Shown: positions 1-64,000 of the stretch, piece after piece
How positions within the stretch are numbered: the stretch's first letter is position 1
How the letters are laid out: each line of letters opens with the position of its first letter
Assembly (NCBI GenBank): GCA_021786095.1
Contig: JAJYNX010000023.1
Coordinates: 68,739 to 132,738, forward strand
Origin: Actinomycetes bacterium
GTDB taxonomy: Bacteria; Actinomycetota; Acidimicrobiia; Acidimicrobiales; RAAP-2
DNA length: 64,000 nucleotides
Reading direction: 5' to 3'
Made by a program: the position numbers and the translations under genes
The notes under the pieces: generated by a model
Told to the model about the DNA's origin: nothing
Database searches by the model: none
Seen by the model: the letters and a program-made list of their open reading frames with translations, nothing else

Positions 1-316
1 ACACGCTGAGCCAAGATCGCGCCGGACTCCTGATTGTCCAATGAACTACTCTGTGGGGTCCGGGGGCGAGTAACTGTCGCGGGTATCTTCATCCACCGGG
101 CCGCTGGCGGATGGCGAAATGGCTATTTGATTGACCCGTGGAAGTTGCCAAGGAAGCCAACATCCGAGTCTGGAACGGATCTTGCTCAAACCAGTCATCC
201 TGCAAGTTCTCACGGAACAATGAATAGGAACGGCCAGCCAGGATTTGGGGTGAGCGTCGGGTCACTGATGCCACGGCAACCAGCAATCACCCCCAGACGA
301 TCTCGTTGCGTGACGA

Positions 317-922
317 ATGCCTAAGGTTGTAATCGTGACGACTGGAAGACGCTATGCCTTGACTGCACTGGTCTTGATTGTTGTCGCAGCGTCTTCTTCG
401 ATTGTGACCTGGTCAGTCATTTCGACGAATAGGTCGTCGCCGTCCAGTTCGATCGTTCCTGAGTGCATGCAAGCTCAGCTTCAGGGCGCCATAGAACAAC
501 GTGGCGGTGGGGGCTACACCTACGTCCCCCTCGGCTACACCTTCCTCATCGTTAATATCGGCACCAAATCGTGCGAGTTGCGGGGCTACCCGTACGAAGT
601 GATCTTCTCCACCACGAGCGGCGCACCCGTGAAGGTTTCGATCTCGCACCAGCCAAACGTGCTCTACGCCCAACCCAAGGTTCAGCGCGTTGTGCTACGT
701 CCCGGTGGGGTCGCGTCCTTTGGTATCAGCTATGCCAACGACAATGTCTCTCCACCAAGCAAGCCGGCGAGGTGCATCGCAACGTTGATCGATTTCCGTC
801 TACCCGCGCGACTGTCTGCCTTGTATTCGTTCGAGTTCGTACTCAGGCCGATCGATTTCTGCCAGACAGATCGGAAGGTGGCAATAACCCCGGTGGAGGG
901 ACGAGTTGCGCCCCAGTCGTAA
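317..922 (+). CDS. DUF4232-like secreted/membrane-anchored protein
   Basis: N-terminal hydrophobic segment; ECMQAQLQ...GYTFLIVNIGTKSCELRGYP resembles DUF4232. Confidence 0.6.
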   Translation: MPKVVIVTTGRRYALTALVLIVVAASSSIVTWSVISTNRSSPSSSIVPECMQAQLQGAIEQRGGGGYTYVPLGYTFLIVNIGTKSCELRGYPYEVIFSTTSGAPVKVSISHQPNVLYAQPKVQRVVLRPGGVASFGISYANDNVSPPSKPARCIATLIDFRLPARLSALYSFEFVLRPIDFCQTDRKVAITPVEGRVAPQS

Positions 923-1229
923 CGGAATTGCTCCGAGCGCTTCTTCGGACGCCGGTTGAAGGTTGTAGAGTTGTCACGTCGAGCCCTCAGACACCGGTGC
1001 CGCAAAAAAGCCTTCAGTCGCGCAAGCGGATCTTTCCCTGAGGGGCAGTCGATGAAGACTGATTCGGTACAGGTCAGAGTCTCCGGAGTACAAGCCGATT
1101 CATTCCAGGCGGGTTGGAAGATCGTGGACCGATTAGTTCACGGCGGAGGAGCGGACCTCATAGAGCCGGCGTTCGAGCTGGCTAGCTGAACTCAACTCGC
1201 CTCGCCGGCGAAGTATCTGTGGAACTTTT

Positions 1230-1274
1230 AAGACGGCGATCTCGTCACCATCGCGGCGGCGAGATCGCCGTCTT
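1230..1274. terminator. Perfect 15-bp inverted repeat (AAGACGGCGATCTCG / CGAGATCGCCGTCTT), 15-nt loop
   Basis: Arms 1230-1244 and 1260-1274, read directly. Confidence 0.55.
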
Positions 1275-1365
1275 GGCGCCGAAAAGGGTGATTGCTTGTA
1301 ATTCACCTGGGCTAATATGTGAACTCCGGCGGTGAAGCATTTCTCAATGCATTTCGCCATCCACC

Positions 1366-1438
1366 GGGCCGCTAGCTCATCGGGAAGAGCAGGGGACTTT
1401 TAATCCCAAGGTGCCGGGATCGAGACCCGGGCGGCCCA
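1366..1438 (+). tRNA. tRNA-Lys (TTT)
   Basis: GGGCCGC acceptor pairs with GCGGCCC; anticodon loop CTTTTAA; T-arm CCGGGATCGAGACCCGG. Confidence 0.92.
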
Positions 1439-1855
1439 CTGAGCACACGTGAACGTTCACGCTCATGACTCGCAATGGTATCGGTGCCCCGAGACAAGAG
1501 TCGAAGATCTTCAACTTGCTCACCGCCTCGAGAGCAATCCCCGTTCCGACTCGCCAACCCGTCGCACACTGCTCCAGGGCTCCTGTCAGGCCACCGACCT
1601 CTGGTTCACCTCCCACTGAGTGGCCACCCCGGGACAGCTCTTCTCGACGGAACGAAATCGACGGCGCCGCCCACTGCCACTCCCCACAGTTGGGGAATTT
1701 CGACACTCACCCCTGGGGGGTTTCCATCATTCTGGTCACTAAGTACTTGAGGCCGCTAAATCATCCGCATGGTTCCGTGGGTGGTAAACATGCCACGCGC
1801 TTCGCTTGCATCAGAGTAAAGCTAATTTCACACGCCGAGCGCAGGAGATACCACG

Positions 1856-2611
1856 ATGGCCTGGTCCAAGACAGTATTCTCGCACAACGGCGCACCGTGC
1901 AGTGTTTGCGGGAGATTGGTGCAGAAAGGCACCGAGGGCTGGACGGACTCATCCCAGCCCAGGGGGAAGCGTGTGCGCTGTTTGATGTGCGGGCCCGTGG
2001 AAATGGTCACGTCACCAGCAGATCCGGTGGCGGGCTCCTCGGCATTGCGCCATGACAAGCGCTACCGCGGCAACAGCAACCTGAAGGGTGCCCAGGGGGA
2101 GTACCTAATGGGAACGTACCTGGCCGCGGATCTGGCCCCGGGGGCCCGCGTCCTCACCGATCGCAAGGTTCCGGGCGACTCCGAGGCGAACATCGATCAC
2201 ATCGTCGTCGCCTCCACTGGCGTATGGATCATCGACTCGAAGAAATGGTCCGGGGAGATCAGGTACCGCAGCCCCGGGTTCCCGAGCACCGACCCTCGCA
2301 GGTATCTCACGGTGGACGGGAAGGACCGGACCTCAAACATCGCCAACATCTACCGACTTGTCATCCCTGTCGCCGGAGTGATCGGGGACACAAAAGTTCC
2401 GGTGCACCCGGTGCTCGCGTTCGTCGAGGCCATGTGGGGTATCAAGGAAGGTCTGCACTTCAAGAGAGGTAAGGGGCCCTATGAGCACGAGGGCGTCCTC
2501 ATCTCTAGTGGGCACAGCTTCATCGAACTCATTAACGCGACCGGACCTCTATTGCCCGACGCCGTTGAAACTCTCTGGCGGAAGCTCGACGCGGCAATGC
2601 CTCCTCGCTAG
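1856..2611 (+). CDS. NERD domain (nuclease-related) protein with N-terminal zinc ribbon
   Basis: CSVCG...CLMCG; IDHIVVASTGVWIIDSKKWSGEIRY matches the NERD/PD-(D/E)xK core; RBS aggag. Confidence 0.8.
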   Translation: MAWSKTVFSHNGAPCSVCGRLVQKGTEGWTDSSQPRGKRVRCLMCGPVEMVTSPADPVAGSSALRHDKRYRGNSNLKGAQGEYLMGTYLAADLAPGARVLTDRKVPGDSEANIDHIVVASTGVWIIDSKKWSGEIRYRSPGFPSTDPRRYLTVDGKDRTSNIANIYRLVIPVAGVIGDTKVPVHPVLAFVEAMWGIKEGLHFKRGKGPYEHEGVLISSGHSFIELINATGPLLPDAVETLWRKLDAAMPPR

Positions 2612-3549
2612 CCTCGATCATTCGTGAGAGTTTTCCGAGGGCGTCTCGCCGTACTTTGTTGATTGATGGAAGCCGACTGGCGTTACTTTCGCCATTGTCT
2701 CGATTGTCGTGACGCCCATGGCGTCGATTTCGACCATGCAAAGTGACCCGACGGGTGCCGTCGCACAAGTTGATATGTAGCATCAGGTACGAGCTGATAC
2801 GTCAGTCGCGGGAGAATTGGTCACAGCCCTCGAGATTGACAGGAGGTCAGTCTCGCAGTGTTGACACCAATCGGCACCATGGAGGACGGCAAGCCCGCGT
2901 CTTGACACATCAGGGAACCTGGGTGAATACCCTTGCATTCAATCAAGCGGCGCCAGGTCGGCTCAAGCGCCTCTGCGCCTGCCATCACCGTAAAGCCAAC
3001 TCCCGTCCTCGACGGGTGTGGTCGAATTCGTCCTCGGGGCCACAATCGGGCAGTGTGCGATCGGCACCGCGCTTCGGCAACGATACTTTGGAGCCTCACC
3101 CTCCTCACCCAGCCTGGTGGAACGGGTGCAGGACGTGGCACACCGATTCGATGGCGTGCCGGGAACGAAGCGTCACGGTCTTCACCACGGCGCTCCAACG
3201 CCCGGTTCGCGGGCGCTCTCTACGCGACCTCGGACCAGCCCGACTCCTGGCCGCCCACGCGCACGCAAAGGGAAGCCCGCAGCGAAACGTCGGTCTCCGA
3301 GATGAGCCCGCCCGGCACAGTGGTGGCGTGGTTAGACAGCGCGCGAGGACGGTCGTTGAATGGGCCGAGCGAATTCACGAGGTACCCCCAACCCACGATG
3401 ACGTCACGGTACTACTCGACGGGCGGTGTCCCGATTCGAGAGATCCAGTCTGGGCGGCCTCAAGGAGGTAGACGCCATCTCTTCCGTGAAAATAAACGAC
3501 ATGCACAACCGGATCGCTCTACAGCCCCCCCCCCGCAAACTTCTTTCAG

Positions 3550-3589
3550 TCCCAAGGTGCGGGGATCGAGACCCGGGCGGACCACTGAG
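3550..3589 (+). repeat. Duplicate of tRNA-Lys 3' end (attR-like)
   Basis: TCCCAAGGTGCGGGGATCGAGACCCGGGCGGACCACTGAG vs tRNA copy, 38/40 identical. Confidence 0.8.
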
Positions 3590-3934
3590 AACCCAAGCGC
3601 GACAAGGCCTTAGCGATGCCGTAGCCTCGCCGTTCTGCTCGTGACGAGGCACGCCCTCCTCGCACCGAACCCACCGTTAGCTTGCGGTGGTCTTTCATAC
3701 TCTTCACCAATTCGAGCCTCCCTTCACGCGATAACCCTCCCATCGCCATGACGTTCCCTGCTCGACGCACGCGATTAGCACCAGCGGCCACCCAGGTACG
3801 GACCCGACGAGCCGACCCGGGCGTCGTGCAGCAACCGAGTCCATCGTCGACTACCAGCACCTGGTGAAGGATGGTATGGCGTACACGGCAATCACGCCAC
3901 CAGTGACCACTCGTCGAAAACGACGTGCCAACTC

Positions 3935-4096
3935 TCAAGACCGTCTCAGGAGCAATAAGTACGAGAGTATGAAAGCCACCACGATTCCAACATTGACGAG
4001 CAGTCGAGCCGAGAAATTGTGCCGAAGGAAGAAGAAGTCGATGCTGACGATAAGGGTCACCATCACGAGCAGGTAGACGACGACCACCGTCCTCAT
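3935..4096 (-). CDS. Small two-TM hydrophobic protein
   Basis: MRTVVVVYLLVMVTLIVSIDFFFLRHNFSARLLVNVGIVVAFILSYLLLLRRS. Confidence 0.6.
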   Translation of the reverse strand: MRTVVVVYLLVMVTLIVSIDFFFLRHNFSARLLVNVGIVVAFILSYLLLLRRS

Positions 4097-4446
4097 GTGC
4101 ACCAACCTATCCCCACGGACCACTGCCGCAGCCATGCCCGTCAGTGGAGGAACCGGTCGTGCGCGGTACCCCTACCGTGGCGAACGACGCCATGTCATCC
4201 ACGGTGCCATCGCCGCAACCGCCACACGAGTCTGCACTGCCCGCGTCGCGCGCAACGCTCTCCACGTTCTCGCCGTCATCCCGTGACGAACTCGGCCACC
4301 GCAGAGCGAGACCGTGACCACGGGTCTCCTCGTGCCCTCCCTTCGACGGATGATGAGCGAATGTCGTCCGCGGTAGAGGACCGAGCACAGAGCACGCCTG
4401 GAGTGGGCCCCGGGTGATGATCCCCCCGGCTCGCTACTCTGACGAG

Positions 4447-5061
4447 ATGTCCTGGCCCGCCCAGCGCGTCACATCGATCCTGCTCACGGGTGGCGCGAGC
4501 CGCAGGATGGGGCGCGACAAGGCGAGCCTGCCTATCAACGGGTCCACCTTGGCTCGCCGCACGGCGGCTCTCCTCGAACGCGTGACTCTCACCGCGCTGG
4601 AGGTCGGACCGGGCACGTCGGGGCTGTGGGCGACCAGAGAGGTCCCTCCGGGCGCCGGCCCTCTCGCGGCAATCGCCGAGGGCTGCCGCGCACTGCGCCA
4701 ACACGGTCACGACGGAGGCGCGCTCGTCGTCGCGTGCGACTTACCCTTCGTGAGCGAGGATCTCCTGCGCTTCCTCGTCGCCTACGACGCGCCGGGCTCG
4801 GTCGTTCCGATCGTCCGCGGCCGGGCGCAGCCACTACTGGCGAGGTGGGGCCAACACGATCTCGACGCCACGCCAGGCCTCGTCGCACACGGCGCCCGAT
4901 CACTTCGCGCCCTGCTCGCTCGTCCCGGCGTGACCTTTCTTGATGCGTCGACGTGGAGTCACGTCGCCGACGACACAACCTTCGCTGATGTCGACAGCCC
5001 CGACGACCTCCGACGCCTCGGATTGTCCGTCGACGGCGAGGCGCCAACGAGCACAACGTGA
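4447..5061 (+). CDS. mobA: Molybdenum cofactor guanylyltransferase
   Basis: LLTGGASRRMGRDKASL and ACDLPFV motifs; TACTCT 6 nt before ATG. Confidence 0.85.
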   Translation: MSWPAQRVTSILLTGGASRRMGRDKASLPINGSTLARRTAALLERVTLTALEVGPGTSGLWATREVPPGAGPLAAIAEGCRALRQHGHDGGALVVACDLPFVSEDLLRFLVAYDAPGSVVPIVRGRAQPLLARWGQHDLDATPGLVAHGARSLRALLARPGVTFLDASTWSHVADDTTFADVDSPDDLRRLGLSVDGEAPTSTT

Positions 5062-5136
5062 AGCAGCACCGTCACGGGTGCCCCGCGTGCGACCGACCGC
5101 ACCACCCTCACGTCGTCGAGACGAATCGGTGAGTCG

Positions 5137-5376
5137 TCACCGGTCGCCCGTCCCGCTCGCCGGCTGATCGACGTAGCGTGCCAACTCCGTCGCTTCGAGC
5201 ACCGTGAGCCCGGCCGCGGCGGCCAGCCAACAGGCGACTGGAGCGGCGGTTCGATCCGACGCGTGCGCTGCCACTCCCGCGAGCGCGAGGATGGCTTCGC
5301 GCTGCGCCTCACTCGGCACCTCCTGGCCAACGAGCGCGGCGAAGGCGCTGATCCACTCGGTCCCCGACATGGTCAT
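5137..5376 (-). CDS. DUF6457-like protein
   Basis: Small helical protein; resembles DUF6457 proteins found near mobA/fdhD. Confidence 0.65.
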   Translation of the reverse strand: MTMSGTEWISAFAALVGQEVPSEAQREAILALAGVAAHASDRTAAPVACWLAAAAGLTVLEATELARYVDQPASGTGDR

Positions 5377-5495
5377 GCCCGCATCGTAGCCACCACCGTG
5401 GGCGTAGGGAGAAATCTACCGACGTCGCGGCGAGGCACCGACCCGTCGTCGGTAGGATCGACCCGAGCGGCTTGCGCGAGTCGCGGTGATCCACG

Positions 5496-6353
5496 GTGCG
5501 AGGGGGTGACGTGAGTCGAGTTTCGCCCGAACGACCGATCGTACGCATCACGGTCGGAGCCGATCGCGAGCAGGGCCGTGACGCCCTCTCTGGTGAGGAG
5601 CCCCTGGAGTTGCGCGTGGACGGCCGGTCGCTGGCGGTGACGATGAGGACGCCGGGAGCGGACTTCGACCTGGCCGCAGGATTCCTCGTCAGTGAAGGGG
5701 TCATTACCCGCACCGAGGAGCTGCGCGAGATTCGTTACTGCGTGGGGCGCGACGTCGACGAGGCCAACCAGTTCAACGTGCTCGACGTGCACCTCGCTGC
5801 GGGGATCACACCACCGGGCAGTGACGTGGCGCGAGCGTTCTTCACGACGAGTTCGTGCGGGCTCTGCGGCAAGTCTTCCATCGCGGCGGTGCGCACACGC
5901 TCACACTTCGACGTCCGCGATGACCCCCTCCAGGTGACCGCCTCGACCCTGGTGAGCCTGCCCGACCGCCTCCGCGCCGCGCAGCGCGTCTTCGAGCGAA
6001 CGGGCGGACTTCACGCGGCGGCGCTGTTCAGCGCCGACGGCGAGCTCATCGTCCTGCGAGAGGATGTGGGACGTCACAACGCGGTCGACAAGGTGGTCGG
6101 CTGGGCATTGCGCGAGGGACGTGTGCCGATACGCGACTCGATCATGCTGGTGTCGGGCCGGGCGTCCTTCGAACTCGTGCAGAAGGCGGTGATGGCGGGT
6201 GTGCCGATGCTGTGCGCCGTGTCCGCGCCGTCGTCGCTCGCCGTCGACCTCGCGAACGAGTCCGGTCTCACCCTCGTGGGCTTCCTACGGGCACCCTCGA
6301 TGGTGGTCTACGCCCGAGCCGATCGAGTGACGAACTCCACGGCCCCGGACTAA
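5496..6353 (+). CDS. fdhD: Formate dehydrogenase accessory sulfurtransferase FdhD
   Basis: [38 protein letters not shown]. Confidence 0.93.
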
Positions 6354-8651
6354 CTACGTCATCGCCGCCGACGGAACCGACACCGGCTCCAGCCGGACGA
6401 TGATGGACTTCGAGGTCGGCGTGTTGCTCCCGATCGCGGTCGAGTCGAGCGGCACGAGCACGTTGGCCTCGGGGAAGTAGGTCGCGGCGCACCCGCGCGG
6501 CGTCGGATAGGCCACCGCGCGAAACGCCTCGGCTCGACGCTCGCCATCCGACCACACACTCACGAGATCGACCGAGTCGCCGTCCGCAAGCCCCCGCTCG
6601 GCCAGGTCGTCGGCGTTGACGAAGACCACGCGGCGCCCGCCCTCGATACCGCGGTAGCGGTCGTCCAGTCCGTAGACCGTGGTGTTGAACTGATCGTGCG
6701 ACCGAACGGTCTGCAAGATCAGGTGCCCCTCGGGCAGGTGGATCGCGTCGAGCGCGTTGCGGGTGAAACGCGCCCTGCCGGTGGCGGTCGCGAACGTTCG
6801 CGAGTCGTGCGGGCCCCGAGGCAGCATGAAGCCGCCCGGCTGACGCACCCGCTCGTCGAAGTCCTCGAACCCCGGGATCACCTGCTCGATGTGGCGGCGA
6901 ATCACGCGGTAGTCGCCCGCCATCGCGCGCCACCCGACGTCCTCGCCGAAGAGCGCCTCGCCCAGTCCCGCCACGATCGCGACCTCGCTGCGCAAATGCG
7001 GCGAGCCCGGCGCGAGTCGTCCTCGCGAGGCGTGCACCATCGACATGGAGTCCTCGACGGTCACGAACTGCTCGCCACCCTCCCGCACGTCCCGCTCGGT
7101 GCGCCCGAGGCACGGCAGCAGCAGCGCCGACTCTCCGTGATAGAGGTGAGAGCGATTCAACTTGGTGGCGACGTGGACCGTCAACCGGCAGTTCGCCATC
7201 GCCGCCATCGTGACCGCGGTGTCGGGAGTGGCCGCGACGAAGTTGCCCCCCAGCGCGACGAAGACGTCGACCCGGCCGTCGCGCATGGCACGAATCGCCT
7301 CCACCGTGTCGTAGCCGGGATCGCGTGGGGGGGCGAAGCCGAACTCCTCACCCAGACGGTCCAAGAAGGCGTCGGGCATCTTCTCCCATATGCCCATCGT
7401 GCGATCACCCTGGACGTTGCTGTGGCCGCGGATGGGCGACGGACCGGCTCCCGGTCGTCCGATGTTGCCGCGCAGCAGGAGAAAGTTCACGATCTCGCGA
7501 ATGGTCGCCACGGCGTTGCGGTGCTGGGTGATCCCCATTGCCCAGCACACGATCACGCTCTTCGCCGCCACGACGTCGTCGGCGAACTCCTCGATCTGCG
7601 TACGCGAGAGTCCGCTGGCTTCCTCGATCTGCGACCACTCGAGCTCTCGCCAGCCCTCGCACGCCTCCGCGAAGCCGTCACAGTAGGCGTCGATGAACGG
7701 ATGGTCGACGATCGTGCCCGGCGCCCTCTCCTCCCTCGCCAGCAGCGCCTTGTTGATGCCCGCGAACATCCCGAGATCACCGTTGACCCGCACCGGGAGA
7801 AAGCGATCCGTCAACGCCGTGCCCCGGCCCATCACGCCCCGAGCCCGCTGGGGGTTCTTGAAGCGCACGAGCCCCGCCTCGGGCAGCGGGTTGGCCGACA
7901 CGATCCTCGCGCCGCGACGCTTGGCCGTCTCCAGTGCGCTCAACATGCGGGGGTGGTTGGTGCCGGGGTTCTGCCCGACGATCACGATGAGATCGGCGTG
8001 GTCGGTGATGTCCTCGAGGCTGACGGTCCCCTTGCCCACGCCGATCGTCTCGGTGAGCGCCACGCCACTCGACTCGTGACACATGTTGGAGCAGTCGGGT
8101 AGGTTGTTCGTCCCCAGGCGTCGGGCGAGCAGTTGGAAGAGGAAGGCGGCCTCATTGCTAGCGCGGCCGCTGGTGTAGAAGACGGCGCGGTTCGCGTCAG
8201 AGAGACTCGCCAGGTGCTGCGCGCACAACTGCAGAGCGTCGTCCCACGAGATCGGGGCGTAGTGGGTGGCCCCCGGCGCGAGGTAGAGAGGCTCCGTGAG
8301 CCGCCCGAACTGCTCCAACGAGTGGTCGTCGAGATCGCGCAGATCGTCGACGGAGTGCGTCGCGAAGAACGCGGGGCCCACCCGATCACGCGTCGCCTCC
8401 CACGAGACCGCTTTGGCCCCGTTCTCGCAGAACTCCGCGTGACTGCGGTGCCCCGGCGACGGGTCCGGCCACGCACAACTCGGGCAGTCGAAACCGTCAA
8501 CCTGATTCATGGCCGTCAGCGTCGCCAGACTCCTCGCGACGCCCATCTCGTTGAGCGCTCGACGCAACGACACCTCCACGGCGCGTGGCCCGACCGCCGA
8601 CGTCGCGGGCCTGCTCACCTCGATGCCGCTGCCAGTGACGTCATCGCCCAT
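6354..8651 (-). CDS. FdhF/YdeP-type molybdopterin oxidoreductase
   Basis: FDCPSCAWPDP, HAEFCENGAKAV, LPDCSNMCHESSG, GNFVAATPD; start chosen at MGDDVTGSG. Confidence 0.9.
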   Translation of the reverse strand: MGDDVTGSGIEVSRPATSAVGPRAVEVSLRRALNEMGVARSLATLTAMNQVDGFDCPSCAWPDPSPGHRSHAEFCENGAKAVSWEATRDRVGPAFFATHSVDDLRDLDDHSLEQFGRLTEPLYLAPGATHYAPISWDDALQLCAQHLASLSDANRAVFYTSGRASNEAAFLFQLLARRLGTNNLPDCSNMCHESSGVALTETIGVGKGTVSLEDITDHADLIVIVGQNPGTNHPRMLSALETAKRRGARIVSANPLPEAGLVRFKNPQRARGVMGRGTALTDRFLPVRVNGDLGMFAGINKALLAREERAPGTIVDHPFIDAYCDGFAEACEGWRELEWSQIEEASGLSRTQIEEFADDVVAAKSVIVCWAMGITQHRNAVATIREIVNFLLLRGNIGRPGAGPSPIRGHSNVQGDRTMGIWEKMPDAFLDRLGEEFGFAPPRDPGYDTVEAIRAMRDGRVDVFVALGGNFVAATPDTAVTMAAMANCRLTVHVATKLNRSHLYHGESALLLPCLGRTERDVREGGEQFVTVEDSMSMVHASRGRLAPGSPHLRSEVAIVAGLGEALFGEDVGWRAMAGDYRVIRRHIEQVIPGFEDFDERVRQPGGFMLPRGPHDSRTFATATGRARFTRNALDAIHLPEGHLILQTVRSHDQFNTTVYGLDDRYRGIEGGRRVVFVNADDLAERGLADGDSVDLVSVWSDGERRAEAFRAVAYPTPRGCAATYFPEANVLVPLDSTAIGSNTPTSKSIIVRLEPVSVPSAAMT

Positions 8652-8798
8652 CGTTCCCCCATCCGACGGTGCCGCCCACGCGCACGTGCCATCGGGCCCC
8701 ACGCCGACCCTATCGCGACCTGGCGACGAGGAGGGTGGCGGCGGGCGAGCGGGCGCGTCACCTTCTCGTTGAGGGAGCGTGACGGTAGGGTGACACCC

Positions 8799-8936
8799 GT
8801 GACGAGCACTCTGATGGCGGTCCGTGGTGCCAGCGTGCCCGCCTGGCTCAACGCCCCGCAGCGAGTCTGTCGCGCGGCTGGCGCGGCCGAGGCCGCGGCG
8901 AGCCGGCACCGGATTCAGACGGTGGGTCCCGCGTGA
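8799..8936 (+). CDS. Possible small leaderless ORF (45 aa) coupled to moeA
   Basis: TAGGGT-N7-GTG; its TGA overlaps the moeA GTG (GTGA). Confidence 0.3.
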   Translation: MTSTLMAVRGASVPAWLNAPQRVCRAAGAAEAAASRHRIQTVGPA

Positions 8937-10177
8937 TCCCCGTGGACGAGGCACGGGCGTACGTACTCTCGCGGCTCTCGCCTCTGCGCCCCGTCGACCG
9001 TGCCCTCGGCGACGCCCTCGGGTGCGTGGCGGCGGCGGAGGTGCTCGCTCGCGAGGCGACGCCCCGCTTCGAGAACTCCGCGATGGACGGCTACGCACTG
9101 CGCGCCCGTGACACGGCGTCAGGCGCAGCGCGCCTGCGCATCGTCGACGTGGTGTTCGCCGGCGCGGCGTCCAGTCGAGCCATCGGCGAGGGCGAGGCCG
9201 CACGAATCATGACCGGGGCCCCGCTGCCCCCCGGCGCCGACAGCGTCTGCCTCCGAGAGGACACGCTCGTCGAGGCGGACGGGCACCACGTCCTCATTCA
9301 GCGCGCGGTACGCGACGGCGAGGCCGTGCGTCGCGTCGGCGAGGACGTGGTGGTGGGTCAGACACTGGTCCAGCCCGGCGACGTGATCGGACCAGCTCTC
9401 CTGGGAGCGCTCGCCGGCCAGGGCGTTCAGTCGCTGACGGTGCATCCCGCGCCGCGGGTGGGGGTTCTCTCGACGGGTGACGAGATCGTCGACGAGGCAT
9501 CGCCCCTCGCGCCCGGTCGTATCCGCGATGCCAATCGGCCCATGCTCATCGCGTCGCTGCGCCAATCGGGCTGCTCCCCCGTTGACCTCGGTCACGTCGA
9601 CGACGCGAAGGAGGCGCTGCGCGAGGCCTTCGAGCACGGTGCGCGCACGTGCGACGCGGTGATCTCCACGGGTGGCGTGAGCGCGGGCGACGCCGACTAC
9701 GTCAAGGTCGTCCTCGGCGAGCTCTTCGGCGACGCGGCGCGGTCCATGCAGGTCGCGATGCGACCGGGCAAGCCCTTCACGTACGCCTACGACGAGGCGA
9801 CGGCGACGCCCTTCTTCGCCCTCGCGGGCAACCCCGTCTCGACGCTCGTGGGCTTCGAGCTCTTCGTGCGGCCCGCGCTGCGGCACCTCGCGGGACACCA
9901 CGACCTCGAGAGGGTCGCGTGGCCCATGGTGCTCGACTGCGACATCGCACGCACGCGCGACGCCAAGCTGCACCTCATCCACGCGGTCTGCTACCTTCAC
10001 GAGGACGGGCGACTGCACGTGGCGCGCGTCGCCCCACCCGGCTCGCACCTCCTCTTCGCCGTCGCCGATGCGAACTGTTTGCTGCTGTCACCCGAGAGCG
10101 ACGGGCTGGTGGCCGGCGACGTCGTGTCGGGAATCATCGTCGACGAGTCGAGGGTCGCCGAGGGGCCCGGACACTAG
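8933..10177 (+). CDS. moeA: Molybdopterin molybdotransferase MoeA
   Basis: FENSAMDGYALRA, IMTGAPLPPGADSV, STGGVSAGDADYVK, ALAGNPVS. Confidence 0.95.
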   Translation: MIPVDEARAYVLSRLSPLRPVDRALGDALGCVAAAEVLAREATPRFENSAMDGYALRARDTASGAARLRIVDVVFAGAASSRAIGEGEAARIMTGAPLPPGADSVCLREDTLVEADGHHVLIQRAVRDGEAVRRVGEDVVVGQTLVQPGDVIGPALLGALAGQGVQSLTVHPAPRVGVLSTGDEIVDEASPLAPGRIRDANRPMLIASLRQSGCSPVDLGHVDDAKEALREAFEHGARTCDAVISTGGVSAGDADYVKVVLGELFGDAARSMQVAMRPGKPFTYAYDEATATPFFALAGNPVSTLVGFELFVRPALRHLAGHHDLERVAWPMVLDCDIARTRDAKLHLIHAVCYLHEDGRLHVARVAPPGSHLLFAVADANCLLLSPESDGLVAGDVVSGIIVDESRVAEGPGH

Positions 10178-10253
10178 GTCGGCGACCAGGGTGCGCTCGG
10201 ACGGCGGCGCGCCCCGATCCCCTGACCAGTGACGAGCGACGCCACGCGCGACA

Positions 10254-10913
10254 TCATTCCCCGGTCGCCGTCTCCGACGGCTCGCCGACCTCCTCGCGCC
10301 ACCACCGTGGCGCATTCGTCGCGGCCCACTGCTCGCTCACGCGACCGCGCAGCATCGACGACAGGGCCTCACGATGGCGCAGAGCCATGACGACGTGCCC
10401 GACGATGACCACCGTCAACAGCCACGCGACGAGGTCGTGGACGAACGTGGAGCCCACCCGCCACGAGAGGGGGAAGTACGCGAACCACTTGAGGATGATC
10501 CCGGTGCCCAGCATGACCGTGCTCAGGGCTCCCACGAAAATGGCGTTCAGTTTCTGTGCCGGGTTGAACTTGTCCGCCGTGAGCGACGTGCGGCCGCGCG
10601 TCGTGAGCCATTCGACCTCCTCGCGACGCCAGACGTTGATGCGACGCAGATCACGCCGCATCCGGGCGCCCCACGGACCGGGCAGAGACAGGACGAGTGG
10701 AACGGGCAAGCTCACCCCCGCCCACAAGTGAACCTGCTCCACGGTGAAGCGGGGCAGCACCAGTCCGACCAAGGACCCGAAGTAGAGCGGGATCGCCGTC
10801 ACGACGAGCACCGCGAAGAGCAGGGCGGTGGTCCAGTGCGCGGCGCGTTGGACGGCGTCGAAGCGCACGAGGTCGCGCGGTGACGTGGTGGCCGCCCGTG
10901 AGCTCGCGTCCAT
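10254..10913 (-). CDS. Cytochrome b561/formate dehydrogenase gamma-like membrane subunit
   Basis: RFDAVQRAAHWTTALLF, VHDLVAWLLTVVIVGHVVMAL. Confidence 0.8.
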   Translation of the reverse strand: MDASSRAATTSPRDLVRFDAVQRAAHWTTALLFAVLVVTAIPLYFGSLVGLVLPRFTVEQVHLWAGVSLPVPLVLSLPGPWGARMRRDLRRINVWRREEVEWLTTRGRTSLTADKFNPAQKLNAIFVGALSTVMLGTGIILKWFAYFPLSWRVGSTFVHDLVAWLLTVVIVGHVVMALRHREALSSMLRGRVSEQWAATNAPRWWREEVGEPSETATGE

Positions 10914-11623
10914 CACGCCGGCGAGGCGGCGTCGGTCGCCCCCGTCGAGCCGTCCAGCCAGCCGTTGACGGGGTAGCCGTTCCTCTCCCAGAACCCGGGC
11001 TGGACGTCGCGCACGACCCGAATCGCCGACAGCCACTTGAGCGACTTGTACCCGTACATCGGCGCCACGTAAAGCCGTACCGGTCCGCCGTGCTCGGTCG
11101 TGACACGCGCCCCGAGCATCCGGTACGCCACGATGACGTCAGGGCGGCGTGCTTGATCGAGGGTGAGACTCTCCGTGTCGACCCCGTCGTAGGACTCGAA
11201 GGTCAGCGCCCGCGCCTCTCCCCGCACGCCGACGACATCGAGCAACTGGGAGAGACGCACTCCCTCCCAGTGGACGTCCGGGACCCGCCACCCCGTCACG
11301 CACTGGAAGGCGCGCACGAGCGAGGTCGACGGCAGGGCCTCGAGGTCGGCGAGGGTGAACGTGGTGGGTCGGTCGACGAGTCCGGTAACCGCGAGGCGGT
11401 AGCGGGAGTCACTGATGACGGGATACTGCCCACTGATCGAGTACAGGCGGAAGCGATCACCGCCCGGGAGCAGGCCACCGAGTCCCGAGCCCAGCGCGTT
11501 GGCGAGGCCCCGTTGGGCACTGGCGCCAACCGTCACGCCCAGCGCGCCCGCGGCGGCGAGGGCGATGAAGACCCGGCGCCCCACGCGAATTCCCTCGCCC
11601 GCCGGGCCGTTCGTCACGCGCAC
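10913..11623 (-). CDS. Sulfite-oxidase-fold molybdopterin-dependent oxidoreductase (MsrP/YedY-like)
   Basis: FQCVTGWRVPDVHWEGVRLSQLLD, MYGYKSLKWLSAIRV; 1-nt overlap with the cytochrome b gene. Confidence 0.87.
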   Translation of the reverse strand: MRVTNGPAGEGIRVGRRVFIALAAAGALGVTVGASAQRGLANALGSGLGGLLPGGDRFRLYSISGQYPVISDSRYRLAVTGLVDRPTTFTLADLEALPSTSLVRAFQCVTGWRVPDVHWEGVRLSQLLDVVGVRGEARALTFESYDGVDTESLTLDQARRPDVIVAYRMLGARVTTEHGGPVRLYVAPMYGYKSLKWLSAIRVVRDVQPGFWERNGYPVNGWLDGSTGATDAASPA

Positions 11624-11782
11624 CGGGTCCCTCGTGGTACGGGTGTCCGTGGCCTCTCCCGGCTGCTCTCACCGTTCACACGCCCCTCCTCCGCGCCGGG
11701 TGGCTCCCTCGAGGCTCAGTGTACGGGCGAGCCCGCGGCTCGACGCCGCCACGCTCGCGGCCCGATCGGCGGACCGGACGAC

Positions 11783-12271
11783 CTAGGCGCGCGTCTCGGC
11801 GATGAGCCGCCCCCAATCCGCGGACGTGCCCCCCGTCTTTCGCAGAAGCACCAGGTCCTCGACGCGTGCGCGCGGATCGCGATCGACCACCGCACCGAGG
11901 AGGCTGAGGGCGGCGACGCAGCACGCCGTGAGCGCCTCCATCTCCACTCCCGTGCGGTGGACGGTCACCACGCTCGCGCGCACCACGACGCCGTCATCAC
12001 GCCGCTCGATCTCGACGTGGACGTCGTCGAGGTCGACGGGGTGGCACAGCGGGATCAGTCGGGAGGTGCGCTTGGCCGCCTGGACGCCCGCGAGCCGGGC
12101 CGCCAATCCGGGGTCGAGGCCGCCCGGCGGTGGCACGATCGCGAGGAGGTCGAGGCGAGAGCGAACGACGCAGCTGGCCTCGGCGGTACGCCGTGTGGAC
12201 TCCTTGCCCGATACGTCGACCATGCGCGCTCGGCCGTCGCTGTCGAGATGCGTGAATTCCTGCTCCGCCAC
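11783..12271 (-). CDS. moaC: MoaC-like A (keeps MVDVSxK, CHP, GVEMEALTA; lacks KGDV lysine and YDMCKAVD)
   Basis: Manual alignment to E. coli MoaC; see finding. Confidence 0.85.
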   Translation of the reverse strand: MAEQEFTHLDSDGRARMVDVSGKESTRRTAEASCVVRSRLDLLAIVPPPGGLDPGLAARLAGVQAAKRTSRLIPLCHPVDLDDVHVEIERRDDGVVVRASVVTVHRTGVEMEALTACCVAALSLLGAVVDRDPRARVEDLVLLRKTGGTSADWGRLIAETRA

Positions 12272-12384
12272 CGCGCCTCCGTCGCATCGATCTCGCGAGA
12301 GACCTCTGCGCCGATGCTACCCACGGTCACCACTGCGGCCACGGCCGCGGTGTCCGCACGGGTCGGCCTCACTAGGCTCGCGAC

Positions 12385-13536
12385 ATGAGTCACGACGGCG
12401 CACAACCCGGCGCCACCGGCCTCTCGGCCGGCCGGGCCTCCTCCTCGGTGGCGACCGCGCCCGAGGGGGTCGCGGTCGCCCTCTCGGTGCGGCCTCACCG
12501 AACCGCGTCGAGCGGCGCACCCGACTCGCCCGCCGCCGCGTCCATGCCCGTCACCGGTGCGCTCGTCGACCGCTACGGCCGCGTCCACTCGGACCTTCGC
12601 CTCTCGATCACCGACCGCTGCAACCTGCGCTGCGTCTACTGCATGTCCGAGGACATGACGTTCCAGGCCCGCGAGGAGTTGCTCACCTTCGACGAGATCG
12701 AACGAGTGTCAGCCGTGGCGCGATCGCTCGGCGTGACCTCGGTCCGGCTCACCGGCGGCGAGCCGCTCGTCCGTCGCGGCGTCGAGGACCTCGTCGCACG
12801 ACTGCGCGCACTGGGCTACGACGACATCGCGTTGACGACGAACGCCGTGCGCCTCGGCCCGCTCGCCCGACGCCTGCGCGCCGCGGGCCTCACCCGAGTC
12901 AACGTCAGCTGCGACTCTCTACGACCCGAGCGCTACGCGTCGATCCGGCGCCGCGGCGATCTCGCGACGGTGCTCGCCGCCATGAACGAGGCCGAGTCGG
13001 TGGGCCTCGCGCCGCTCAAGGTCAACGTCGTGCTGCTGCGCGGCGTCAACGACGACGAGGTGCTCGACTTCGCCTCATTCGCCCGCGAGACCGGCCGGGT
13101 CGTGCGCTTCATCGAGTTCATGCCGCTAGACGCCCCGGGGCAGTGGGACCGTGGCCAACTGATCGCGGGCCGCGAGGTCCTCGAGCGCATCCACGCCGTC
13201 TGGCCGATCGAACCGGTCGACGGCTCCGATCACGTGGCCCCGGCCGAACGGTTCCGCTTCCGCGACGGACGCGGTGAGATCGGCGTGATCTCGAGCGTCA
13301 CGGAGCCGTTCTGCGGAACCTGCAATCGTCTGCGGCTCACCGCGGACGGGTCGCTGCGCAACTGCCTGTTCGCCAACGAGGAGAGCTCGGTGCGCGACGC
13401 CCTGCGCCGAGGCGCCAGTGATCACGAGATCGAACAGATGATGCGGCGGGCGGTGTGGGCGAAGCACCCCGGACACGCCATCAACGAGCCCGCGTTCCTT
13501 CGGCCGCATCGCTCGATGTCGATGATCGGCGGCTAG
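12385..13536 (+). CDS. moaA: GTP 3',8-cyclase MoaA
   Basis: SITDRCNLRCVYCM, FCGTCNRLRLTADGSLRNCLF, C-terminal MIGG. Confidence 0.96.
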   Translation: MSHDGAQPGATGLSAGRASSSVATAPEGVAVALSVRPHRTASSGAPDSPAAASMPVTGALVDRYGRVHSDLRLSITDRCNLRCVYCMSEDMTFQAREELLTFDEIERVSAVARSLGVTSVRLTGGEPLVRRGVEDLVARLRALGYDDIALTTNAVRLGPLARRLRAAGLTRVNVSCDSLRPERYASIRRRGDLATVLAAMNEAESVGLAPLKVNVVLLRGVNDDEVLDFASFARETGRVVRFIEFMPLDAPGQWDRGQLIAGREVLERIHAVWPIEPVDGSDHVAPAERFRFRDGRGEIGVISSVTEPFCGTCNRLRLTADGSLRNCLFANEESSVRDALRRGASDHEIEQMMRRAVWAKHPGHAINEPAFLRPHRSMSMIGG

Positions 13537-13600
13537 CCCCTTTCGCGGCGCGCAGGGCGGCACTACTGTGTGCTCGAGCAGTTCGTGACTGGGGGGAGTT

Positions 13601-14716
13601 ATGAGCAGCGTACGGGTACTCGTGGGCACTCGCAAGGGGGCCTTCGTTCTCACCGCAGACGGGACTCGCCGTTCGTGGGCCATCGAGGGACCCCTCTTCG
13701 GCGGGTGGGAGATCTATCACCTCACGGGATCGCCGGTCGATCCGAACCGACTCTTCGCGTCCCAGTCTTCCGGGTGGTTCGGCCAGCTGATCCAGCGCTC
13801 GCACGACGGGGGCGCCACGTGGGAGCCGGTAGGCGGCCAGTTCGCCTACGACGGCGCACCCGGCACTCACCAGGGCTTCGACGGCACACCCCACCCCTGG
13901 GAGTTCTCCCGAGTGTGGCACCTCGAGCCCTCGCGCGACGACCCCGACACGGTGCTGGCGGGCGTGCAGGACGCCGCCCTCTTCCGTTCCACCGACGCGG
14001 GCGAGAGCTGGCACGAGCTCTCGGGACTGCGCGGCCACGCCAGCGCCGCGCTCTGGCAGCCCGGAGCCGGCGGCATGTGCCTGCACACGATCATCGTCGA
14101 TCCCACGGCCCCCAACCGGATCTTCGTCGCCATCTCGGCGGCGGGGGTGTTCCGATCCGACGACACGGGCGTGACCTGGCGACCGATCAACCGCGGCCTG
14201 CGCTCCGAGGGCATCCCCGATGACGACGCCGAGGTCGGGCACTGCGTGCACCGTATCGCGCTGCACCCGTCACGGCCCCACACCCTCTTCATGCAGAAGC
14301 ACTGGGACGTCATGCGCAGCGATGACGGTGGCGACTCGTGGACCGAGGTGAGCGGCAACCTGCCGAGCGACTTCGGGTTTGTGGTCGACGTGCACGCGCA
14401 CGAGCCCGACACCGTCTACGTCGTGCCGATCACGAGTGACTCGCTGCACTACCCCGTCGAGGGGCGACTACGGGTCTACCGCAGCCGAAGCGGCGGCGGT
14501 GACTGGGAACCGCTGACCACCGGCTTGCCCCAAGAGCACTGCTACGTGAACGTGCTGCGCGACGCGATGGCCGTGGACTCACTCGACGAGTGCGGCGTCT
14601 ACTTCGGCACCACGGGTGGCCAGGTCTACGCCTCCCCCGACGCTGGCGACACGTGGAGCGCCATCGCGCGCGACCTGCCGGCGGTGCTCTCGGTGGAGGT
14701 GCAGACCCTGACATGA
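13601..14716 (+). CDS. BNR/WD40/YVTN-like beta-propeller protein
   Basis: Repeated SxDxGxSW / SDDGGDSW Asp-box motifs. Confidence 0.8.
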
Positions 14717-15009
14717 TTCGCGTCGTGCTACCCCCTCACCTCACCACGCTCATCGGCGTCCACGGAGAGATCGAGGTGGACGTCGAGGTCCCGGCCAGCC
14801 AACGGTCTCTCCTCGACGAGGTCGAGCGCCGCTATCCCGTGCTCGTCGGGACGATACGCGATCCCGCGACCCACCGACGCCGAGCCTTCATTCGGTTCTT
14901 CGCCTGCGAGGACGACCTCTCGCATCAGCATCCCGACGCCCGGCTACCCGGCGACGTCGAGAGTGGCCGCGAGGCCTTCTACGTGGTGGGGGCGATGGCG
15001 GGCGGTTGA
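14713..15009 (+). CDS. MoaD/ThiS-family ubiquitin-like small protein
   Basis: ATGA overlap with BNR gene; [25 protein letters not shown]... ending in GG. Confidence 0.75.
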
Positions 15010-15097
15010 CCACGGTACCGTCGGTCGGCGCCACCCACCCATCCAGTGTGGGTGCTCACACCCTCGTTGCCGCACGGGGTCTCGTTAGTCTGGGGCC

Positions 15098-15499
15098 GTG
15101 ACACGATATCGAGTGGGCCAGGCCGCCGAACTCCTAGGGATCAGCGTGGACACCCTTCGCCGCTGGGCTAGTGCCGGACGGATCTCCGTGTCGATCGGCA
15201 GTGACGGACGGCACTACTACGACGGTGCCGACCTGGCCGCTCTCGCCAGCACACTGGGCGCGGATCCCGCTCCCGAGCGCCCCCGCGCCCAGTCCGCGCG
15301 CAACCGCTTCGTCGGCATCGTGACCCGCGTCGTGCGCGACACGGTCGCCGCCCAAGTGGAGATTCAGGCCGGACCGCACCGGTTCGTGGCGTTGATCACT
15401 CGTGAAGCCGCCGACGAACTGGCGCTGGAGCCCGGCGTCGTGGTCGACGCCGTCGTCAAGGCCACCAGCGTAGGCGTCGAGATCCCGTCCCAGTTCTAG
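15098..15499 (+). CDS. HTH (MerR-type) + Mop/TOBE molybdate-responsive regulator
   Basis: GQAAELLGISVDTLRRWASAGRI plus ARNRFVGIVTRVVRDTVAAQVEIQAG...VVDAVVKATSVGVE. Confidence 0.85.
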   Translation: MTRYRVGQAAELLGISVDTLRRWASAGRISVSIGSDGRHYYDGADLAALASTLGADPAPERPRAQSARNRFVGIVTRVVRDTVAAQVEIQAGPHRFVALITREAADELALEPGVVVDAVVKATSVGVEIPSQF

Positions 15500-15509
15500 A
15501 CCGCCGAGC

Positions 15510-17372
15510 TCACTGAGCGCCAGGGACGACGGAGCCGCCGCCCACGTGCGCCCACAGGGATACGTCGCGCGCCCGAATGACGAGCACGCACGCCTCACCC
15601 ACCGACCACGGCGCCGGATCCGACGAGCGCACCTGCAGCTCCTGCGAGGGCCCGACGGCGACGAGGTAGTCGCTCGCCACGCCGACGAAGGCGGCGTCGA
15701 GCACCGTCGCGAGCACGCGCGACACGTCGCGGTCGTCCCCGTGGGGCTCATCGGATGCTCTCTCCAGGGTGACCCGCTCGGGCCGCACGCTCCACGACAC
15801 GCTGGTGCCCGGCGCGAACGCCGACGCGTCCGCACGCACCAACGACCCGCCCCACGCGATGGTGTCCGGCGCGACCACCTCCGCCGGCGCCAGGTTCGTG
15901 ATGCCCACCAGCCGCGCGACCTCGGGCGAAGCGGGGCGCGCGAACACCTCACGACTGGGTCCGGACTGGAGTGCCGTTCCCCGGCTCACGACCAGGACAT
16001 CATCGGAGAGGAGACCGGCCTCCTCGGGGTCGTGGGTCACCAGAACGGTCGGCAGACCGGTCTCCTGCTGGAGCTGGCGTAGCAGGCGCCGCAACTCGTG
16101 GCGCACCGGCACGTCCAGCGCGGAGAAGGGCTCGTCGAGCAACAGCACCTCGGGTGAGCTGCACAACGCCTGCGCCAGGGCGACCCGCTGGCGCTGACCG
16201 CCCGAGAGCTGGCGGGGGTACGCCGCCGCGAGGCCGTCCAACCCGAGTCGCCCCCGCCAGTAGGCGGCGAGGGCGGGGGTCGCCCCGCGGGCGAACAGGA
16301 GTTGCTGGTCCACCGTCAGGTGCGGGAACAGCGCGAAGCCCTGGGCGACGTACCCGACACGCCGCTCGACGACCGGCACGTCGCCCAGATTGCGCTCGCC
16401 GCACCAGAATCCCACCCCCGGGCCGGCGAGACCGGCGAGGCTGCGCAACAGAGCCGACTTGCCCGCCCCCGAGGGACCCAGCACCGCCAGGTGCCGCACG
16501 GGCGTGTCGTGGACGAGTCGCAGGTGGAACGCACCGAGCCGCCGGTCCACGTCGAAGCGCAGTGGCTCGCCGGCGGCGCGGAGCGGAGCGCGAGGCTGAT
16601 CGACCACCGCGAGGTCGGGGTCCCGGTGCCGCGGGCGGACGCGGCTCAGCGCCACGACGACGCCCGCGACGCCGAGCGCCAGGGCCGTCGGCGCGAGGGT
16701 CGTCGGCAGGCCCGCGCCGCTGAACTGGTTGTACGTGTAGACCGGCAGAGACGTCGGGTTGTAGGCGAGCACCACCACCGCGCCGTACTCGCCGAAGGCC
16801 CGCAGCCACGCCAGGAGCATGCCGGCGCGAATGCCGGGGCCCGCGACCGGCACCGCCACGCGCACGAAGCGTGACACCTCGCCGTGGCCGAGCGTTGCCG
16901 CGACGTCGAGGAGCCCCTGGTCGATCGTCTCGAACACGGACCGGGCGGCGACGATGAGAAACGGTGCGGCCACGAAGGTCATCGCGAGGACGACGCCCAC
17001 GCGCGAGTTCGTGAGCTGGCGATGGAAGAGCCGTCCGAGGACGGTGTAGGGGCCGACCAGGTAGACCAGAATGATGCCGCTCATGAGCGGCGGCAGGGCC
17101 AGCGGAATCTGAACCAGCACGCCGACAGCCTTCGCGATGCGGCTCGTCGAGCGAGCGAGCACGAAGGCCAGTGGTACGCCGACGACCGTGATGAGGGCGA
17201 GGGAGATGGTCGCACTACTCAGCGAGAGACTGAGCGCCGGCCAGAGGCCGGGCTGGTGGAATCCGCGCTGGCTCGTGGAGACGAGACGAACGACGAAGGC
17301 CACCAGCGGCGCGCCCAGGTAGACGACGACCAGTGCGCCGAGCAGGCGCAGGGGGCTGCGCAGGCCGCTCAC
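15510..17372 (-). CDS. modBC: Fused molybdate ABC transporter permease-ATPase (ModBC)
   Basis: Permease (EYGAVVVLAYNPTSLPVYTYNQF), Walker A GPSGAGKSALL, LSGGQRQRVALAQAL, TOBE-like C-terminus, in one continuous frame. Confidence 0.85.
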   Translation of the reverse strand: MSGLRSPLRLLGALVVVYLGAPLVAFVVRLVSTSQRGFHQPGLWPALSLSLSSATISLALITVVGVPLAFVLARSTSRIAKAVGVLVQIPLALPPLMSGIILVYLVGPYTVLGRLFHRQLTNSRVGVVLAMTFVAAPFLIVAARSVFETIDQGLLDVAATLGHGEVSRFVRVAVPVAGPGIRAGMLLAWLRAFGEYGAVVVLAYNPTSLPVYTYNQFSGAGLPTTLAPTALALGVAGVVVALSRVRPRHRDPDLAVVDQPRAPLRAAGEPLRFDVDRRLGAFHLRLVHDTPVRHLAVLGPSGAGKSALLRSLAGLAGPGVGFWCGERNLGDVPVVERRVGYVAQGFALFPHLTVDQQLLFARGATPALAAYWRGRLGLDGLAAAYPRQLSGGQRQRVALAQALCSSPEVLLLDEPFSALDVPVRHELRRLLRQLQQETGLPTVLVTHDPEEAGLLSDDVLVVSRGTALQSGPSREVFARPASPEVARLVGITNLAPAEVVAPDTIAWGGSLVRADASAFAPGTSVSWSVRPERVTLERASDEPHGDDRDVSRVLATVLDAAFVGVASDYLVAVGPSQELQVRSSDPAPWSVGEACVLVIRARDVSLWAHVGGGSVVPGAQ

Positions 17373-18244
17373 GATGACGGCGGCGTGATGCCGTGACGGC
17401 GAAGGATCGCCCGGCCCCGCGGTCCGAGCAGGAACGAGATGAACGCCCGGGCCGCGGCCCCGTGCGGCGCCCGATTCACCAGGGCCAGCGTGTACGTCGC
17501 ACCCAGGTGCACGCCAGTGAGCGCCACCGTGTGCAGGTGCGCCGCCGACGCCTCCACGCCGTAGAAGAATCCCGCGTCGATCTGTCCGGCGTCGAGCTCG
17601 CCGACCAGTGCGGTCTCGGAGAAGACGTTCGCGCTCGACCTCGCCAGAGCCGCGAGTCGTGCCAGTCCGTAGCGGTGGGCCGCGTCGTCCAACGCCATCA
17701 CGGCTAGAACGCCCTTCGGATCGGTGGCGGGATCGGTCCGCCCGAGTAGGAAGCCGGGCCGTCCCACCACCTCGTACCACGGACGTCGTCGCAGCGCCGC
17801 AGCGAAGACCGATGCGGGGTTGTAGCCCAGGACCAGCGGCGAACGACCCATCACACGATACGAGGTGATCCAGTTCCCGTTGGCCGGACCCTCGAGGGCG
17901 CGGTCCGCGCCGGGTGACGCGCTGAGCAGGACGTCCGCGACCTCGACTCCTCCCTTGATCTCCGCGACGAGCGCTGACGAGCCATTGGCGAATCCCCGCA
18001 CGCTGTAGCCGGTCGCCCGATGGAAGGCCGGGCCGATGTCCTGCTGCATCACGGTGAGCAGGGAGCCCGCGTAGAGGACGTCCACCGACCCCGGTCGTGG
18101 CCGGCCGGCGTTCCCGAGCACGGGCGCGACCGCGACCGCAACCACCACGAGAGCGAGCACGGACCACGCCACGGCGGGCCGACGGAGCCGACGCGCGAGT
18201 TCGAGGGGGGCCCGTGATCGTGCCGGTCGTCGTTGGTCACTCAC
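17369..18244 (-). CDS. modA: Molybdate/tungstate-binding protein (ModA/WtpA type)
   Basis: VDVLYAGSLLTVMQQDIGPAFHRATGY, GFANGSSALVAEI; GTGA overlap with modBC. Confidence 0.87.
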   Translation of the reverse strand: MSDQRRPARSRAPLELARRLRRPAVAWSVLALVVVAVAVAPVLGNAGRPRPGSVDVLYAGSLLTVMQQDIGPAFHRATGYSVRGFANGSSALVAEIKGGVEVADVLLSASPGADRALEGPANGNWITSYRVMGRSPLVLGYNPASVFAAALRRRPWYEVVGRPGFLLGRTDPATDPKGVLAVMALDDAAHRYGLARLAALARSSANVFSETALVGELDAGQIDAGFFYGVEASAAHLHTVALTGVHLGATYTLALVNRAPHGAAARAFISFLLGPRGRAILRRHGITPPSS

Positions 18245-18407
18245 GGGCCCCTCCTTCCGCACGCCCGTTCGCGCCACCGCGGTCGAGTTCAGGCGTCATC
18301 AACTGCCGCACCGCGCGAGCGAAGGGCCAGCGCCATCCCACCCACCGCGATAGTAGGCCGCGAATCACGCAAATGCGCGTAAAAATCACAGATTAGGCTG
18401 CATCTGC

Positions 18408-18440
18408 GCACGCTCGACGCCCCTCGGGCGTCGAGCGTGC
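18408..18440. promoter_or_regulatory. Perfect 15-bp hairpin/inverted repeat between modA and moaE
   Basis: GCACGCTCGACGCCC-CTC-GGGCGTCGAGCGTGC; an additional direct CTCGGGCGTCGA lies at 18452-18463. Confidence 0.5.
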
Positions 18441-18506
18441 CACCGCCACCACTCGGGCGTCGACACTGTCGGAGCCGCCGTCAGGACCCCCGGTAGGGTT
18501 GGGCTC

Positions 18507-18971
18507 GTGAGGCCCCCCGAGACGCTGGAGTGGGTAGCGGTGTCCCCCCTGCCACTCGACCCCGGCGCGCTCGCCGCGTGGGCCACGCGCCCCGAGTGCG
18601 GCGCCGTCGTGACCTTTTGCGGCAACGCACGCGCGACGACGGCGGCCGGCCACGAGATCATCGAGCTCGACTACGACGCCGACGTCGCCCTCGCCGAGGC
18701 GCGGATCGGTGAGGTGACCGCGGCGGCGCGCGACCGCTGGCCCGAGGTGGTCGCGATCGCCATCCACCACCGCGTCGGCCCTGTCGCGGTCGAGGAGCCG
18801 GCGGTAGTCGTGGTGGTCGCCTCCCCGCACCGGCACGAGGCCTTCGAGGCCGCCCGGTTCTGCATCGACGCCGTGAAGTCGACCGTGCCGCTCTGGAAGC
18901 GCGAGGTCTGGCGCGACGGAGCGGCCTGGAGTGCGCAGGCCACTCCCATCAGAGACGTAGGCGAGTTGTGA
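18507..18971 (+). CDS. moaE: Molybdopterin synthase catalytic subunit
   Basis: CGAVVTFCGNAR, LDYDADVALAE, IHHRVGPVAVEE, VKSTVPLWKRE. Confidence 0.93.
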   Translation: MRPPETLEWVAVSPLPLDPGALAAWATRPECGAVVTFCGNARATTAAGHEIIELDYDADVALAEARIGEVTAAARDRWPEVVAIAIHHRVGPVAVEEPAVVVVVASPHRHEAFEAARFCIDAVKSTVPLWKREVWRDGAAWSAQATPIRDVGEL

Positions 18972-19047
18972 GCACCTCCCCGCGCGGCGCCGCACCGACC
19001 GCACGGGTGACGAGGACGCCCCCAAGGCGTGCGACGCGGGCGTCACG

Positions 19048-19284
19048 ATGAGTCACCTGCTGCTGCTCGGCCCGGCGCGTGACGCCGCCGGAGTGCGCCA
19101 CGACGAGGTCGAGGGGGACACGGTGGGCGCGGTCGTCGCGGCCGCCATCGCGCGCTACGGACCGGCGTTCGCGGACGTCGTGGCCGTGAGCGCGCTCTGG
19201 GTGAACGGCGCTCGCGCCGACGCGAGTCAGGCGGTAGGCGCCGACGACGAGGTGGCGGTGCTGCCGCCGATCTCCGGTGGATGA
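19048..19284 (+). CDS. moaD: Molybdopterin synthase sulfur carrier subunit
   Basis: LLLLGPARDAAGV...DDEVAVLPPISGG. Confidence 0.9.
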   Translation: MSHLLLLGPARDAAGVRHDEVEGDTVGAVVAAAIARYGPAFADVVAVSALWVNGARADASQAVGADDEVAVLPPISGG

Positions 19285-19748
19285 TCGTCGTTGGTCCCTT
19301 CGAGGAGAGCGAGCGCGTGCGACAGAAGCGGAAGGATCGCCTCCAGCGATTCGAGGGCGCCCCGACGTGATCCGGGGGTGTTGATGATCAGGCAGCGGCC
19401 GACGGTCCCGCATCGCGCCCTCGACAGCGGGCCGTAAGGGCTCGTCGCCCTCATCACCTCGGCGAGCCCCGGCGCCTCGCGCTCGATCACCGTCAGGGTT
19501 GCCTCGGGGGTCACGTCGCGTGGGGAGAAGCCCGTGCCGCCGGTCGTGAGCACCAGGCCCGCGAAGTCCTCGGCGAGTCGACGAAGGGACGAAGCCACCG
19601 ACTCGTGTCCGTCGGACACTACGCACCGCTCGACCACGACGAAGCCCGCCTCCTCGAGGCGGGCGGCGAGCTCCGGTCCCGCCGTGTCGACGCGCTCGTG
19701 CGCGCTCACCGAGTCGGAGACGGTCAGCACCTTCGCCAGTTTCGCCAC
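19227..19748 (-). CDS. mog: Molybdopterin adenylyltransferase (MogA/MoaB family)
   Basis: VLTVSDSVS, VLTTGGTGFSPRDVTPEAT, LIINTPGSRRGALESL. Confidence 0.92.
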   Translation of the reverse strand: MAKLAKVLTVSDSVSAHERVDTAGPELAARLEEAGFVVVERCVVSDGHESVASSLRRLAEDFAGLVLTTGGTGFSPRDVTPEATLTVIEREAPGLAEVMRATSPYGPLSRARCGTVGRCLIINTPGSRRGALESLEAILPLLSHALALLEGTNDDHPPEIGGSTATSSSAPTA

Positions 19749-19807
19749 ACCCCGAGCGTAGGACTCCGCTCGCGCCCTGACGGCGCGGCGCCCTGGTAGA
19801 GTCGCGC

Positions 19808-20245
19808 ATGGTCGATGACCGTTCTCGCCCCCTCGCCGGCGACGCGTCGACGGGTGCCGACTCGCGACACGTGCTCGCCCGCAGTCGGGTCACGATGAGC
19901 CCCGAGACGGCGAGACGGGTGGCGTCCAACGAGGTGGCCAAGGGAGACGTTCTTGGCGCGGCCCGCTACGCCGGCCTCCAGGCCGCCAAGGAGGCGGACT
20001 CGTACCTGCCGCTCTACGACACCGTCGCGGACGCTCGCGTCGTCGTGGACTTCACCGTGGGCGACGACTCCATCGACGTACGGGTGGGCGTGACGCACCA
20101 CAGCGACCCTCCCCCGCACGTGGAGGCCCTCACCGCGGCCGCCGCGGCCGCGCTCACGATCTACGACATGTGCAAGGCGGTGGACCGCACAATGGTGATC
20201 GGCCCCGTGGAGCTGGTGGTCGGGGGCGACACTCCGGAGGACTGA
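19808..20245 (+). CDS. MoaC-like B (keeps KGDV lysine and YDMCKAVD; lacks CH, GVEM)
   Basis: AKGDVLGAARYAGLQAAKEADSYLPLYDTV...PPHVEALTAAAAAALTIYDMCKAVDRTMVIGPVEL. Confidence 0.88.
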   Translation: MVDDRSRPLAGDASTGADSRHVLARSRVTMSPETARRVASNEVAKGDVLGAARYAGLQAAKEADSYLPLYDTVADARVVVDFTVGDDSIDVRVGVTHHSDPPPHVEALTAAAAAALTIYDMCKAVDRTMVIGPVELVVGGDTPED

Positions 20246-20302
20246 TCGACGGCGCGACCCGTGACACCGAGCGTCAGCGACGCGAACGAGAGAGCCGGTG
20301 GG

Positions 20303-20334
20303 CTCGCGGCCTCGACCGACGACGAGGCCGCGAG
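20303..20334. terminator. 12-bp perfect stem, 8-nt loop
   Basis: CTCGCGGCCTCG accgacga CGAGGCCGCGAG. Confidence 0.55.
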
Positions 20335-20427
20335 AAGAACAGACGATACATTGGCGAGTGACGACCATCGTTGGCGTGCCGCAGACCGATTCTCGTCCAG
20401 ACGTCGAAACCCGAGCAAGGGAGCCCC

Positions 20428-20700
20428 GTGATTGCCACCTCATTCTTCGAGCGCTGGATCTGGCCGGCGGGTGGATCCGGCGGAATCCCCGGTGACGTGA
20501 TCGCGACGTTCATCTGGGTCGTCCTCGCCGCGATCGCCACCTCCGTCTTCTACCCCCCCGTACGCCGGGCGGTGGAGAAATTCGTGAAGCGCCACTTCGA
20601 AGAGGAGACCGCCGAGTTGCACGCCAAGCTGGACCACATCATCAAGTACCACCCCGACATACCGCCCTACGTGCCGAAGGATCAACAGCGCGACTCGTGA
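20428..20700 (+). CDS. Small membrane protein, conserved actinobacterial/phage-like type
   Basis: GTG start with gggag RBS; one TM; KLDHIIKYHPDIPPYV. Confidence 0.65.
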   Translation: MIATSFFERWIWPAGGSGGIPGDVIATFIWVVLAAIATSVFYPPVRRAVEKFVKRHFEEETAELHAKLDHIIKYHPDIPPYVPKDQQRDS

Positions 20701-20918
20701 CCCGGCCCTCGGCCACGGGCCCGCGGTGACGTGTTCGTAGCGAACGAGAGGGGACGGCGCAGACGCGCGACGGGGTCGAGCGCCCTCGCGACGAGTGCTC
20801 CCCGGCCACCCGTTCGCGCCGCGAGCGCGGCGACGTCGCGAATGCGAGAGGTCGGTGGCCGACGCCCCACTGGTCCGCGACAGGGGGCACGGCGCCGTCT
20901 CGGTCGGACGCGCGGCGC

Positions 20919-21710
20919 CTAGCGCGCGAAGAGAATTCTCATCGCACTCGCCTGGACGACGCGGCCGTCCTTGGCGGAGAGAATGCGCACGACCAGTGCA
21001 CCCGCCGACGAGGTCGGCGGGGAAAAGGCGATCGACGCATGGAAGGGGGCGCGTACACCCATCGATCCGCCGAGAACCACGTCCCTCGCGAGCGGCGTCA
21101 TCGACCCGTCCTGAAGGACGTCGACGTTCACGACCGCCTCGAACGACGTGCTCTGTCCCCGGATGACAAAGGGGGAGGTGAGCCGGCTGCCCGCCGGGGG
21201 CGCCGTCACCGTGACGTCGGGACAGGACGCGCCGAGGACCCACCACGAGTTGTCGGGAGTCAGTTCGCGCACCAGCACCGTCGTCACCGGACCCGTCGGC
21301 GTCGCTCGCACCGTGACCTCGCCCGAACGGCTGTCACCACGTCGAAAGGCGCCGACGATCGGATCGACGAATCCCAGATAGCCGGTAGCGAACGCCTGCG
21401 CGACGAGGACCGGATCGGCGAAGCGCGTCACCGTGGAGGCGAAGGGCCAGATGGCCGTGATCGGCTGACCTGGCGCCTCCGTGGAGGACGTGGTGGGGGC
21501 GGTCGTGGTCGGGCGCGGCGTCGACGTCCACTCGTGACCCGCCACCGCGCCCAGGGTGGCTGCGACCACCAGTGCGACCACGACGACGCTGAACCCCCGT
21601 CTCCTCACGTCCCCACACTGGTAGCGGCGCCACGATCGCGCCAGGGCCATTCGTCCCGACAGGGACCGGCGCCCGGACCGAACATCACGGTGAGGTGAGG
21701 ACGGAACCAC
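20919..21710 (-). CDS. Gmad2-like immunoglobulin-fold lipoprotein/secreted protein (exact start uncertain)
   Basis: TM segment; ITVTAPPAGSRLTSPFVIRGQSTSFEAVVNVDVLQDG. Confidence 0.65.
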   Translation of the reverse strand: MVPSSPHRDVRSGRRSLSGRMALARSWRRYQCGDVRRRGFSVVVVALVVAATLGAVAGHEWTSTPRPTTTAPTTSSTEAPGQPITAIWPFASTVTRFADPVLVAQAFATGYLGFVDPIVGAFRRGDSRSGEVTVRATPTGPVTTVLVRELTPDNSWWVLGASCPDVTVTAPPAGSRLTSPFVIRGQSTSFEAVVNVDVLQDGSMTPLARDVVLGGSMGVRAPFHASIAFSPPTSSAGALVVRILSAKDGRVVQASAMRILFAR

Positions 21711-21960
21711 CCCCGCCCCACGAGAATCCGTCCAACCTCCGCGTCGCGCTCACGCGACCCGGTGATCAGGACGACGTCGAGGGGACGGCGACCAGGTGGC
21801 GCCTCACGACACTTCGACTGGTGGGACGACCCCGCCCGTCGCGTACGACGTGACGGGGGGGCGTTCGGTCCCTCACATCGGGTACGCCGTCCCGCCGCCC
21901 GAGATCGCCACAAATCCCCGGTGGGCTCAGCGACGCTACACGGTCCCGCGCGCCTGCGCC

Positions 21961-23853
21961 TCAGGCGTCACGTGGGCGACGCTGACGCCGTCGAGCCCCG
22001 CTCGACCGCGACGACGAACTCGTCAACGCGACGGACGACGTCGCCACCGTGACGCCATCCTCCGTCGCGCTCAGAGCCCGATCGAGCACGAGGGCGGGCG
22101 CGCCCTCGGACTCGGAACCGACCACGGCGGAACCGAGGGCGCCAGTGGTGCCGGCCAGTTCGTCGCCCTCGACGTAGTGGTACTTTCCCCCACGCATCCA
22201 CGAGGCCACCGCGGCGACCGCGCACGCCACGGCGGCGAAGTCGAAGGCCTCGCGCAGGCCCGTGGCGAACGGCGCCGTCACGAGGTGGGGGAAGAAGCTG
22301 CGACCGGTCAGGTAGGCGGCGTGCGCCGGGGAGAGCGCGTGCAGCGCCGGACCCAGCAGCGTGGCCATCGGGTTGTAGCCGAGGAACGCCGCGAAGAGCG
22401 CCCCGGTGGGCGGCAGGTGCGACACCCTCGCGGCGATGGCCGGCGCGATGCCCTGGGCCACGAGCCCGTGGTAGAGCGTGTCGGGCAGGCCGCTCGCAAG
22501 GCCACTGATGATCAAGGTGAAGAAGATGCCGATGGAGAGGACCATCGCTGAGTTCTGGAAGGTGGCCGTCATACCCGAGCCGGCTCCGCGCTGGTCGGGG
22601 GGCAGGCTGTTCATGATGCCCGCTCGATTCGGCGAGGCGAACAGCCCCATCGCCAGGCCGTTCAGCAAGAGCAGGAGTGCGAACCAGACGTACGAGAAGT
22701 TCGCGGGGACCAACTCGAAGAGCCCGAAGCTCACCGCCGCGGCGATCATGCCGCCGGTGGCGAAGGGGCGTGCGCCGAAGTGGTCCGACAGGTACCCCGA
22801 GACCGGCCCGGCGACGAGGAAGCCGACGGTGAGTGGCAGCATGTAGATCCCCGCCCACAGTGGCGTCGTCACGAAGCTGTAGCCGTGCTGGGGCAGCCAG
22901 ATGCCCTGCAGCCAGATGATGAGGATGAACATCAGCCCGCCTCGCCCGAGTGCGGCCAGCAGGCTGGCAACGTTGCCCGCGGCGAAGGCCCGGATGCGAA
23001 AGAGCGACAGCCGGAACATCGGGTTGGCCACCTTGGTCTCGATCCAGGCGAAGAGGATCAGGACGACGACGCCCCCGCTCATCGATCCGATCACCGTCGG
23101 GCTGGTCCAGCCCATCGAGTGGCCACCGTAGGGCTCGATTCCGTAGGTGATGCCCACCAGCAGCGAGACGAGCCCGACCGCGAAGGTGAGGTTGCCCCAC
23201 CAGTCGATCGACGACGGCGTGCGCACCCCCTTCTCGACGAGCTTGAAGTAGGCCCAAAAAGTGCCGAAGAGCCCGAAGGGGACCGAGACCAGGAAGACCA
23301 GGTGCCAGTCGACGGGGCCGAGCACGCCACCGAGGATCAGTCCCAGGAACGAGCCGCCGATGGCCGCCACCTGGTTCACGCCGAGTGCGAGGCCGCGCTG
23401 GTGGGGCGGGAAGGCGTCGGTGAGGATGGCACTCGAGTTGGCGAAGAGCAGAGCGCCACCCACCCCTTGGAAGACGCGCATGATGATGAGCCACATCGCG
23501 GCGTCCAGCCCGTGCATCCAGGTGATGGCCAGCAGGATCGAGAAGATGCTGAAGACCGCGAAGCCCAGGTTGTACATCTTCACCCGCCCGTACATGTCGC
23601 CGAGGCGGCCGAAGCTCACGACGAGGACTGCGGTCACGACGGTGAAACCCATCAACAGCCAGAGGAAGTAGCTGGAGTTCCCAGGAGTGAGCGGGTTCAG
23701 TCGGATTCCCTTGAAGATGTCAGGCAGTGCAATCAAGATGATCGACTGGTTGATCGTCACCATCAGCATCCCCAGCGTCGTGTTCGACAGGGTGAGCCAC
23801 TTTCCCCGGTAGGGGTCGGCGGCATCAGCGATCACTGCGGCTCGAGCGGACAC
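21961..23853 (-). CDS. MFS transporter, DHA2 (drug:H+ antiporter) family
   Basis: Multiple TM helices; SFGRLGDMYGRVKMYNLG, FQGVGGALLFANSSAILTDAFP; GTG with gaggagg RBS. Confidence 0.9.
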   Translation of the reverse strand: MSARAAVIADAADPYRGKWLTLSNTTLGMLMVTINQSIILIALPDIFKGIRLNPLTPGNSSYFLWLLMGFTVVTAVLVVSFGRLGDMYGRVKMYNLGFAVFSIFSILLAITWMHGLDAAMWLIIMRVFQGVGGALLFANSSAILTDAFPPHQRGLALGVNQVAAIGGSFLGLILGGVLGPVDWHLVFLVSVPFGLFGTFWAYFKLVEKGVRTPSSIDWWGNLTFAVGLVSLLVGITYGIEPYGGHSMGWTSPTVIGSMSGGVVVLILFAWIETKVANPMFRLSLFRIRAFAAGNVASLLAALGRGGLMFILIIWLQGIWLPQHGYSFVTTPLWAGIYMLPLTVGFLVAGPVSGYLSDHFGARPFATGGMIAAAVSFGLFELVPANFSYVWFALLLLLNGLAMGLFASPNRAGIMNSLPPDQRGAGSGMTATFQNSAMVLSIGIFFTLIISGLASGLPDTLYHGLVAQGIAPAIAARVSHLPPTGALFAAFLGYNPMATLLGPALHALSPAHAAYLTGRSFFPHLVTAPFATGLREAFDFAAVACAVAAVASWMRGGKYHYVEGDELAGTTGALGSAVVGSESEGAPALVLDRALSATEDGVTVATSSVALTSSSSRSSGARRRQRRPRDA

Positions 23854-23871
23854 GACACCTCCTCGCTGCAC

Positions 23872-23895
23872 ATTCTTAACGTTAACGTCAAGAAT
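23872..23895. promoter_or_regulatory. AT-rich near-perfect 24-bp palindrome, probable operator of the MFS gene
   Basis: ATTCTTAACGTTAACGTCAAGAAT, 19 bp upstream of the GTG start. Confidence 0.6.
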
Positions 23896-24189
23896 AATAG
23901 GCCTCGCCCTCGAGGACAAGTTCGCCGTCGGTGGCGGGCGCGCGCAGCGCCACACCCCTGTCACCGCGCGACCGACCAGTCGCCATCACTCGACATCGTC
24001 GCGGCGCGTCATTCAGCGTCGCGAACCCGACCGTCACGTGACGATCATCGAACGCCCCTGATGTCGTCGGTCACCGCATGCCGCTGGCTGGCTCCTGGCC
24101 CCCCGAGCCTGCGCCAACTCGCACAACGTCGTTCACACTGGACTCGCTCGCGCGCCGACGTTCCGTTACGGCGCCGACGCTCCCGTGGC

Positions 24190-24474
24190 TCACCCCGACG
24201 GCGGATGACGCAGTCCGTCGACCCCCCGGGCGATGAGCAGGGACGAGCCCACGAGAACGGCCAACCCAGCCAGACCCACCAGCACCGACATCGTGAAGAA
24301 GGCGATCAGAACTGCGGCTCCGACCAGGCAGCCGGCGATGCCGAGACGTATCCACCGCCGAAACCGCGCGACCGAACTCGTCCCGCTGACCAGCCTCGCG
24401 AAGCGGGGATCCTGTCGCGAGAGCAGCCCCTCCAGATCCGAGAGAATCTTTTGCTCGTGTTCCGATAGTGGCAT
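24190..24474 (-). CDS. DUF3040 membrane protein
   Basis: MPLSEHEQKILSDLEGLLSRQDPRFA. Confidence 0.85.
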   Translation of the reverse strand: MPLSEHEQKILSDLEGLLSRQDPRFARLVSGTSSVARFRRWIRLGIAGCLVGAAVLIAFFTMSVLVGLAGLAVLVGSSLLIARGVDGLRHPPSG

Positions 24475-24642
24475 CTCACCACCTCCTACCCTCTTCTCGG
24501 CATCGTACCGCCGTCAACCCCGCACGTCCATAGACGTATCGCCCTCCAGGACAGAGGCGAACGCCAGTGAAAACACGATAATGGGGCCATCGCGTCGCCG
24601 GTGCCGCCCGGTCGATCGCCGAGGGGATCGGCCGTGAACGCG

Positions 24643-25074
24643 TCAGGTCGCGCTCGACGACGGTCCGAGGTGCGCGGCCAGAGCCGCGACGCCCCGATCC
24701 GGGTGCGACCGAGGACTGGCGGTCTCCGCCACCACCGTGGCGCCCTTGGCCTCGAGCGCGTGGTGCAACGTGGCCAGCGTGCCACGGGGGTTGAGACCGT
24801 AGGTGCAGAAGACGACGGCGGGCTTCCCGGCGAGGTCGGGTAGCCGCGCCACCCCCGCGAGGGCCGCCTTCGCCGGGCCCACGCCCACGACCAGGAACCC
24901 CTCCACCCAGGTGCCGATCGCCAGCGCGTCGCACTGCGCCACGTCACTCGCCGTCACGTCGCTCAGAGCCATGACGGTCACCTCCGATCCCTTCGCCCGC
25001 ACGGCGTCACCCAAAGCCTCGGCCGCGCGCCGGGTGTGTCCCCCACGACTCTCGTAGGCCACCAACACGTTCAT
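24643..25074 (-). CDS. Flavodoxin-like protein
   Basis: MNVLVAYESRGGHTRRAAEALGDAV, VFCTYGLNPRGTL. Confidence 0.75.
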   Translation of the reverse strand: MNVLVAYESRGGHTRRAAEALGDAVRAKGSEVTVMALSDVTASDVAQCDALAIGTWVEGFLVVGVGPAKAALAGVARLPDLAGKPAVVFCTYGLNPRGTLATLHHALEAKGATVVAETASPRSHPDRGVAALAAHLGPSSSAT

Positions 25075-25192
25075 CAGTCACCCCCCGGGACCACCAAGGT
25101 GGTGATCACCACTCGAACCACGCCCCCGTCCTAGCACCCAGCGCCGTGGGGTCACAACCGCACCCGGTGTCGACCCGCCATCGGGCGGCGAG

Positions 25193-26221
25193 TCATCCCA
25201 CCACCTCCGCCCGCGCGGCGCGCGCCAGGGCGTCGTCGTAGATCACGGCGAGGCGGTCCCACAGGGCGTTCGCCGCGTCGTCCACCTCGCGGCGCCGCGC
25301 GTCCTCGTCGAACCAGGCCACGGTGTCGCGGATTCCCTCGGCGAAGGGCACGAGCGCGCGAAAGTCGGGAACGAGTCGGCGCAGCTTGGCGTTGTCGAAG
25401 ACCGTCGAGTTCACCTTGTCGCCCCACAGGGTTCCCTCCAGGGAGGGATCGGCCGCCACGAGGCCGTCGGTCGGCACGTGCAGGACGTCGAGCGTGACCC
25501 CCGCGGCCTCGGCCAGTGCGCCGTAGATCTGGTTCCACGTCAGCGCCTCGTCGGACGTGATGTGAAAGGCCTCGCCGATCGCCTCACGCCGTCCGAGCAG
25601 CGGCGTGAGACCGCGCGCGAAGTCGGTGCTGTGCGTGATCGTCCAGATACTCGTTCCATCGCCGGGAACGATGATGGGAGCGCCACGGCGCATTCGCTCG
25701 ACGATGGTGTAGGGCTTGGCCCAACTGCCCACGGCCACCGGGATCTGGGAGACGCCGTAGGTCAGCGACGGGCGAATGATCGTCACCGGGAACCCCGTGG
25801 CCTCGTGGGCGTCCATCAACGCGCGCTCGCACGCGATCTTGTCTCTCGAGTACTGCCAGAACGGGTTGCGAAGCGGCGTGGACTCCGTGATGAGCCAGTG
25901 CGAAGGAGGCTTCTCGTACGCGGAAGCCGAGCTGATGAAGACGTACTGCCCGACGTCGGCGAAGAGTCGCACGTCCAACGTCACCTGCGCCGCCACGTAC
26001 GCCGTCCACTGGATCACGACGTCGAAGTGACGGCCCGCCACGGCGTCACGGACCTGCTGCTCGTTGGACGCGTCCGCGACGAGCGCGTGTCCGGGGTCCA
26101 CCGGGCTGGCCAGCGCCGAGTGTCCCCGAGTCAGCGTGTACACGTCGTGACCGCTCTCACGCGCCGCGATGACGCAGTCACGGCTGATGTTGCCCGTGCC
26201 GCCGATGAACAAGATCTCCAC
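25193..26221 (-). CDS. NAD-dependent epimerase/dehydratase
   Basis: EILFIGGTGNISRDCV, SSASAYEKP, Yx3K (YSRDK). Confidence 0.87.
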   Translation of the reverse strand: MEILFIGGTGNISRDCVIAARESGHDVYTLTRGHSALASPVDPGHALVADASNEQQVRDAVAGRHFDVVIQWTAYVAAQVTLDVRLFADVGQYVFISSASAYEKPPSHWLITESTPLRNPFWQYSRDKIACERALMDAHEATGFPVTIIRPSLTYGVSQIPVAVGSWAKPYTIVERMRRGAPIIVPGDGTSIWTITHSTDFARGLTPLLGRREAIGEAFHITSDEALTWNQIYGALAEAAGVTLDVLHVPTDGLVAADPSLEGTLWGDKVNSTVFDNAKLRRLVPDFRALVPFAEGIRDTVAWFDEDARRREVDDAANALWDRLAVIYDDALARAARAEVVG

Positions 26222-26405
26222 GTCGTCTCCCCGATTTGGACCGATCGAACGCCCGCCGTCGCGCGATCGGCCGCGTGACTCCACCGTAACCTCGACCGCG
26301 CTGGCGCGGACACGTCTCACGTCACCGGTGGGTGCCGCCCGAACTCGCCCAACGTTAAGGTGAAGACATCACCCCTCAGGGGAATGACTGGCGAGAGGAG
26401 ACCCC

Positions 26406-27122
26406 ATGCGAGTTCACGGACGTTTCGTCACGACGGTAGGAGCACTGGCGGTGGCGGCGGCGCTGACCTCCGCCGGAACCGCCGCCGCCGGTTCGATCAC
26501 GCACCCCTCGGCACCGCGGTCCGTGCACGCCACCGCGCGGAATGCGGCGGCGTTGGTGCAGTGGGCCCGACCCGCCTCACTCGGGGGTGCCCCGATCCTG
26601 CGCTACGTCGTCACCTCGCACCCCGGTGGTCGCTCGTGTGTGACCCGCGCCACGAAGTGCGTGGTGGCGCGGCTAGCCAACGGCACCACCTACTCCTTCA
26701 GCGTGATCGCGAGGAACCGTGTCGGTGCCAGCCCGCGCTCGGCGCTCTCCAACCGCGTCACGCCCCGAGCCGCAACTCCGGCGTCGACGCGCAAGCTGGT
26801 TGTCACACCATCGACGAACCTCGTCAAGGGCCAGCGGGTGACCGTCACCGGCTCCGGGTTCACCCCCCACGACCAGGTGTACCTCGTCGAGTGCCAGGTG
26901 AAGGCCACCGGGCAGAACGGTTGCGACGTCGCGACCGCGACGCCGGTCACGATCTCCGCCACGGGTGTCCTGCCGGCCACCGCGTTCTCGGTGGTGACGG
27001 GCACCGTCGGTAGCGGCACGTGCGGCACGAAGACGACCAACCTCAAGGCCTGCGCCATCAGTGCGGGCAACGCGACGGGGGGTGACTCGGCCGTGGCGCC
27101 GATCGCCTTCAAGGCACCGTAA
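26406..27122 (+). CDS. Secreted fibronectin type III + neocarzinostatin-like protein
   Basis: Signal peptide; PSAPRSVHATARNAAALVQWARP...; LVVTPSTNLVKGQRVTVTGSGFTPHDQVYLVEC. Confidence 0.8.
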   Translation: MRVHGRFVTTVGALAVAAALTSAGTAAAGSITHPSAPRSVHATARNAAALVQWARPASLGGAPILRYVVTSHPGGRSCVTRATKCVVARLANGTTYSFSVIARNRVGASPRSALSNRVTPRAATPASTRKLVVTPSTNLVKGQRVTVTGSGFTPHDQVYLVECQVKATGQNGCDVATATPVTISATGVLPATAFSVVTGTVGSGTCGTKTTNLKACAISAGNATGGDSAVAPIAFKAP

Positions 27123-27152
27123 GCCTCCACCCCGAGGTCTCCCTGCGCCGTG

Positions 27153-27194
27153 GCGTCGCGACGGAGCCGTGTCGCGACGGCTCCTGCGACGCCT
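27153..27194. terminator. Bidirectional hairpin between convergent genes
   Basis: GGCGTCGC(gac)GGAGCCGT gtcgcg ACGGCTCC(t)GCGACGCC. Confidence 0.65.
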
Positions 27195-27951
27195 AGACCG
27201 CCGACCAGCCGTTGTCCACGGGGACGACCGCCCCACTCACGTTGCTCGCGGCGTCCGAGGCGAGGAAGACGATCACGGCGGCCACCTCCTCGGCCTGGGC
27301 GACTCGCCCCACGTTGGCCGTGTACGTGCTGATGGCGGCCAGGCCCACCGTGCCGGGCGTCATGACCACCTCGAGATTCGTGGCCACCCCGCCCGGCGCC
27401 ACCGCGTTCACGCGAATGCCGTGCTCGCGATACACCACGGCCGCCGACCGGGTCAGACCCACCACCCCGTGCTTGGACACCGTGTAGGCCGTGCCCGCCG
27501 CACTTCCGCGCAGTCCACCCTCCGAGGCCGTGTTGACGATCGCCCCCTTTCCCTTGGCCATCATGTGCGGCACTACGGCGCGCGTCAGGAGGAACGGAGC
27601 GGTGAGGTTCACGCGCAGGACTCGCTCCCACGTGGCGTCGCTGACCTCGTGGGGACCGCTCATGTCGTCCATGATCCCCGCGTTGTTGATCAGCACGTCC
27701 ACGCCGCCGTAGGTCGCCACCGTCGTGGCGACCAGGCGGTCCACCGTCGCCTGCTCACTCAGGTCGCCGACCACCGCGAGGGCGATGCCGCCACCGGCCA
27801 CGATCTCGTCCACCACGGCACTCGCCGTGGCGTCGTGGAGATCGGCCACCACCACCGTGGCGCCCTCACCGGCGAGTCGCAGAGCCGTGGCCCGACCGAT
27901 CCCCGAACCAGCGCCCGTCACGATGGCGACACGTCCCGCGAACTCCTCCAT
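27193..27951 (-). CDS. SDR-family oxidoreductase
   Basis: TGAGSGIGRATAL, NNAGIMDD, YTVSKHGVVGL. Confidence 0.92.
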   Translation of the reverse strand: MEEFAGRVAIVTGAGSGIGRATALRLAGEGATVVVADLHDATASAVVDEIVAGGGIALAVVGDLSEQATVDRLVATTVATYGGVDVLINNAGIMDDMSGPHEVSDATWERVLRVNLTAPFLLTRAVVPHMMAKGKGAIVNTASEGGLRGSAAGTAYTVSKHGVVGLTRSAAVVYREHGIRVNAVAPGGVATNLEVVMTPGTVGLAAISTYTANVGRVAQAEEVAAVIVFLASDAASNVSGAVVPVDNGWSAV

Positions 27952-28182
27952 TGCACGCCCTCCTTCGCCCCCGCTCGCATCGTAGCCACGACCGTCGCCC
28001 TGGGCGGAGCCGCTCCTCGACCCTCGCGTTCGGCGTCGTCCGTCCCGTCAGCGACGACCAATCAGGGTGCTACTCGGTTGTCCTCCGCTGGGCGGACCGC
28101 CTGACGGGTACGATGGCCCTCGCCGGTCGAAAACCACGCGACACGGGTCCAACGGACCGTCGCCCGCCCCGGGGAGGCCACA

Positions 28183-29112
28183 ATGAAACTCACCACCGAC
28201 GTGCTCCACGAGTTGCGGGTCCCGGCCGGTGAGCCCGCTCACCTCGCGACGCGCAGCACGACCGACGTCGCGGCCCGCTGGCTCTCGCGCCACGATCAGT
28301 CCCCGTCCGGGGCGCACGTCGTCGGCGCCAAGGAGCTGGCGCAGGAGGACCTTCACGAGTTCGTGGAGGAACTCGCAGCCGCGCAGGAACTGCTCTGGGC
28401 GAACGGGACTCACGCGATCCTGGTCGTCCTCCAGGCGATGGACGCGGCGGGAAAGGACGGCACGATCAAGCACGTGATGTCGGGGGTCAACCCCCAGGGA
28501 TGTCGCGTCGAGGCGTTCAAGCAGCCCTCGTCGCAGGAGATGCGCCACGACTTCCTCTGGCGCTGCACCAAGGTCTTGCCCGAGCTCGGTGAGATCAGCA
28601 TCTTCAACCGGTCCTACTACGAGGACGTCCTAGTGACCCGCGTGCACCCCGAGCTGCTCGAGCGAACCCACGAGAGACCCGCGCACAAGGACGAGGCGAA
28701 GTTCTGGCGCCATCGCTACGAGGACATCAACGCCTTCGAGCACCACCTCCACCGCAACGGCACCCGTCTCGTGAAGGTCTTCCTCCACCTCTCGCGCGAC
28801 GAGCAGAAGCGGCGATTTCTCGACCGGCTCGACAGCCCGGCCAAGGAGTGGAAGTTCTCCACCGCGGACCTCGCCGAGCGCGGGCACTGGAACGAGTACC
28901 AGGCCGCGTACGAGGAGGCCCTGAGCGCCACGTCGACGTCGTGGGCGCCCTGGTACGTGGTGCCCGCCGATCACAAGTACGCCCTACGCGCGCTCGTGGG
29001 CGGCCTTCTAGTCCACACGATCGACCAGTTGGACCTGCGCACCCCGAGCGTTAGCGAGCCGGACCGCGCCGCCCTGCGCGCGGCCCGCGCGAGCCTGCTG
29101 GCCGAGACCTGA
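28183..29112 (+). CDS. ppk2: Polyphosphate kinase 2 family protein
   Basis: QAMDAAGKDGTIKHVMSGVNPQG, NRSYYEDVL, WYVVPADHKYALRALVG. Confidence 0.93.
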   Translation: MKLTTDVLHELRVPAGEPAHLATRSTTDVAARWLSRHDQSPSGAHVVGAKELAQEDLHEFVEELAAAQELLWANGTHAILVVLQAMDAAGKDGTIKHVMSGVNPQGCRVEAFKQPSSQEMRHDFLWRCTKVLPELGEISIFNRSYYEDVLVTRVHPELLERTHERPAHKDEAKFWRHRYEDINAFEHHLHRNGTRLVKVFLHLSRDEQKRRFLDRLDSPAKEWKFSTADLAERGHWNEYQAAYEEALSATSTSWAPWYVVPADHKYALRALVGGLLVHTIDQLDLRTPSVSEPDRAALRAARASLLAET

Positions 29113-29128
29113 CGGCCACCGTGCGGCG

Positions 29129-29410
29129 TCAGTCCGGATCCACCCGGTAACCCGCCTCCGCCAGCATCCGTCGCAAGTGGGCCAGGTCGTCAGCGGCGAG
29201 GTCCTTGTCGCGCGATCGTACGAACGTCCGCGTCGCCTCGCCGAGGCTCACCTCGTACCCCTCACGGCTCTCGCGCACGGCGTCGATCGCCCGCAGGAGC
29301 GACAGCACGTCCGACCACTCGACGTTGTGCGACAACGGGTGGCGAAAGATGGCCGCCAGCGTGGTGCGGTGTCGGCCGTTCAGATTCGCACTCTCGGGAC
29401 CTACGCTCAT
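29129..29410 (-). CDS. Conserved HicA-like hypothetical protein
   Basis: NGRHRTTLAAIFRHPLSHNVEWSDVLSLLRAI; DLRRMLxEAGY-like end. Confidence 0.55.
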   Translation of the reverse strand: MSVGPESANLNGRHRTTLAAIFRHPLSHNVEWSDVLSLLRAIDAVRESREGYEVSLGEATRTFVRSRDKDLAADDLAHLRRMLAEAGYRVDPD

Positions 29411-29490
29411 GGTCCTCCCTCTCGCCGACTCTCGACTCGCCCACGGCCCGCGGACCCGGTCGACCCGGAATCGCGCGCGCGGCACGACGA

Positions 29491-30855
29491 TCAGGCGATG
29501 TAGAACGTCTTCACGTTGGTGAACTCCCGGATCCCGTGCGCGGACAGCTCACGACCGTACCCGGACTTCTTGATGCCGCCGAAGGGCAACTCGGGCGTCG
29601 ACGCCACGATGGCGTTCGCGAACACCATCCCCGACTCGATTCCGTCGATCGCCTGCTCGATCTCGCGCGGATCCGTCGCCCAGATCGAGCCACCTAATCC
29701 CCACGGCGTGGAGTTGGCCACCTCGATGGCCTCGGACAGATCCTTCACGACCTCGACCACGGCCACCGGCCCGAACAGCTCCTCAGAGCCGGCTCGCGAG
29801 TCGCGCGGCACGTTGGTCAACACCGTCGGCTGGTAGTAGTACCCACGCCCCTCGATCTTCTGGCCGCCCGCACGCACGATGGCCCCCTTGGCCACCGAGT
29901 CGCGCACCTGCGCGTCCAGCAGATCACGCTGCTCGGCGCTGACCAGGGGCCCCACCACCGTGGCGGGATCCATGGGGTCGCCGACGACGACGTTGCTCAT
30001 CGCCTCGGCGAAGCCGTCGATGAACTCCTGCGCCCGCTCCTGGACGACGATGAAGCGCTTCGCGGCGATGCAACTCTGGCCGTTGTTCTGCACACGCGCC
30101 GTCACGGCCATGGGAATCGTGCGCGCCATGTCGGCCGAACTCGCCACGATGAAGGCGTCCGAGCCACCGAGCTCGAGCACGCACTTCTTCAGGTAGGCGC
30201 CCGCCTGGCTGGCGACCTTGGTCCCCGCGATCTCCGAGCCGGTCAAGGTGACCGCGGCTACGCGATCGTCGGCGATCAGATCGGCGAGTTCCTGGTGGCC
30301 GAGGAACAAGTTGGTGAAGACGCCGGCCGGGAAGCCGGCACGACGGAACAGGTCCTCGAGGTAGCGCGCCGAGCCCGGCACGTTGTGCGCGTGCTTCAGG
30401 ACGCCCACGTTGCCCGCCATCAACGACGGGGCGGCGAAGCGCACCGCCTGCCAGAGTGCGAAGTTCCATGGCATCACCGCGAGCACCGTTCCGAGTGGCT
30501 GGTAGCGGATCCCGCTGCGCGAGGCCGGCGACGCGATGATCTCCTCGTCCATCAGCGCCTCCGCGTGCTGCGCGTAGTAGCGCATGGTGGTCGCACACTT
30601 CAGCACCTCGCCCCTGGCCGAGGTGAGGGTCTTGCCCATCTCCGAGGTGAGCATCGTGGCCGCCGACTCGACCTCGTCTTCGAGAATCTGCGCCGCGCGC
30701 GTCATCATCTCGCCGCGATCCTTGAAGGGGGTCGAGCGCCAACTCTTGAACGCCGTGGCCGCGGCGCTGATGGCTGCCTCGATCTCCTCCCTGGTGTGCG
30801 CCGGGTACGACGCGATGACTTCCTCGGTGGCTGGGTTGATGGCGGTGAACGACAC
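29491..30855 (-). CDS. NAD(P)-dependent succinate-semialdehyde dehydrogenase family
   Basis: MPWNFALWQAVRFAAPSLMAGN, LELGGSDAFIV, NNGQSCIAAKRFIV, FGGIKKSGYGRELS. Confidence 0.9.
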   Translation of the reverse strand: MSFTAINPATEEVIASYPAHTREEIEAAISAAATAFKSWRSTPFKDRGEMMTRAAQILEDEVESAATMLTSEMGKTLTSARGEVLKCATTMRYYAQHAEALMDEEIIASPASRSGIRYQPLGTVLAVMPWNFALWQAVRFAAPSLMAGNVGVLKHAHNVPGSARYLEDLFRRAGFPAGVFTNLFLGHQELADLIADDRVAAVTLTGSEIAGTKVASQAGAYLKKCVLELGGSDAFIVASSADMARTIPMAVTARVQNNGQSCIAAKRFIVVQERAQEFIDGFAEAMSNVVVGDPMDPATVVGPLVSAEQRDLLDAQVRDSVAKGAIVRAGGQKIEGRGYYYQPTVLTNVPRDSRAGSEELFGPVAVVEVVKDLSEAIEVANSTPWGLGGSIWATDPREIEQAIDGIESGMVFANAIVASTPELPFGGIKKSGYGRELSAHGIREFTNVKTFYIA

Positions 30856-31279
30856 GGCTCTTCCTCTTCTGCTCTCGCGACCGTCGACCCCGACCGCCGC
30901 TCGGTACTTCCCTACGCGCATCGTACGTCGTCACTGGTGGTCGTCGCGACGAGGACGAGGCCACCACCCGCTCCGCGACGCCCACGGCTCGCGACTCCGC
31001 CGCGCTCCCCGTCCACGCTCGCGTCCCACCGTGAATCTCGACCCCCACCTGCGCCTATCCGCGTGGCCGTTTCCCCATGGCACGCCGCCTCCGTTCGTCG
31101 CAGAGACCCACTGGCGAGGAACCAACGCGGGTGCCGGTGCTCACGTCAGCGGTGCGGTGTGAAAAGAATTTAGAACCACGCGACGTCGAGCGGGCGAGAC
31201 CGACCTCGCGGCGCCGCCTGATGGCGCACTGCCACCAGGGAGTCGGCGATCGCCATGGTCGCGGCCGCCCAGCGACGTC

Positions 31280-32182
31280 TCACTGCCGAGCCGCGGCGAC
31301 CAGCGCGATGAAGGCGTCCTCCATGGACGGCTCGCGCCAGGTGACGGAGCGAACCTCGAGACCACTCAGGACCCGACGTACGCGCGGCTCCACCTCCTCG
31401 CCACGCGCCACCGGGATGTGCGTACGCGTGCCGAAGAGCGTGGCGGTGGGCCACAGCGACTGCACCCGCGCGAACGCCTCGCTCCAGGGCGACGCGTCCA
31501 CCACTGCGATCACGACGTCACTGCGTCGGATCAACTCCTCCGGGGCACCGGTGGCCACGAGACGCCCCTCGGCGATCAGGGCCAACCGGTCGCAGCGGCG
31601 CGCCTCCGCCATGACGTGCGTGGTGACCAGGACCGTCACACCGCCGCGGGCGATCTCTCCCAACAAGTCCCACATGGCCTCGCGCGCCACCAGATCGACG
31701 CCGCTCGTGGGCTCGTCGAGAACCATCAGACGGGGTCGGTGCGCCAGCGCCGCCGCCAGCGCCGCTCGCTGGCGCACTCCCGTGGGGAGGGTGGCCACAA
31801 CTCGGCGACCGACGTCCTGCAGCGAGAGCCAGCGGCGCACCTGAGCGGTCCACGCCGGATCACGGACACCGTAGAGCTCCGCGTAGAGGCGTATGTTCTC
31901 GTCGACCGACAGATCCGCGTAGAGGCCGTTGCTCTGAGACATGTACCCGACTCGCTCGCGAATGCGCGCCTGCTCGCGCGCGATGTCCAGACCCAGCACG
32001 CTTCCCTGGCCCGCGCTGGGGGTGTACAGACCGCAGAGCAGCCGGATGAGCGTCGTCTTGCCGGCCCCGTTGGGCCCGATTAGCCCGAACACCTCGCCGT
32101 CGCCCACTTCCAGAGTCACGTCGCGCACCGCCTCGAGCTTCCCGAAGGACTTGCAGAGCGAGGTCGTCGAGACCGCACTCAC
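31280..32182 (-). CDS. ABC transporter ATP-binding protein
   Basis: GPNGAGKTTLIR, LPTGVRQRAALAAAL, LMVLDEPTSGVD. Confidence 0.92.
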   Translation of the reverse strand: MSAVSTTSLCKSFGKLEAVRDVTLEVGDGEVFGLIGPNGAGKTTLIRLLCGLYTPSAGQGSVLGLDIAREQARIRERVGYMSQSNGLYADLSVDENIRLYAELYGVRDPAWTAQVRRWLSLQDVGRRVVATLPTGVRQRAALAAALAHRPRLMVLDEPTSGVDLVAREAMWDLLGEIARGGVTVLVTTHVMAEARRCDRLALIAEGRLVATGAPEELIRRSDVVIAVVDASPWSEAFARVQSLWPTATLFGTRTHIPVARGEEVEPRVRRVLSGLEVRSVTWREPSMEDAFIALVAAARQ

Positions 32183-32907
32183 GCGGGGCCACCACTGGCG
32201 ATCGGCTCCGCGCCCGACATCCGCTGACGCAGAACCACTTCCAGCGTCGCGCCCTCGGGCACCAGTTCGTCGAGCGTGCCGTCAACGAGGAGACGGCCCT
32301 CGTGGAGGAACAGCACGTGGTCGCACCGCTCGACCTCGTCGACGTAGGCACTGGCCAGCAGAATCGTCGTGCCGTCGCGGTGCAGCGCATCGAGCAGGTG
32401 CCAGAACTCGCGCCGCGACACGGGATCGACGCCGGTGGTGGGCTCGTCGAGCAGGAGAATCGGTGGCCGATGTAGCACCGAGCAGACCAGCGTGAGCTTC
32501 TGCTGCATCCCCCCGGAGAGATCGCCAGCCAGGCGGCCCCGGTGCTCCTCGAGGGACGCGAAGCGCAGCAACTCCTGGCCGCGCTCGCCCAGCGCGGCGC
32601 GGTCCAGCCCGTGGACGGCGCCGAAGAACGTCAGGTTCTCGTCCACCGTGAGGTCCGCGTAGAGGTGAAATCCCTGGGGGGAGACGCCCACCCGTGCCCG
32701 ACCACGCCGTCCCGGCACCACCTCGCCGCGATCGGGTCGATAGAGACCGGCGACGCAGCGCAGCAGCGTCGTCTTGCCGGCTCCGTCGGCACCCACGACG
32801 CCGCACAGCTCGCCCCTCGCTACTCCCAGAGTCACGTCGTCCAGGGCGAGGCGGCCACTGAAGGACTTGGTGAGTCCCCGGGTTTCGATCTCGAGCGGCG
32901 CGCCCAT
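32179..32907 (-). CDS. ABC transporter ATP-binding protein
   Basis: GADGAGKTTLLR, LSGGMQQKLTLVCSVLHRP, LLLDEPTTGVDP. Confidence 0.92.
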   Translation of the reverse strand: MGAPLEIETRGLTKSFSGRLALDDVTLGVARGELCGVVGADGAGKTTLLRCVAGLYRPDRGEVVPGRRGRARVGVSPQGFHLYADLTVDENLTFFGAVHGLDRAALGERGQELLRFASLEEHRGRLAGDLSGGMQQKLTLVCSVLHRPPILLLDEPTTGVDPVSRREFWHLLDALHRDGTTILLASAYVDEVERCDHVLFLHEGRLLVDGTLDELVPEGATLEVVLRQRMSGAEPIASGGPA

Positions 32908-32908
32908 C

Positions 32909-34033
32909 TCAGTCCAGGCGCGTCTTGAACAACAGGGCCGCGAGCGAGGTGAAGACCAGGGCCATCGCGCAGAGCACGCCGACCTGGGGCCAGAGCTGCG
33001 AGAGACCCAATCCCTTGAGGAACAGTTCGCGGGTGATGGGCGTGAAGTACGTGAGCGGCAGCAGCTGGCTGACCCAGCGAATCGCCCACGGGATCGCCGA
33101 CAGCGGGAACAGCGCCCCCGAGAGGAGGACCTGCGGCAGCAGGATGAAGGTCGCGGTCTGCATCGCCTGGCGCTGGTTCTGGGCCACCGTCGACACCAAC
33201 AATCCGATCGACAGCGCGGCCACGAGGTAGGGGATCGCGAAGGCGAACAACTCGACGGGGCTTCCGCGCATCGGGACGTCGAAGAGCGCGAGCCCCAGCC
33301 CCGTGATCACGACGGCGATGAGCAGGGTCAGGACGCTGTAGGGCAGGATCTTGCCGACCATCAGTTCCCACTTGCGAATCGGGGTCATCATCAGCTGCTC
33401 GAGGGTACCCTGCTCGCGTTCGCGCACGACGCCGATCGCCGTGGCGACCGTGCCCACCCAGAGCATGATCATGCCGACCTCGGCGGGCACCATGAAGTCG
33501 GCCGAACGCAGGGTCGGGTTGTAGAGGACGTCCACGGTCAACGGAGCGGCACCCGACCCGGACAGCGAGCGCAGGTACTCGAGCGCGTTCTGCGCGACGA
33601 AGGCGTCGCTGCCGTCGATCAGGACCCGCTGGGGCTGACCCGTCACGCCAACCACGACCGCCACCGACGTGCGCCCGTCGAGGAGGTTCTGACGCGCGGC
33701 GCGCACGGTGGGCACCACTGTCGAGGCGACGTCGAAGTGTCCCTGGCTCGCCAGCGCGGCGCGCGCGACCGGTGAGTCGTGCTGGACCAGTTCCGCACTG
33801 ATGTGGCTGACACTCAGGCGTACCCCGTACCCGAAGATGAGCAGCAGGACGAGCGGCATGCCCACCATGAGTGCGAGGGTGCGCCGGTCACGCAACAACT
33901 GGATGAACTCCTTGCGCGTGATGGCCCCCAAGCGACGAGCCGAACCCTCCACTCGCCCCACCCGGGGAACCGGGTTCGTGGCGCGCCACAGCTCGTCACC
34001 CCTCGTGGACTCCGGACCCGCCCGATCGGACAT
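32909..34033 (-). CDS. ABC-2 type transporter permease
   Basis: AITRKEFIQLLRDRRTLALMVGMPLVLLLIFGYG; REREQGTLEQLMMTPI. Confidence 0.9.
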   Translation of the reverse strand: MSDRAGPESTRGDELWRATNPVPRVGRVEGSARRLGAITRKEFIQLLRDRRTLALMVGMPLVLLLIFGYGVRLSVSHISAELVQHDSPVARAALASQGHFDVASTVVPTVRAARQNLLDGRTSVAVVVGVTGQPQRVLIDGSDAFVAQNALEYLRSLSGSGAAPLTVDVLYNPTLRSADFMVPAEVGMIMLWVGTVATAIGVVREREQGTLEQLMMTPIRKWELMVGKILPYSVLTLLIAVVITGLGLALFDVPMRGSPVELFAFAIPYLVAALSIGLLVSTVAQNQRQAMQTATFILLPQVLLSGALFPLSAIPWAIRWVSQLLPLTYFTPITRELFLKGLGLSQLWPQVGVLCAMALVFTSLAALLFKTRLD

Positions 34034-34155
34034 CGCTCTCTCCTCGGTCCGTCCCGCACGGCCGGCCCGTCTCCAGAGTAGAGAGTGCGCGCGCGACGCA
34101 CCGAACCCGTTCGCGCCGCGAGCCTCGTGACCACGACCCGCGGCCCCGGGACGAG

Positions 34156-35016
34156 TCAGCGCTCGATGGGAAAGCCCACCAGCGACCCCCACTCGGTCCA
34201 CGAACCGTCGTAGACGCGCGCACGAGGATGGTCGAGCAGGCGGGTCAGCACGAACCAGCCCAGCGTCGAACGGTGCCCCAGGCGACAGCAGGTCACCACC
34301 TCGAGGTCGCGCGACACGCCGACGTCGGCGACGGCCGCGGCCAGCTCCTCGCGGGGGCGAAAGAGCCCGTCGGGCGTGAGGAGCCGCTCCAGTGGCAGGT
34401 GTCGCGCCCCGGGGATGTGACCACCCCGCTCGGCACCGTGGTCGAAGGGTGCACTCAACGGAGCAACACGCTCGCCGACGTACTCCTCACGCGAACGCAA
34501 ATCGAGCACCACGCGTCCCTGGCGTCCGAGACCAGCGCGCACCTCGTCGCGCCCGACGCGCAACTCTCCCTCGGGCCTGACCGGAACGCCGGGCGTGATC
34601 GCGCGCGCGCTCGCGACCGGAACGTCGTTCGTGAGCGGATAGCCCCGCCGTGCCCAGGTCGCGTGACCGCCGTCGAGCACCGTGGCCCGCGTCGCGAGCC
34701 CGCGCAGGACCAGGACCCAGTAGGCGTAGGTAGCGAACTGCACCGGGTCGCCCACCAGCACCAGCGTGGAGTCATCCCCGACACCGAGCTCACCGAGGCG
34801 ACCGGCCAGCACCAACGGCGGAGGGAACTCGCGACGCACGTCGTCCCACAGCAGGTCCTTCCAGTAGACGTAGCGCGAACCGGGAATGTGACCCGCGCCG
34901 TAGGCGGCGCGATCGGGCCGGTAGAAGGAGACCTCGATCAGCGTGAACGACGGATCTCCCACGTGATCGACCAGATCGTCGGGGGACACCACGGGTCCGA
35001 TCACCACCACCGTCAC
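34156..35016 (-). CDS. Rhodanese-type sulfurtransferase
   Basis: Two rhodanese domains; HIPGSRYVYWKD, VVTCCRLGHRSTLGWFVLTRLL. Confidence 0.88.
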   Translation of the reverse strand: MTVVVIGPVVSPDDLVDHVGDPSFTLIEVSFYRPDRAAYGAGHIPGSRYVYWKDLLWDDVRREFPPPLVLAGRLGELGVGDDSTLVLVGDPVQFATYAYWVLVLRGLATRATVLDGGHATWARRGYPLTNDVPVASARAITPGVPVRPEGELRVGRDEVRAGLGRQGRVVLDLRSREEYVGERVAPLSAPFDHGAERGGHIPGARHLPLERLLTPDGLFRPREELAAAVADVGVSRDLEVVTCCRLGHRSTLGWFVLTRLLDHPRARVYDGSWTEWGSLVGFPIER

Positions 35017-36611
35017 CCCCGTCGGATGTCCGGATCGACCAGAATGCCTGGATTCAAGATGGCGCCAGGGTCGACCGCTCGCTTCACGGCCGCCAACTGC
35101 GCGGCGAAGAGGTCAGGGCGCTCGTCGTCGTAGCCCGCGCGGTGATCGCGCCCGACGCCGTGGTGGTGCGTGATCGTGCCACCGCCACCGACAATGGCCG
35201 CCATCACCGCGCCCTTGACCTCATCCCACTGCGCCAGGCGGTCCGTCGCGTGGCCCGGAGCCAGCACGGTGACGTAGAGCGCCGCGCCGTCGGGGTACAC
35301 GTGGGTGAGTCGGTGCGTGACCAGCGCCGGCCACGCGTCCACCTCGCGCAAGGCCCTCGCGGTGGCCCCGAGGACGGCGTCGACGAACGCGTCCAGTCGA
35401 TCCCAGGTGACGGCGGTCTCGAAGGTCTCGACGATCAGTCCGTGGCGCACGAGCACGTCACGCTGGTAAGGGGCTCGCAGGAATGACGAGCGCCAGCGAG
35501 CGGTGCCCTCGTCGGACGAGCCAGCGAGCCCGCCGTCGGAGATCTCACCGCCGTGGTCACGGACGATCTCACGCGCCCGCGCCACTTCGTGCTCGACGGG
35601 GTGGTCGCTCGACTCGACGCCGACCAGCAGCAGGTGAGCATCACCGACGCCCGCCCCCGACAGCGCCGCCTCGCCGGCGTCGAGCAGCCGGCAGCCCGCT
35701 GGCCAGAGTCCCGACTGGGCGAGAGCGCGTGCGGCGTGGGTCCCCGCGGCGAACGTCGCGAAGCGGGCGACCGCCGAGGCGCGATAGCGCGGGTGCGCCT
35801 GGACGCGGAGCCACGCGCTGGTGATGACCCCCAGCACGCCCTCGGATCCGAGCCACAATCGATCGGCGCTGGGGCCCGCCCCCGAGCTCGGAAGGCGACG
35901 GGACTCCCACACGCCGGCGGGCGTGACGGCCCGGATCGACTCGACGAAGTCGTCGATGCGCGTATGCAGCGTCGCGTAGTGGCCGGCGGACCGGGTCGCG
36001 ATCCAGCCTCCGAGCGTCGACAACTCGAAGCTCTGTGGGTAGTGGCGCAACGTGAGGCCGTGCGGTCGCAGTTGCGCCTCGAGCGACGGTCCCAGTACGC
36101 CCCCCTGGATACGGGCCGATCGCGAGACACGGTCGACCTCGAGCACCTGGTCCATCGCCGTGGTGTCCAGGCTGATCACGGGTCGCTCGTCACTGGGCGG
36201 AGCCTCCACGCCACCCACCACCGACGAGCCTCCGCCGTAGGGGATGACCATCGCGTCGACGCGCGCGGCCCACTCGAGGACGGCGACCACGCCCATCTCG
36301 TCAGGCGGTCGCGCCACCACGTCGGGTGGCCGATCCCAGCGACGCTCGAGGGCCCGCACGACGTCGCGAAACGACTTGCCGTAGGTGTGCCCGGCCCGAT
36401 CGAGATCGTCCACGCGGCACCACGACGCCAGCCCCTCCGGGACCCGCAGGCGCGACGGCGCCACTCGGATCTCCTCGGGCGTCGGAGCGGCGATCGGCTC
36501 TGGGGCGACCCGCACCAACGGGCGAACCCGCTCGACGAGCGCGCGCTCCTCCTCCGCCGACAGCCCGGCGCCCTCGTACCCCCATCCCCAGAAGCAACGC
36601 GTTGCGCCCAC
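35013..36611 (-). CDS. FAD-binding oxidase, alkyldihydroxyacetonephosphate-synthase-like
   Basis: VIPYGGGSSVVGGVE, HYPQSFELSTLGGWIATRSAGHYATLHTRIDDFV, HHHGVGRDH. Confidence 0.9.
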   Translation of the reverse strand: MGATRCFWGWGYEGAGLSAEEERALVERVRPLVRVAPEPIAAPTPEEIRVAPSRLRVPEGLASWCRVDDLDRAGHTYGKSFRDVVRALERRWDRPPDVVARPPDEMGVVAVLEWAARVDAMVIPYGGGSSVVGGVEAPPSDERPVISLDTTAMDQVLEVDRVSRSARIQGGVLGPSLEAQLRPHGLTLRHYPQSFELSTLGGWIATRSAGHYATLHTRIDDFVESIRAVTPAGVWESRRLPSSGAGPSADRLWLGSEGVLGVITSAWLRVQAHPRYRASAVARFATFAAGTHAARALAQSGLWPAGCRLLDAGEAALSGAGVGDAHLLLVGVESSDHPVEHEVARAREIVRDHGGEISDGGLAGSSDEGTARWRSSFLRAPYQRDVLVRHGLIVETFETAVTWDRLDAFVDAVLGATARALREVDAWPALVTHRLTHVYPDGAALYVTVLAPGHATDRLAQWDEVKGAVMAAIVGGGGTITHHHGVGRDHRAGYDDERPDLFAAQLAAVKRAVDPGAILNPGILVDPDIRRG

Positions 36612-36622
36612 CGACCCGCACG

Positions 36623-37021
36623 TTACTGCGGACCCGTGAGCTCCTCCTGTGTGAACGCCTCCTGTGTGGACGCCTCCTGTGCGGGCGTCTCCTGTATGGG
36701 CTCCCGCGACGCAGCCACCCCACAAACGACGTGGCGAGTGGAGACCTCCTCGCACACACTCACCTCGTACCACTCGTAGAGGTCGTCACGACCGCGACGC
36801 TGCGCCGCCCGGTGCACCGGGTCCTCGGCCCACGCCCGGTGCGAATCGCGGTCCGCGAAGCGCACGAGGGTGACCCTCTCCCCATCGGCGCCGAGGTAGA
36901 ACCTCTCGTCCACGAAACCAGGCGCGCGGTGTGCGCGCTGACTCATCTCCTCGGCCAGGCGTCGATAGTCGTCCTCGACGCCGGGACGTAGGCGGCTGCG
37001 AAAAATGGTCACGATGTCCAC
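36623..37021 (-). CDS. ABM-type (antibiotic biosynthesis monooxygenase-like) protein with pentapeptide-repeat tail
   Basis: MDIVTIFRSRLRPGVEDDYRRLAEEM...; tail PIQET PAQEA STQEA FTQEE. Confidence 0.7.
   Translation of the reverse strand: MDIVTIFRSRLRPGVEDDYRRLAEEMSQRAHRAPGFVDERFYLGADGERVTLVRFADRDSHRAWAEDPVHRAAQRRGRDDLYEWYEVSVCEEVSTRHVVCGVAASREPIQETPAQEASTQEAFTQEELTGPQ
36641..36700. repeat. 15-bp x 4 minisatellite containing AGGAG(G) on the minus strand
   Basis: Units at 36641, 36656, 36671, 36686. Confidence 0.85.
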
Positions 37022-37094
37022 GGTCCCAGTATGGACGTGGCGCCTCGCCGCTCATCGGGCGGGTGCCGGATGGGCGTTGCGCGCTGGCGCGAAG

Positions 37095-37472
37095 CTAGTG
37101 GTCGCCCGATCCGTCGCCAGAGCCGCTCCCGGAGGCGAGCGAGCTCGCCCCCGGTGTGTGCGCCGCGGTACCCGACCAGTCGGAGCCGTCGTCATAACCC
37201 ACGACGTAGGGAACCGGACTCGCCACCCGAGGCGTCGCAGCCGGAGCGCTCGCTCCCGCGGGGGCGGGCGTCGTGCGCGTGGCACTAGCCGGGGGTGACG
37301 GTGCGCTGGCTCGCACCAGACCGGCCGCGGCGAGTCCCAGCCCGATGGTGAGTGCGCTGGTCACGATCCACGAGAGAAAGGTCCTCGTCCCCCTCACTGA
37401 TCCCACCTCCACTCCGTCGACGACGAACCGACCCAGTGTGACGCCGTGAGGTGAACGAGACGTGAGCCGCAC
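37095..37472 (-). CDS. Possible small membrane/secreted protein (exact start uncertain)
   Basis: TM segment RTFLSWIVTSALTIGLGLAAAGLV followed by a Pro/Ala/Thr-rich tail. Confidence 0.4.
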   Translation of the reverse strand: MRLTSRSPHGVTLGRFVVDGVEVGSVRGTRTFLSWIVTSALTIGLGLAAAGLVRASAPSPPASATRTTPAPAGASAPAATPRVASPVPYVVGYDDGSDWSGTAAHTPGASSLASGSGSGDGSGDH

Positions 37473-37514
37473 CGCAGAGTTTCCTGTGAATCTCGGCTAG
37501 GGTGAGGTCTCCCT

Positions 37515-38594
37515 ATGGCCCTGTCGATCGGCATCGTCGGACTCCCCAACGTGGGCAAGTCGACACTGTTCAACGCGCTGACGAGCAACCACGTCGTTGC
37601 GGCCAACTACCCCTTCGCCACGATCGAGCCCAACGTCGGCGTCGTGGCCGTCCCCGACGCTCGCCTCGCGGTACTGGCGCAGCTCGCGAGCTCGGAGCGC
37701 GTGGTGCCCGCCACCGTCACCTTCGTCGACATCGCCGGCATCGTGCGCGGCGCCTCGCAGGGCGAGGGACTGGGGAACCAGTTCCTGGCGGCCATTCGCG
37801 AGGTCGACGCCATCTGCGAGGTGGTGCGCGTCTTCGAGGACGACGACGTGATCCACGTCGACGGCCGAATCGATCCGACGGGCGACGTGGCGACCATCGA
37901 GACCGAGCTCATCCTCGCCGACCTACAGACGGTCGACAAGGCGATCGCCCGCCTCGAGCGCGAGGCCAAGCGCGGCGGTGACGCGGCGCGGCGCCTGAGC
38001 GAGGTGCAACGCGTCCGTGACGTCCTGAACAGCGGCCACGTCATCTCGTCAGCGCACGACGAGATCGACCCCGACGCGCTCGCCGACCTCCACCTGCTCA
38101 CCGACAAGCCGTTCATCTACGTCTTCAACGTCGACGAGGTGACGCTGGCCGATCCCGAGCGGCGCCGCGAGTTGGTGGCCTCGGTCGCCCCCGCGCCCAG
38201 CGTCGTACTATGCGCCAAGATCGAGGCCGAGCTCGAGGACCTGGACGAGGCCGAGGCCCTGGAGCTCCTGCAGTCCTTCGGTCAGGAGGAGTCGGGCCTG
38301 TCCCAGCTGTCGCGCGTGGGCTTCGCCACCCTCGGGCTGCAGACCTTTCTCACCTCCGGGCCCAAGGAGACGCGCGCCTGGACCATCCGCCGCGGGACCA
38401 CGGCCCCCGAGGCGGCGGGCGTGATCCACAGTGACTTCGAACGCCACTTCATCAAGGCCGAGGTCGTCGCCTACGACGACCTGGTCAGCGCGGGCTCGCT
38501 GAGCGCGCTGCGCGCGAGCGGACGCGCGCGCATCGAGGGCAAGGAGTACGTGATGCGCGACGGCGACGTCGTCGAGTTTCGCGTCAACGCCTGA
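37515..38594 (+). CDS. ychF: Redox-regulated ATPase YchF
   Basis: [47 protein letters not shown]. Confidence 0.96.
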
Positions 38595-38678
38595 CGCGAC
38601 GAACGTCCGCCGCTACAGTGGTGGGAGGCGTGCACGACAGAGGCCGGCGCCGGACGTGAATCCAAACCTAGGAGAACC

Positions 38679-40124
<1,446 letters not shown>

Positions 40125-40127
40125 CCG

Positions 40128-40169
40128 CGAGAGCCTGGCGCGCTACGCGTAGCGCGCCAGGCTCTCGCG
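40128..40169. terminator. 16-bp perfect stem, 10-nt loop between convergent ahcY and nucleoside hydrolase
   Basis: CGCGAGAGCCTGGCGC tacgcgtagc GCGCCAGGCTCTCGCG; one arm lies in the hydrolase 3' coding end. Confidence 0.8.
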
Positions 40170-41069
40170 CAGTACCGCCCGGAAGCGCTCGGGGTCGAGC
40201 GACACACCGACGCGCGTCGTGCTGTTCTCGTGCGCGCGACGCCGGTCGAACCAGGTCGCCCCGCGCGAGTGCTCCCCACCCGTCTCCACCGCGACCGTCA
40301 CCCCCTGGGTCGTGATGGCCGAGGGGTCGAGCACGGCGTAGACCGCCGCCGCGTCGTGCATGATGATGTCGCGATTCGCGTACCACCGCTCGTGATAGGC
40401 GGCGTAGGGCTCGAGCATCTGCGCGCACCGCTCGCCCACGCGCGTGCCCAGCCCACGCAGGAATGCCAGGTCGTCGTCGCGCAGCACGGCCTGATGCGTG
40501 AGGTCCAGGGGCAACACGGTGATGGGCCAGCGCCCCGCGAAGACGCGCACCGCCGCCTCGGGATCCGACCAGATGTTGAACTCGGCGGCCGGGGTGACGT
40601 TGCCCTGGAAGGACGCACCCCCCATCACCACCAGACGCTCGACTCGCGTGTCGAACAGGGGGTCGCGCGCGAGGGCCGTCGCGAGGTTCGTCAACGGGCC
40701 GATCGCGATCACGGTGAGCGGTCCCTCGTCGGCGAGGCGGCCGAGCAGCTCGACCGCCGTCTCGTCCGTCTCGGGGGTGCGTGGCTCATCCCACACCTGG
40801 TCGCCCAGTCCGTCGGCGCCGTGGACCTCGCTGGCGTCGCCCGCCACTCCCGCGAGGGGGCGCGCGGCCCCGCGCGCGACCAGCACGTCGCGGCGCCCCG
40901 ACAGGTCGACCAGGCGCCGGGCGTTCAGGGTCGTCTTGTCGATCGCGACGTTGCCCGCCACGGTCGTGAGCGCCAGCACGTCCAGCTCGTCGCGGGCCAG
41001 CGCGAGCAGGATGGCCACCGCGTCGTCCACCCCCGGGTCGGTATCGATCACGACGCGCGTGCGAGCCAC
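40143..41069 (-). CDS. Nucleoside hydrolase
   Basis: RVVIDTDPGVDDAVAILLAL, VMGGASFQGNVTPAAEFNIWSDPEAA. Confidence 0.93.
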   Translation of the reverse strand: MARTRVVIDTDPGVDDAVAILLALARDELDVLALTTVAGNVAIDKTTLNARRLVDLSGRRDVLVARGAARPLAGVAGDASEVHGADGLGDQVWDEPRTPETDETAVELLGRLADEGPLTVIAIGPLTNLATALARDPLFDTRVERLVVMGGASFQGNVTPAAEFNIWSDPEAAVRVFAGRWPITVLPLDLTHQAVLRDDDLAFLRGLGTRVGERCAQMLEPYAAYHERWYANRDIIMHDAAAVYAVLDPSAITTQGVTVAVETGGEHSRGATWFDRRRAHENSTTRVGVSLDPERFRAVLRESLARYA

Positions 41070-41902
41070 GACTCCACCTCCGTCCTCGTTGGCAGGGCGC
41101 CGCGTGCTCCGCGCGCCCGGGTCGCGAGCGAGCCCGCGGCCGCCGCGAAGCGCAGCGACTCGTCCGCCCCCACCCCGCTCGCGTACTGCGTCGCGTACGC
41201 CGCGCAGAACACGTCACCGGCGCCCACCGTGTCGACGGGTTCGACCGGCAGGGCGCTCGCGCGCGCCACCTCGCGCCCGTAGCGGTAGAGGACCGCGCCA
41301 CGCGCACCCAGGGTCACGACGCAGTGCGCCAGCGGCGCCAGGTCGAGCGAGGCCGCCTCGAGCTCATTGGCGATCACAACCGCGCAGCGCCCCAGGGTGA
41401 CCGGATCGACGGGGGCCACCGGCGCCACGTTGAGCACCAGGGCGCGGGCCCGGCGCGCCACGTCGTCCACGACGGCGAGGGGTACCTCCAGTTGGGCCAG
41501 GACCACGTCGAACTCCTCAAGGCCGGCGGCGGACGGGTCGACCTCGCCGTTCGCCCCGGGAGCGACGACGATCACGTTCTCGCCCCGGTCGTCCACCGTG
41601 ATCAGGGCGGTGCCCGTCGGGCGCGCGCACCGGGCGACGCGCGACACGTCGACGCCGCTCGACGCAAGCTCCCCCAGGAGCCAGTCGCCGGTCTCGTCCT
41701 CGCCCACCGCCCCCACCATCGCCGTGCGCGCGCCCAGGCGTGCGGCGGCGGCGGCCTGGTTCGCCCCCTTGCCTCCCGCCAGGCGCGCGAGGTCACCGCC
41801 GATCACGGTCTCACCGGGTTGTGGCAACCGGTCGACCCGCACCACCAGATCGGCGTTGAGGCTCCCGACGACCGCGAGACGCGGTTCGAGCGGCACCGCC
41901 AC
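41048..41902 (-). CDS. PfkB-family carbohydrate kinase (ribokinase-like)
   Basis: GSLNADLVVRVDRLPQPGET, GGKGANQAAAAARLGA, DTVGAGDVFCAAYA. Confidence 0.92.
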   Translation of the reverse strand: MAVPLEPRLAVVGSLNADLVVRVDRLPQPGETVIGGDLARLAGGKGANQAAAAARLGARTAMVGAVGEDETGDWLLGELASSGVDVSRVARCARPTGTALITVDDRGENVIVVAPGANGEVDPSAAGLEEFDVVLAQLEVPLAVVDDVARRARALVLNVAPVAPVDPVTLGRCAVVIANELEAASLDLAPLAHCVVTLGARGAVLYRYGREVARASALPVEPVDTVGAGDVFCAAYATQYASGVGADESLRFAAAAGSLATRARGARGALPTRTEVESWLARAS

Positions 41903-41904
41903 GA

Positions 41905-42924
41905 CTAGGGCTGGAACTTGTTGGTGTAGTACGCCGACGGCGCCGGGACCTTCGAGATCAGGTGCACGCTCTTCAGCGCTCGCGCCAGCGTCAGCCACTG
42001 GGCACTGGTCTGCGTGAAGTACTGTCCGTGGGAGTTGGTCAGGAACGGGATCGTGAGTCTCCAGCCCAGGGCGTTGTAGGCGTTGGTGTACCCGCTCTGC
42101 GGGTACGTCTTGTCGAAGTCGGTGGCGGCCCGCGCCGGGTTGTGCACGGCCCAGATGGTCGCCTTCTTCACCGCCGACAGGAAGGCTCGGACGGTGGCGC
42201 CGTGAGCGGAGGCGTAGCCCCGGGTGACCGCGTACACCCAGATGGGGATGTCCGGCGCGCCGACGGCCGTGCCGAGCAACTCGACCAACTTGCCCTTCGT
42301 GTGCGAGCCCACGAAGCCGGGGATCTCGTAGTTGGTGGTCGAAGTCGAGAAGTTGACGCGACCCGCGAGCAGGTCGGTCAGGTCGTTGCCGGTGGGGTCG
42401 GTCACCACGTTGACCTGGTTGGCCGACAGGCCCGCGTGGCGCAGCACGAAGGGCAGCATGGCCTCGGTCCAGGTGTCGCCGTAGGAGAAGATCTTCTTGC
42501 CCTTGAGCTCGGCCTTCAGGTTCGACGCCGTGAGCTTCGTCCCGGGCTTGGCGAAGACCGCCCAGTTATTGCGCATCGAGTAGTTCGCGACCGACAGCAT
42601 CGGCGCGCCCGCGTTCACCGCCACCCCCATGTCCGTCGTCGTGATGAAGCCGATCTGGCCGGCGCCGGTGGTCAGCATCTTCGTCGTGGTCGAGGTGTCG
42701 GGTGGGAACTTCACCGAGACGTCGAGGCCGGCGGCACGAAAGTACCCCTGATCCTGCGCGACGACGACGGGAATCAGTTCGAAATCCGGTCCCGGGAAGT
42801 CGTAGACGAAGGTCACCTTGGTCAACGGGGCTGCCGCGGCGCCGAGGGTGCCCACGGCGACGGCGAGCGAGCTGGCCAGTAGCGATCCGGTCATGGCGAG
42901 GGCCGTCAGGCGATTGATCTTCAC
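41905..42924 (-). CDS. NMT1/THI5-like ABC substrate-binding protein
   Basis: Signal peptide; QDQGYFRAAGLDVSVKFPPDTSTTTKMLTTGAGQIGF. Confidence 0.88.
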   Translation of the reverse strand: MKINRLTALAMTGSLLASSLAVAVGTLGAAAAPLTKVTFVYDFPGPDFELIPVVVAQDQGYFRAAGLDVSVKFPPDTSTTTKMLTTGAGQIGFITTTDMGVAVNAGAPMLSVANYSMRNNWAVFAKPGTKLTASNLKAELKGKKIFSYGDTWTEAMLPFVLRHAGLSANQVNVVTDPTGNDLTDLLAGRVNFSTSTTNYEIPGFVGSHTKGKLVELLGTAVGAPDIPIWVYAVTRGYASAHGATVRAFLSAVKKATIWAVHNPARAATDFDKTYPQSGYTNAYNALGWRLTIPFLTNSHGQYFTQTSAQWLTLARALKSVHLISKVPAPSAYYTNKFQP

Positions 42925-42994
42925 GTCGCTCCTTTGCGGTAGCCGTGGTGGCGTGGTGGCGACATGCTAGTGCGTGCCCGTGCGCCTCACAAGG

Positions 42995-43849
42995 TCACGA
43001 GCGCCGCCACCAGTGCCGTCGCGCCACGCTACGCCGCTGCCAGGGTGTCGCCCAGACCTCGGCGCCAACGACGAGCAGGAACCACGAGATGCCGATCACG
43101 GTCATGAGCATCGTCGTGCCGTAGACCGCCGCGGTGTTGAGGTTGGAGTTGGCGTGCTCCTGGTAGAGCGCCAGCGACGCGCCGTCGGACGCCGCGAGCT
43201 CACCGATGATGGCCCCCGTCACGGCGTAGGTGGCCCCGATCTTCAGTCCGCTGAACAGCGGGGTGGTCGTCGCGGGTATCTCGATCTGCAGGAAGGTGCG
43301 CCACCGAGGTGCCCCGAAGACGCGCGCCAGATTGATGAGGTCCCGATCGACGTGGCTGAGCCCGTCGAGCACGTTCACGGTCACCGGGAAGAACACGATC
43401 CACGCGACGATGACGACCTTGGGGGCGACCGAGAAGCCGAGGATGAGCACCAGGGGCGCCGCGAGGGCGATGATCGGCACCGCCTGGGAGAGCACCAGGA
43501 CGGGGTAGACGAGGCGCTGGAGCACCGGAACCTTGGCCATGACGACGCCGAGGGTCAGCCCGAGCGCGGCCCCGGTGACGAAGCCGTACACCGTCTCGCG
43601 GATGGTACCGAGTGTGAGGGGCCACAGCACCGACCAGTTCTGGGTCACGGCCAGGATGGCCTGGCGCGGACGGGGCGCGATGTAGGGCGCGACGTGGAAG
43701 ACCACCACGATGGCCTCCCACAGCGCGAGCAGCAGCACGATCGACAGCAGCGGGATCCCCACGTTGCGCGCCACCTTGCGCCCGGCGCGGCTGGCGCCCG
43801 CGCGGGGTCCGCGCGTCGACCCGCCGGTCGGAGCGACGGACTCGCTCAC
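42995..43849 (-). CDS. ABC transporter permease (SsuC/ThiX-like)
   Basis: ALWEAIVVVFHVAPYIAPRPRQ; GAPRWRTFLQIEIPATTTPLFSGLKIGATYAVTGAIIGE. Confidence 0.9.
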   Translation of the reverse strand: MSESVAPTGGSTRGPRAGASRAGRKVARNVGIPLLSIVLLLALWEAIVVVFHVAPYIAPRPRQAILAVTQNWSVLWPLTLGTIRETVYGFVTGAALGLTLGVVMAKVPVLQRLVYPVLVLSQAVPIIALAAPLVLILGFSVAPKVVIVAWIVFFPVTVNVLDGLSHVDRDLINLARVFGAPRWRTFLQIEIPATTTPLFSGLKIGATYAVTGAIIGELAASDGASLALYQEHANSNLNTAAVYGTTMLMTVIGISWFLLVVGAEVWATPWQRRSVARRHWWRRS

Positions 43850-44601
43850 GACGTCCCCCCGTGCAGAAGGTGCATGACGCGGCTCTTCAGCTCGATGAAG
43901 GTCGCGTCGGTGAGCGTGTCCACGGTCCGCGGGCGCGCGAGGGTGTTCGCGAAGTCGGCCACGATTCGCCCGGGACGCGGGGACATCACCACGACGCGAT
44001 CGGAGAGGAAGAGCGACTCGTCGACGTCGTGGGTGATGAACAGCACCGTGCGTCCCGTGTCGCGCCACACCTGCAGCAGCCACTGCTGCATCTCGAGGCG
44101 GGTCTGCGCGTCGAGCGCCCCGAAGGGCTCGTCCAGCAGCAGCAACGGCTGGTGGGTGACCAGCGTGCGCATGAACGCGACCCGCTGGCGCATTCCCCCC
44201 GACAGCGCGCTGGGGTAGTGGTTGAGGAACTCGCCGAGCCCGTACTGCTCGGCCACCCGACGAGCCTCGGCCCGATCGGCGTCGGTCACCCGACGAGTGA
44301 GCCGCGCCGCCATCGTGATGTTGTCCTGCACGGTGCGCCACGGCACCAGCAAGTCCTTCTGGAGCATGTAGCCGACGTGGCCCGTCGTGCCCGTCACCGC
44401 ACTGCCATTCATGACCACGGCGCCCGAGTCGGGCGCCAGCAGCCCGGCGATCACGTTGAACAGCGTCGACTTGCCGCAGCCCGACGGCCCCACGATCGCG
44501 ACGAACGAGCCCTCGTCGACCGAGAAGGTCGTCGGCTCCAGGGCGACCGTGTCGCCGAAGACCTTGCCGACGTCGCGCAACTCCAGCAGCGAGGGGCTCA
44601 C
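43846..44601 (-). CDS. ABC transporter ATP-binding protein (SsuB/ThiZ-like)
   Basis: GPSGCGKSTLFN, LSGGMRQRVAFMRTL, LLLDEPFGALDAQTR. Confidence 0.93.
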   Translation of the reverse strand: MSPSLLELRDVGKVFGDTVALEPTTFSVDEGSFVAIVGPSGCGKSTLFNVIAGLLAPDSGAVVMNGSAVTGTTGHVGYMLQKDLLVPWRTVQDNITMAARLTRRVTDADRAEARRVAEQYGLGEFLNHYPSALSGGMRQRVAFMRTLVTHQPLLLLDEPFGALDAQTRLEMQQWLLQVWRDTGRTVLFITHDVDESLFLSDRVVVMSPRPGRIVADFANTLARPRTVDTLTDATFIELKSRVMHLLHGGTS

Positions 44602-44646
44602 CGCACAAATGTACCGTGACGCACCGTGACGTCTCGTGCGCGCCGT

Positions 44647-45510
44647 CTAGCGGTACCCCGCGAACAGGTCGTCGACCACGCCGCGCAGCCCTCGCGGGTT
44701 GGTGGCACGCACGAACCACTCCGTCGTCATCTCCTCGCGGAAGCGTTCGCGGCCCATCGTCATCCAAAAGGAGTCGCGCATCTGCGAGGCGTGGGCGGCC
44801 AGCGCGTCGAAGTGGGCGTCCGCCACCGCGCGCACGTCGATCGCCGCGTCGATCTGGTCATCCGGCGTGCCCAGGTCGAACTCCTCCTCGGGATCCTCGA
44901 CGGCGACACCGACGGGCTCGCTCGCCTCCTCACCCGCCGCCTCGCGCCGCCGGCGGTCCTCGTCGGCCCAGCGGCGCCGATAGACGGCCATCACCGAATC
45001 AGGGATCGCGTTGAAGTAGACCGTCGGCGGATCGTCGAGTTGCGCCACTGCGGCCATCGTCGCCCGGTGAGCGGCCACGTGATCGGGGTGCCCGTAGAAG
45101 CCACGCTCGTTGTAGGTCACCACGACCTGGGGGCGCTCCTCCACCAGCACGTCCAGCAACTGCGCCGCGACACGCTCGACGGGCGCGGACCACAGCGAGC
45201 GCGGGTCGTCGTTCTGGGGCCAGCCCACCATGCCCGAGTCGCGATAGCCGAGACGCACCAGGCGCTCGACGCCCAGGACCGCAACGGCTCGCTCGAGCTC
45301 ACCGGCGCGCACCCGGCTCACCTGCTCCGGGTCGTGGTCGGGGTGACCGGGCTTGACACCACCGGGCCCGTCGCCGCACTCGCCATTGGTGCACGTGATC
45401 AGGACCGTGCGGATCCCCTGGTCCGCGAAGAGGCGGTAGACCCCGCCCGTCGAGCTGGCCTCGTCATCGGGATGCGCGTGCACCGCGAGAAAGGTGAGCG
45501 GGCGGCTCAC
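44647..45510 (-). CDS. PIG-L deacetylase, mycothiol conjugate amidase/MshB-like
   Basis: VHAHPDDEASSTGGVYRLFADQG, TYNERGFYGHPDHVAAH. Confidence 0.85.
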   Translation of the reverse strand: MSRPLTFLAVHAHPDDEASSTGGVYRLFADQGIRTVLITCTNGECGDGPGGVKPGHPDHDPEQVSRVRAGELERAVAVLGVERLVRLGYRDSGMVGWPQNDDPRSLWSAPVERVAAQLLDVLVEERPQVVVTYNERGFYGHPDHVAAHRATMAAVAQLDDPPTVYFNAIPDSVMAVYRRRWADEDRRRREAAGEEASEPVGVAVEDPEEEFDLGTPDDQIDAAIDVRAVADAHFDALAAHASQMRDSFWMTMGRERFREEMTTEWFVRATNPRGLRGVVDDLFAGYR

Positions 45511-46322
45511 GAGAGGCCACCGAACAGGTCGTGGGCGTCGCCCTCGGCGCCGTGGCGCGACCACGCCCGCTGGTAGTACTCGGTCCCGAAGAGCGTCACG
45601 AACAGCTGGGGGTCCATCGAGACCAGGTCCGCGTTATCGATCTGGGTCGCGTGCGTCGCGATAGCCGCCTGCTTGCGCTCGACGTACGCCGTCACATCCA
45701 TCGTCGTGGCGACCAGCTCGTCGGGCGTGCCGATCCCCGCCTCGAGGACCCACGCGGGAAGGAAGATCTCGAGAGCCCGCGCGTCGGGGACGAACCGGGT
45801 CAACACGCTCTGAGGGACGATCGGGTAGTACAGGCGCTCGGGCGCCGACGCGATCTCCAGGGCCCGACGGGTCACGACGTTGGCCTGCACGTGATCGGGG
45901 TGGTGGTAGAAGCCGCTCTCGTCGTAGGTGACCACGACACGCGCCCCCACCTCGTCCATGATCGCCGCGAGTGTGGCGCCACAGGCATCGACGTCCGCGT
46001 TCATGAAGGCGTTGGGATCGTCGTTCTGCGACCAACCCACCATGCCCGAGTCGTGGAAGCCCAGCTGTACCACGCGCTCGAATCCGACCCGGTCCGCCGC
46101 GCGGGCCAACTCCGCGGCTCGCGCCGCCCGCGTGGCCAGCGTGTCGTGATCGGGGTCATCGCCCGAGCGGCCCGCCGGATCGAACCCGTACTGGCCGTCG
46201 GTGCAGGTGACCAGCACCACGCGGTAGCCCTGCTGCGCGTAGTGCGAGGTGATGCCCCCCGTGAAGAGGGCCTCGTCGTCGGGGTGCGCGTGCACGCATA
46301 GAAGGGTCGATCGACTGTCCAC
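45507..46322 (-). CDS. PIG-L deacetylase (paralogue)
   Basis: VHAHPDDEALFTGGITSHYAQQG, TYDESGFYHHPDHVQA; GTGA overlap with the next gene. Confidence 0.87.
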   Translation of the reverse strand: MDSRSTLLCVHAHPDDEALFTGGITSHYAQQGYRVVLVTCTDGQYGFDPAGRSGDDPDHDTLATRAARAAELARAADRVGFERVVQLGFHDSGMVGWSQNDDPNAFMNADVDACGATLAAIMDEVGARVVVTYDESGFYHHPDHVQANVVTRRALEIASAPERLYYPIVPQSVLTRFVPDARALEIFLPAWVLEAGIGTPDELVATTMDVTAYVERKQAAIATHATQIDNADLVSMDPQLFVTLFGTEYYQRAWSRHGAEGDAHDLFGGLS

Positions 46323-46361
46323 CTCACGAGACTACGAGGCGCCCGCGCAGGCGTGCCCGTC

Positions 46362-48035
46362 CTAGGGGTGGTGTAGCCCCAGCTCGATGGCCTTGACGAG
46401 GAGCATGGCGACGGCGACCACGAGGTAGGCCCGCAGCAGGTACATCCCGGCCAGGGTCCCGCGGCGCCACGTCGGCCGGTGCAGCAGGTTGATCGGTGGC
46501 ATGCGCCACGTCGCGCGCACCGCCAGCAACTCGGCCGGGATCGGCTCACGGCGCCCGCGGCGTAGGAACACCACCACACCGGCGATCGCGAACACGAGCA
46601 CGAACAGTGCGCCCAGGACGCCCGCCAACACCCGCACGTCGATGGTCGGGAACAGTGTGGTCACCATGAGGATCAGCGACATCATCAGCAGGACTCCCAC
46701 GATCGCGCTAGCCAGCACGTTGAGCCACAGTCGGTTGACCCAGGGGCCGAGCACCTCGCGGTCGTTGCACAGCAGCAGCAAGAACACCGTGGCGCTGGGC
46801 AGCAACACCCCCGCCAGGGCCTGGACACCCGTCGTGATCAGGCCGAGCGGTGCACCAGGGATGATGACGATCCCCGCCGCCAACGCGACCATCGCGGTAA
46901 AGGTGCCGTAGAAGAACTTGGCGTCGCGCCAGCTGCGGTGCAGCGAGTGCTTCATGCCAAACATGTCGCCGAAGGCGTAGGAGGTGGCCAGGGTCACCGA
47001 CGCCGCGCCGATAATCGACGCGTTGAGCAGGATAATCGCGAAGAGCGCCCCCGCCGCCGATCCCACGTAGTGCTGCAGACCGCGGGCCACGGTGCCGCCG
47101 TTGTGAAAGTGGCCCGCCAGCGGTGTGTGGGCGAAGGCGACGGCGACCACCATCACCATGATCGACGCCGCGAAGACGGTCACGACCGACCCGAGCACCG
47201 TGTCGGTGCGCTCGTAGTTGATCCACCGCGGCGTGATCCGCTTGTCGACGATGTTGGACTGCTGGAAGAACAGCTGCCACGGCGCCACGGTGGTACCCAC
47301 GATCGCCATGATCAGCAGCACCGAGGTCGAGTTGAAGCCCCCGCGCACGCCGGGAACGAGGAAGCCGTGGATCACGGGCGCCACCCGGGGGTGACGCAGG
47401 ATCACCAGTGGTATCACCAGAAAATTCGCGATGATGAAGACGAACATGAAGCGTTCCCACCGGCGGAAGCTCCCGCTCGCGGTAATCAGGATCAACGCGA
47501 CCGCCGCCAACGGGACCGAGATGTACTGGCTGACGCCGAAGTAGCCGAGTGACAGGCTCACGCCGATGAACTCGGTCGCGATGGTGAGGAAGTTGAGCAC
47601 GAACAGGTCGCCGACCGAGAAGGCCCCCCAGAAGCGGCCGAAGCGCTCGTTGATCAGCCGGGCGTGCCCGACGCCAGTGACCGCGCCGAGGCGCACCACC
47701 ATCTCCTGGTTCACCACGAGCACCGGGATCAGCAGCGGCAGCGTCCACAGCAGCGAGAGACCGAAGTTCTGCCCGGCCTGGGCGTAGGTCGAGACGCCAC
47801 CGGCGTCGTTGTCGCCCACCATGACGATGAGGCCTGGCCCCATGATGGCGAGCAACGTCAGCAGGCGCGCCCGCCAGGAGTGCCGCGCGCCGACGTCGTG
47901 CTGACCGATGCTGCCGAAGGCGCCGTGGATGTCGCCGACGTGCGCCTCGTCGAGCACCGCCGACGTGGCGTCACCGATCGCGGTCCCGACGGGCTTGGAC
48001 GGATCGCGCGCCACGGCGTCACCTATCCTTCGCAC
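46362..48035 (-). CDS. Nramp-related divalent metal (possibly Mg2+) transporter
   Basis: MGPGLIVMVGDNDAGGVSTYAQAGQNFG; TM6 region IVGTTVAPWQLFFQQSNIVDKR; start could be GTG at 48014. Confidence 0.87.
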   Translation of the reverse strand: MRRIGDAVARDPSKPVGTAIGDATSAVLDEAHVGDIHGAFGSIGQHDVGARHSWRARLLTLLAIMGPGLIVMVGDNDAGGVSTYAQAGQNFGLSLLWTLPLLIPVLVVNQEMVVRLGAVTGVGHARLINERFGRFWGAFSVGDLFVLNFLTIATEFIGVSLSLGYFGVSQYISVPLAAVALILITASGSFRRWERFMFVFIIANFLVIPLVILRHPRVAPVIHGFLVPGVRGGFNSTSVLLIMAIVGTTVAPWQLFFQQSNIVDKRITPRWINYERTDTVLGSVVTVFAASIMVMVVAVAFAHTPLAGHFHNGGTVARGLQHYVGSAAGALFAIILLNASIIGAASVTLATSYAFGDMFGMKHSLHRSWRDAKFFYGTFTAMVALAAGIVIIPGAPLGLITTGVQALAGVLLPSATVFLLLLCNDREVLGPWVNRLWLNVLASAIVGVLLMMSLILMVTTLFPTIDVRVLAGVLGALFVLVFAIAGVVVFLRRGRREPIPAELLAVRATWRMPPINLLHRPTWRRGTLAGMYLLRAYLVVAVAMLLVKAIELGLHHP

Positions 48036-48163
48036 GCGTCGCGGCGGCCAACATCACGGCGCGCACTCGCTGGACTCGTCAACTCTCGTCGCTGCACAGA
48101 TCATCTCCAGGGGGTAGTGGGGGTGTCGCCGCTCGCGACGCTCCACCACCGGAACGGAGGATT

Positions 48164-48238
48164 AGGAGGCGAGGCGCGACGCGGTGACGGTACGAGGGAC
48201 CGCCGGGGCGGTACTGGGAGGTTTCAGAGGAGCCTCCT
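48164..48238 (-). ncRNA. Candidate structured leader of the Nramp-like gene
   Basis: AGGAGGC/GCCUCCU closing arms; UAAGGAGGCUCCU partly resembles the M-box 5' motif. Confidence 0.25.
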
Positions 48239-48264
48239 TAGAACGATGCGCGGCGCCACGGCGA

Positions 48265-49524
48265 TCACTCCTGCGCCGCCGACATGCCGAACTCGCGGCG
48301 CCAGCCCTGGGGCAGCAGTTCCTCGAGCAGGTCGTCCACGGTCACCACGCCGATCATCCGACCGTGTTCCGCCTCGACCACCGGCAGCACCGTGAGATTG
48401 AAGTCGCTCATCGTGCGCGCCACCTGGTGCACGTCAGAGTGGGGGTCCACGTGGGTCAACTCGGTGCGCGCCACGTCGAGAACGTGGTCCGTGGCCCGAG
48501 CTCGGACCAGTTGGGCGATCGTTGCCGTGGCGACGGGTCGCGCGTCCTGGTCGAGGACGAAGACCGCGTACAGAGACTGTGCCGAGACCGTCGAGGTGCG
48601 GATGGCCCGCAGCGCGTCGTCGACGGTGGCGGCCGCCGGCACCGACACGAAGTCCGGGTTCATGAGTCCGCCGGCCGTCTCCGCGTTGTAGGTGAGCAGG
48701 TTGCGCACCTTGGCGCGCTGGGTCGTCGGCAGCAGGTCGAGGATCGACTCGCGGCGATCCTGGTCGATCTCGGTGATGAGGTCGGCCGCGTTGTCGGGCT
48801 CCATGCGCCCGAGGAGCCGCGCCGCCTCGGCGTCGCTGCGCTCCTCCAGGAACTCGAGTTGGTGAGCGGTGTCGAGCTCCTCGAAGACGTCCGCTTCGAG
48901 TTCGCGGTCGAGACCGACCGCCTCGATGATCTCCTCGCCCTCGGCGTGGCTCGCCTGCTCCACCAGGTCCGCGATCTGGGCCGGGTGCAGGTGCGCGAGC
49001 TTACGGTAGGGGATGCGCAGACGCGCCGAGGGGACGTGCGCCACGAAGGGTTCGATGGAGGCGAAGTCAACGATGCGATCGGCCTTCACGCGCTGCCCGA
49101 TCCGCGGTCCCAGGATGCGCCGCAGGAACGAGCGGCGCCCGGGGTCGACCCCGACCACCTCCCACACGCCGTCGATCTCGGCGATCTCGATCTCGTTGGC
49201 GATGATGAGCCGCCCGCGCACCAGGTTGATCAGGTGGCGGGCGAGCAGGTCCTCGGCCAGCAGGATCTCCCCGGGTCGGCGCTCGAAGCGCCGCAGGTCG
49301 ACGCGCTTGCCCTCGAAGGTCATGCGTCCCTCGGCCAGGCCGCCGATCTTGCGGATCGGGACGAACAGGTCCCGGCCCTCGATGCGGATCACCGCCCCCA
49401 CGATGGGCGGGTGCGGAGCGTCGCCGAGCCGCGCGACCAGGTCCTGGACGCGTCCAATCCGATCACCGGCCTCATCGAAGATTGGTCGGCGCAGGAAGGT
49501 GGAGAGATGTAGTAGCTCGGTCAT
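48265..49524 (-). CDS. Soluble MgtE N-terminal domain + CBS pair protein without the MgtE TM domain
   Basis: LLGRMEPDNAADLITEIDQDRRESILDLL, two CBS-like segments, no TM helices. Confidence 0.88.
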   Translation of the reverse strand: MTELLHLSTFLRRPIFDEAGDRIGRVQDLVARLGDAPHPPIVGAVIRIEGRDLFVPIRKIGGLAEGRMTFEGKRVDLRRFERRPGEILLAEDLLARHLINLVRGRLIIANEIEIAEIDGVWEVVGVDPGRRSFLRRILGPRIGQRVKADRIVDFASIEPFVAHVPSARLRIPYRKLAHLHPAQIADLVEQASHAEGEEIIEAVGLDRELEADVFEELDTAHQLEFLEERSDAEAARLLGRMEPDNAADLITEIDQDRRESILDLLPTTQRAKVRNLLTYNAETAGGLMNPDFVSVPAAATVDDALRAIRTSTVSAQSLYAVFVLDQDARPVATATIAQLVRARATDHVLDVARTELTHVDPHSDVHQVARTMSDFNLTVLPVVEAEHGRMIGVVTVDDLLEELLPQGWRREFGMSAAQE

Positions 49525-49602
49525 GTCCGCTCGCCGCGACCCGTCGTCGCGACACCCCAGGCTACCCGGCCGCGGAACGTGCGACGAGTCCTCTTCGTGA
49601 CG

Positions 49603-50631
49603 TCACGGTGACGTCAGGGCGAAACCCTCCAGAACTCCGACCGCGTAGTCCACGTCGTCGTCACTCACTCCGAGGTGCGTCACGAAGCGCACCCGACGTG
49701 GCGACACCGTGCCCCCGTGCACCCCGAGTGCGGCGAGCTGGGCGACCACGTCGCGCGCGCGCGGATGATCGAAGGCCACGATGTTGGTCTGACAGCTGGC
49801 CGGGTCGTAGTCACTCTCGGTGAAGGTCGCCGCGACCGCGTCGGCGAGTCGCCGGGCGCGCCGATGGTCGTCCGCCAGACGCTCGACCATGGTGTCCAGC
49901 GCCACGAGCCCGGCCGCCGCGAGGATCCCCGCCTGGCGCATCGATCCTCCGAGTCGCTTTCGCTCCACGCGTGCCCGCGCCATCAGCGCCGCGGGGCCCG
50001 CCAGGAGCGATCCCACCGGCGCCGCCAACCCCTTCGACAGGCAGGTCATCACGGTCGTGGCGGGGGCCGCGTAGTCCGCCGCCGAGGTGCCGGTCGCCAC
50101 CACGGCGTTGAGAAGACGCGCCCCGTCCAGATGAACCGGAACGGGGTCCACGGCCGCCGCCAGCGCCGCGAGGCGCTCGAGCGCCCACGGCGTGCCGCCC
50201 GACGGCATGTGCGTGTTCTCCACCGCGACCAGTCCCACGTGGGGCTGGTGATCGACCTCGGCGTCGATCACCGCGCGGACCTCGTCGACGTCGAGCGCGC
50301 CGCGGGCGTCATCCACCGTCGCGAACTGCACCGACGAGTTGCGCGCCGACGCCCCCATCTCGAAGCTCACGAGATGCTGTGACCGTCCGGCCACGATCAG
50401 GTCACCGGGTCGGGTCAGGATCCGCACCGCGATCTGGTTCGCCATGACGCCCGACGGCACGAAGACCGCAGCCTCCTTGGCCACGAGATCGGCGTAGCGA
50501 GCCTCAAGCTCGTTGACGGTCGGGTCCTCGCCGTACCCGTCGTCCCCCACCACCGCGTCGGCCATGGCGCGGCGCATGGCGGACGTCGGCTGGGTCACGG
50601 TGTCGCTGCGCAGGTCGACGAATCGCATCAC
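49603..50631 (-). CDS. Threonine aldolase family PLP enzyme
   Basis: [58 protein letters not shown]. Confidence 0.93.
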
Positions 50632-50663
50632 GCCACGAGGTTACCGACTCGTACACTGGGCCC

Positions 50664-51083
50664 ATGGACGACGACCTCGACGAACTCAACCGACGACACG
50701 GCGTGCACGAGTTGCTCGGCGTGCGCATCGTGGATGCCAGCGCCGAGCGCGTGGTGCTCGAGGTCGAGGTCGGGCCCAAGGTCCACCAGCCCTACGGGAT
50801 CCTGCACGGCGGTGTCTCCGCGCTGCTCGCCGAGGGCGCCGCGTCACTCGGCGGGGCTCTGTCGGTGGCTGCGGACCAGATCGTGGTGGGCACCGAGCTC
50901 AACTGCTCACACCTGCGCTCCATGACGTCGGGCACGCTGCGCGCCACCGCCACCCCGATTCGCAAGGGTCGCAGCGTCCACGTGTGGGGAATCGAGCTGA
51001 CCGACGAGCGACAGCGGCTCATCAGCGTCGCGCGATGCTCCCTGCAGGTGCTAAAGGCCCCCCCGTCGCGACCGGTGTCCTAG
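50664..51083 (+). CDS. PaaI-family (hotdog) thioesterase
   Basis: VHQPYGILHGGVSALLAEGAAS; TACACT 6 nt before ATG. Confidence 0.88.
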   Translation: MDDDLDELNRRHGVHELLGVRIVDASAERVVLEVEVGPKVHQPYGILHGGVSALLAEGAASLGGALSVAADQIVVGTELNCSHLRSMTSGTLRATATPIRKGRSVHVWGIELTDERQRLISVARCSLQVLKAPPSRPVS

Positions 51084-51119
51084 ACTGAACCCAGGACACG
51101 CCGACGAAAGGGCTGACCA

Positions 51120-52040
51120 ATGGGCGTTCGCTTCAGAGGGTGGGGCACGGCCGTGCCCGACCACGTGGTCACCAACGACGACCTCTCGCGCACGCTCGAC
51201 ACCTCGGACGCCTGGATCACCGAACGCACCGGCATCCGTGAGCGGCGCATCGGCGGCACGGCGAAGAGCCTCGGCGTGCTCGCCGGCAGCCGCGCGCTCG
51301 CCGACGCCGGCGTCGAACCCGCCGACATCGACTTCCTGGTACTGGCGACTACGACACCCGACCGGATCACGCCGGCCACCGCACCGATGATCGCGGCCGA
51401 GCTCGGCCTGACCTGCCCGGCGATGGACGTGAACGGCGCCTGCAGCGGCTTCATGTACGCGCTGCGTACCGCCCAGGGCCTCCTGGAGACGGGGAACACG
51501 CGCATCCTGGTCATCGGGTCCGAGAACCTCTCACGCTGGGTCGACTGGAACGATCGCAACATGGCGGTGCTCCTCGCCGACGGCGCCGGGGCGGCGGTGA
51601 TCGAGCACGACGCGACGGTCAACGAGATCCTCTCCTTCCGCCTGGGGGCCAACGGCGAGTGGGCGGACCTGCTCACCTGCGAGCACGGCGGCTACTTCCA
51701 GATGGACGGCAAGGAGGTCTTTCGCCGTGCCGTGCGCGTCGTCGTGGAGTCGGCCGAGCTGGCCCTGGCCGACGCGGGGGTCACGGCTGACCAGATCGCC
51801 CTGGTGGTGCCCCACCAGGCGAACATCCGCATCATCCAGGCCGCGACCCAGCGTCTCGGCATCCCCATGGAGCGCGCGGTGGTGGTCCTCGACCGCTACG
51901 GCAACACCTCGAGCTCCTCGATCCCCCTCGCCTTCGATGACGCGCGATCCAACGGCCGCGTCGTCGCGGGCGAGTACGCCCTGTTCACCGGCTTCGGGGC
52001 GGGGATGACGTGGGCGTCGGCCGTGATGCGGTGGGCGTGA
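51120..52040 (+). CDS. Beta-ketoacyl-ACP synthase III-like protein
   Basis: DVNGACSGFMYAL, VPHQANIRI, YGNTSSSSIPLAF (Cys-His-Asn retained). Confidence 0.9.
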   Translation: MGVRFRGWGTAVPDHVVTNDDLSRTLDTSDAWITERTGIRERRIGGTAKSLGVLAGSRALADAGVEPADIDFLVLATTTPDRITPATAPMIAAELGLTCPAMDVNGACSGFMYALRTAQGLLETGNTRILVIGSENLSRWVDWNDRNMAVLLADGAGAAVIEHDATVNEILSFRLGANGEWADLLTCEHGGYFQMDGKEVFRRAVRVVVESAELALADAGVTADQIALVVPHQANIRIIQAATQRLGIPMERAVVVLDRYGNTSSSSIPLAFDDARSNGRVVAGEYALFTGFGAGMTWASAVMRWA

Positions 52041-52879
52041 TGTCGACGACACTGGTAATCCTCGCCGCCGGCCGGGCCCGCCGCTACGGCGGCCTCAAGC
52101 AGTTGGCCCCCATCGGCGTGCACGGCGAGGGCGTGATCGACCTCATCGCCTCGGACGCGATCGCCGCCGGTTTCGATCATCTCGTCCTCGTGGTGAACCC
52201 CGACACCGGTTCGCTCATTCGCGAGCACGTGCGCGAGAACTGGCCCCGCGACCTGCGCGTCTCCTTCGCGGTCCAGGACCAGGCGCTGGGCACCGTCCAC
52301 GCCACCCTGGCCGCGGAGCACCTCCTCGATCCGGACGAGCCGTTCGCGATCTCCAACGCCGACGACCTCTACGGCCGCGACGCCTTCGAGCTGCTCGCGC
52401 GCCACCTCACGACGCGCACGACCAACTGCCTGATCGGCTTCCAGCTCGATCGCGCTCTAGTCGGCGACCTTCCGGTCTCGCGAGGGATCTGCCACGTGGT
52501 CAACGGCCACCTCACCGACATCGTCGAGCGCCACGAGGTCCATTCGTGGCTCGACGGCTTCGTGGCCGACGACGGCCTCTCCCCCGTCTTCCTCGACCCC
52601 CAGTCGGTGGTGTCGATGAACCTCTGGGGCTTTCAGCCGTCGGTGTGGCCGCTGTTGCACCAGGTCTTCGAGTCCCACGACTTCACCACCACCCGGGAGA
52701 TCCAGCTCCCCGTCTTCGTCGGACGGATCCTGCACCACTACCCGCTGCGCTTCGACGTCCTCCCCACGTCGTCGCGGTGCGTCGGCGTGACCCACGCCGA
52801 CGACCTGGCACTGGTGCAGATGGACGTGCGCCTCCAGGTCGAGCTGGGCGAGCGTCCCGAGACCGCCTTCGTCGAGTAG
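52040..52879 (+). CDS. Sugar nucleotidyltransferase-like protein
   Basis: TTLVILAAGRARRYGGLKQLAPIG; TGATG coupling to the upstream gene. Confidence 0.85.
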   Translation: MSTTLVILAAGRARRYGGLKQLAPIGVHGEGVIDLIASDAIAAGFDHLVLVVNPDTGSLIREHVRENWPRDLRVSFAVQDQALGTVHATLAAEHLLDPDEPFAISNADDLYGRDAFELLARHLTTRTTNCLIGFQLDRALVGDLPVSRGICHVVNGHLTDIVERHEVHSWLDGFVADDGLSPVFLDPQSVVSMNLWGFQPSVWPLLHQVFESHDFTTTREIQLPVFVGRILHHYPLRFDVLPTSSRCVGVTHADDLALVQMDVRLQVELGERPETAFVE

Positions 52880-52911
52880 GGCGCCAACGCGGCGAGCCTC
52901 GGAGTTCGCGC

Positions 52912-55900
52912 TCAGTGCCAGTCGCGCGAGCGCGCGGCAGCCCCCAGCGCGAGGGGCTCCACGAACTCGGCGGCGAGAGCCACCGTCCCCTGCCCGCGCT
53001 GCAGCGCGCCGCGCACGATCAGTGCCGGGGTGTGGCGAGCCACCGACTCCCAGCGAACCCACGCGCCACGGGAGAAGATCACGTTCACGTGCCCCGTCTC
53101 GTCCTCGAGATTGAGAAAGACCGCCCCACGAGCGGTCTCGGGATGCTGGCGGTGCGTGACCACGCCGGCCACCGTGACCCGATCACTCTCGACCGCGGCG
53201 AGGGTGGCCGCACGCACCACGCCACGTCGCGACAACGCGTCGCGCACCAGCGCCATCGCGGTCGCGTCGGGGGTGAGCCCGAGCGACCAAAGATCGTCGG
53301 CCACGCGCTCGAGCTCGCGCGGCGCCGGCAGCGTCGGGACGTCGAGACCGGTGACGACACCCGTCAGACGGTCGGCGGTGCCCTGCGCCGCCGCGCCGGC
53401 CACCCAGACGCTGGCCCGACGACTCGTCGTGAAGCAGTCCGTCGCCCCCGCGACGGCCAGGGCCTCGAGGTGATGCTGGCGGCACCCCCCACGCCGGACG
53501 AGGTCGGTCGCGTCCGACCAGGGCGCGCCCGCCACCAAGCGCGACGCGAGCTCCTCGCCCACCGTGTGCACCGACGCCAGGCCCAACCGCACCTCGGGTC
53601 GCGCGGGGTCCCCCTCCAGTGTCGCGCCCACGCCCGACGCGTTCACGTCGGGTCGTCGCACCACGACACCGTGGCGCTGCGCGTCGGCGACCAGGCTCTG
53701 GGGCGACCAGAACCCGAGGGGCTGGGCGTTCAGCAGCGCGGCGAGGAATGCGGCCGGGTAGTGGTGCTTGATCCAGGCCGAGCAGTAGACCAGGTGCGCG
53801 AAGGAGACCGCGTGCGACTCGGGGAAGCCGAAGTTCGCGAAGGCGGCGAGCGCGTCGAAGAGCTGGTCGGCCGTCTCGCCCGTGATGCCGTTGGCCGCCA
53901 TCCCCGCGTAGAGGCGGCTCTTCAGGCGCAGCATGCGCAACTCCGAGCGCTTGGCGGCCATGGCCTGGCGCAGCTCGTCCGCCTCGGTCGGTGAGAATCC
54001 CGCCACCGCCACCGCCATCTCCATCAACTGCTCCTGGAACAGGGGCACCCCCAGGGTGCGCCGCAGGATGGGCTCGAGCCGGGGGTGAGGGTAGGTCACC
54101 GGCTCCTCGCCGCGTCGCCGGCGCAGGTAGGGGTTGACGGCGCGCCCCTGAATAGGACCCGGACGGATCAGGGCCACCTCGATCACGAGGTCGTAGAAAC
54201 TGCGTGGCCGCATCCGCGGCAGAGTCGCCATCTGCGCGCGTGACTCGACCTGGAAGACCCCCACCGTGTCCGCCTCGCTGAGCAGGTCGTACACCGCCGG
54301 CTCCTGGGGGAGCGTCGCCAGGTCCAGGGTCACCCCGTGGAAGGCCGCCACCGCGTCCACCGCGCGATGCAGCGCGTCCAGCATGCCCAGCCCCAGCAGA
54401 TCGAACTTCACCAGCCCGCTCGCCGCGCAGTCGTCCTTGTCCCACTGCAGCACCGTGCGCCCGGGCGTGCGCCCCCACTCCACCGGACAGACGTCGAGCA
54501 CGGGTCGATCACAGAGAACCATGCCCGCCGAATGGATCCCCAAGTGACGCGGACGGCCCACCAGCTCCGCGGCCACGGCGTCGATCAGCGCGGCGCGACC
54601 GTCGTCGACCGCCGGGCCACCTGCGGCGATCTCGTCCTCGCTCCACCCGAAGGCACGCGCCACGTCGCGGTGCGCCGAGCGGGGTCGGTAGGTGATCACC
54701 GCCGCCACCTGAGCGGCGTGGTGGCGGCCGTAGCGCTCGTAGACGTACTGGATGACCTCCTCGCGTCGACCCGACTCGATGTCGACGTCGATGTCGGGGG
54801 GGCCGTCGCGCGCGGGCGAGAGGAAGCGCTCGAAGAAGAGGTTCAGCGCGACCGCGTCGGCGTTCGTGATGCCCAGCGAGAAGCACACCGCGGAGTTCGC
54901 CGCCGAGCCGCGACCCTGACAGTAGATGTTCTCGCGACGACAGAACTCGGTGATGTCCCACACCGTCAAGAAGTACCCGGCGAAGCCCAGGTCGGCGATG
55001 ACGCGCAGTTCGTGGTCGATCTGGCGCCAGGCGCCGGTCACCCGCTCGCTCTCGCGTGAGCCGTAGCGCTGCGCGGCCCCGCGGGCGACCAGCTCCTCGA
55101 GGTAGGCCTGCTCGCTCGCGCCGTTCGGCGTGGGGAAGCGCGGCAGGTTCGGCGCCACCAGACGCAGATCGAAGGCGGCGGCACGACCGATCTCCCCCGC
55201 GCGGTCCACCACCCCCGGCCAACGCGCGAAGTGGCGACGCTGCTCGGCGTCGCCACGCAGGTGCGCCAGCGGCGACGCGCTCAGCCACCCCTCCATCTCG
55301 TCGAGGCTGCGCCGTGCGCGAATCGCCGACAGCACGTGCGAGCGCGCGAACGCGTCGGGCGTGGCGTAGTGCACGTTGCCCGTCGCCACCACGTCGACGA
55401 AGTGGGTGACCCCCAACTCGGCCAGCGCGTCGTTGCGCACGACGTCGTCGGGCTCCCCGTGGTGCCAGAGCTCGACCGCCACGTTCTCGCGGCCGAACGC
55501 CTCGATCAGCACCGCCAACTCGCGAGCCGCCGCACGCGGTCCCTGCGCGAGGAGGGCTCGCGTGAGGGGGCCCTTGCGACACCCCGTCAGGACGAGCCAG
55601 TCGCCCGCGTGGCGCGCGAGGTCCTCGAGGGTCACCCGTGGGGCCCCCTTCTCCCCCCGAGCCAGGTGGGCCTCACCGAGGACGCGCGAGAGGCGGCGAT
55701 ATCCCTCGGGTGAGCGCGCCACCACCACCAGGTGGCGACCCGAGGGGTCGCGCACCCCCACCCGGTCGTCGTCGGCCCCGAGGGTGATCTCGCTACCGAA
55801 CACGGTGGGCAGGGCGACGGCCCGGGCGGCCTCGGCGAAGCGCACCGCGCCGTAGAGACCGTGGTGGTCGGTGAGGGCGAGCCCCGCGAGACCGAGCCGA

Positions 55901-55989
55901 CTCGCCTCGACCACGAGCTCCTCGGGGTCGCTCGCCCCGTCGAGGAAGCTGAAGCCGGAGTGGGCGTGCAGTTCGACGTAGCTCGCCAT
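52912..55989 (-). CDS. dnaE2: Error-prone DNA polymerase III alpha-like DnaE2
   Basis: YVELHAHSGFSFLDGASDPEEL, QGRGSAANSAVCFSLGIT, DIDVDIES; C-terminal SRDWH. Confidence 0.95.
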   Translation of the reverse strand: MASYVELHAHSGFSFLDGASDPEELVVEASRLGLAGLALTDHHGLYGAVRFAEAARAVALPTVFGSEITLGADDDRVGVRDPSGRHLVVVARSPEGYRRLSRVLGEAHLARGEKGAPRVTLEDLARHAGDWLVLTGCRKGPLTRALLAQGPRAAARELAVLIEAFGRENVAVELWHHGEPDDVVRNDALAELGVTHFVDVVATGNVHYATPDAFARSHVLSAIRARRSLDEMEGWLSASPLAHLRGDAEQRRHFARWPGVVDRAGEIGRAAAFDLRLVAPNLPRFPTPNGASEQAYLEELVARGAAQRYGSRESERVTGAWRQIDHELRVIADLGFAGYFLTVWDITEFCRRENIYCQGRGSAANSAVCFSLGITNADAVALNLFFERFLSPARDGPPDIDVDIESGRREEVIQYVYERYGRHHAAQVAAVITYRPRSAHRDVARAFGWSEDEIAAGGPAVDDGRAALIDAVAAELVGRPRHLGIHSAGMVLCDRPVLDVCPVEWGRTPGRTVLQWDKDDCAASGLVKFDLLGLGMLDALHRAVDAVAAFHGVTLDLATLPQEPAVYDLLSEADTVGVFQVESRAQMATLPRMRPRSFYDLVIEVALIRPGPIQGRAVNPYLRRRRGEEPVTYPHPRLEPILRRTLGVPLFQEQLMEMAVAVAGFSPTEADELRQAMAAKRSELRMLRLKSRLYAGMAANGITGETADQLFDALAAFANFGFPESHAVSFAHLVYCSAWIKHHYPAAFLAALLNAQPLGFWSPQSLVADAQRHGVVVRRPDVNASGVGATLEGDPARPEVRLGLASVHTVGEELASRLVAGAPWSDATDLVRRGGCRQHHLEALAVAGATDCFTTSRRASVWVAGAAAQGTADRLTGVVTGLDVPTLPAPRELERVADDLWSLGLTPDATAMALVRDALSRRGVVRAATLAAVESDRVTVAGVVTHRQHPETARGAVFLNLEDETGHVNVIFSRGAWVRWESVARHTPALIVRGALQRGQGTVALAAEFVEPLALGAAARSRDWH

Positions 55990-57068
55990 CAGTCGTAGAT
56001 CCCCACGAGCCACCAGCGTCGCGACTCGGCCGCGAGCAGTAGCGCCTCACCCGTGACCAGAACCACCTGAACGTGCGCGCGACGACGCGCCACCGTCCAC
56101 CACCGTTCGACCGTCGGCCAGGGACCCGCGTACCACGTCACTGTCCGGCTCGTGCGCGCCGACCACACCACCGTGTCCGGTGCGCCGCTCAGCAGCCCCC
56201 GCGACTCGACGCGCACCGGTGCGCCGGTGACGTCGCGCAAGCCCACCCCCACCGGGTGGGCCAGGGTGATCACCGGTGCCGGTGCCCGCAGACGCCCCGG
56301 CCAGGGTGCGTCGTCGTGCGACGTCGGCGTCGGCGCACCCCAGGGGACCAGCGCGGCGCGGTCCTGAGGAGTGCGTCCACCGCGCAGCGTCGCCACCATC
56401 ACTCCACCGCTGCCGAGACGGTGACGCACTCGCTGCACCGCGGCGGCGGCGCGCTCGTCGCCCGCGCCGCGCGAGCCGAAGAAGCCGCGCTGCTCGTCAC
56501 CCACCACCACGTCGCCCCGTAGCTCGCGCACGCGCGCGGCGAGGCGTCCGTCACGCTGGCCCGGCAGCTCGGCGAGCTCCCCCCGCGCCACCTGGTGCAG
56601 GACCAGCACGCCACGATCGAAGCGCTCCGCCACTCGCGCGCGCGCCAGATCGGCGAAGTCCCCCACCGTGTGCACGCCCAGCCGATGACCGGTCGTCGCG
56701 AGATCACGGCGTCCCAGCGCCTCGAGGGGCAGGGACCGGCGAAAGCCCTCCGTGGCGCCCGGGGCGAGCACCACCCCCCGACGAGCGGCCTGCTCGGCGC
56801 AGAAGAGACCGTCGGCGACCCCGAGTGCGACCTCCCGACCCGTCACGTCGTGCACCAGCGTGCGCGCGGCGTCGAGCACCACCGTCTCGCCACCGAGGAA
56901 CCGGCTCGGAGCCCGTATCGGCAGAATGAACCAGCCCCACCGCACCGGCTCGGTGAAGGGACAGAGCGCAGTGAGCGCGTCGAGCAGGGCCAGGTACTCC
57001 CGTGACGCCGCCCCGTCGGGGGTCTCGTGGGCGAGCGCCTCGACCCACAGGGCGAGGAACCGTTCCAT
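55989..57068 (-). CDS. imuB: Compact ImuB-like Y-family-related protein
   Basis: Between imuA' and dnaE2; RFLALWV start, ALGVADGLFCAEQAAR, LGVHTVGDFADL, QRGFFG clamp-like motif. Confidence 0.8.
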   Translation of the reverse strand: MERFLALWVEALAHETPDGAASREYLALLDALTALCPFTEPVRWGWFILPIRAPSRFLGGETVVLDAARTLVHDVTGREVALGVADGLFCAEQAARRGVVLAPGATEGFRRSLPLEALGRRDLATTGHRLGVHTVGDFADLARARVAERFDRGVLVLHQVARGELAELPGQRDGRLAARVRELRGDVVVGDEQRGFFGSRGAGDERAAAAVQRVRHRLGSGGVMVATLRGGRTPQDRAALVPWGAPTPTSHDDAPWPGRLRAPAPVITLAHPVGVGLRDVTGAPVRVESRGLLSGAPDTVVWSARTSRTVTWYAGPWPTVERWWTVARRRAHVQVVLVTGEALLLAAESRRWWLVGIYD

Positions 57069-57728
57069 CTACGACGCCGCCGCTCGTCCCCGGTGATCCG
57101 GCAGCATCACGACCCGCTCACCCGCGCGCGACGCCTCACCGCGCCCGCCGACGCGCACCGTGAGGTACCGCGCGTCGAGTTGCGCCGACGTCCGCCAGCG
57201 CGTCGCGGTCACGGTGAAGGAGAGATCCGCCGGTAGCGGCCACGGCGCGTTCGGCTCACCGAGGACGATGAGCACGACGCCACGCTCGCGCGCGCGGTCC
57301 ATCACGCGTCGCGCCAGGGGTCGCGACGCGCGGGCGGGTGGCCGCACGACGAGCAGGTCCACCCCGTCGAGCAGGTCCGCCGTGGACTCCGCCCACGCGC
57401 CGCGCGGCCGCGGCACGAAGAGCACGCGTCGCAGGTCCACCCCGAGGTCCCCCATCGCCACGACGCCCGGGTCGTCGACCCCCACCACCCCGACCCAGTG
57501 GCCCGCCGCGCTCGCCGCGCCCAACAGACTCAGCGCGAGGCTCAGCCCCCCCGCGCCAGCCGGAGCCTGGACCGCCACGGTCGCCCCTCGGCGCAGGCCT
57601 CCACCGGGGACCATCGTGCACCAGGGGTCGGCGAGGGGGAGTCGACGGGTCGTCGCGAGGGCGACCGGGCGCAGCATCGCCGCCACGTCGGTGGGGAGAG
57701 AAGGGCGAGTCGGTGAAAAAGCGAACAT
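57069..57728 (-). CDS. imuA': ImuA'-like mutasome protein
   Basis: LRRGATVAVQAPAGAGGLSLALSLLGAASAAGHWVGVVGVDDPG; SOS box at start; directly upstream of imuB. Confidence 0.82.
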   Translation of the reverse strand: MFAFSPTRPSLPTDVAAMLRPVALATTRRLPLADPWCTMVPGGGLRRGATVAVQAPAGAGGLSLALSLLGAASAAGHWVGVVGVDDPGVVAMGDLGVDLRRVLFVPRPRGAWAESTADLLDGVDLLVVRPPARASRPLARRVMDRARERGVVLIVLGEPNAPWPLPADLSFTVTATRWRTSAQLDARYLTVRVGGRGEASRAGERVVMLPDHRGRAAAS

Positions 57729-57736
57729 ACGTTCGT
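57721..57736. promoter_or_regulatory. LexA/SOS box overlapping the imuA' start codon
   Basis: GCGAACATACGTTCGT, matches CGAAC-N4-GTTCG. Confidence 0.88.
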
Positions 57737-57783
57737 AAGAGTAGTCACCCCCCGGCTCACGCGCCAACGGCCAGAATGGACCC

Positions 57784-58482
57784 GTGTGCGGTCGCGTCGC
57801 CCTCTTCACCCCTCCCGCCCGTCTCGCGCGATTCCTCGACGCCGCGCTCGCCGCGGGCCTGGACCCCGACGGCCACCCGCACTGGAACATCGGACCCCGC
57901 CAGCAGCTCCTCGCCGCCGCGCGCCACGAGGAGGATCGCGTCCTCGACCACTACTGGTGGGGTCTCATCCCGGGGTGGGCCAAGGATCCGTCCGTCGCCA
58001 ACCGGCTCTTCAACGCCCGGGCCGAGACGGTGGCCGAAAAGCCCTCCTTTCGCAGCGCCTTCGCTCGACGGCCGTGCGTGGTCCCGGTCGACGGCTTCTA
58101 CGAGTGGGACCACCGCACACCGGGGGTGGCGCAGCCCCACTACTTCCACCGAGCCGACGGGAACCCCCTTCTCCTGGCCGGGCTCTGGGAGCACTGGCGC
58201 GATCCCGCCGGGGTCGCGACGGACCCACCCGTCGCGACCTGCACCGTCATCACGACGACGCCGAGCGACGACGTGGACGGCCTGCACGATCGCATGCCGG
58301 TCGTCCTCGAGCTCGACGACGTGACCCCCTGGCTCGACGTCGCGCACCACGAGCCCGCCGAGCGACTCCGCCTCCTGGACCCCTCTCCCGCGGGGACGCT
58401 GGTCCACTACCCCGTACGTCGCGACGTAGGCTCACTGCGCCACGACGGCCCGCAGCTGATCGAGCCGACCACCCTCCTCTGA
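57784..58482 (+). CDS. SOS response-associated peptidase (SRAP/YedK/HMCES-like)
   Basis: MCGRVALFTP, WGLIPGWAKD, NARAETVAEKPSFRSAF, CVVPVDGFYEW. Confidence 0.95.
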   Translation: MCGRVALFTPPARLARFLDAALAAGLDPDGHPHWNIGPRQQLLAAARHEEDRVLDHYWWGLIPGWAKDPSVANRLFNARAETVAEKPSFRSAFARRPCVVPVDGFYEWDHRTPGVAQPHYFHRADGNPLLLAGLWEHWRDPAGVATDPPVATCTVITTTPSDDVDGLHDRMPVVLELDDVTPWLDVAHHEPAERLRLLDPSPAGTLVHYPVRRDVGSLRHDGPQLIEPTTLL

Positions 58483-58849
58483 TCCGACCACCCTTCTCGG
58501 TCTGGATCTGGTCCCGGACGGCCGAAAACCCCGAGTGACCAGTGAGTCGAAACTCGCCAGCCCCTCGGGGTTTCCGAGGCACACCGCCCGTCGGTCCGTG
58601 TCGGACAGACCGCCGCGCGATGGCGGGTACTCCACGTCATTCGTCGTACGAACAGCGGACCGAACTCCGCTGCCCGGTGGGGGCTCCATCCCTCTTGCGA
58701 GGTCCCTCACCCCTCCGTCGGCGTCCCCTTTCGGTTTCGCCGATCGTCGACCGGTACTACGTGGACTACGAGTGACACTGTGTCAGGACGCCGCGATCGG
58801 CGCCACCAGAAATCCGACTCCCACAGACTTTTGCCCATGTTCTGACTAC

Positions 58850-58911
58850 TTATCCACTGAATTCTCCCCCGTCAAGGTCGTTCTCCACCGCATAGTCGCA
58901 CGTTATCCACA
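58850..58911. promoter_or_regulatory. Pair of DnaA-box-like sequences
   Basis: TTATCCACT (58850-58858), TTATCCACA (58903-58911). Confidence 0.35.
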
Positions 58912-59055
58912 GGCGGGTCGTGAGCCCAACCTCCACACGATCAGACCTCCAACGACAGCGTGACCTTCGCCCCTGGATCGATGCTGCACGAGCGCCTACA
59001 CCGGTACGTGAAGCCCGCCACGATTCACCGAAGTCGCGGCCATCGAGGGAGGATC

Positions 59056-60492
59056 ATGGCACTCACCACCGACGCGGCGGCGTCACGCGACGGCACGCCG
59101 GCCGAGTCCACGCGCAACCAGCAGAGGGCCCACGCGCTGGGTCTCACGTCATCCACGGGATTGGTCGTCGGCAGCATCGTCGGCACCGGCGTGTTCACGA
59201 TGCCCGCCGTCCTGGCCGGCGCGGGCACGATGTCGCTCGTCGTACTCGGCGTCATCGCGGTGGGAGCTCTCCTCCTCGGCGTGCTCTTCGGTCAACTGAC
59301 CCGACGCGTCGCCAACAGCGACGGCGGCGTCTACGCGTACGCCCGCCATGAGTTCGGCGACTTCGCCGGCTACCTCGTGGGGTGGTGCTACTGGATCCAG
59401 TCCTGGGCGGGCAATGCCGCCATCGTCTCATCCTGGGTCTTCTACGTCGACGCCCTCTTCCACATCACGCCCAACGGAATGGGCAATTGGGGCATCGCCA
59501 TGGTCGGGCTGTGGGTGCCCGCCGTCGTCAACCTGGTCGGCGTGCGCCAAATGGCCTGGTTTCAGAACCTGACGGTGGTGCTCAAGTTTCTCCCGCTCCT
59601 CTTCGTGGGCGTGGTGGGCTGGTTCTTCGTCCGTTCCGCCAACTTTGGTCCCTTCAACGCCTCCGGGGGGAGCCTCTACAGCGGCATCGGTATCGCGGCG
59701 GGCGTGGCCCTCTTCTCCTTCATTGGGGTGGAGGCCGCCGCCGTCACGGCCAAGCGGGTGCGCGATCCGCGCCGCAACGTCGGTCGAGCCTCGATCACGG
59801 GAACCGCGGCCAGCGCCGTGCTCTACGTGCTGGTGTCCGCCGCCGTCATGGGCCTGGTCGCGCACCACGGACTCGTCAACAATGGCGCCCCCTTCGTCAA
59901 CGCCTTCGAGTCGATCTTCTCGCAGGGAGCCTGGGCGGGCAGGCTCGTCGCCGCCCTGGCGGTCATCTCGGGGATCGGTGCGCTCAACGGCTGGACGCTG
60001 ATCGTCACCGAGACGTCGCGCGCGATCGCGAAGGACGATCTGTTTCCCCGACCCTTCGCGTGGGCCGACCACAAGGACACCGCGTGGTTCGGAATCCTCA
60101 TCGGCACCGGCCTCCCGTCGCTGCTCATGCTCTGGCGATACAGCACCAGCTCCGGCCTGACGATCTTCACGTACCTCGTCGACCTCTCCGTCGTCACCGT
60201 GGCGATCCCGTACTTCTTCTCGGCCATCGCCCAACTCACGTACCTGGTCTCGCGACGGCGCCGGGTCGAGGGCTGGCGGCTCGCGCGCGACCTCACGGTG
60301 GCTGGAGCCAGTGTCCTGTTCTCACTCTGGGTGACGTTCGCGTCGGGCTACCAGGTCGTGTACCAGGCGATGCTCGTGCTTCTGATCGGGCTCGTTCTCT
60401 ACGCGTTCCTCAACGCCCGCCGCGAACGCCTCGGGGAGGCCGCCGAGCCCGTCGAACTCCCGACTGAGGTTGCGTCAGCCCCGGGCGTCTGA
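59056..60492 (+). CDS. APC-family amino acid permease, possible arginine/ornithine antiporter
   Basis: GLTSSTGLVVGSIVGTGVFTMPAVLAGAGTMSL; proximity to ADI genes. Confidence 0.85.
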   Translation: MALTTDAAASRDGTPAESTRNQQRAHALGLTSSTGLVVGSIVGTGVFTMPAVLAGAGTMSLVVLGVIAVGALLLGVLFGQLTRRVANSDGGVYAYARHEFGDFAGYLVGWCYWIQSWAGNAAIVSSWVFYVDALFHITPNGMGNWGIAMVGLWVPAVVNLVGVRQMAWFQNLTVVLKFLPLLFVGVVGWFFVRSANFGPFNASGGSLYSGIGIAAGVALFSFIGVEAAAVTAKRVRDPRRNVGRASITGTAASAVLYVLVSAAVMGLVAHHGLVNNGAPFVNAFESIFSQGAWAGRLVAALAVISGIGALNGWTLIVTETSRAIAKDDLFPRPFAWADHKDTAWFGILIGTGLPSLLMLWRYSTSSGLTIFTYLVDLSVVTVAIPYFFSAIAQLTYLVSRRRRVEGWRLARDLTVAGASVLFSLWVTFASGYQVVYQAMLVLLIGLVLYAFLNARRERLGEAAEPVELPTEVASAPGV

Positions 60493-60572
60493 GACGACCA
60501 CAATTCCACGACCGTCGCGACGTGATCGCGGACCATGTCGCGACGGGAATCCGCGAGGCGACTGCCCGTCAG

Positions 60573-61025
60573 TCAGTCACGTGCCTCGGCGGGCGGGCGC
60601 ACGACGACGACCGTGCAGTGAGCGTGGCTCGCACAGTGATTGCTCACCGACCCGATCAGCATCCCCGTGAACTCTCCGTGACCCCGGCTGCCCACGACCA
60701 GCAGATCAGCGCCCTGGGACAGATCGACCAGCGTCGACGCCGGCGGCCCCTTGACCGCGCTGGCGCGGATCGAGACCGACGGGTGCGCCACGTGCACCGG
60801 CGCGACGGCGTCCTCAAGGATTCGACGAGCGTCAGCGTCGGGATCGTACTCCGCCGGCAGCGTGAACGGGACGCCGTAGCTGTTGGGCCACTCCCAGGTC
60901 GTCACCACCTCCAACGTCGACGACGTCAGCTCCGCCTGACGCGCCGCCCACTCCAGTGCCGCCAGCGAGTCGGACGATCCGTCGATCCCCACCACGATGC
61001 GTGGTGACACCGCTGTCGTCGTCAT
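60573..61025 (-). CDS. Universal stress protein UspA family
   Basis: RIVVGIDGSSDSLAALEWAARQA, LLVVGSRGHGEFTGMLIGSVS. Confidence 0.93.
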   Translation of the reverse strand: MTTTAVSPRIVVGIDGSSDSLAALEWAARQAELTSSTLEVVTTWEWPNSYGVPFTLPAEYDPDADARRILEDAVAPVHVAHPSVSIRASAVKGPPASTLVDLSQGADLLVVGSRGHGEFTGMLIGSVSNHCASHAHCTVVVVRPPAEARD

Positions 61026-61199
61026 ATCCACCTCCCCGTCGTGACGCCCGTCGGCGCCCGTCTCCACCCTACCGAGGCACCTCACGCCGACACCGTGGAT
61101 CGTGGCCGAAAGTGACCTACGGCCCTACAGGGTCGCCGGGTGACGACCCATACTGAGAACGGCGGCCTGCTAGTGCGACAGTTCGCCAAGGAGAGCATC

Positions 61200-61631
61200 A
61201 TGGCTGTTGTCCTGCATCGCGCGTCACCGGTGGAGTGGAGCAACTTCCCGTTAGCCGATCGTTGGCGCCGGTTCTTCGAGACCGACGAGGGCGACGGCTG
61301 GCTGCCGGTGGAAGAGTTGCGTGACGGCGACACGATCGTCGTTCGCGCGGAGATTCCCGACGTCGACCCCGACAAGGACGTGGACATCACGACCGAGGAC
61401 GGCGTCGTGCGGATCCACGCTCACCGTGAGCAGCGGATCAAGCACGCCGAGGGTTCGGGCTATCGCAGTGAGTTCCGCTACGGCGAGTTCACCCGCGAGA
61501 TCGCCCTGCCCGAGGGCGTCGACCCGAAGTCCGTGTCGGCGACCTACCGTGACGGCATCCTGGAGGTGCGGATTCCCAACCCCCAAAAGCCAGCCGCTGC
61601 TCCCACGAAGGTAGCGATCTCGCGCGGGTGA
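61200..61631 (+). CDS. Hsp20/alpha-crystallin small heat shock protein
   Basis: VVRAEIPDVDPDKDVDITTEDGVVRIHA, GEFTREIALPEGVDPKSVSATYRDGILEVRIP. Confidence 0.93.
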   Translation: MAVVLHRASPVEWSNFPLADRWRRFFETDEGDGWLPVEELRDGDTIVVRAEIPDVDPDKDVDITTEDGVVRIHAHREQRIKHAEGSGYRSEFRYGEFTREIALPEGVDPKSVSATYRDGILEVRIPNPQKPAAAPTKVAISRG

Positions 61632-61650
61632 TCCGCGCGAGTCGGTTGGG

Positions 61651-62553
61651 TCAGGTATCGATGACGGTCCCCGCCTCTCCGGCCAGGAGGGCGGGGGCGT
61701 CACCGAGGCGCCCGATCATGGCGCGACCGTGAGTCGCGCTGACGAACCGGCAGGCGGCCTCGACCTTGGGCCCCATGGACCCGGGCGCGAAGGAGTGGGC
61801 GCGCAGTTGCGCCACCGTCGTGTGGCGCAGTGGTCGCGCCTCGGGCGTGGCGTAGTCCAGTTCGACGGCGTCCACGTCGCTCAGCAGTAGCAGGGCGTCC
61901 GCGCGCAGAGCCTCGGCGAGCACCGCTGCGGTCAAGTCCTTGTCGACCACCGCCTCGACGCCGTGGTGGCCGTGCGGACCGCGCACGACTGGTATCCCGC
62001 CACCACCGGCGCACACCACGACGACGCCGGCGTCGAGCAGGCGCTCGATGATCGGCAACTCGACAATGACTCGAGGCTCGGGTGACGGGACGACGCGACG
62101 CCACGCGGTCCCGTCGCGTCGAACCGCCCACCCGTTCGCGGCGGCGAGCGCGTGGGCGGTGGCCTCGTCGTAGACGGCGCCGACGAACTTCGTCGGGTCG
62201 GTGAACGCCGGATCGTCAGGGTCGACCTCGGTCCGACAGAGCACGCCGACGACCGCTCGCGACGCCAGGGCGTTATCCAGGGCCTGCACGAGCCAGTAGC
62301 CGATCATGCCCTGAGTCTGAGCGTCGAGGACGTCGAAGGGGTAGGGCTGCGACAGCGACGCGTCGCTCGCGCTCTGCGCGGCCAACAGGCCGACTTGGGG
62401 CCCGTTGCCGTGGGTGAGAACGATCTCGTGATCCCGGTAGAGCGGCGCCACCGCGCGGATCGCCTCGCGTACGTGCGACTCCTGGATCCGCGCATCCGGT
62501 CGCTCGCCACGTTCGAGGAGAGCGTTGCCACCCAGCGCGACGACCAGCCTCAC
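61651..62553 (-). CDS. arcC: Carbamate kinase
   Basis: [52 protein letters not shown]. Confidence 0.95.
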
Positions 62554-63551
62554 CGCTCGTCGCCGAGAGTGGCCACCATGACGGCCTTGATCGTGTGCAG
62601 GCGGTTCTCGGCCTCGTCGAAGACCAGGGACGCCGGTGACTCGAACACCTCGTCGGTCACCTCGAGGGCTGCGAGCCCCCGACGCGCGAGCAGCGCGCGA
62701 CCCACCTCGGTGTCGGCGGAGTGCATGGCCGGCAGACAGTGCAGGAACTTCACCGCCGGGTTGCCCGTGTCGCGAACGAGTGCCGCGTTCACCTGGTAGG
62801 GGAGCAGTTGATCGATCCGCTCATCCCACTGCTCCTCGGGCTCGCCCATGGAGAGCCACACGTCGGTGTAGAGGAAGTCGGCGCCGCGAGCCGCCACTGC
62901 GGGATCGTCGCCGATGTGGATGCGCGCTCCCGATCGCGTGGCGAGCTCGCGCGCCAGTGACTGCACTGACGCGGGCGGCTGCAGCTCCCGAGGAGCCGCG
63001 AGGCGCACGTCCATTCCGATAATGGCGGCGGTGACGAGGAGGGACCGCGCCGTGTTGTTGCGCGCGTCGCCGAGGTAGCACAGCGAGACCTCCTCCAGCG
63101 GCCGGTCGAGGTGATCGGTGATGGTCAGGACGTCGGCCAGCATCTGGGTGGGGTGCCACTGATCCGTCAACCCGTTCCACACCGGGACCCCCGCGTGGTG
63201 GCCGAGCGTCTCCACGAGGTCTTGGGAGAAGCCCCGGTACTCGATCCCGTCGTAGAGGCGACCGAGGACGCGCGCCGTGTCCATCATCGACTCCTTGCGG
63301 CCAAGCTGGGTCTCCCCCGGACCGAGGTAGCTGACGTGCGCACCGCGATCGTGAGCCGCCACCTCAAACGCCGCGCGCGTGCGCGTCGACGTCTTCTCGA
63401 AGATCAGGGCGATGTTCTTGCCCGCGAGGGATGCGGGCTCGGTCCCAGCTCGCTTCTCCTCGCGCACCCGTCGCGCGAGCTCGACGAGGTGCAGCAACTC
63501 CTCCTTCGTGAAGTCGATCTCCTTCAGCAGGCTCCGGCCTCGCAGATCCAT
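62550..63551 (-). CDS. arcB: Ornithine carbamoyltransferase
   Basis: [46 protein letters not shown]. Confidence 0.95.
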
Positions 63552-63592
63552 GGCGTCTCCTCATCTCACTCGAATTCGGCACTGTACTCGAC

Positions 63593-64000
63593 TCACGTGC
63601 CCTCGACGGGATCGCGCTCGAGGGGGCAGGTCATGCACCGGGGACCGCCGCGGCCGCGTCCGAGCTCGCTGCCGGCCACGCTGACGACCTCGACCCCACT
63701 GCGGCGCAGCATCGTGTTGGTCGCCACGTTGCGCTCGTAACCGAACACGACCCCCGGCGCGACCGCGAGGTAGTTGTTGCCGTCGTCCCACTGCTCGCGC
63801 TGCGCCGCGCGGGCGTCCTCGTCGGTGGTGAGCACCATCACCTCGTCCACGCCGAGCAGCGGCGCGAGGGTCTCCCAGAGACTGTGATTGCGGATGACCG
63901 CCACGGCCCCCGGCTCGTCGCCGGGCGTGATGGTCCAACTGCGCAGGTGCCGGTCGACGTAGGGGTACAGCACGAACGTGCCGCGATCGACCATCGTCAT
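63593..64000 (-). CDS. arcA: Arginine deiminase, C-terminal part (continues past window edge)
   Basis: [37 protein letters not shown]...[17 protein letters not shown]. Confidence 0.92.

Follow-up and report, generated by a model that had tools for sequence, protein, structure and literature searches.

Complementary MoaC half-sites on two genes of an actinobacterial molybdenum cofactor cluster: a candidate heteromeric cPMP synthase

Background

A molybdenum cofactor (Moco) gene cluster carries two homologues of MoaC, designated MoaC-A and MoaC-B (A and B), and the question raised by this locus is how cyclic pyranopterin monophosphate (cPMP) could be made there when each of the two proteins misses part of the active site. 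The cluster lies in the window, which is the whole stretch of 64,000 nucleotides that was analyzed (contig JAJYNX010000023.1 of assembly GCA_021786095.1). The host group consists of uncultured soil and peat Actinobacteria, and MoaC appears to have been turned into a two-subunit mixed complex there. The subunits of canonical MoaC are identical and assemble as an oligomer of dimers, with the active site at the dimer interface, and split-site heteromers are known that arose by complementary degeneration of duplicated homo-oligomers. A sequence-only reading of the window had proposed that A and B could form such a heteromer.

Results

Both open reading frames were found at the coordinates given by that reading (Table 1), and its assignment of the two proteins to the MoaC family was borne out by matches to PF01967 of 112 bits (A) and 100.8 bits (B), both above the curated cut-off of 27. 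The NCBIfam models of canonical MoaC (TIGR00581) also matched A and B, in both cases below the curated cut-offs. The AlphaFold models of A (pLDDT 90.4) and B (pLDDT 84.1) have the ferredoxin-like fold of MoaC, and their best PDB matches were all MoaC, with TM-scores (query length) of up to 0.85 for A and 0.79 for B. Helix alpha1, which is described as adjoining the ligand site (PMC3602415), is absent from the model of A and retained in that of B.

Table 1. Moco-related genes of the window.
Feature	Coordinates	Strand	Basis or remark
MobA-like nucleotidyltransferase	4414..5061	+	family match
FdhD	5496..6353	+	family match
Molybdopterin oxidoreductase, FdhF-type client enzyme	6354..8960	-	family match
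MoeA	8933..10177	+	family match
Sulfite-oxidase-fold molybdoenzyme (Oxidored_molyb)	10913..11623	-	family match
MoaC-A, predicted half-site subunit	11783..12271	-	translation, profile alignment, Pfam, AlphaFold
MoaA, radical SAM GTP 3',8-cyclase, makes the MoaC substrate	12385..13536	+	372.6 bits, over cut-off
MoaD-like small protein, tentative	14719..15009	+	C-terminal GG (end GAMAGG); no Pfam match
MoaE, molybdopterin synthase large subunit	18507..18971	+	family match
Mog/MoaB-type molybdopterin adenylyltransferase (MoCF_biosynth)	19227..19748	-	family match
MoaC-B, predicted half-site subunit	19808..20245	+	translation, profile alignment, Pfam, AlphaFold

The moaA gene is divergent from that of A, with 113 bp between them, and A adjoins moaA in most clusters. 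In the window, as in most A/B clusters, the Oxidored_molyb gene adjoins A. The mog gene is divergent from that of B (59 bp between them), and this pair is present in all nine B-bearing clusters; in genome G017, mog is paired instead with B', a related form described below.

Residues were numbered as in E. coli MoaC, and their pattern was read by profile alignment. The window copy of A retains D17, K21, R26, K67, C76, H77, P78, E112, M113, and E114, together with the motifs MVDVSGK and TGVEMEA, C119, and K147-x-GG-x-S. It has P/G, G, and V at K51, D128, and K131, respectively, and Y127-D128-M129-C130-K131 is gone. The window copy of B retains K51-G52-D53 (KGDV), K67, E114, and Y127-D128-M129-C130-K131 (T125-x-YDMCK131); it has Y-D-T at C76-H77-P78 and H-V at E112-M113, and is devoid of the N-terminal MVDVSxK block and the C-terminal K147-GG tail. 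The alignment thus reproduced the pattern previously read by eye, including the statements that neither protein is complete (A is without K51, D128, and K131; B is without K21, C76, H77, and E112) and that A and B together hold every catalytic residue. The full canonical set in one chain (K21, K51, K67, C76, H77, E112, E114, D128, K131) was found neither in A or B nor in C, a third homologue of the same genome.

The way in which the residues are divided has a structural counterpart. In a model of GTP bound to M. tuberculosis MoaC2, the ligand contacts K62, D137, and K140 of one chain (chain A) and H88 of the other (chain B), which correspond to K51, D128, and K131 and to H77 of the E. coli protein (PMC3602415). 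The division between MoaC-A and MoaC-B is the same as this division per chain (PMC3602415). PDB entry 4pya is the K51A variant of E. coli MoaC with unreacted 3',8-cH2GTP and 1eks is the D128A variant, so the positions missing from A are among those probed catalytically. The cPMP synthase of this group is probably, as judged from sequence, a heteromer of A with a partner of the lineage of C, represented by B in the window, with one complete composite site per pair. Of the A-B heteromer originally proposed, the half-site complementarity stood and was strengthened by the chain match, but the general unit is probably A with a C-lineage protein, of which B would be a specialized form. A would supply only the H77 half, comprising H77 and, as we infer, C76, E112-E114, and the N-terminal MVDVSxK; the last three are presumed to lie on the H77 chain from general background and from the retention pattern itself.

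A canonical moaC elsewhere in the genome had been named as evidence that would speak against the heteromer. A third, nearly complete homologue was indeed found on another contig (C; G000:C32:3066-3461), but it is not canonical, being without K21 and C76. K51, K67, H77, E112, E114, D128, and K131 are kept in every full-length copy of C, while all copies are without C76 and without two features of every A, K21 and the MVDVSxK motif. C occupies a housekeeping locus away from the Moco genes, and contamination as its source was ruled out by its dxs/WYL neighborhood, which is conserved across the genus. Nine relatives that have C are without moaA, moaE, and MoCoBD molybdoenzymes, and only NuoG-like PF00384 matches were found in them; C is therefore not simply the canonical enzyme, and it has another role in these nine genomes.

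This distribution bears on the proposal that C is a working homomeric cPMP synthase and that A and B are dead regulatory or scaffolding relatives modulating C or MoaA. Such a role would suit the residues kept by every full-length C and the occurrence of C, whole or as a fragment, in every genome with A, and the loss of C76 need not abolish activity, because two MoaC proteins from elsewhere (L189, L210) have A for C76 and are otherwise complete. We nevertheless consider it unlikely, given the nine genomes in which C has another role, the absence from every C of K21 and MVDVSxK, kept by every A, and the expectation that a dead regulator would not hold exactly one half of the site invariant while B holds the other.

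In the tree, all A sequences form one clade (100/98), and C, B, and B' form another (100/97), with B nested within it and B' as intermediates. Branches are long, and the tree would fit either an old duplication or a transfer as the origin of A. In four genomes, the B' gene immediately precedes that of A in the same orientation, and in one of them (G023) the stop of B' and the start of A overlap (GTGA) or nearly so. In G017, B' sits at the mog-adjacent locus of B itself, yet retains H77 and EME. B' retains the main residues of both halves, and B is without the H77 half.

Within the genus, moaA was found in all 25 members with A (two copies cut off by a contig end) and in none of the 12 without A, counts that come from related, non-independent genomes and in which the joint absence of the adjoining genes A and moaA partly reflects single cluster losses or missing contigs. 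No canonical MoaC was found in any of these genus genomes, and a C-lineage protein was present in 25/25 A genomes (a contig-end fragment in G014). The expected co-occurrence of A and B held in one direction: B never occurs without A (9/9 clusters; on one contig and 8-10 kb apart in seven cases, on separate contigs in two genomes), but A often occurs without B. At least 11 clusters have A and mog on one contig and no B, for which an assembly gap as the cause was ruled out. Since A occurs without B, B would be a specialized partner, and these clusters indicate that the more general partner of A is C or B'. Distances of A and B were correlated across the nine genomes (r=0.75, the highest of the pairs tested), but the correlation was gone without G011, so that the coevolution check gave no independent signal.

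A narrower reading would have an A-C heteromer in all members and B as a later, dispensable or regulatory copy that is not the main partner even in the window genome. It draws on at least 11 complete-looking clusters with A and without B or B', in which A must work with C, and on the presence of C in every A genome; it is nonetheless quite improbable, because B retains every residue of the K51/D128/K131 half in nine divergent copies and sits in the Moco cluster, where a lone half-site has no other evident use, and because the housekeeping locus of C is distant from the Moco genes.

Each half is strongly conserved among relatives. In 37 A sequences, C76, H77, G110-V111-E112-M113, K21, R26, and K67 were retained in 100% and E114 in 97%, as opposed to K51 in 3%, D128 in 14%, K131 in 5%, and Y127 in 0%. 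In nine B sequences, K51-G52-D53-V54 and D128-M129-C130-K131 were retained in 100%, C76, H77, and K21 in 0%, and E112 and E114 in 11%. Catalytic residues lost in A or B were retained at 92% or more in the other protein; half-site residues were 95-100% conserved, and the pattern held across A and B sequences that are approximately 50-60% identical. Chance or by-eye misalignment as its source was ruled out by the profile alignment of the 37 A and nine B copies. The replacements are freely variable among the 37 A sequences: the K51 position is a gap or holds G, E, A, L, D, or P, and the K131 position holds V, L, G, Q, I, A, or H. None of the replaced positions has gained an invariant Lys or Asp. 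That A is a homomer with relocated catalytic groups offsetting the loss of K51, D128, and K131 is accordingly very improbable, even though A adjoins moaA and is under purifying selection.

Losses were compared over 65 alignment columns with an identity of 90% or more among 68 canonical MoaC sequences; each protein misses residues invariant in these 68. A has lost 14 of these columns and B has lost 30. Of the B losses, ten fall in the N-terminal block (H6-K21) and seven in the C-terminal tail (E146-R157); B has neither segment, except for E146 in two of the nine copies. Columns lost in both proteins numbered only 2 of the 65 vs 6.5 expected (P=0.007), and 0 within the shared core (E. coli 26-144) vs 3.25 expected (P=0.012).

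Purifying selection acts on both A and B. Decay of the two genes as duplicates heading to pseudogenes, suggested by the fast evolution of B (mean pairwise distance approximately 1.2-2.3) and by A fragments with stops in G009 and G029, can be set aside as extremely unlikely in view of intact reading frames in 9/9 B and nearly all A, the conservation of the half-site residues, and the smaller differences at codon positions 1 and 2 of B than at position 3 (0.37/0.32/0.54).

Discussion

On the preferred reading, A would be one half of an obligately heteromeric cPMP synthase, and its partner would come from a separate MoaC lineage (C and the derived B' and B), in which the K51/D128/K131 half is kept without exception. 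The dedicated partner in the window genome would be B, whose gene adjoins mog in the Moco cluster that also encodes A. With very little of the H77 half left, B could take part in catalysis only when paired with an A-like protein, and of the two sites in an A-B dimer one would be composite and complete and the other an empty pseudo-site. The physical assembly of A with B or C, and its activity, are inferred from these patterns. The tree and the intermediates suggest a likely history in which two MoaC lineages coexisted, A lost the K51/D128/K131 half, and K21 and C76 disappeared from the C lineage. A copy of C would then have entered the Moco cluster as B', still with H77 and EME, and B would have shed the H77 half because A supplied it. 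On balance, we lean toward a genus-wide shift from a homo-oligomer to an obligate split-site heteromer, with C, B', and B as intermediates and the C lineage kept for a Moco-independent purpose.

Characterized MoaC proteins (PF01967, TIGR00581; E. coli 1ekr, 4pyd, and 4pya; T. thermophilus 3jqm; M. tuberculosis MoaC2 4fdf) resemble A and B in fold, profile, and neighborhood, but form homo-oligomers in which a single chain holds the full residue set, whereas the half-sites described here are on two genes. M. tuberculosis, with MoaC1, MoaC2, and MoaC3, likewise has more than one MoaC homologue in an actinobacterial genome; we know of no description of these as complementary half-sites. In MoaC2, the equivalents of K51, H77, D128, and K131 are all in one chain (PMC3602415). 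No description of a heteromeric split-site MoaC was found in the literature searched, and a search on the evolution of split-site dimers gave no match. Known split-site heteromers follow the same principle, with an interfacial site, one half per paralogue, and one live and one dead site, but differ from MoaC in fold and reaction. Glp is described as a repurposed MoeA of Actinobacteria tied to cell division (PMC11733289). As a Moco-pathway paralogue with another purpose, it may offer a parallel for C in Moco-lacking genomes, although it is a different protein.

In genome annotation by family match, each of the three proteins A, B, and C would be labeled a complete MoaC. If the preferred reading is true, this would be the first heteromeric MoaC in the literature searched, and it would belong to a pathway that is ancient and almost universal. 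It would also provide a natural series, with intermediates still present in extant relatives, for the way in which duplicated subunits come to share an interfacial active site, and it would make the chain origin of each MoaC residue testable.

Genome searches, alignments and trees

Sixty related genomes were searched for MoaC, MoaC-A (A), MoaC-B (B), moaA, MoaE and molybdoenzymes, the DNA around matches was extracted, and the proteins were aligned to a profile of order-level MoaC. Residue losses were scored over 65 reference columns whose identity across 68 canonical MoaC is 90% or more. Residues follow E. coli numbering; the K51/D128/K131 side of the active site is termed half I and the H77 side half II. 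Since a first quick tree had many long branches, it was repeated with a careful method on 75 rows. The genome containing the window (G000; 2.1 Mb, 117 contigs, 96% complete) is that of an uncultured Acidimicrobiia; most of its closest named records are MAGs of Acidimicrobiaceae, and palsa, bog or fen appears in the labels of many.

MoaC-A, MoaC-B and the active site

By family search, A and B lie among mobA, fdhD, a molybdopterin oxidoreductase, moeA, a sulfite-oxidase-fold enzyme, moaA, moaE and mog, with a short frame that is possibly a divergent MoaD. The sequence-only reading of A and B as intact MoaC-family genes with complementary losses was borne out, and both score under the curated cut-offs of canonical MoaC models. 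A has lost 14 reference columns and B 30; two are lost in both, outside the core, and none within E. coli 26-144. All A copies keep K21, R26, K67, C76, H77, T109-M113 and C119, with varied replacements at 51, 128 and 131; all B copies keep K51-V54 and D128-K131, with varied replacements at 76-79 and 109-114.

Coordinates of MoaC homologues and the MoaD-like frame (window positions, or genome:contig or locus [L] positions)
Feature	Position	Strand	Description
MoaC-A	11783-12271	-	Intact frame; MoaC family match; divergent from moaA
MoaD-like short frame	14719-15009	+	Ends GAMAGG; position fits MoaD; no Pfam family model match
MoaC-B	19808-20245	+	Intact frame; MoaC family match; divergent from mog
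MoaC-C	G000:C32:3066-3461 (L004 3003-3512)		Third MoaC homologue; family search of genome
A-like copy	G009:C96:22782-22979		Internal stop (TGA or TAG)
A-like copy	G029:C57:142892-143089		Internal stop (TGA or TAG)
A-like copy	G005:C70:8430-8834		Internal stop (TGA or TAG)
MoaC subgroup	L189:9977-10462		Alanine at C76, valine at C130; otherwise complete
MoaC subgroup	L210:9980-10474		Alanine at C76, valine at C130; otherwise complete

In M. tuberculosis MoaC2, GTP superposed from the T. thermophilus complex contacts K62, D137 and K140 on chain A as well as H88 on chain B (PMC3602415). These align to K51, D128, K131 and H77, so for every structurally sourced residue the division between A and B is the division between chains. 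C76, E112, E114 and the N-terminus are assigned to chains on the basis of how they are retained and of background knowledge. PDB entries for MoaC K51A with substrate bound and for D128A fit a catalytic role of positions missing in A.

AlphaFold models match solved MoaC for both A (pLDDT 90.4) and B (pLDDT 84.1); helix alpha1, which adjoins the ligand site (PMC3602415), is absent from A and present in B. In both genes codon positions 1 and 2 vary less than position 3, which points to purifying selection, weaker than in MoaA. The A-B distance correlation was high, hinging on one genome, and was not counted as evidence.

A third homologue and distribution in relatives

A nearly complete MoaC (C) is encoded elsewhere in G000, against the picture of A and B only. 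It carries K51, K67, H77, E112-M113-E114 and YDMCK, and is not canonical, having RDLGSP where MVDVSAK is expected and alanine at C76. Contamination was ruled out because C lies between dxs and a WYL regulator in a neighbourhood conserved across the genus; many members also have prfB and ftsE-like genes at a greater distance. In most members a conserved run downstream of C (1-4 kb away; e.g. loci L142, L146) comprises a WYL-domain regulator, a TrwC-relaxase-like protein and a T4SS coupling-protein-like ATPase, odd company for a chromosomal housekeeping locus. Genome G012 (contamination 4%) has two C-type genes (contigs C77 and C80), possibly from a mixed bin.

Each of 24 genomes that belong to other families within the order has a single canonical MoaC. 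A-type proteins occur in 25 of 37 members of the window's genus, all with moaA, which in G001 and G017 is truncated by the end of its contig. The interrupted A-like copies, apparently decaying second copies, accompany an intact A. The tabulated MoaC subgroup (hosts Ca. Multivorans thiocomprendens and a Thermoanaerobaculia MAG) falls near A in the tree, on long branches.

Neither A nor moaA was found in the other 12 members, nine of which (G002, G004, G006, G010, G013, G020, G021, G035, G036) have C with K51, H77, E112, E114, D128 and K131. In these nine, MoaE and MoCoBD enzymes were not found, and PF00384 matches were either fragmentary or of NuoG-like size. With completeness at 86-97%, missing contigs may account for a few absences, given that pairs of relatives, G021/G030 among them, do not agree in Moco content; nine genomes exceed the number that incompleteness should give. 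The main rival account, in which C by itself is the enzyme with A and B as accessory proteins, has become less likely.

Likely origin of MoaC-B and proposed enzyme

In both trees A is monophyletic; C, B and B' (C-lineage copies intermediate toward B) form a second, strongly supported clade, with B nested among B' copies. As intermediate forms, C and B' keep half I and H77/EME and lack MVDVSxK, K21 and C76. B always adjoins mog; in G017 the mog-adjacent copy is a B' still bearing H77 and EME. In four other genomes B' immediately precedes A in the same orientation, and in G023 the B' stop and A start overlap or lie four bases apart, which suggests joint translation. C would have given rise to B' inside the cluster, and B' to B without half II, the order expected if pairing with A made half II unnecessary.

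The proposed A-B heteromer stands in principle and is too narrow in scope, because many relatives have A with only C. Canonical MoaC carries its half-sites on chains of one protein, whereas here they would be split over two genes. The simplest account of these sequences is a heteromeric cPMP synthase of A and a C-lineage partner, which in the window's genome would most likely be B.
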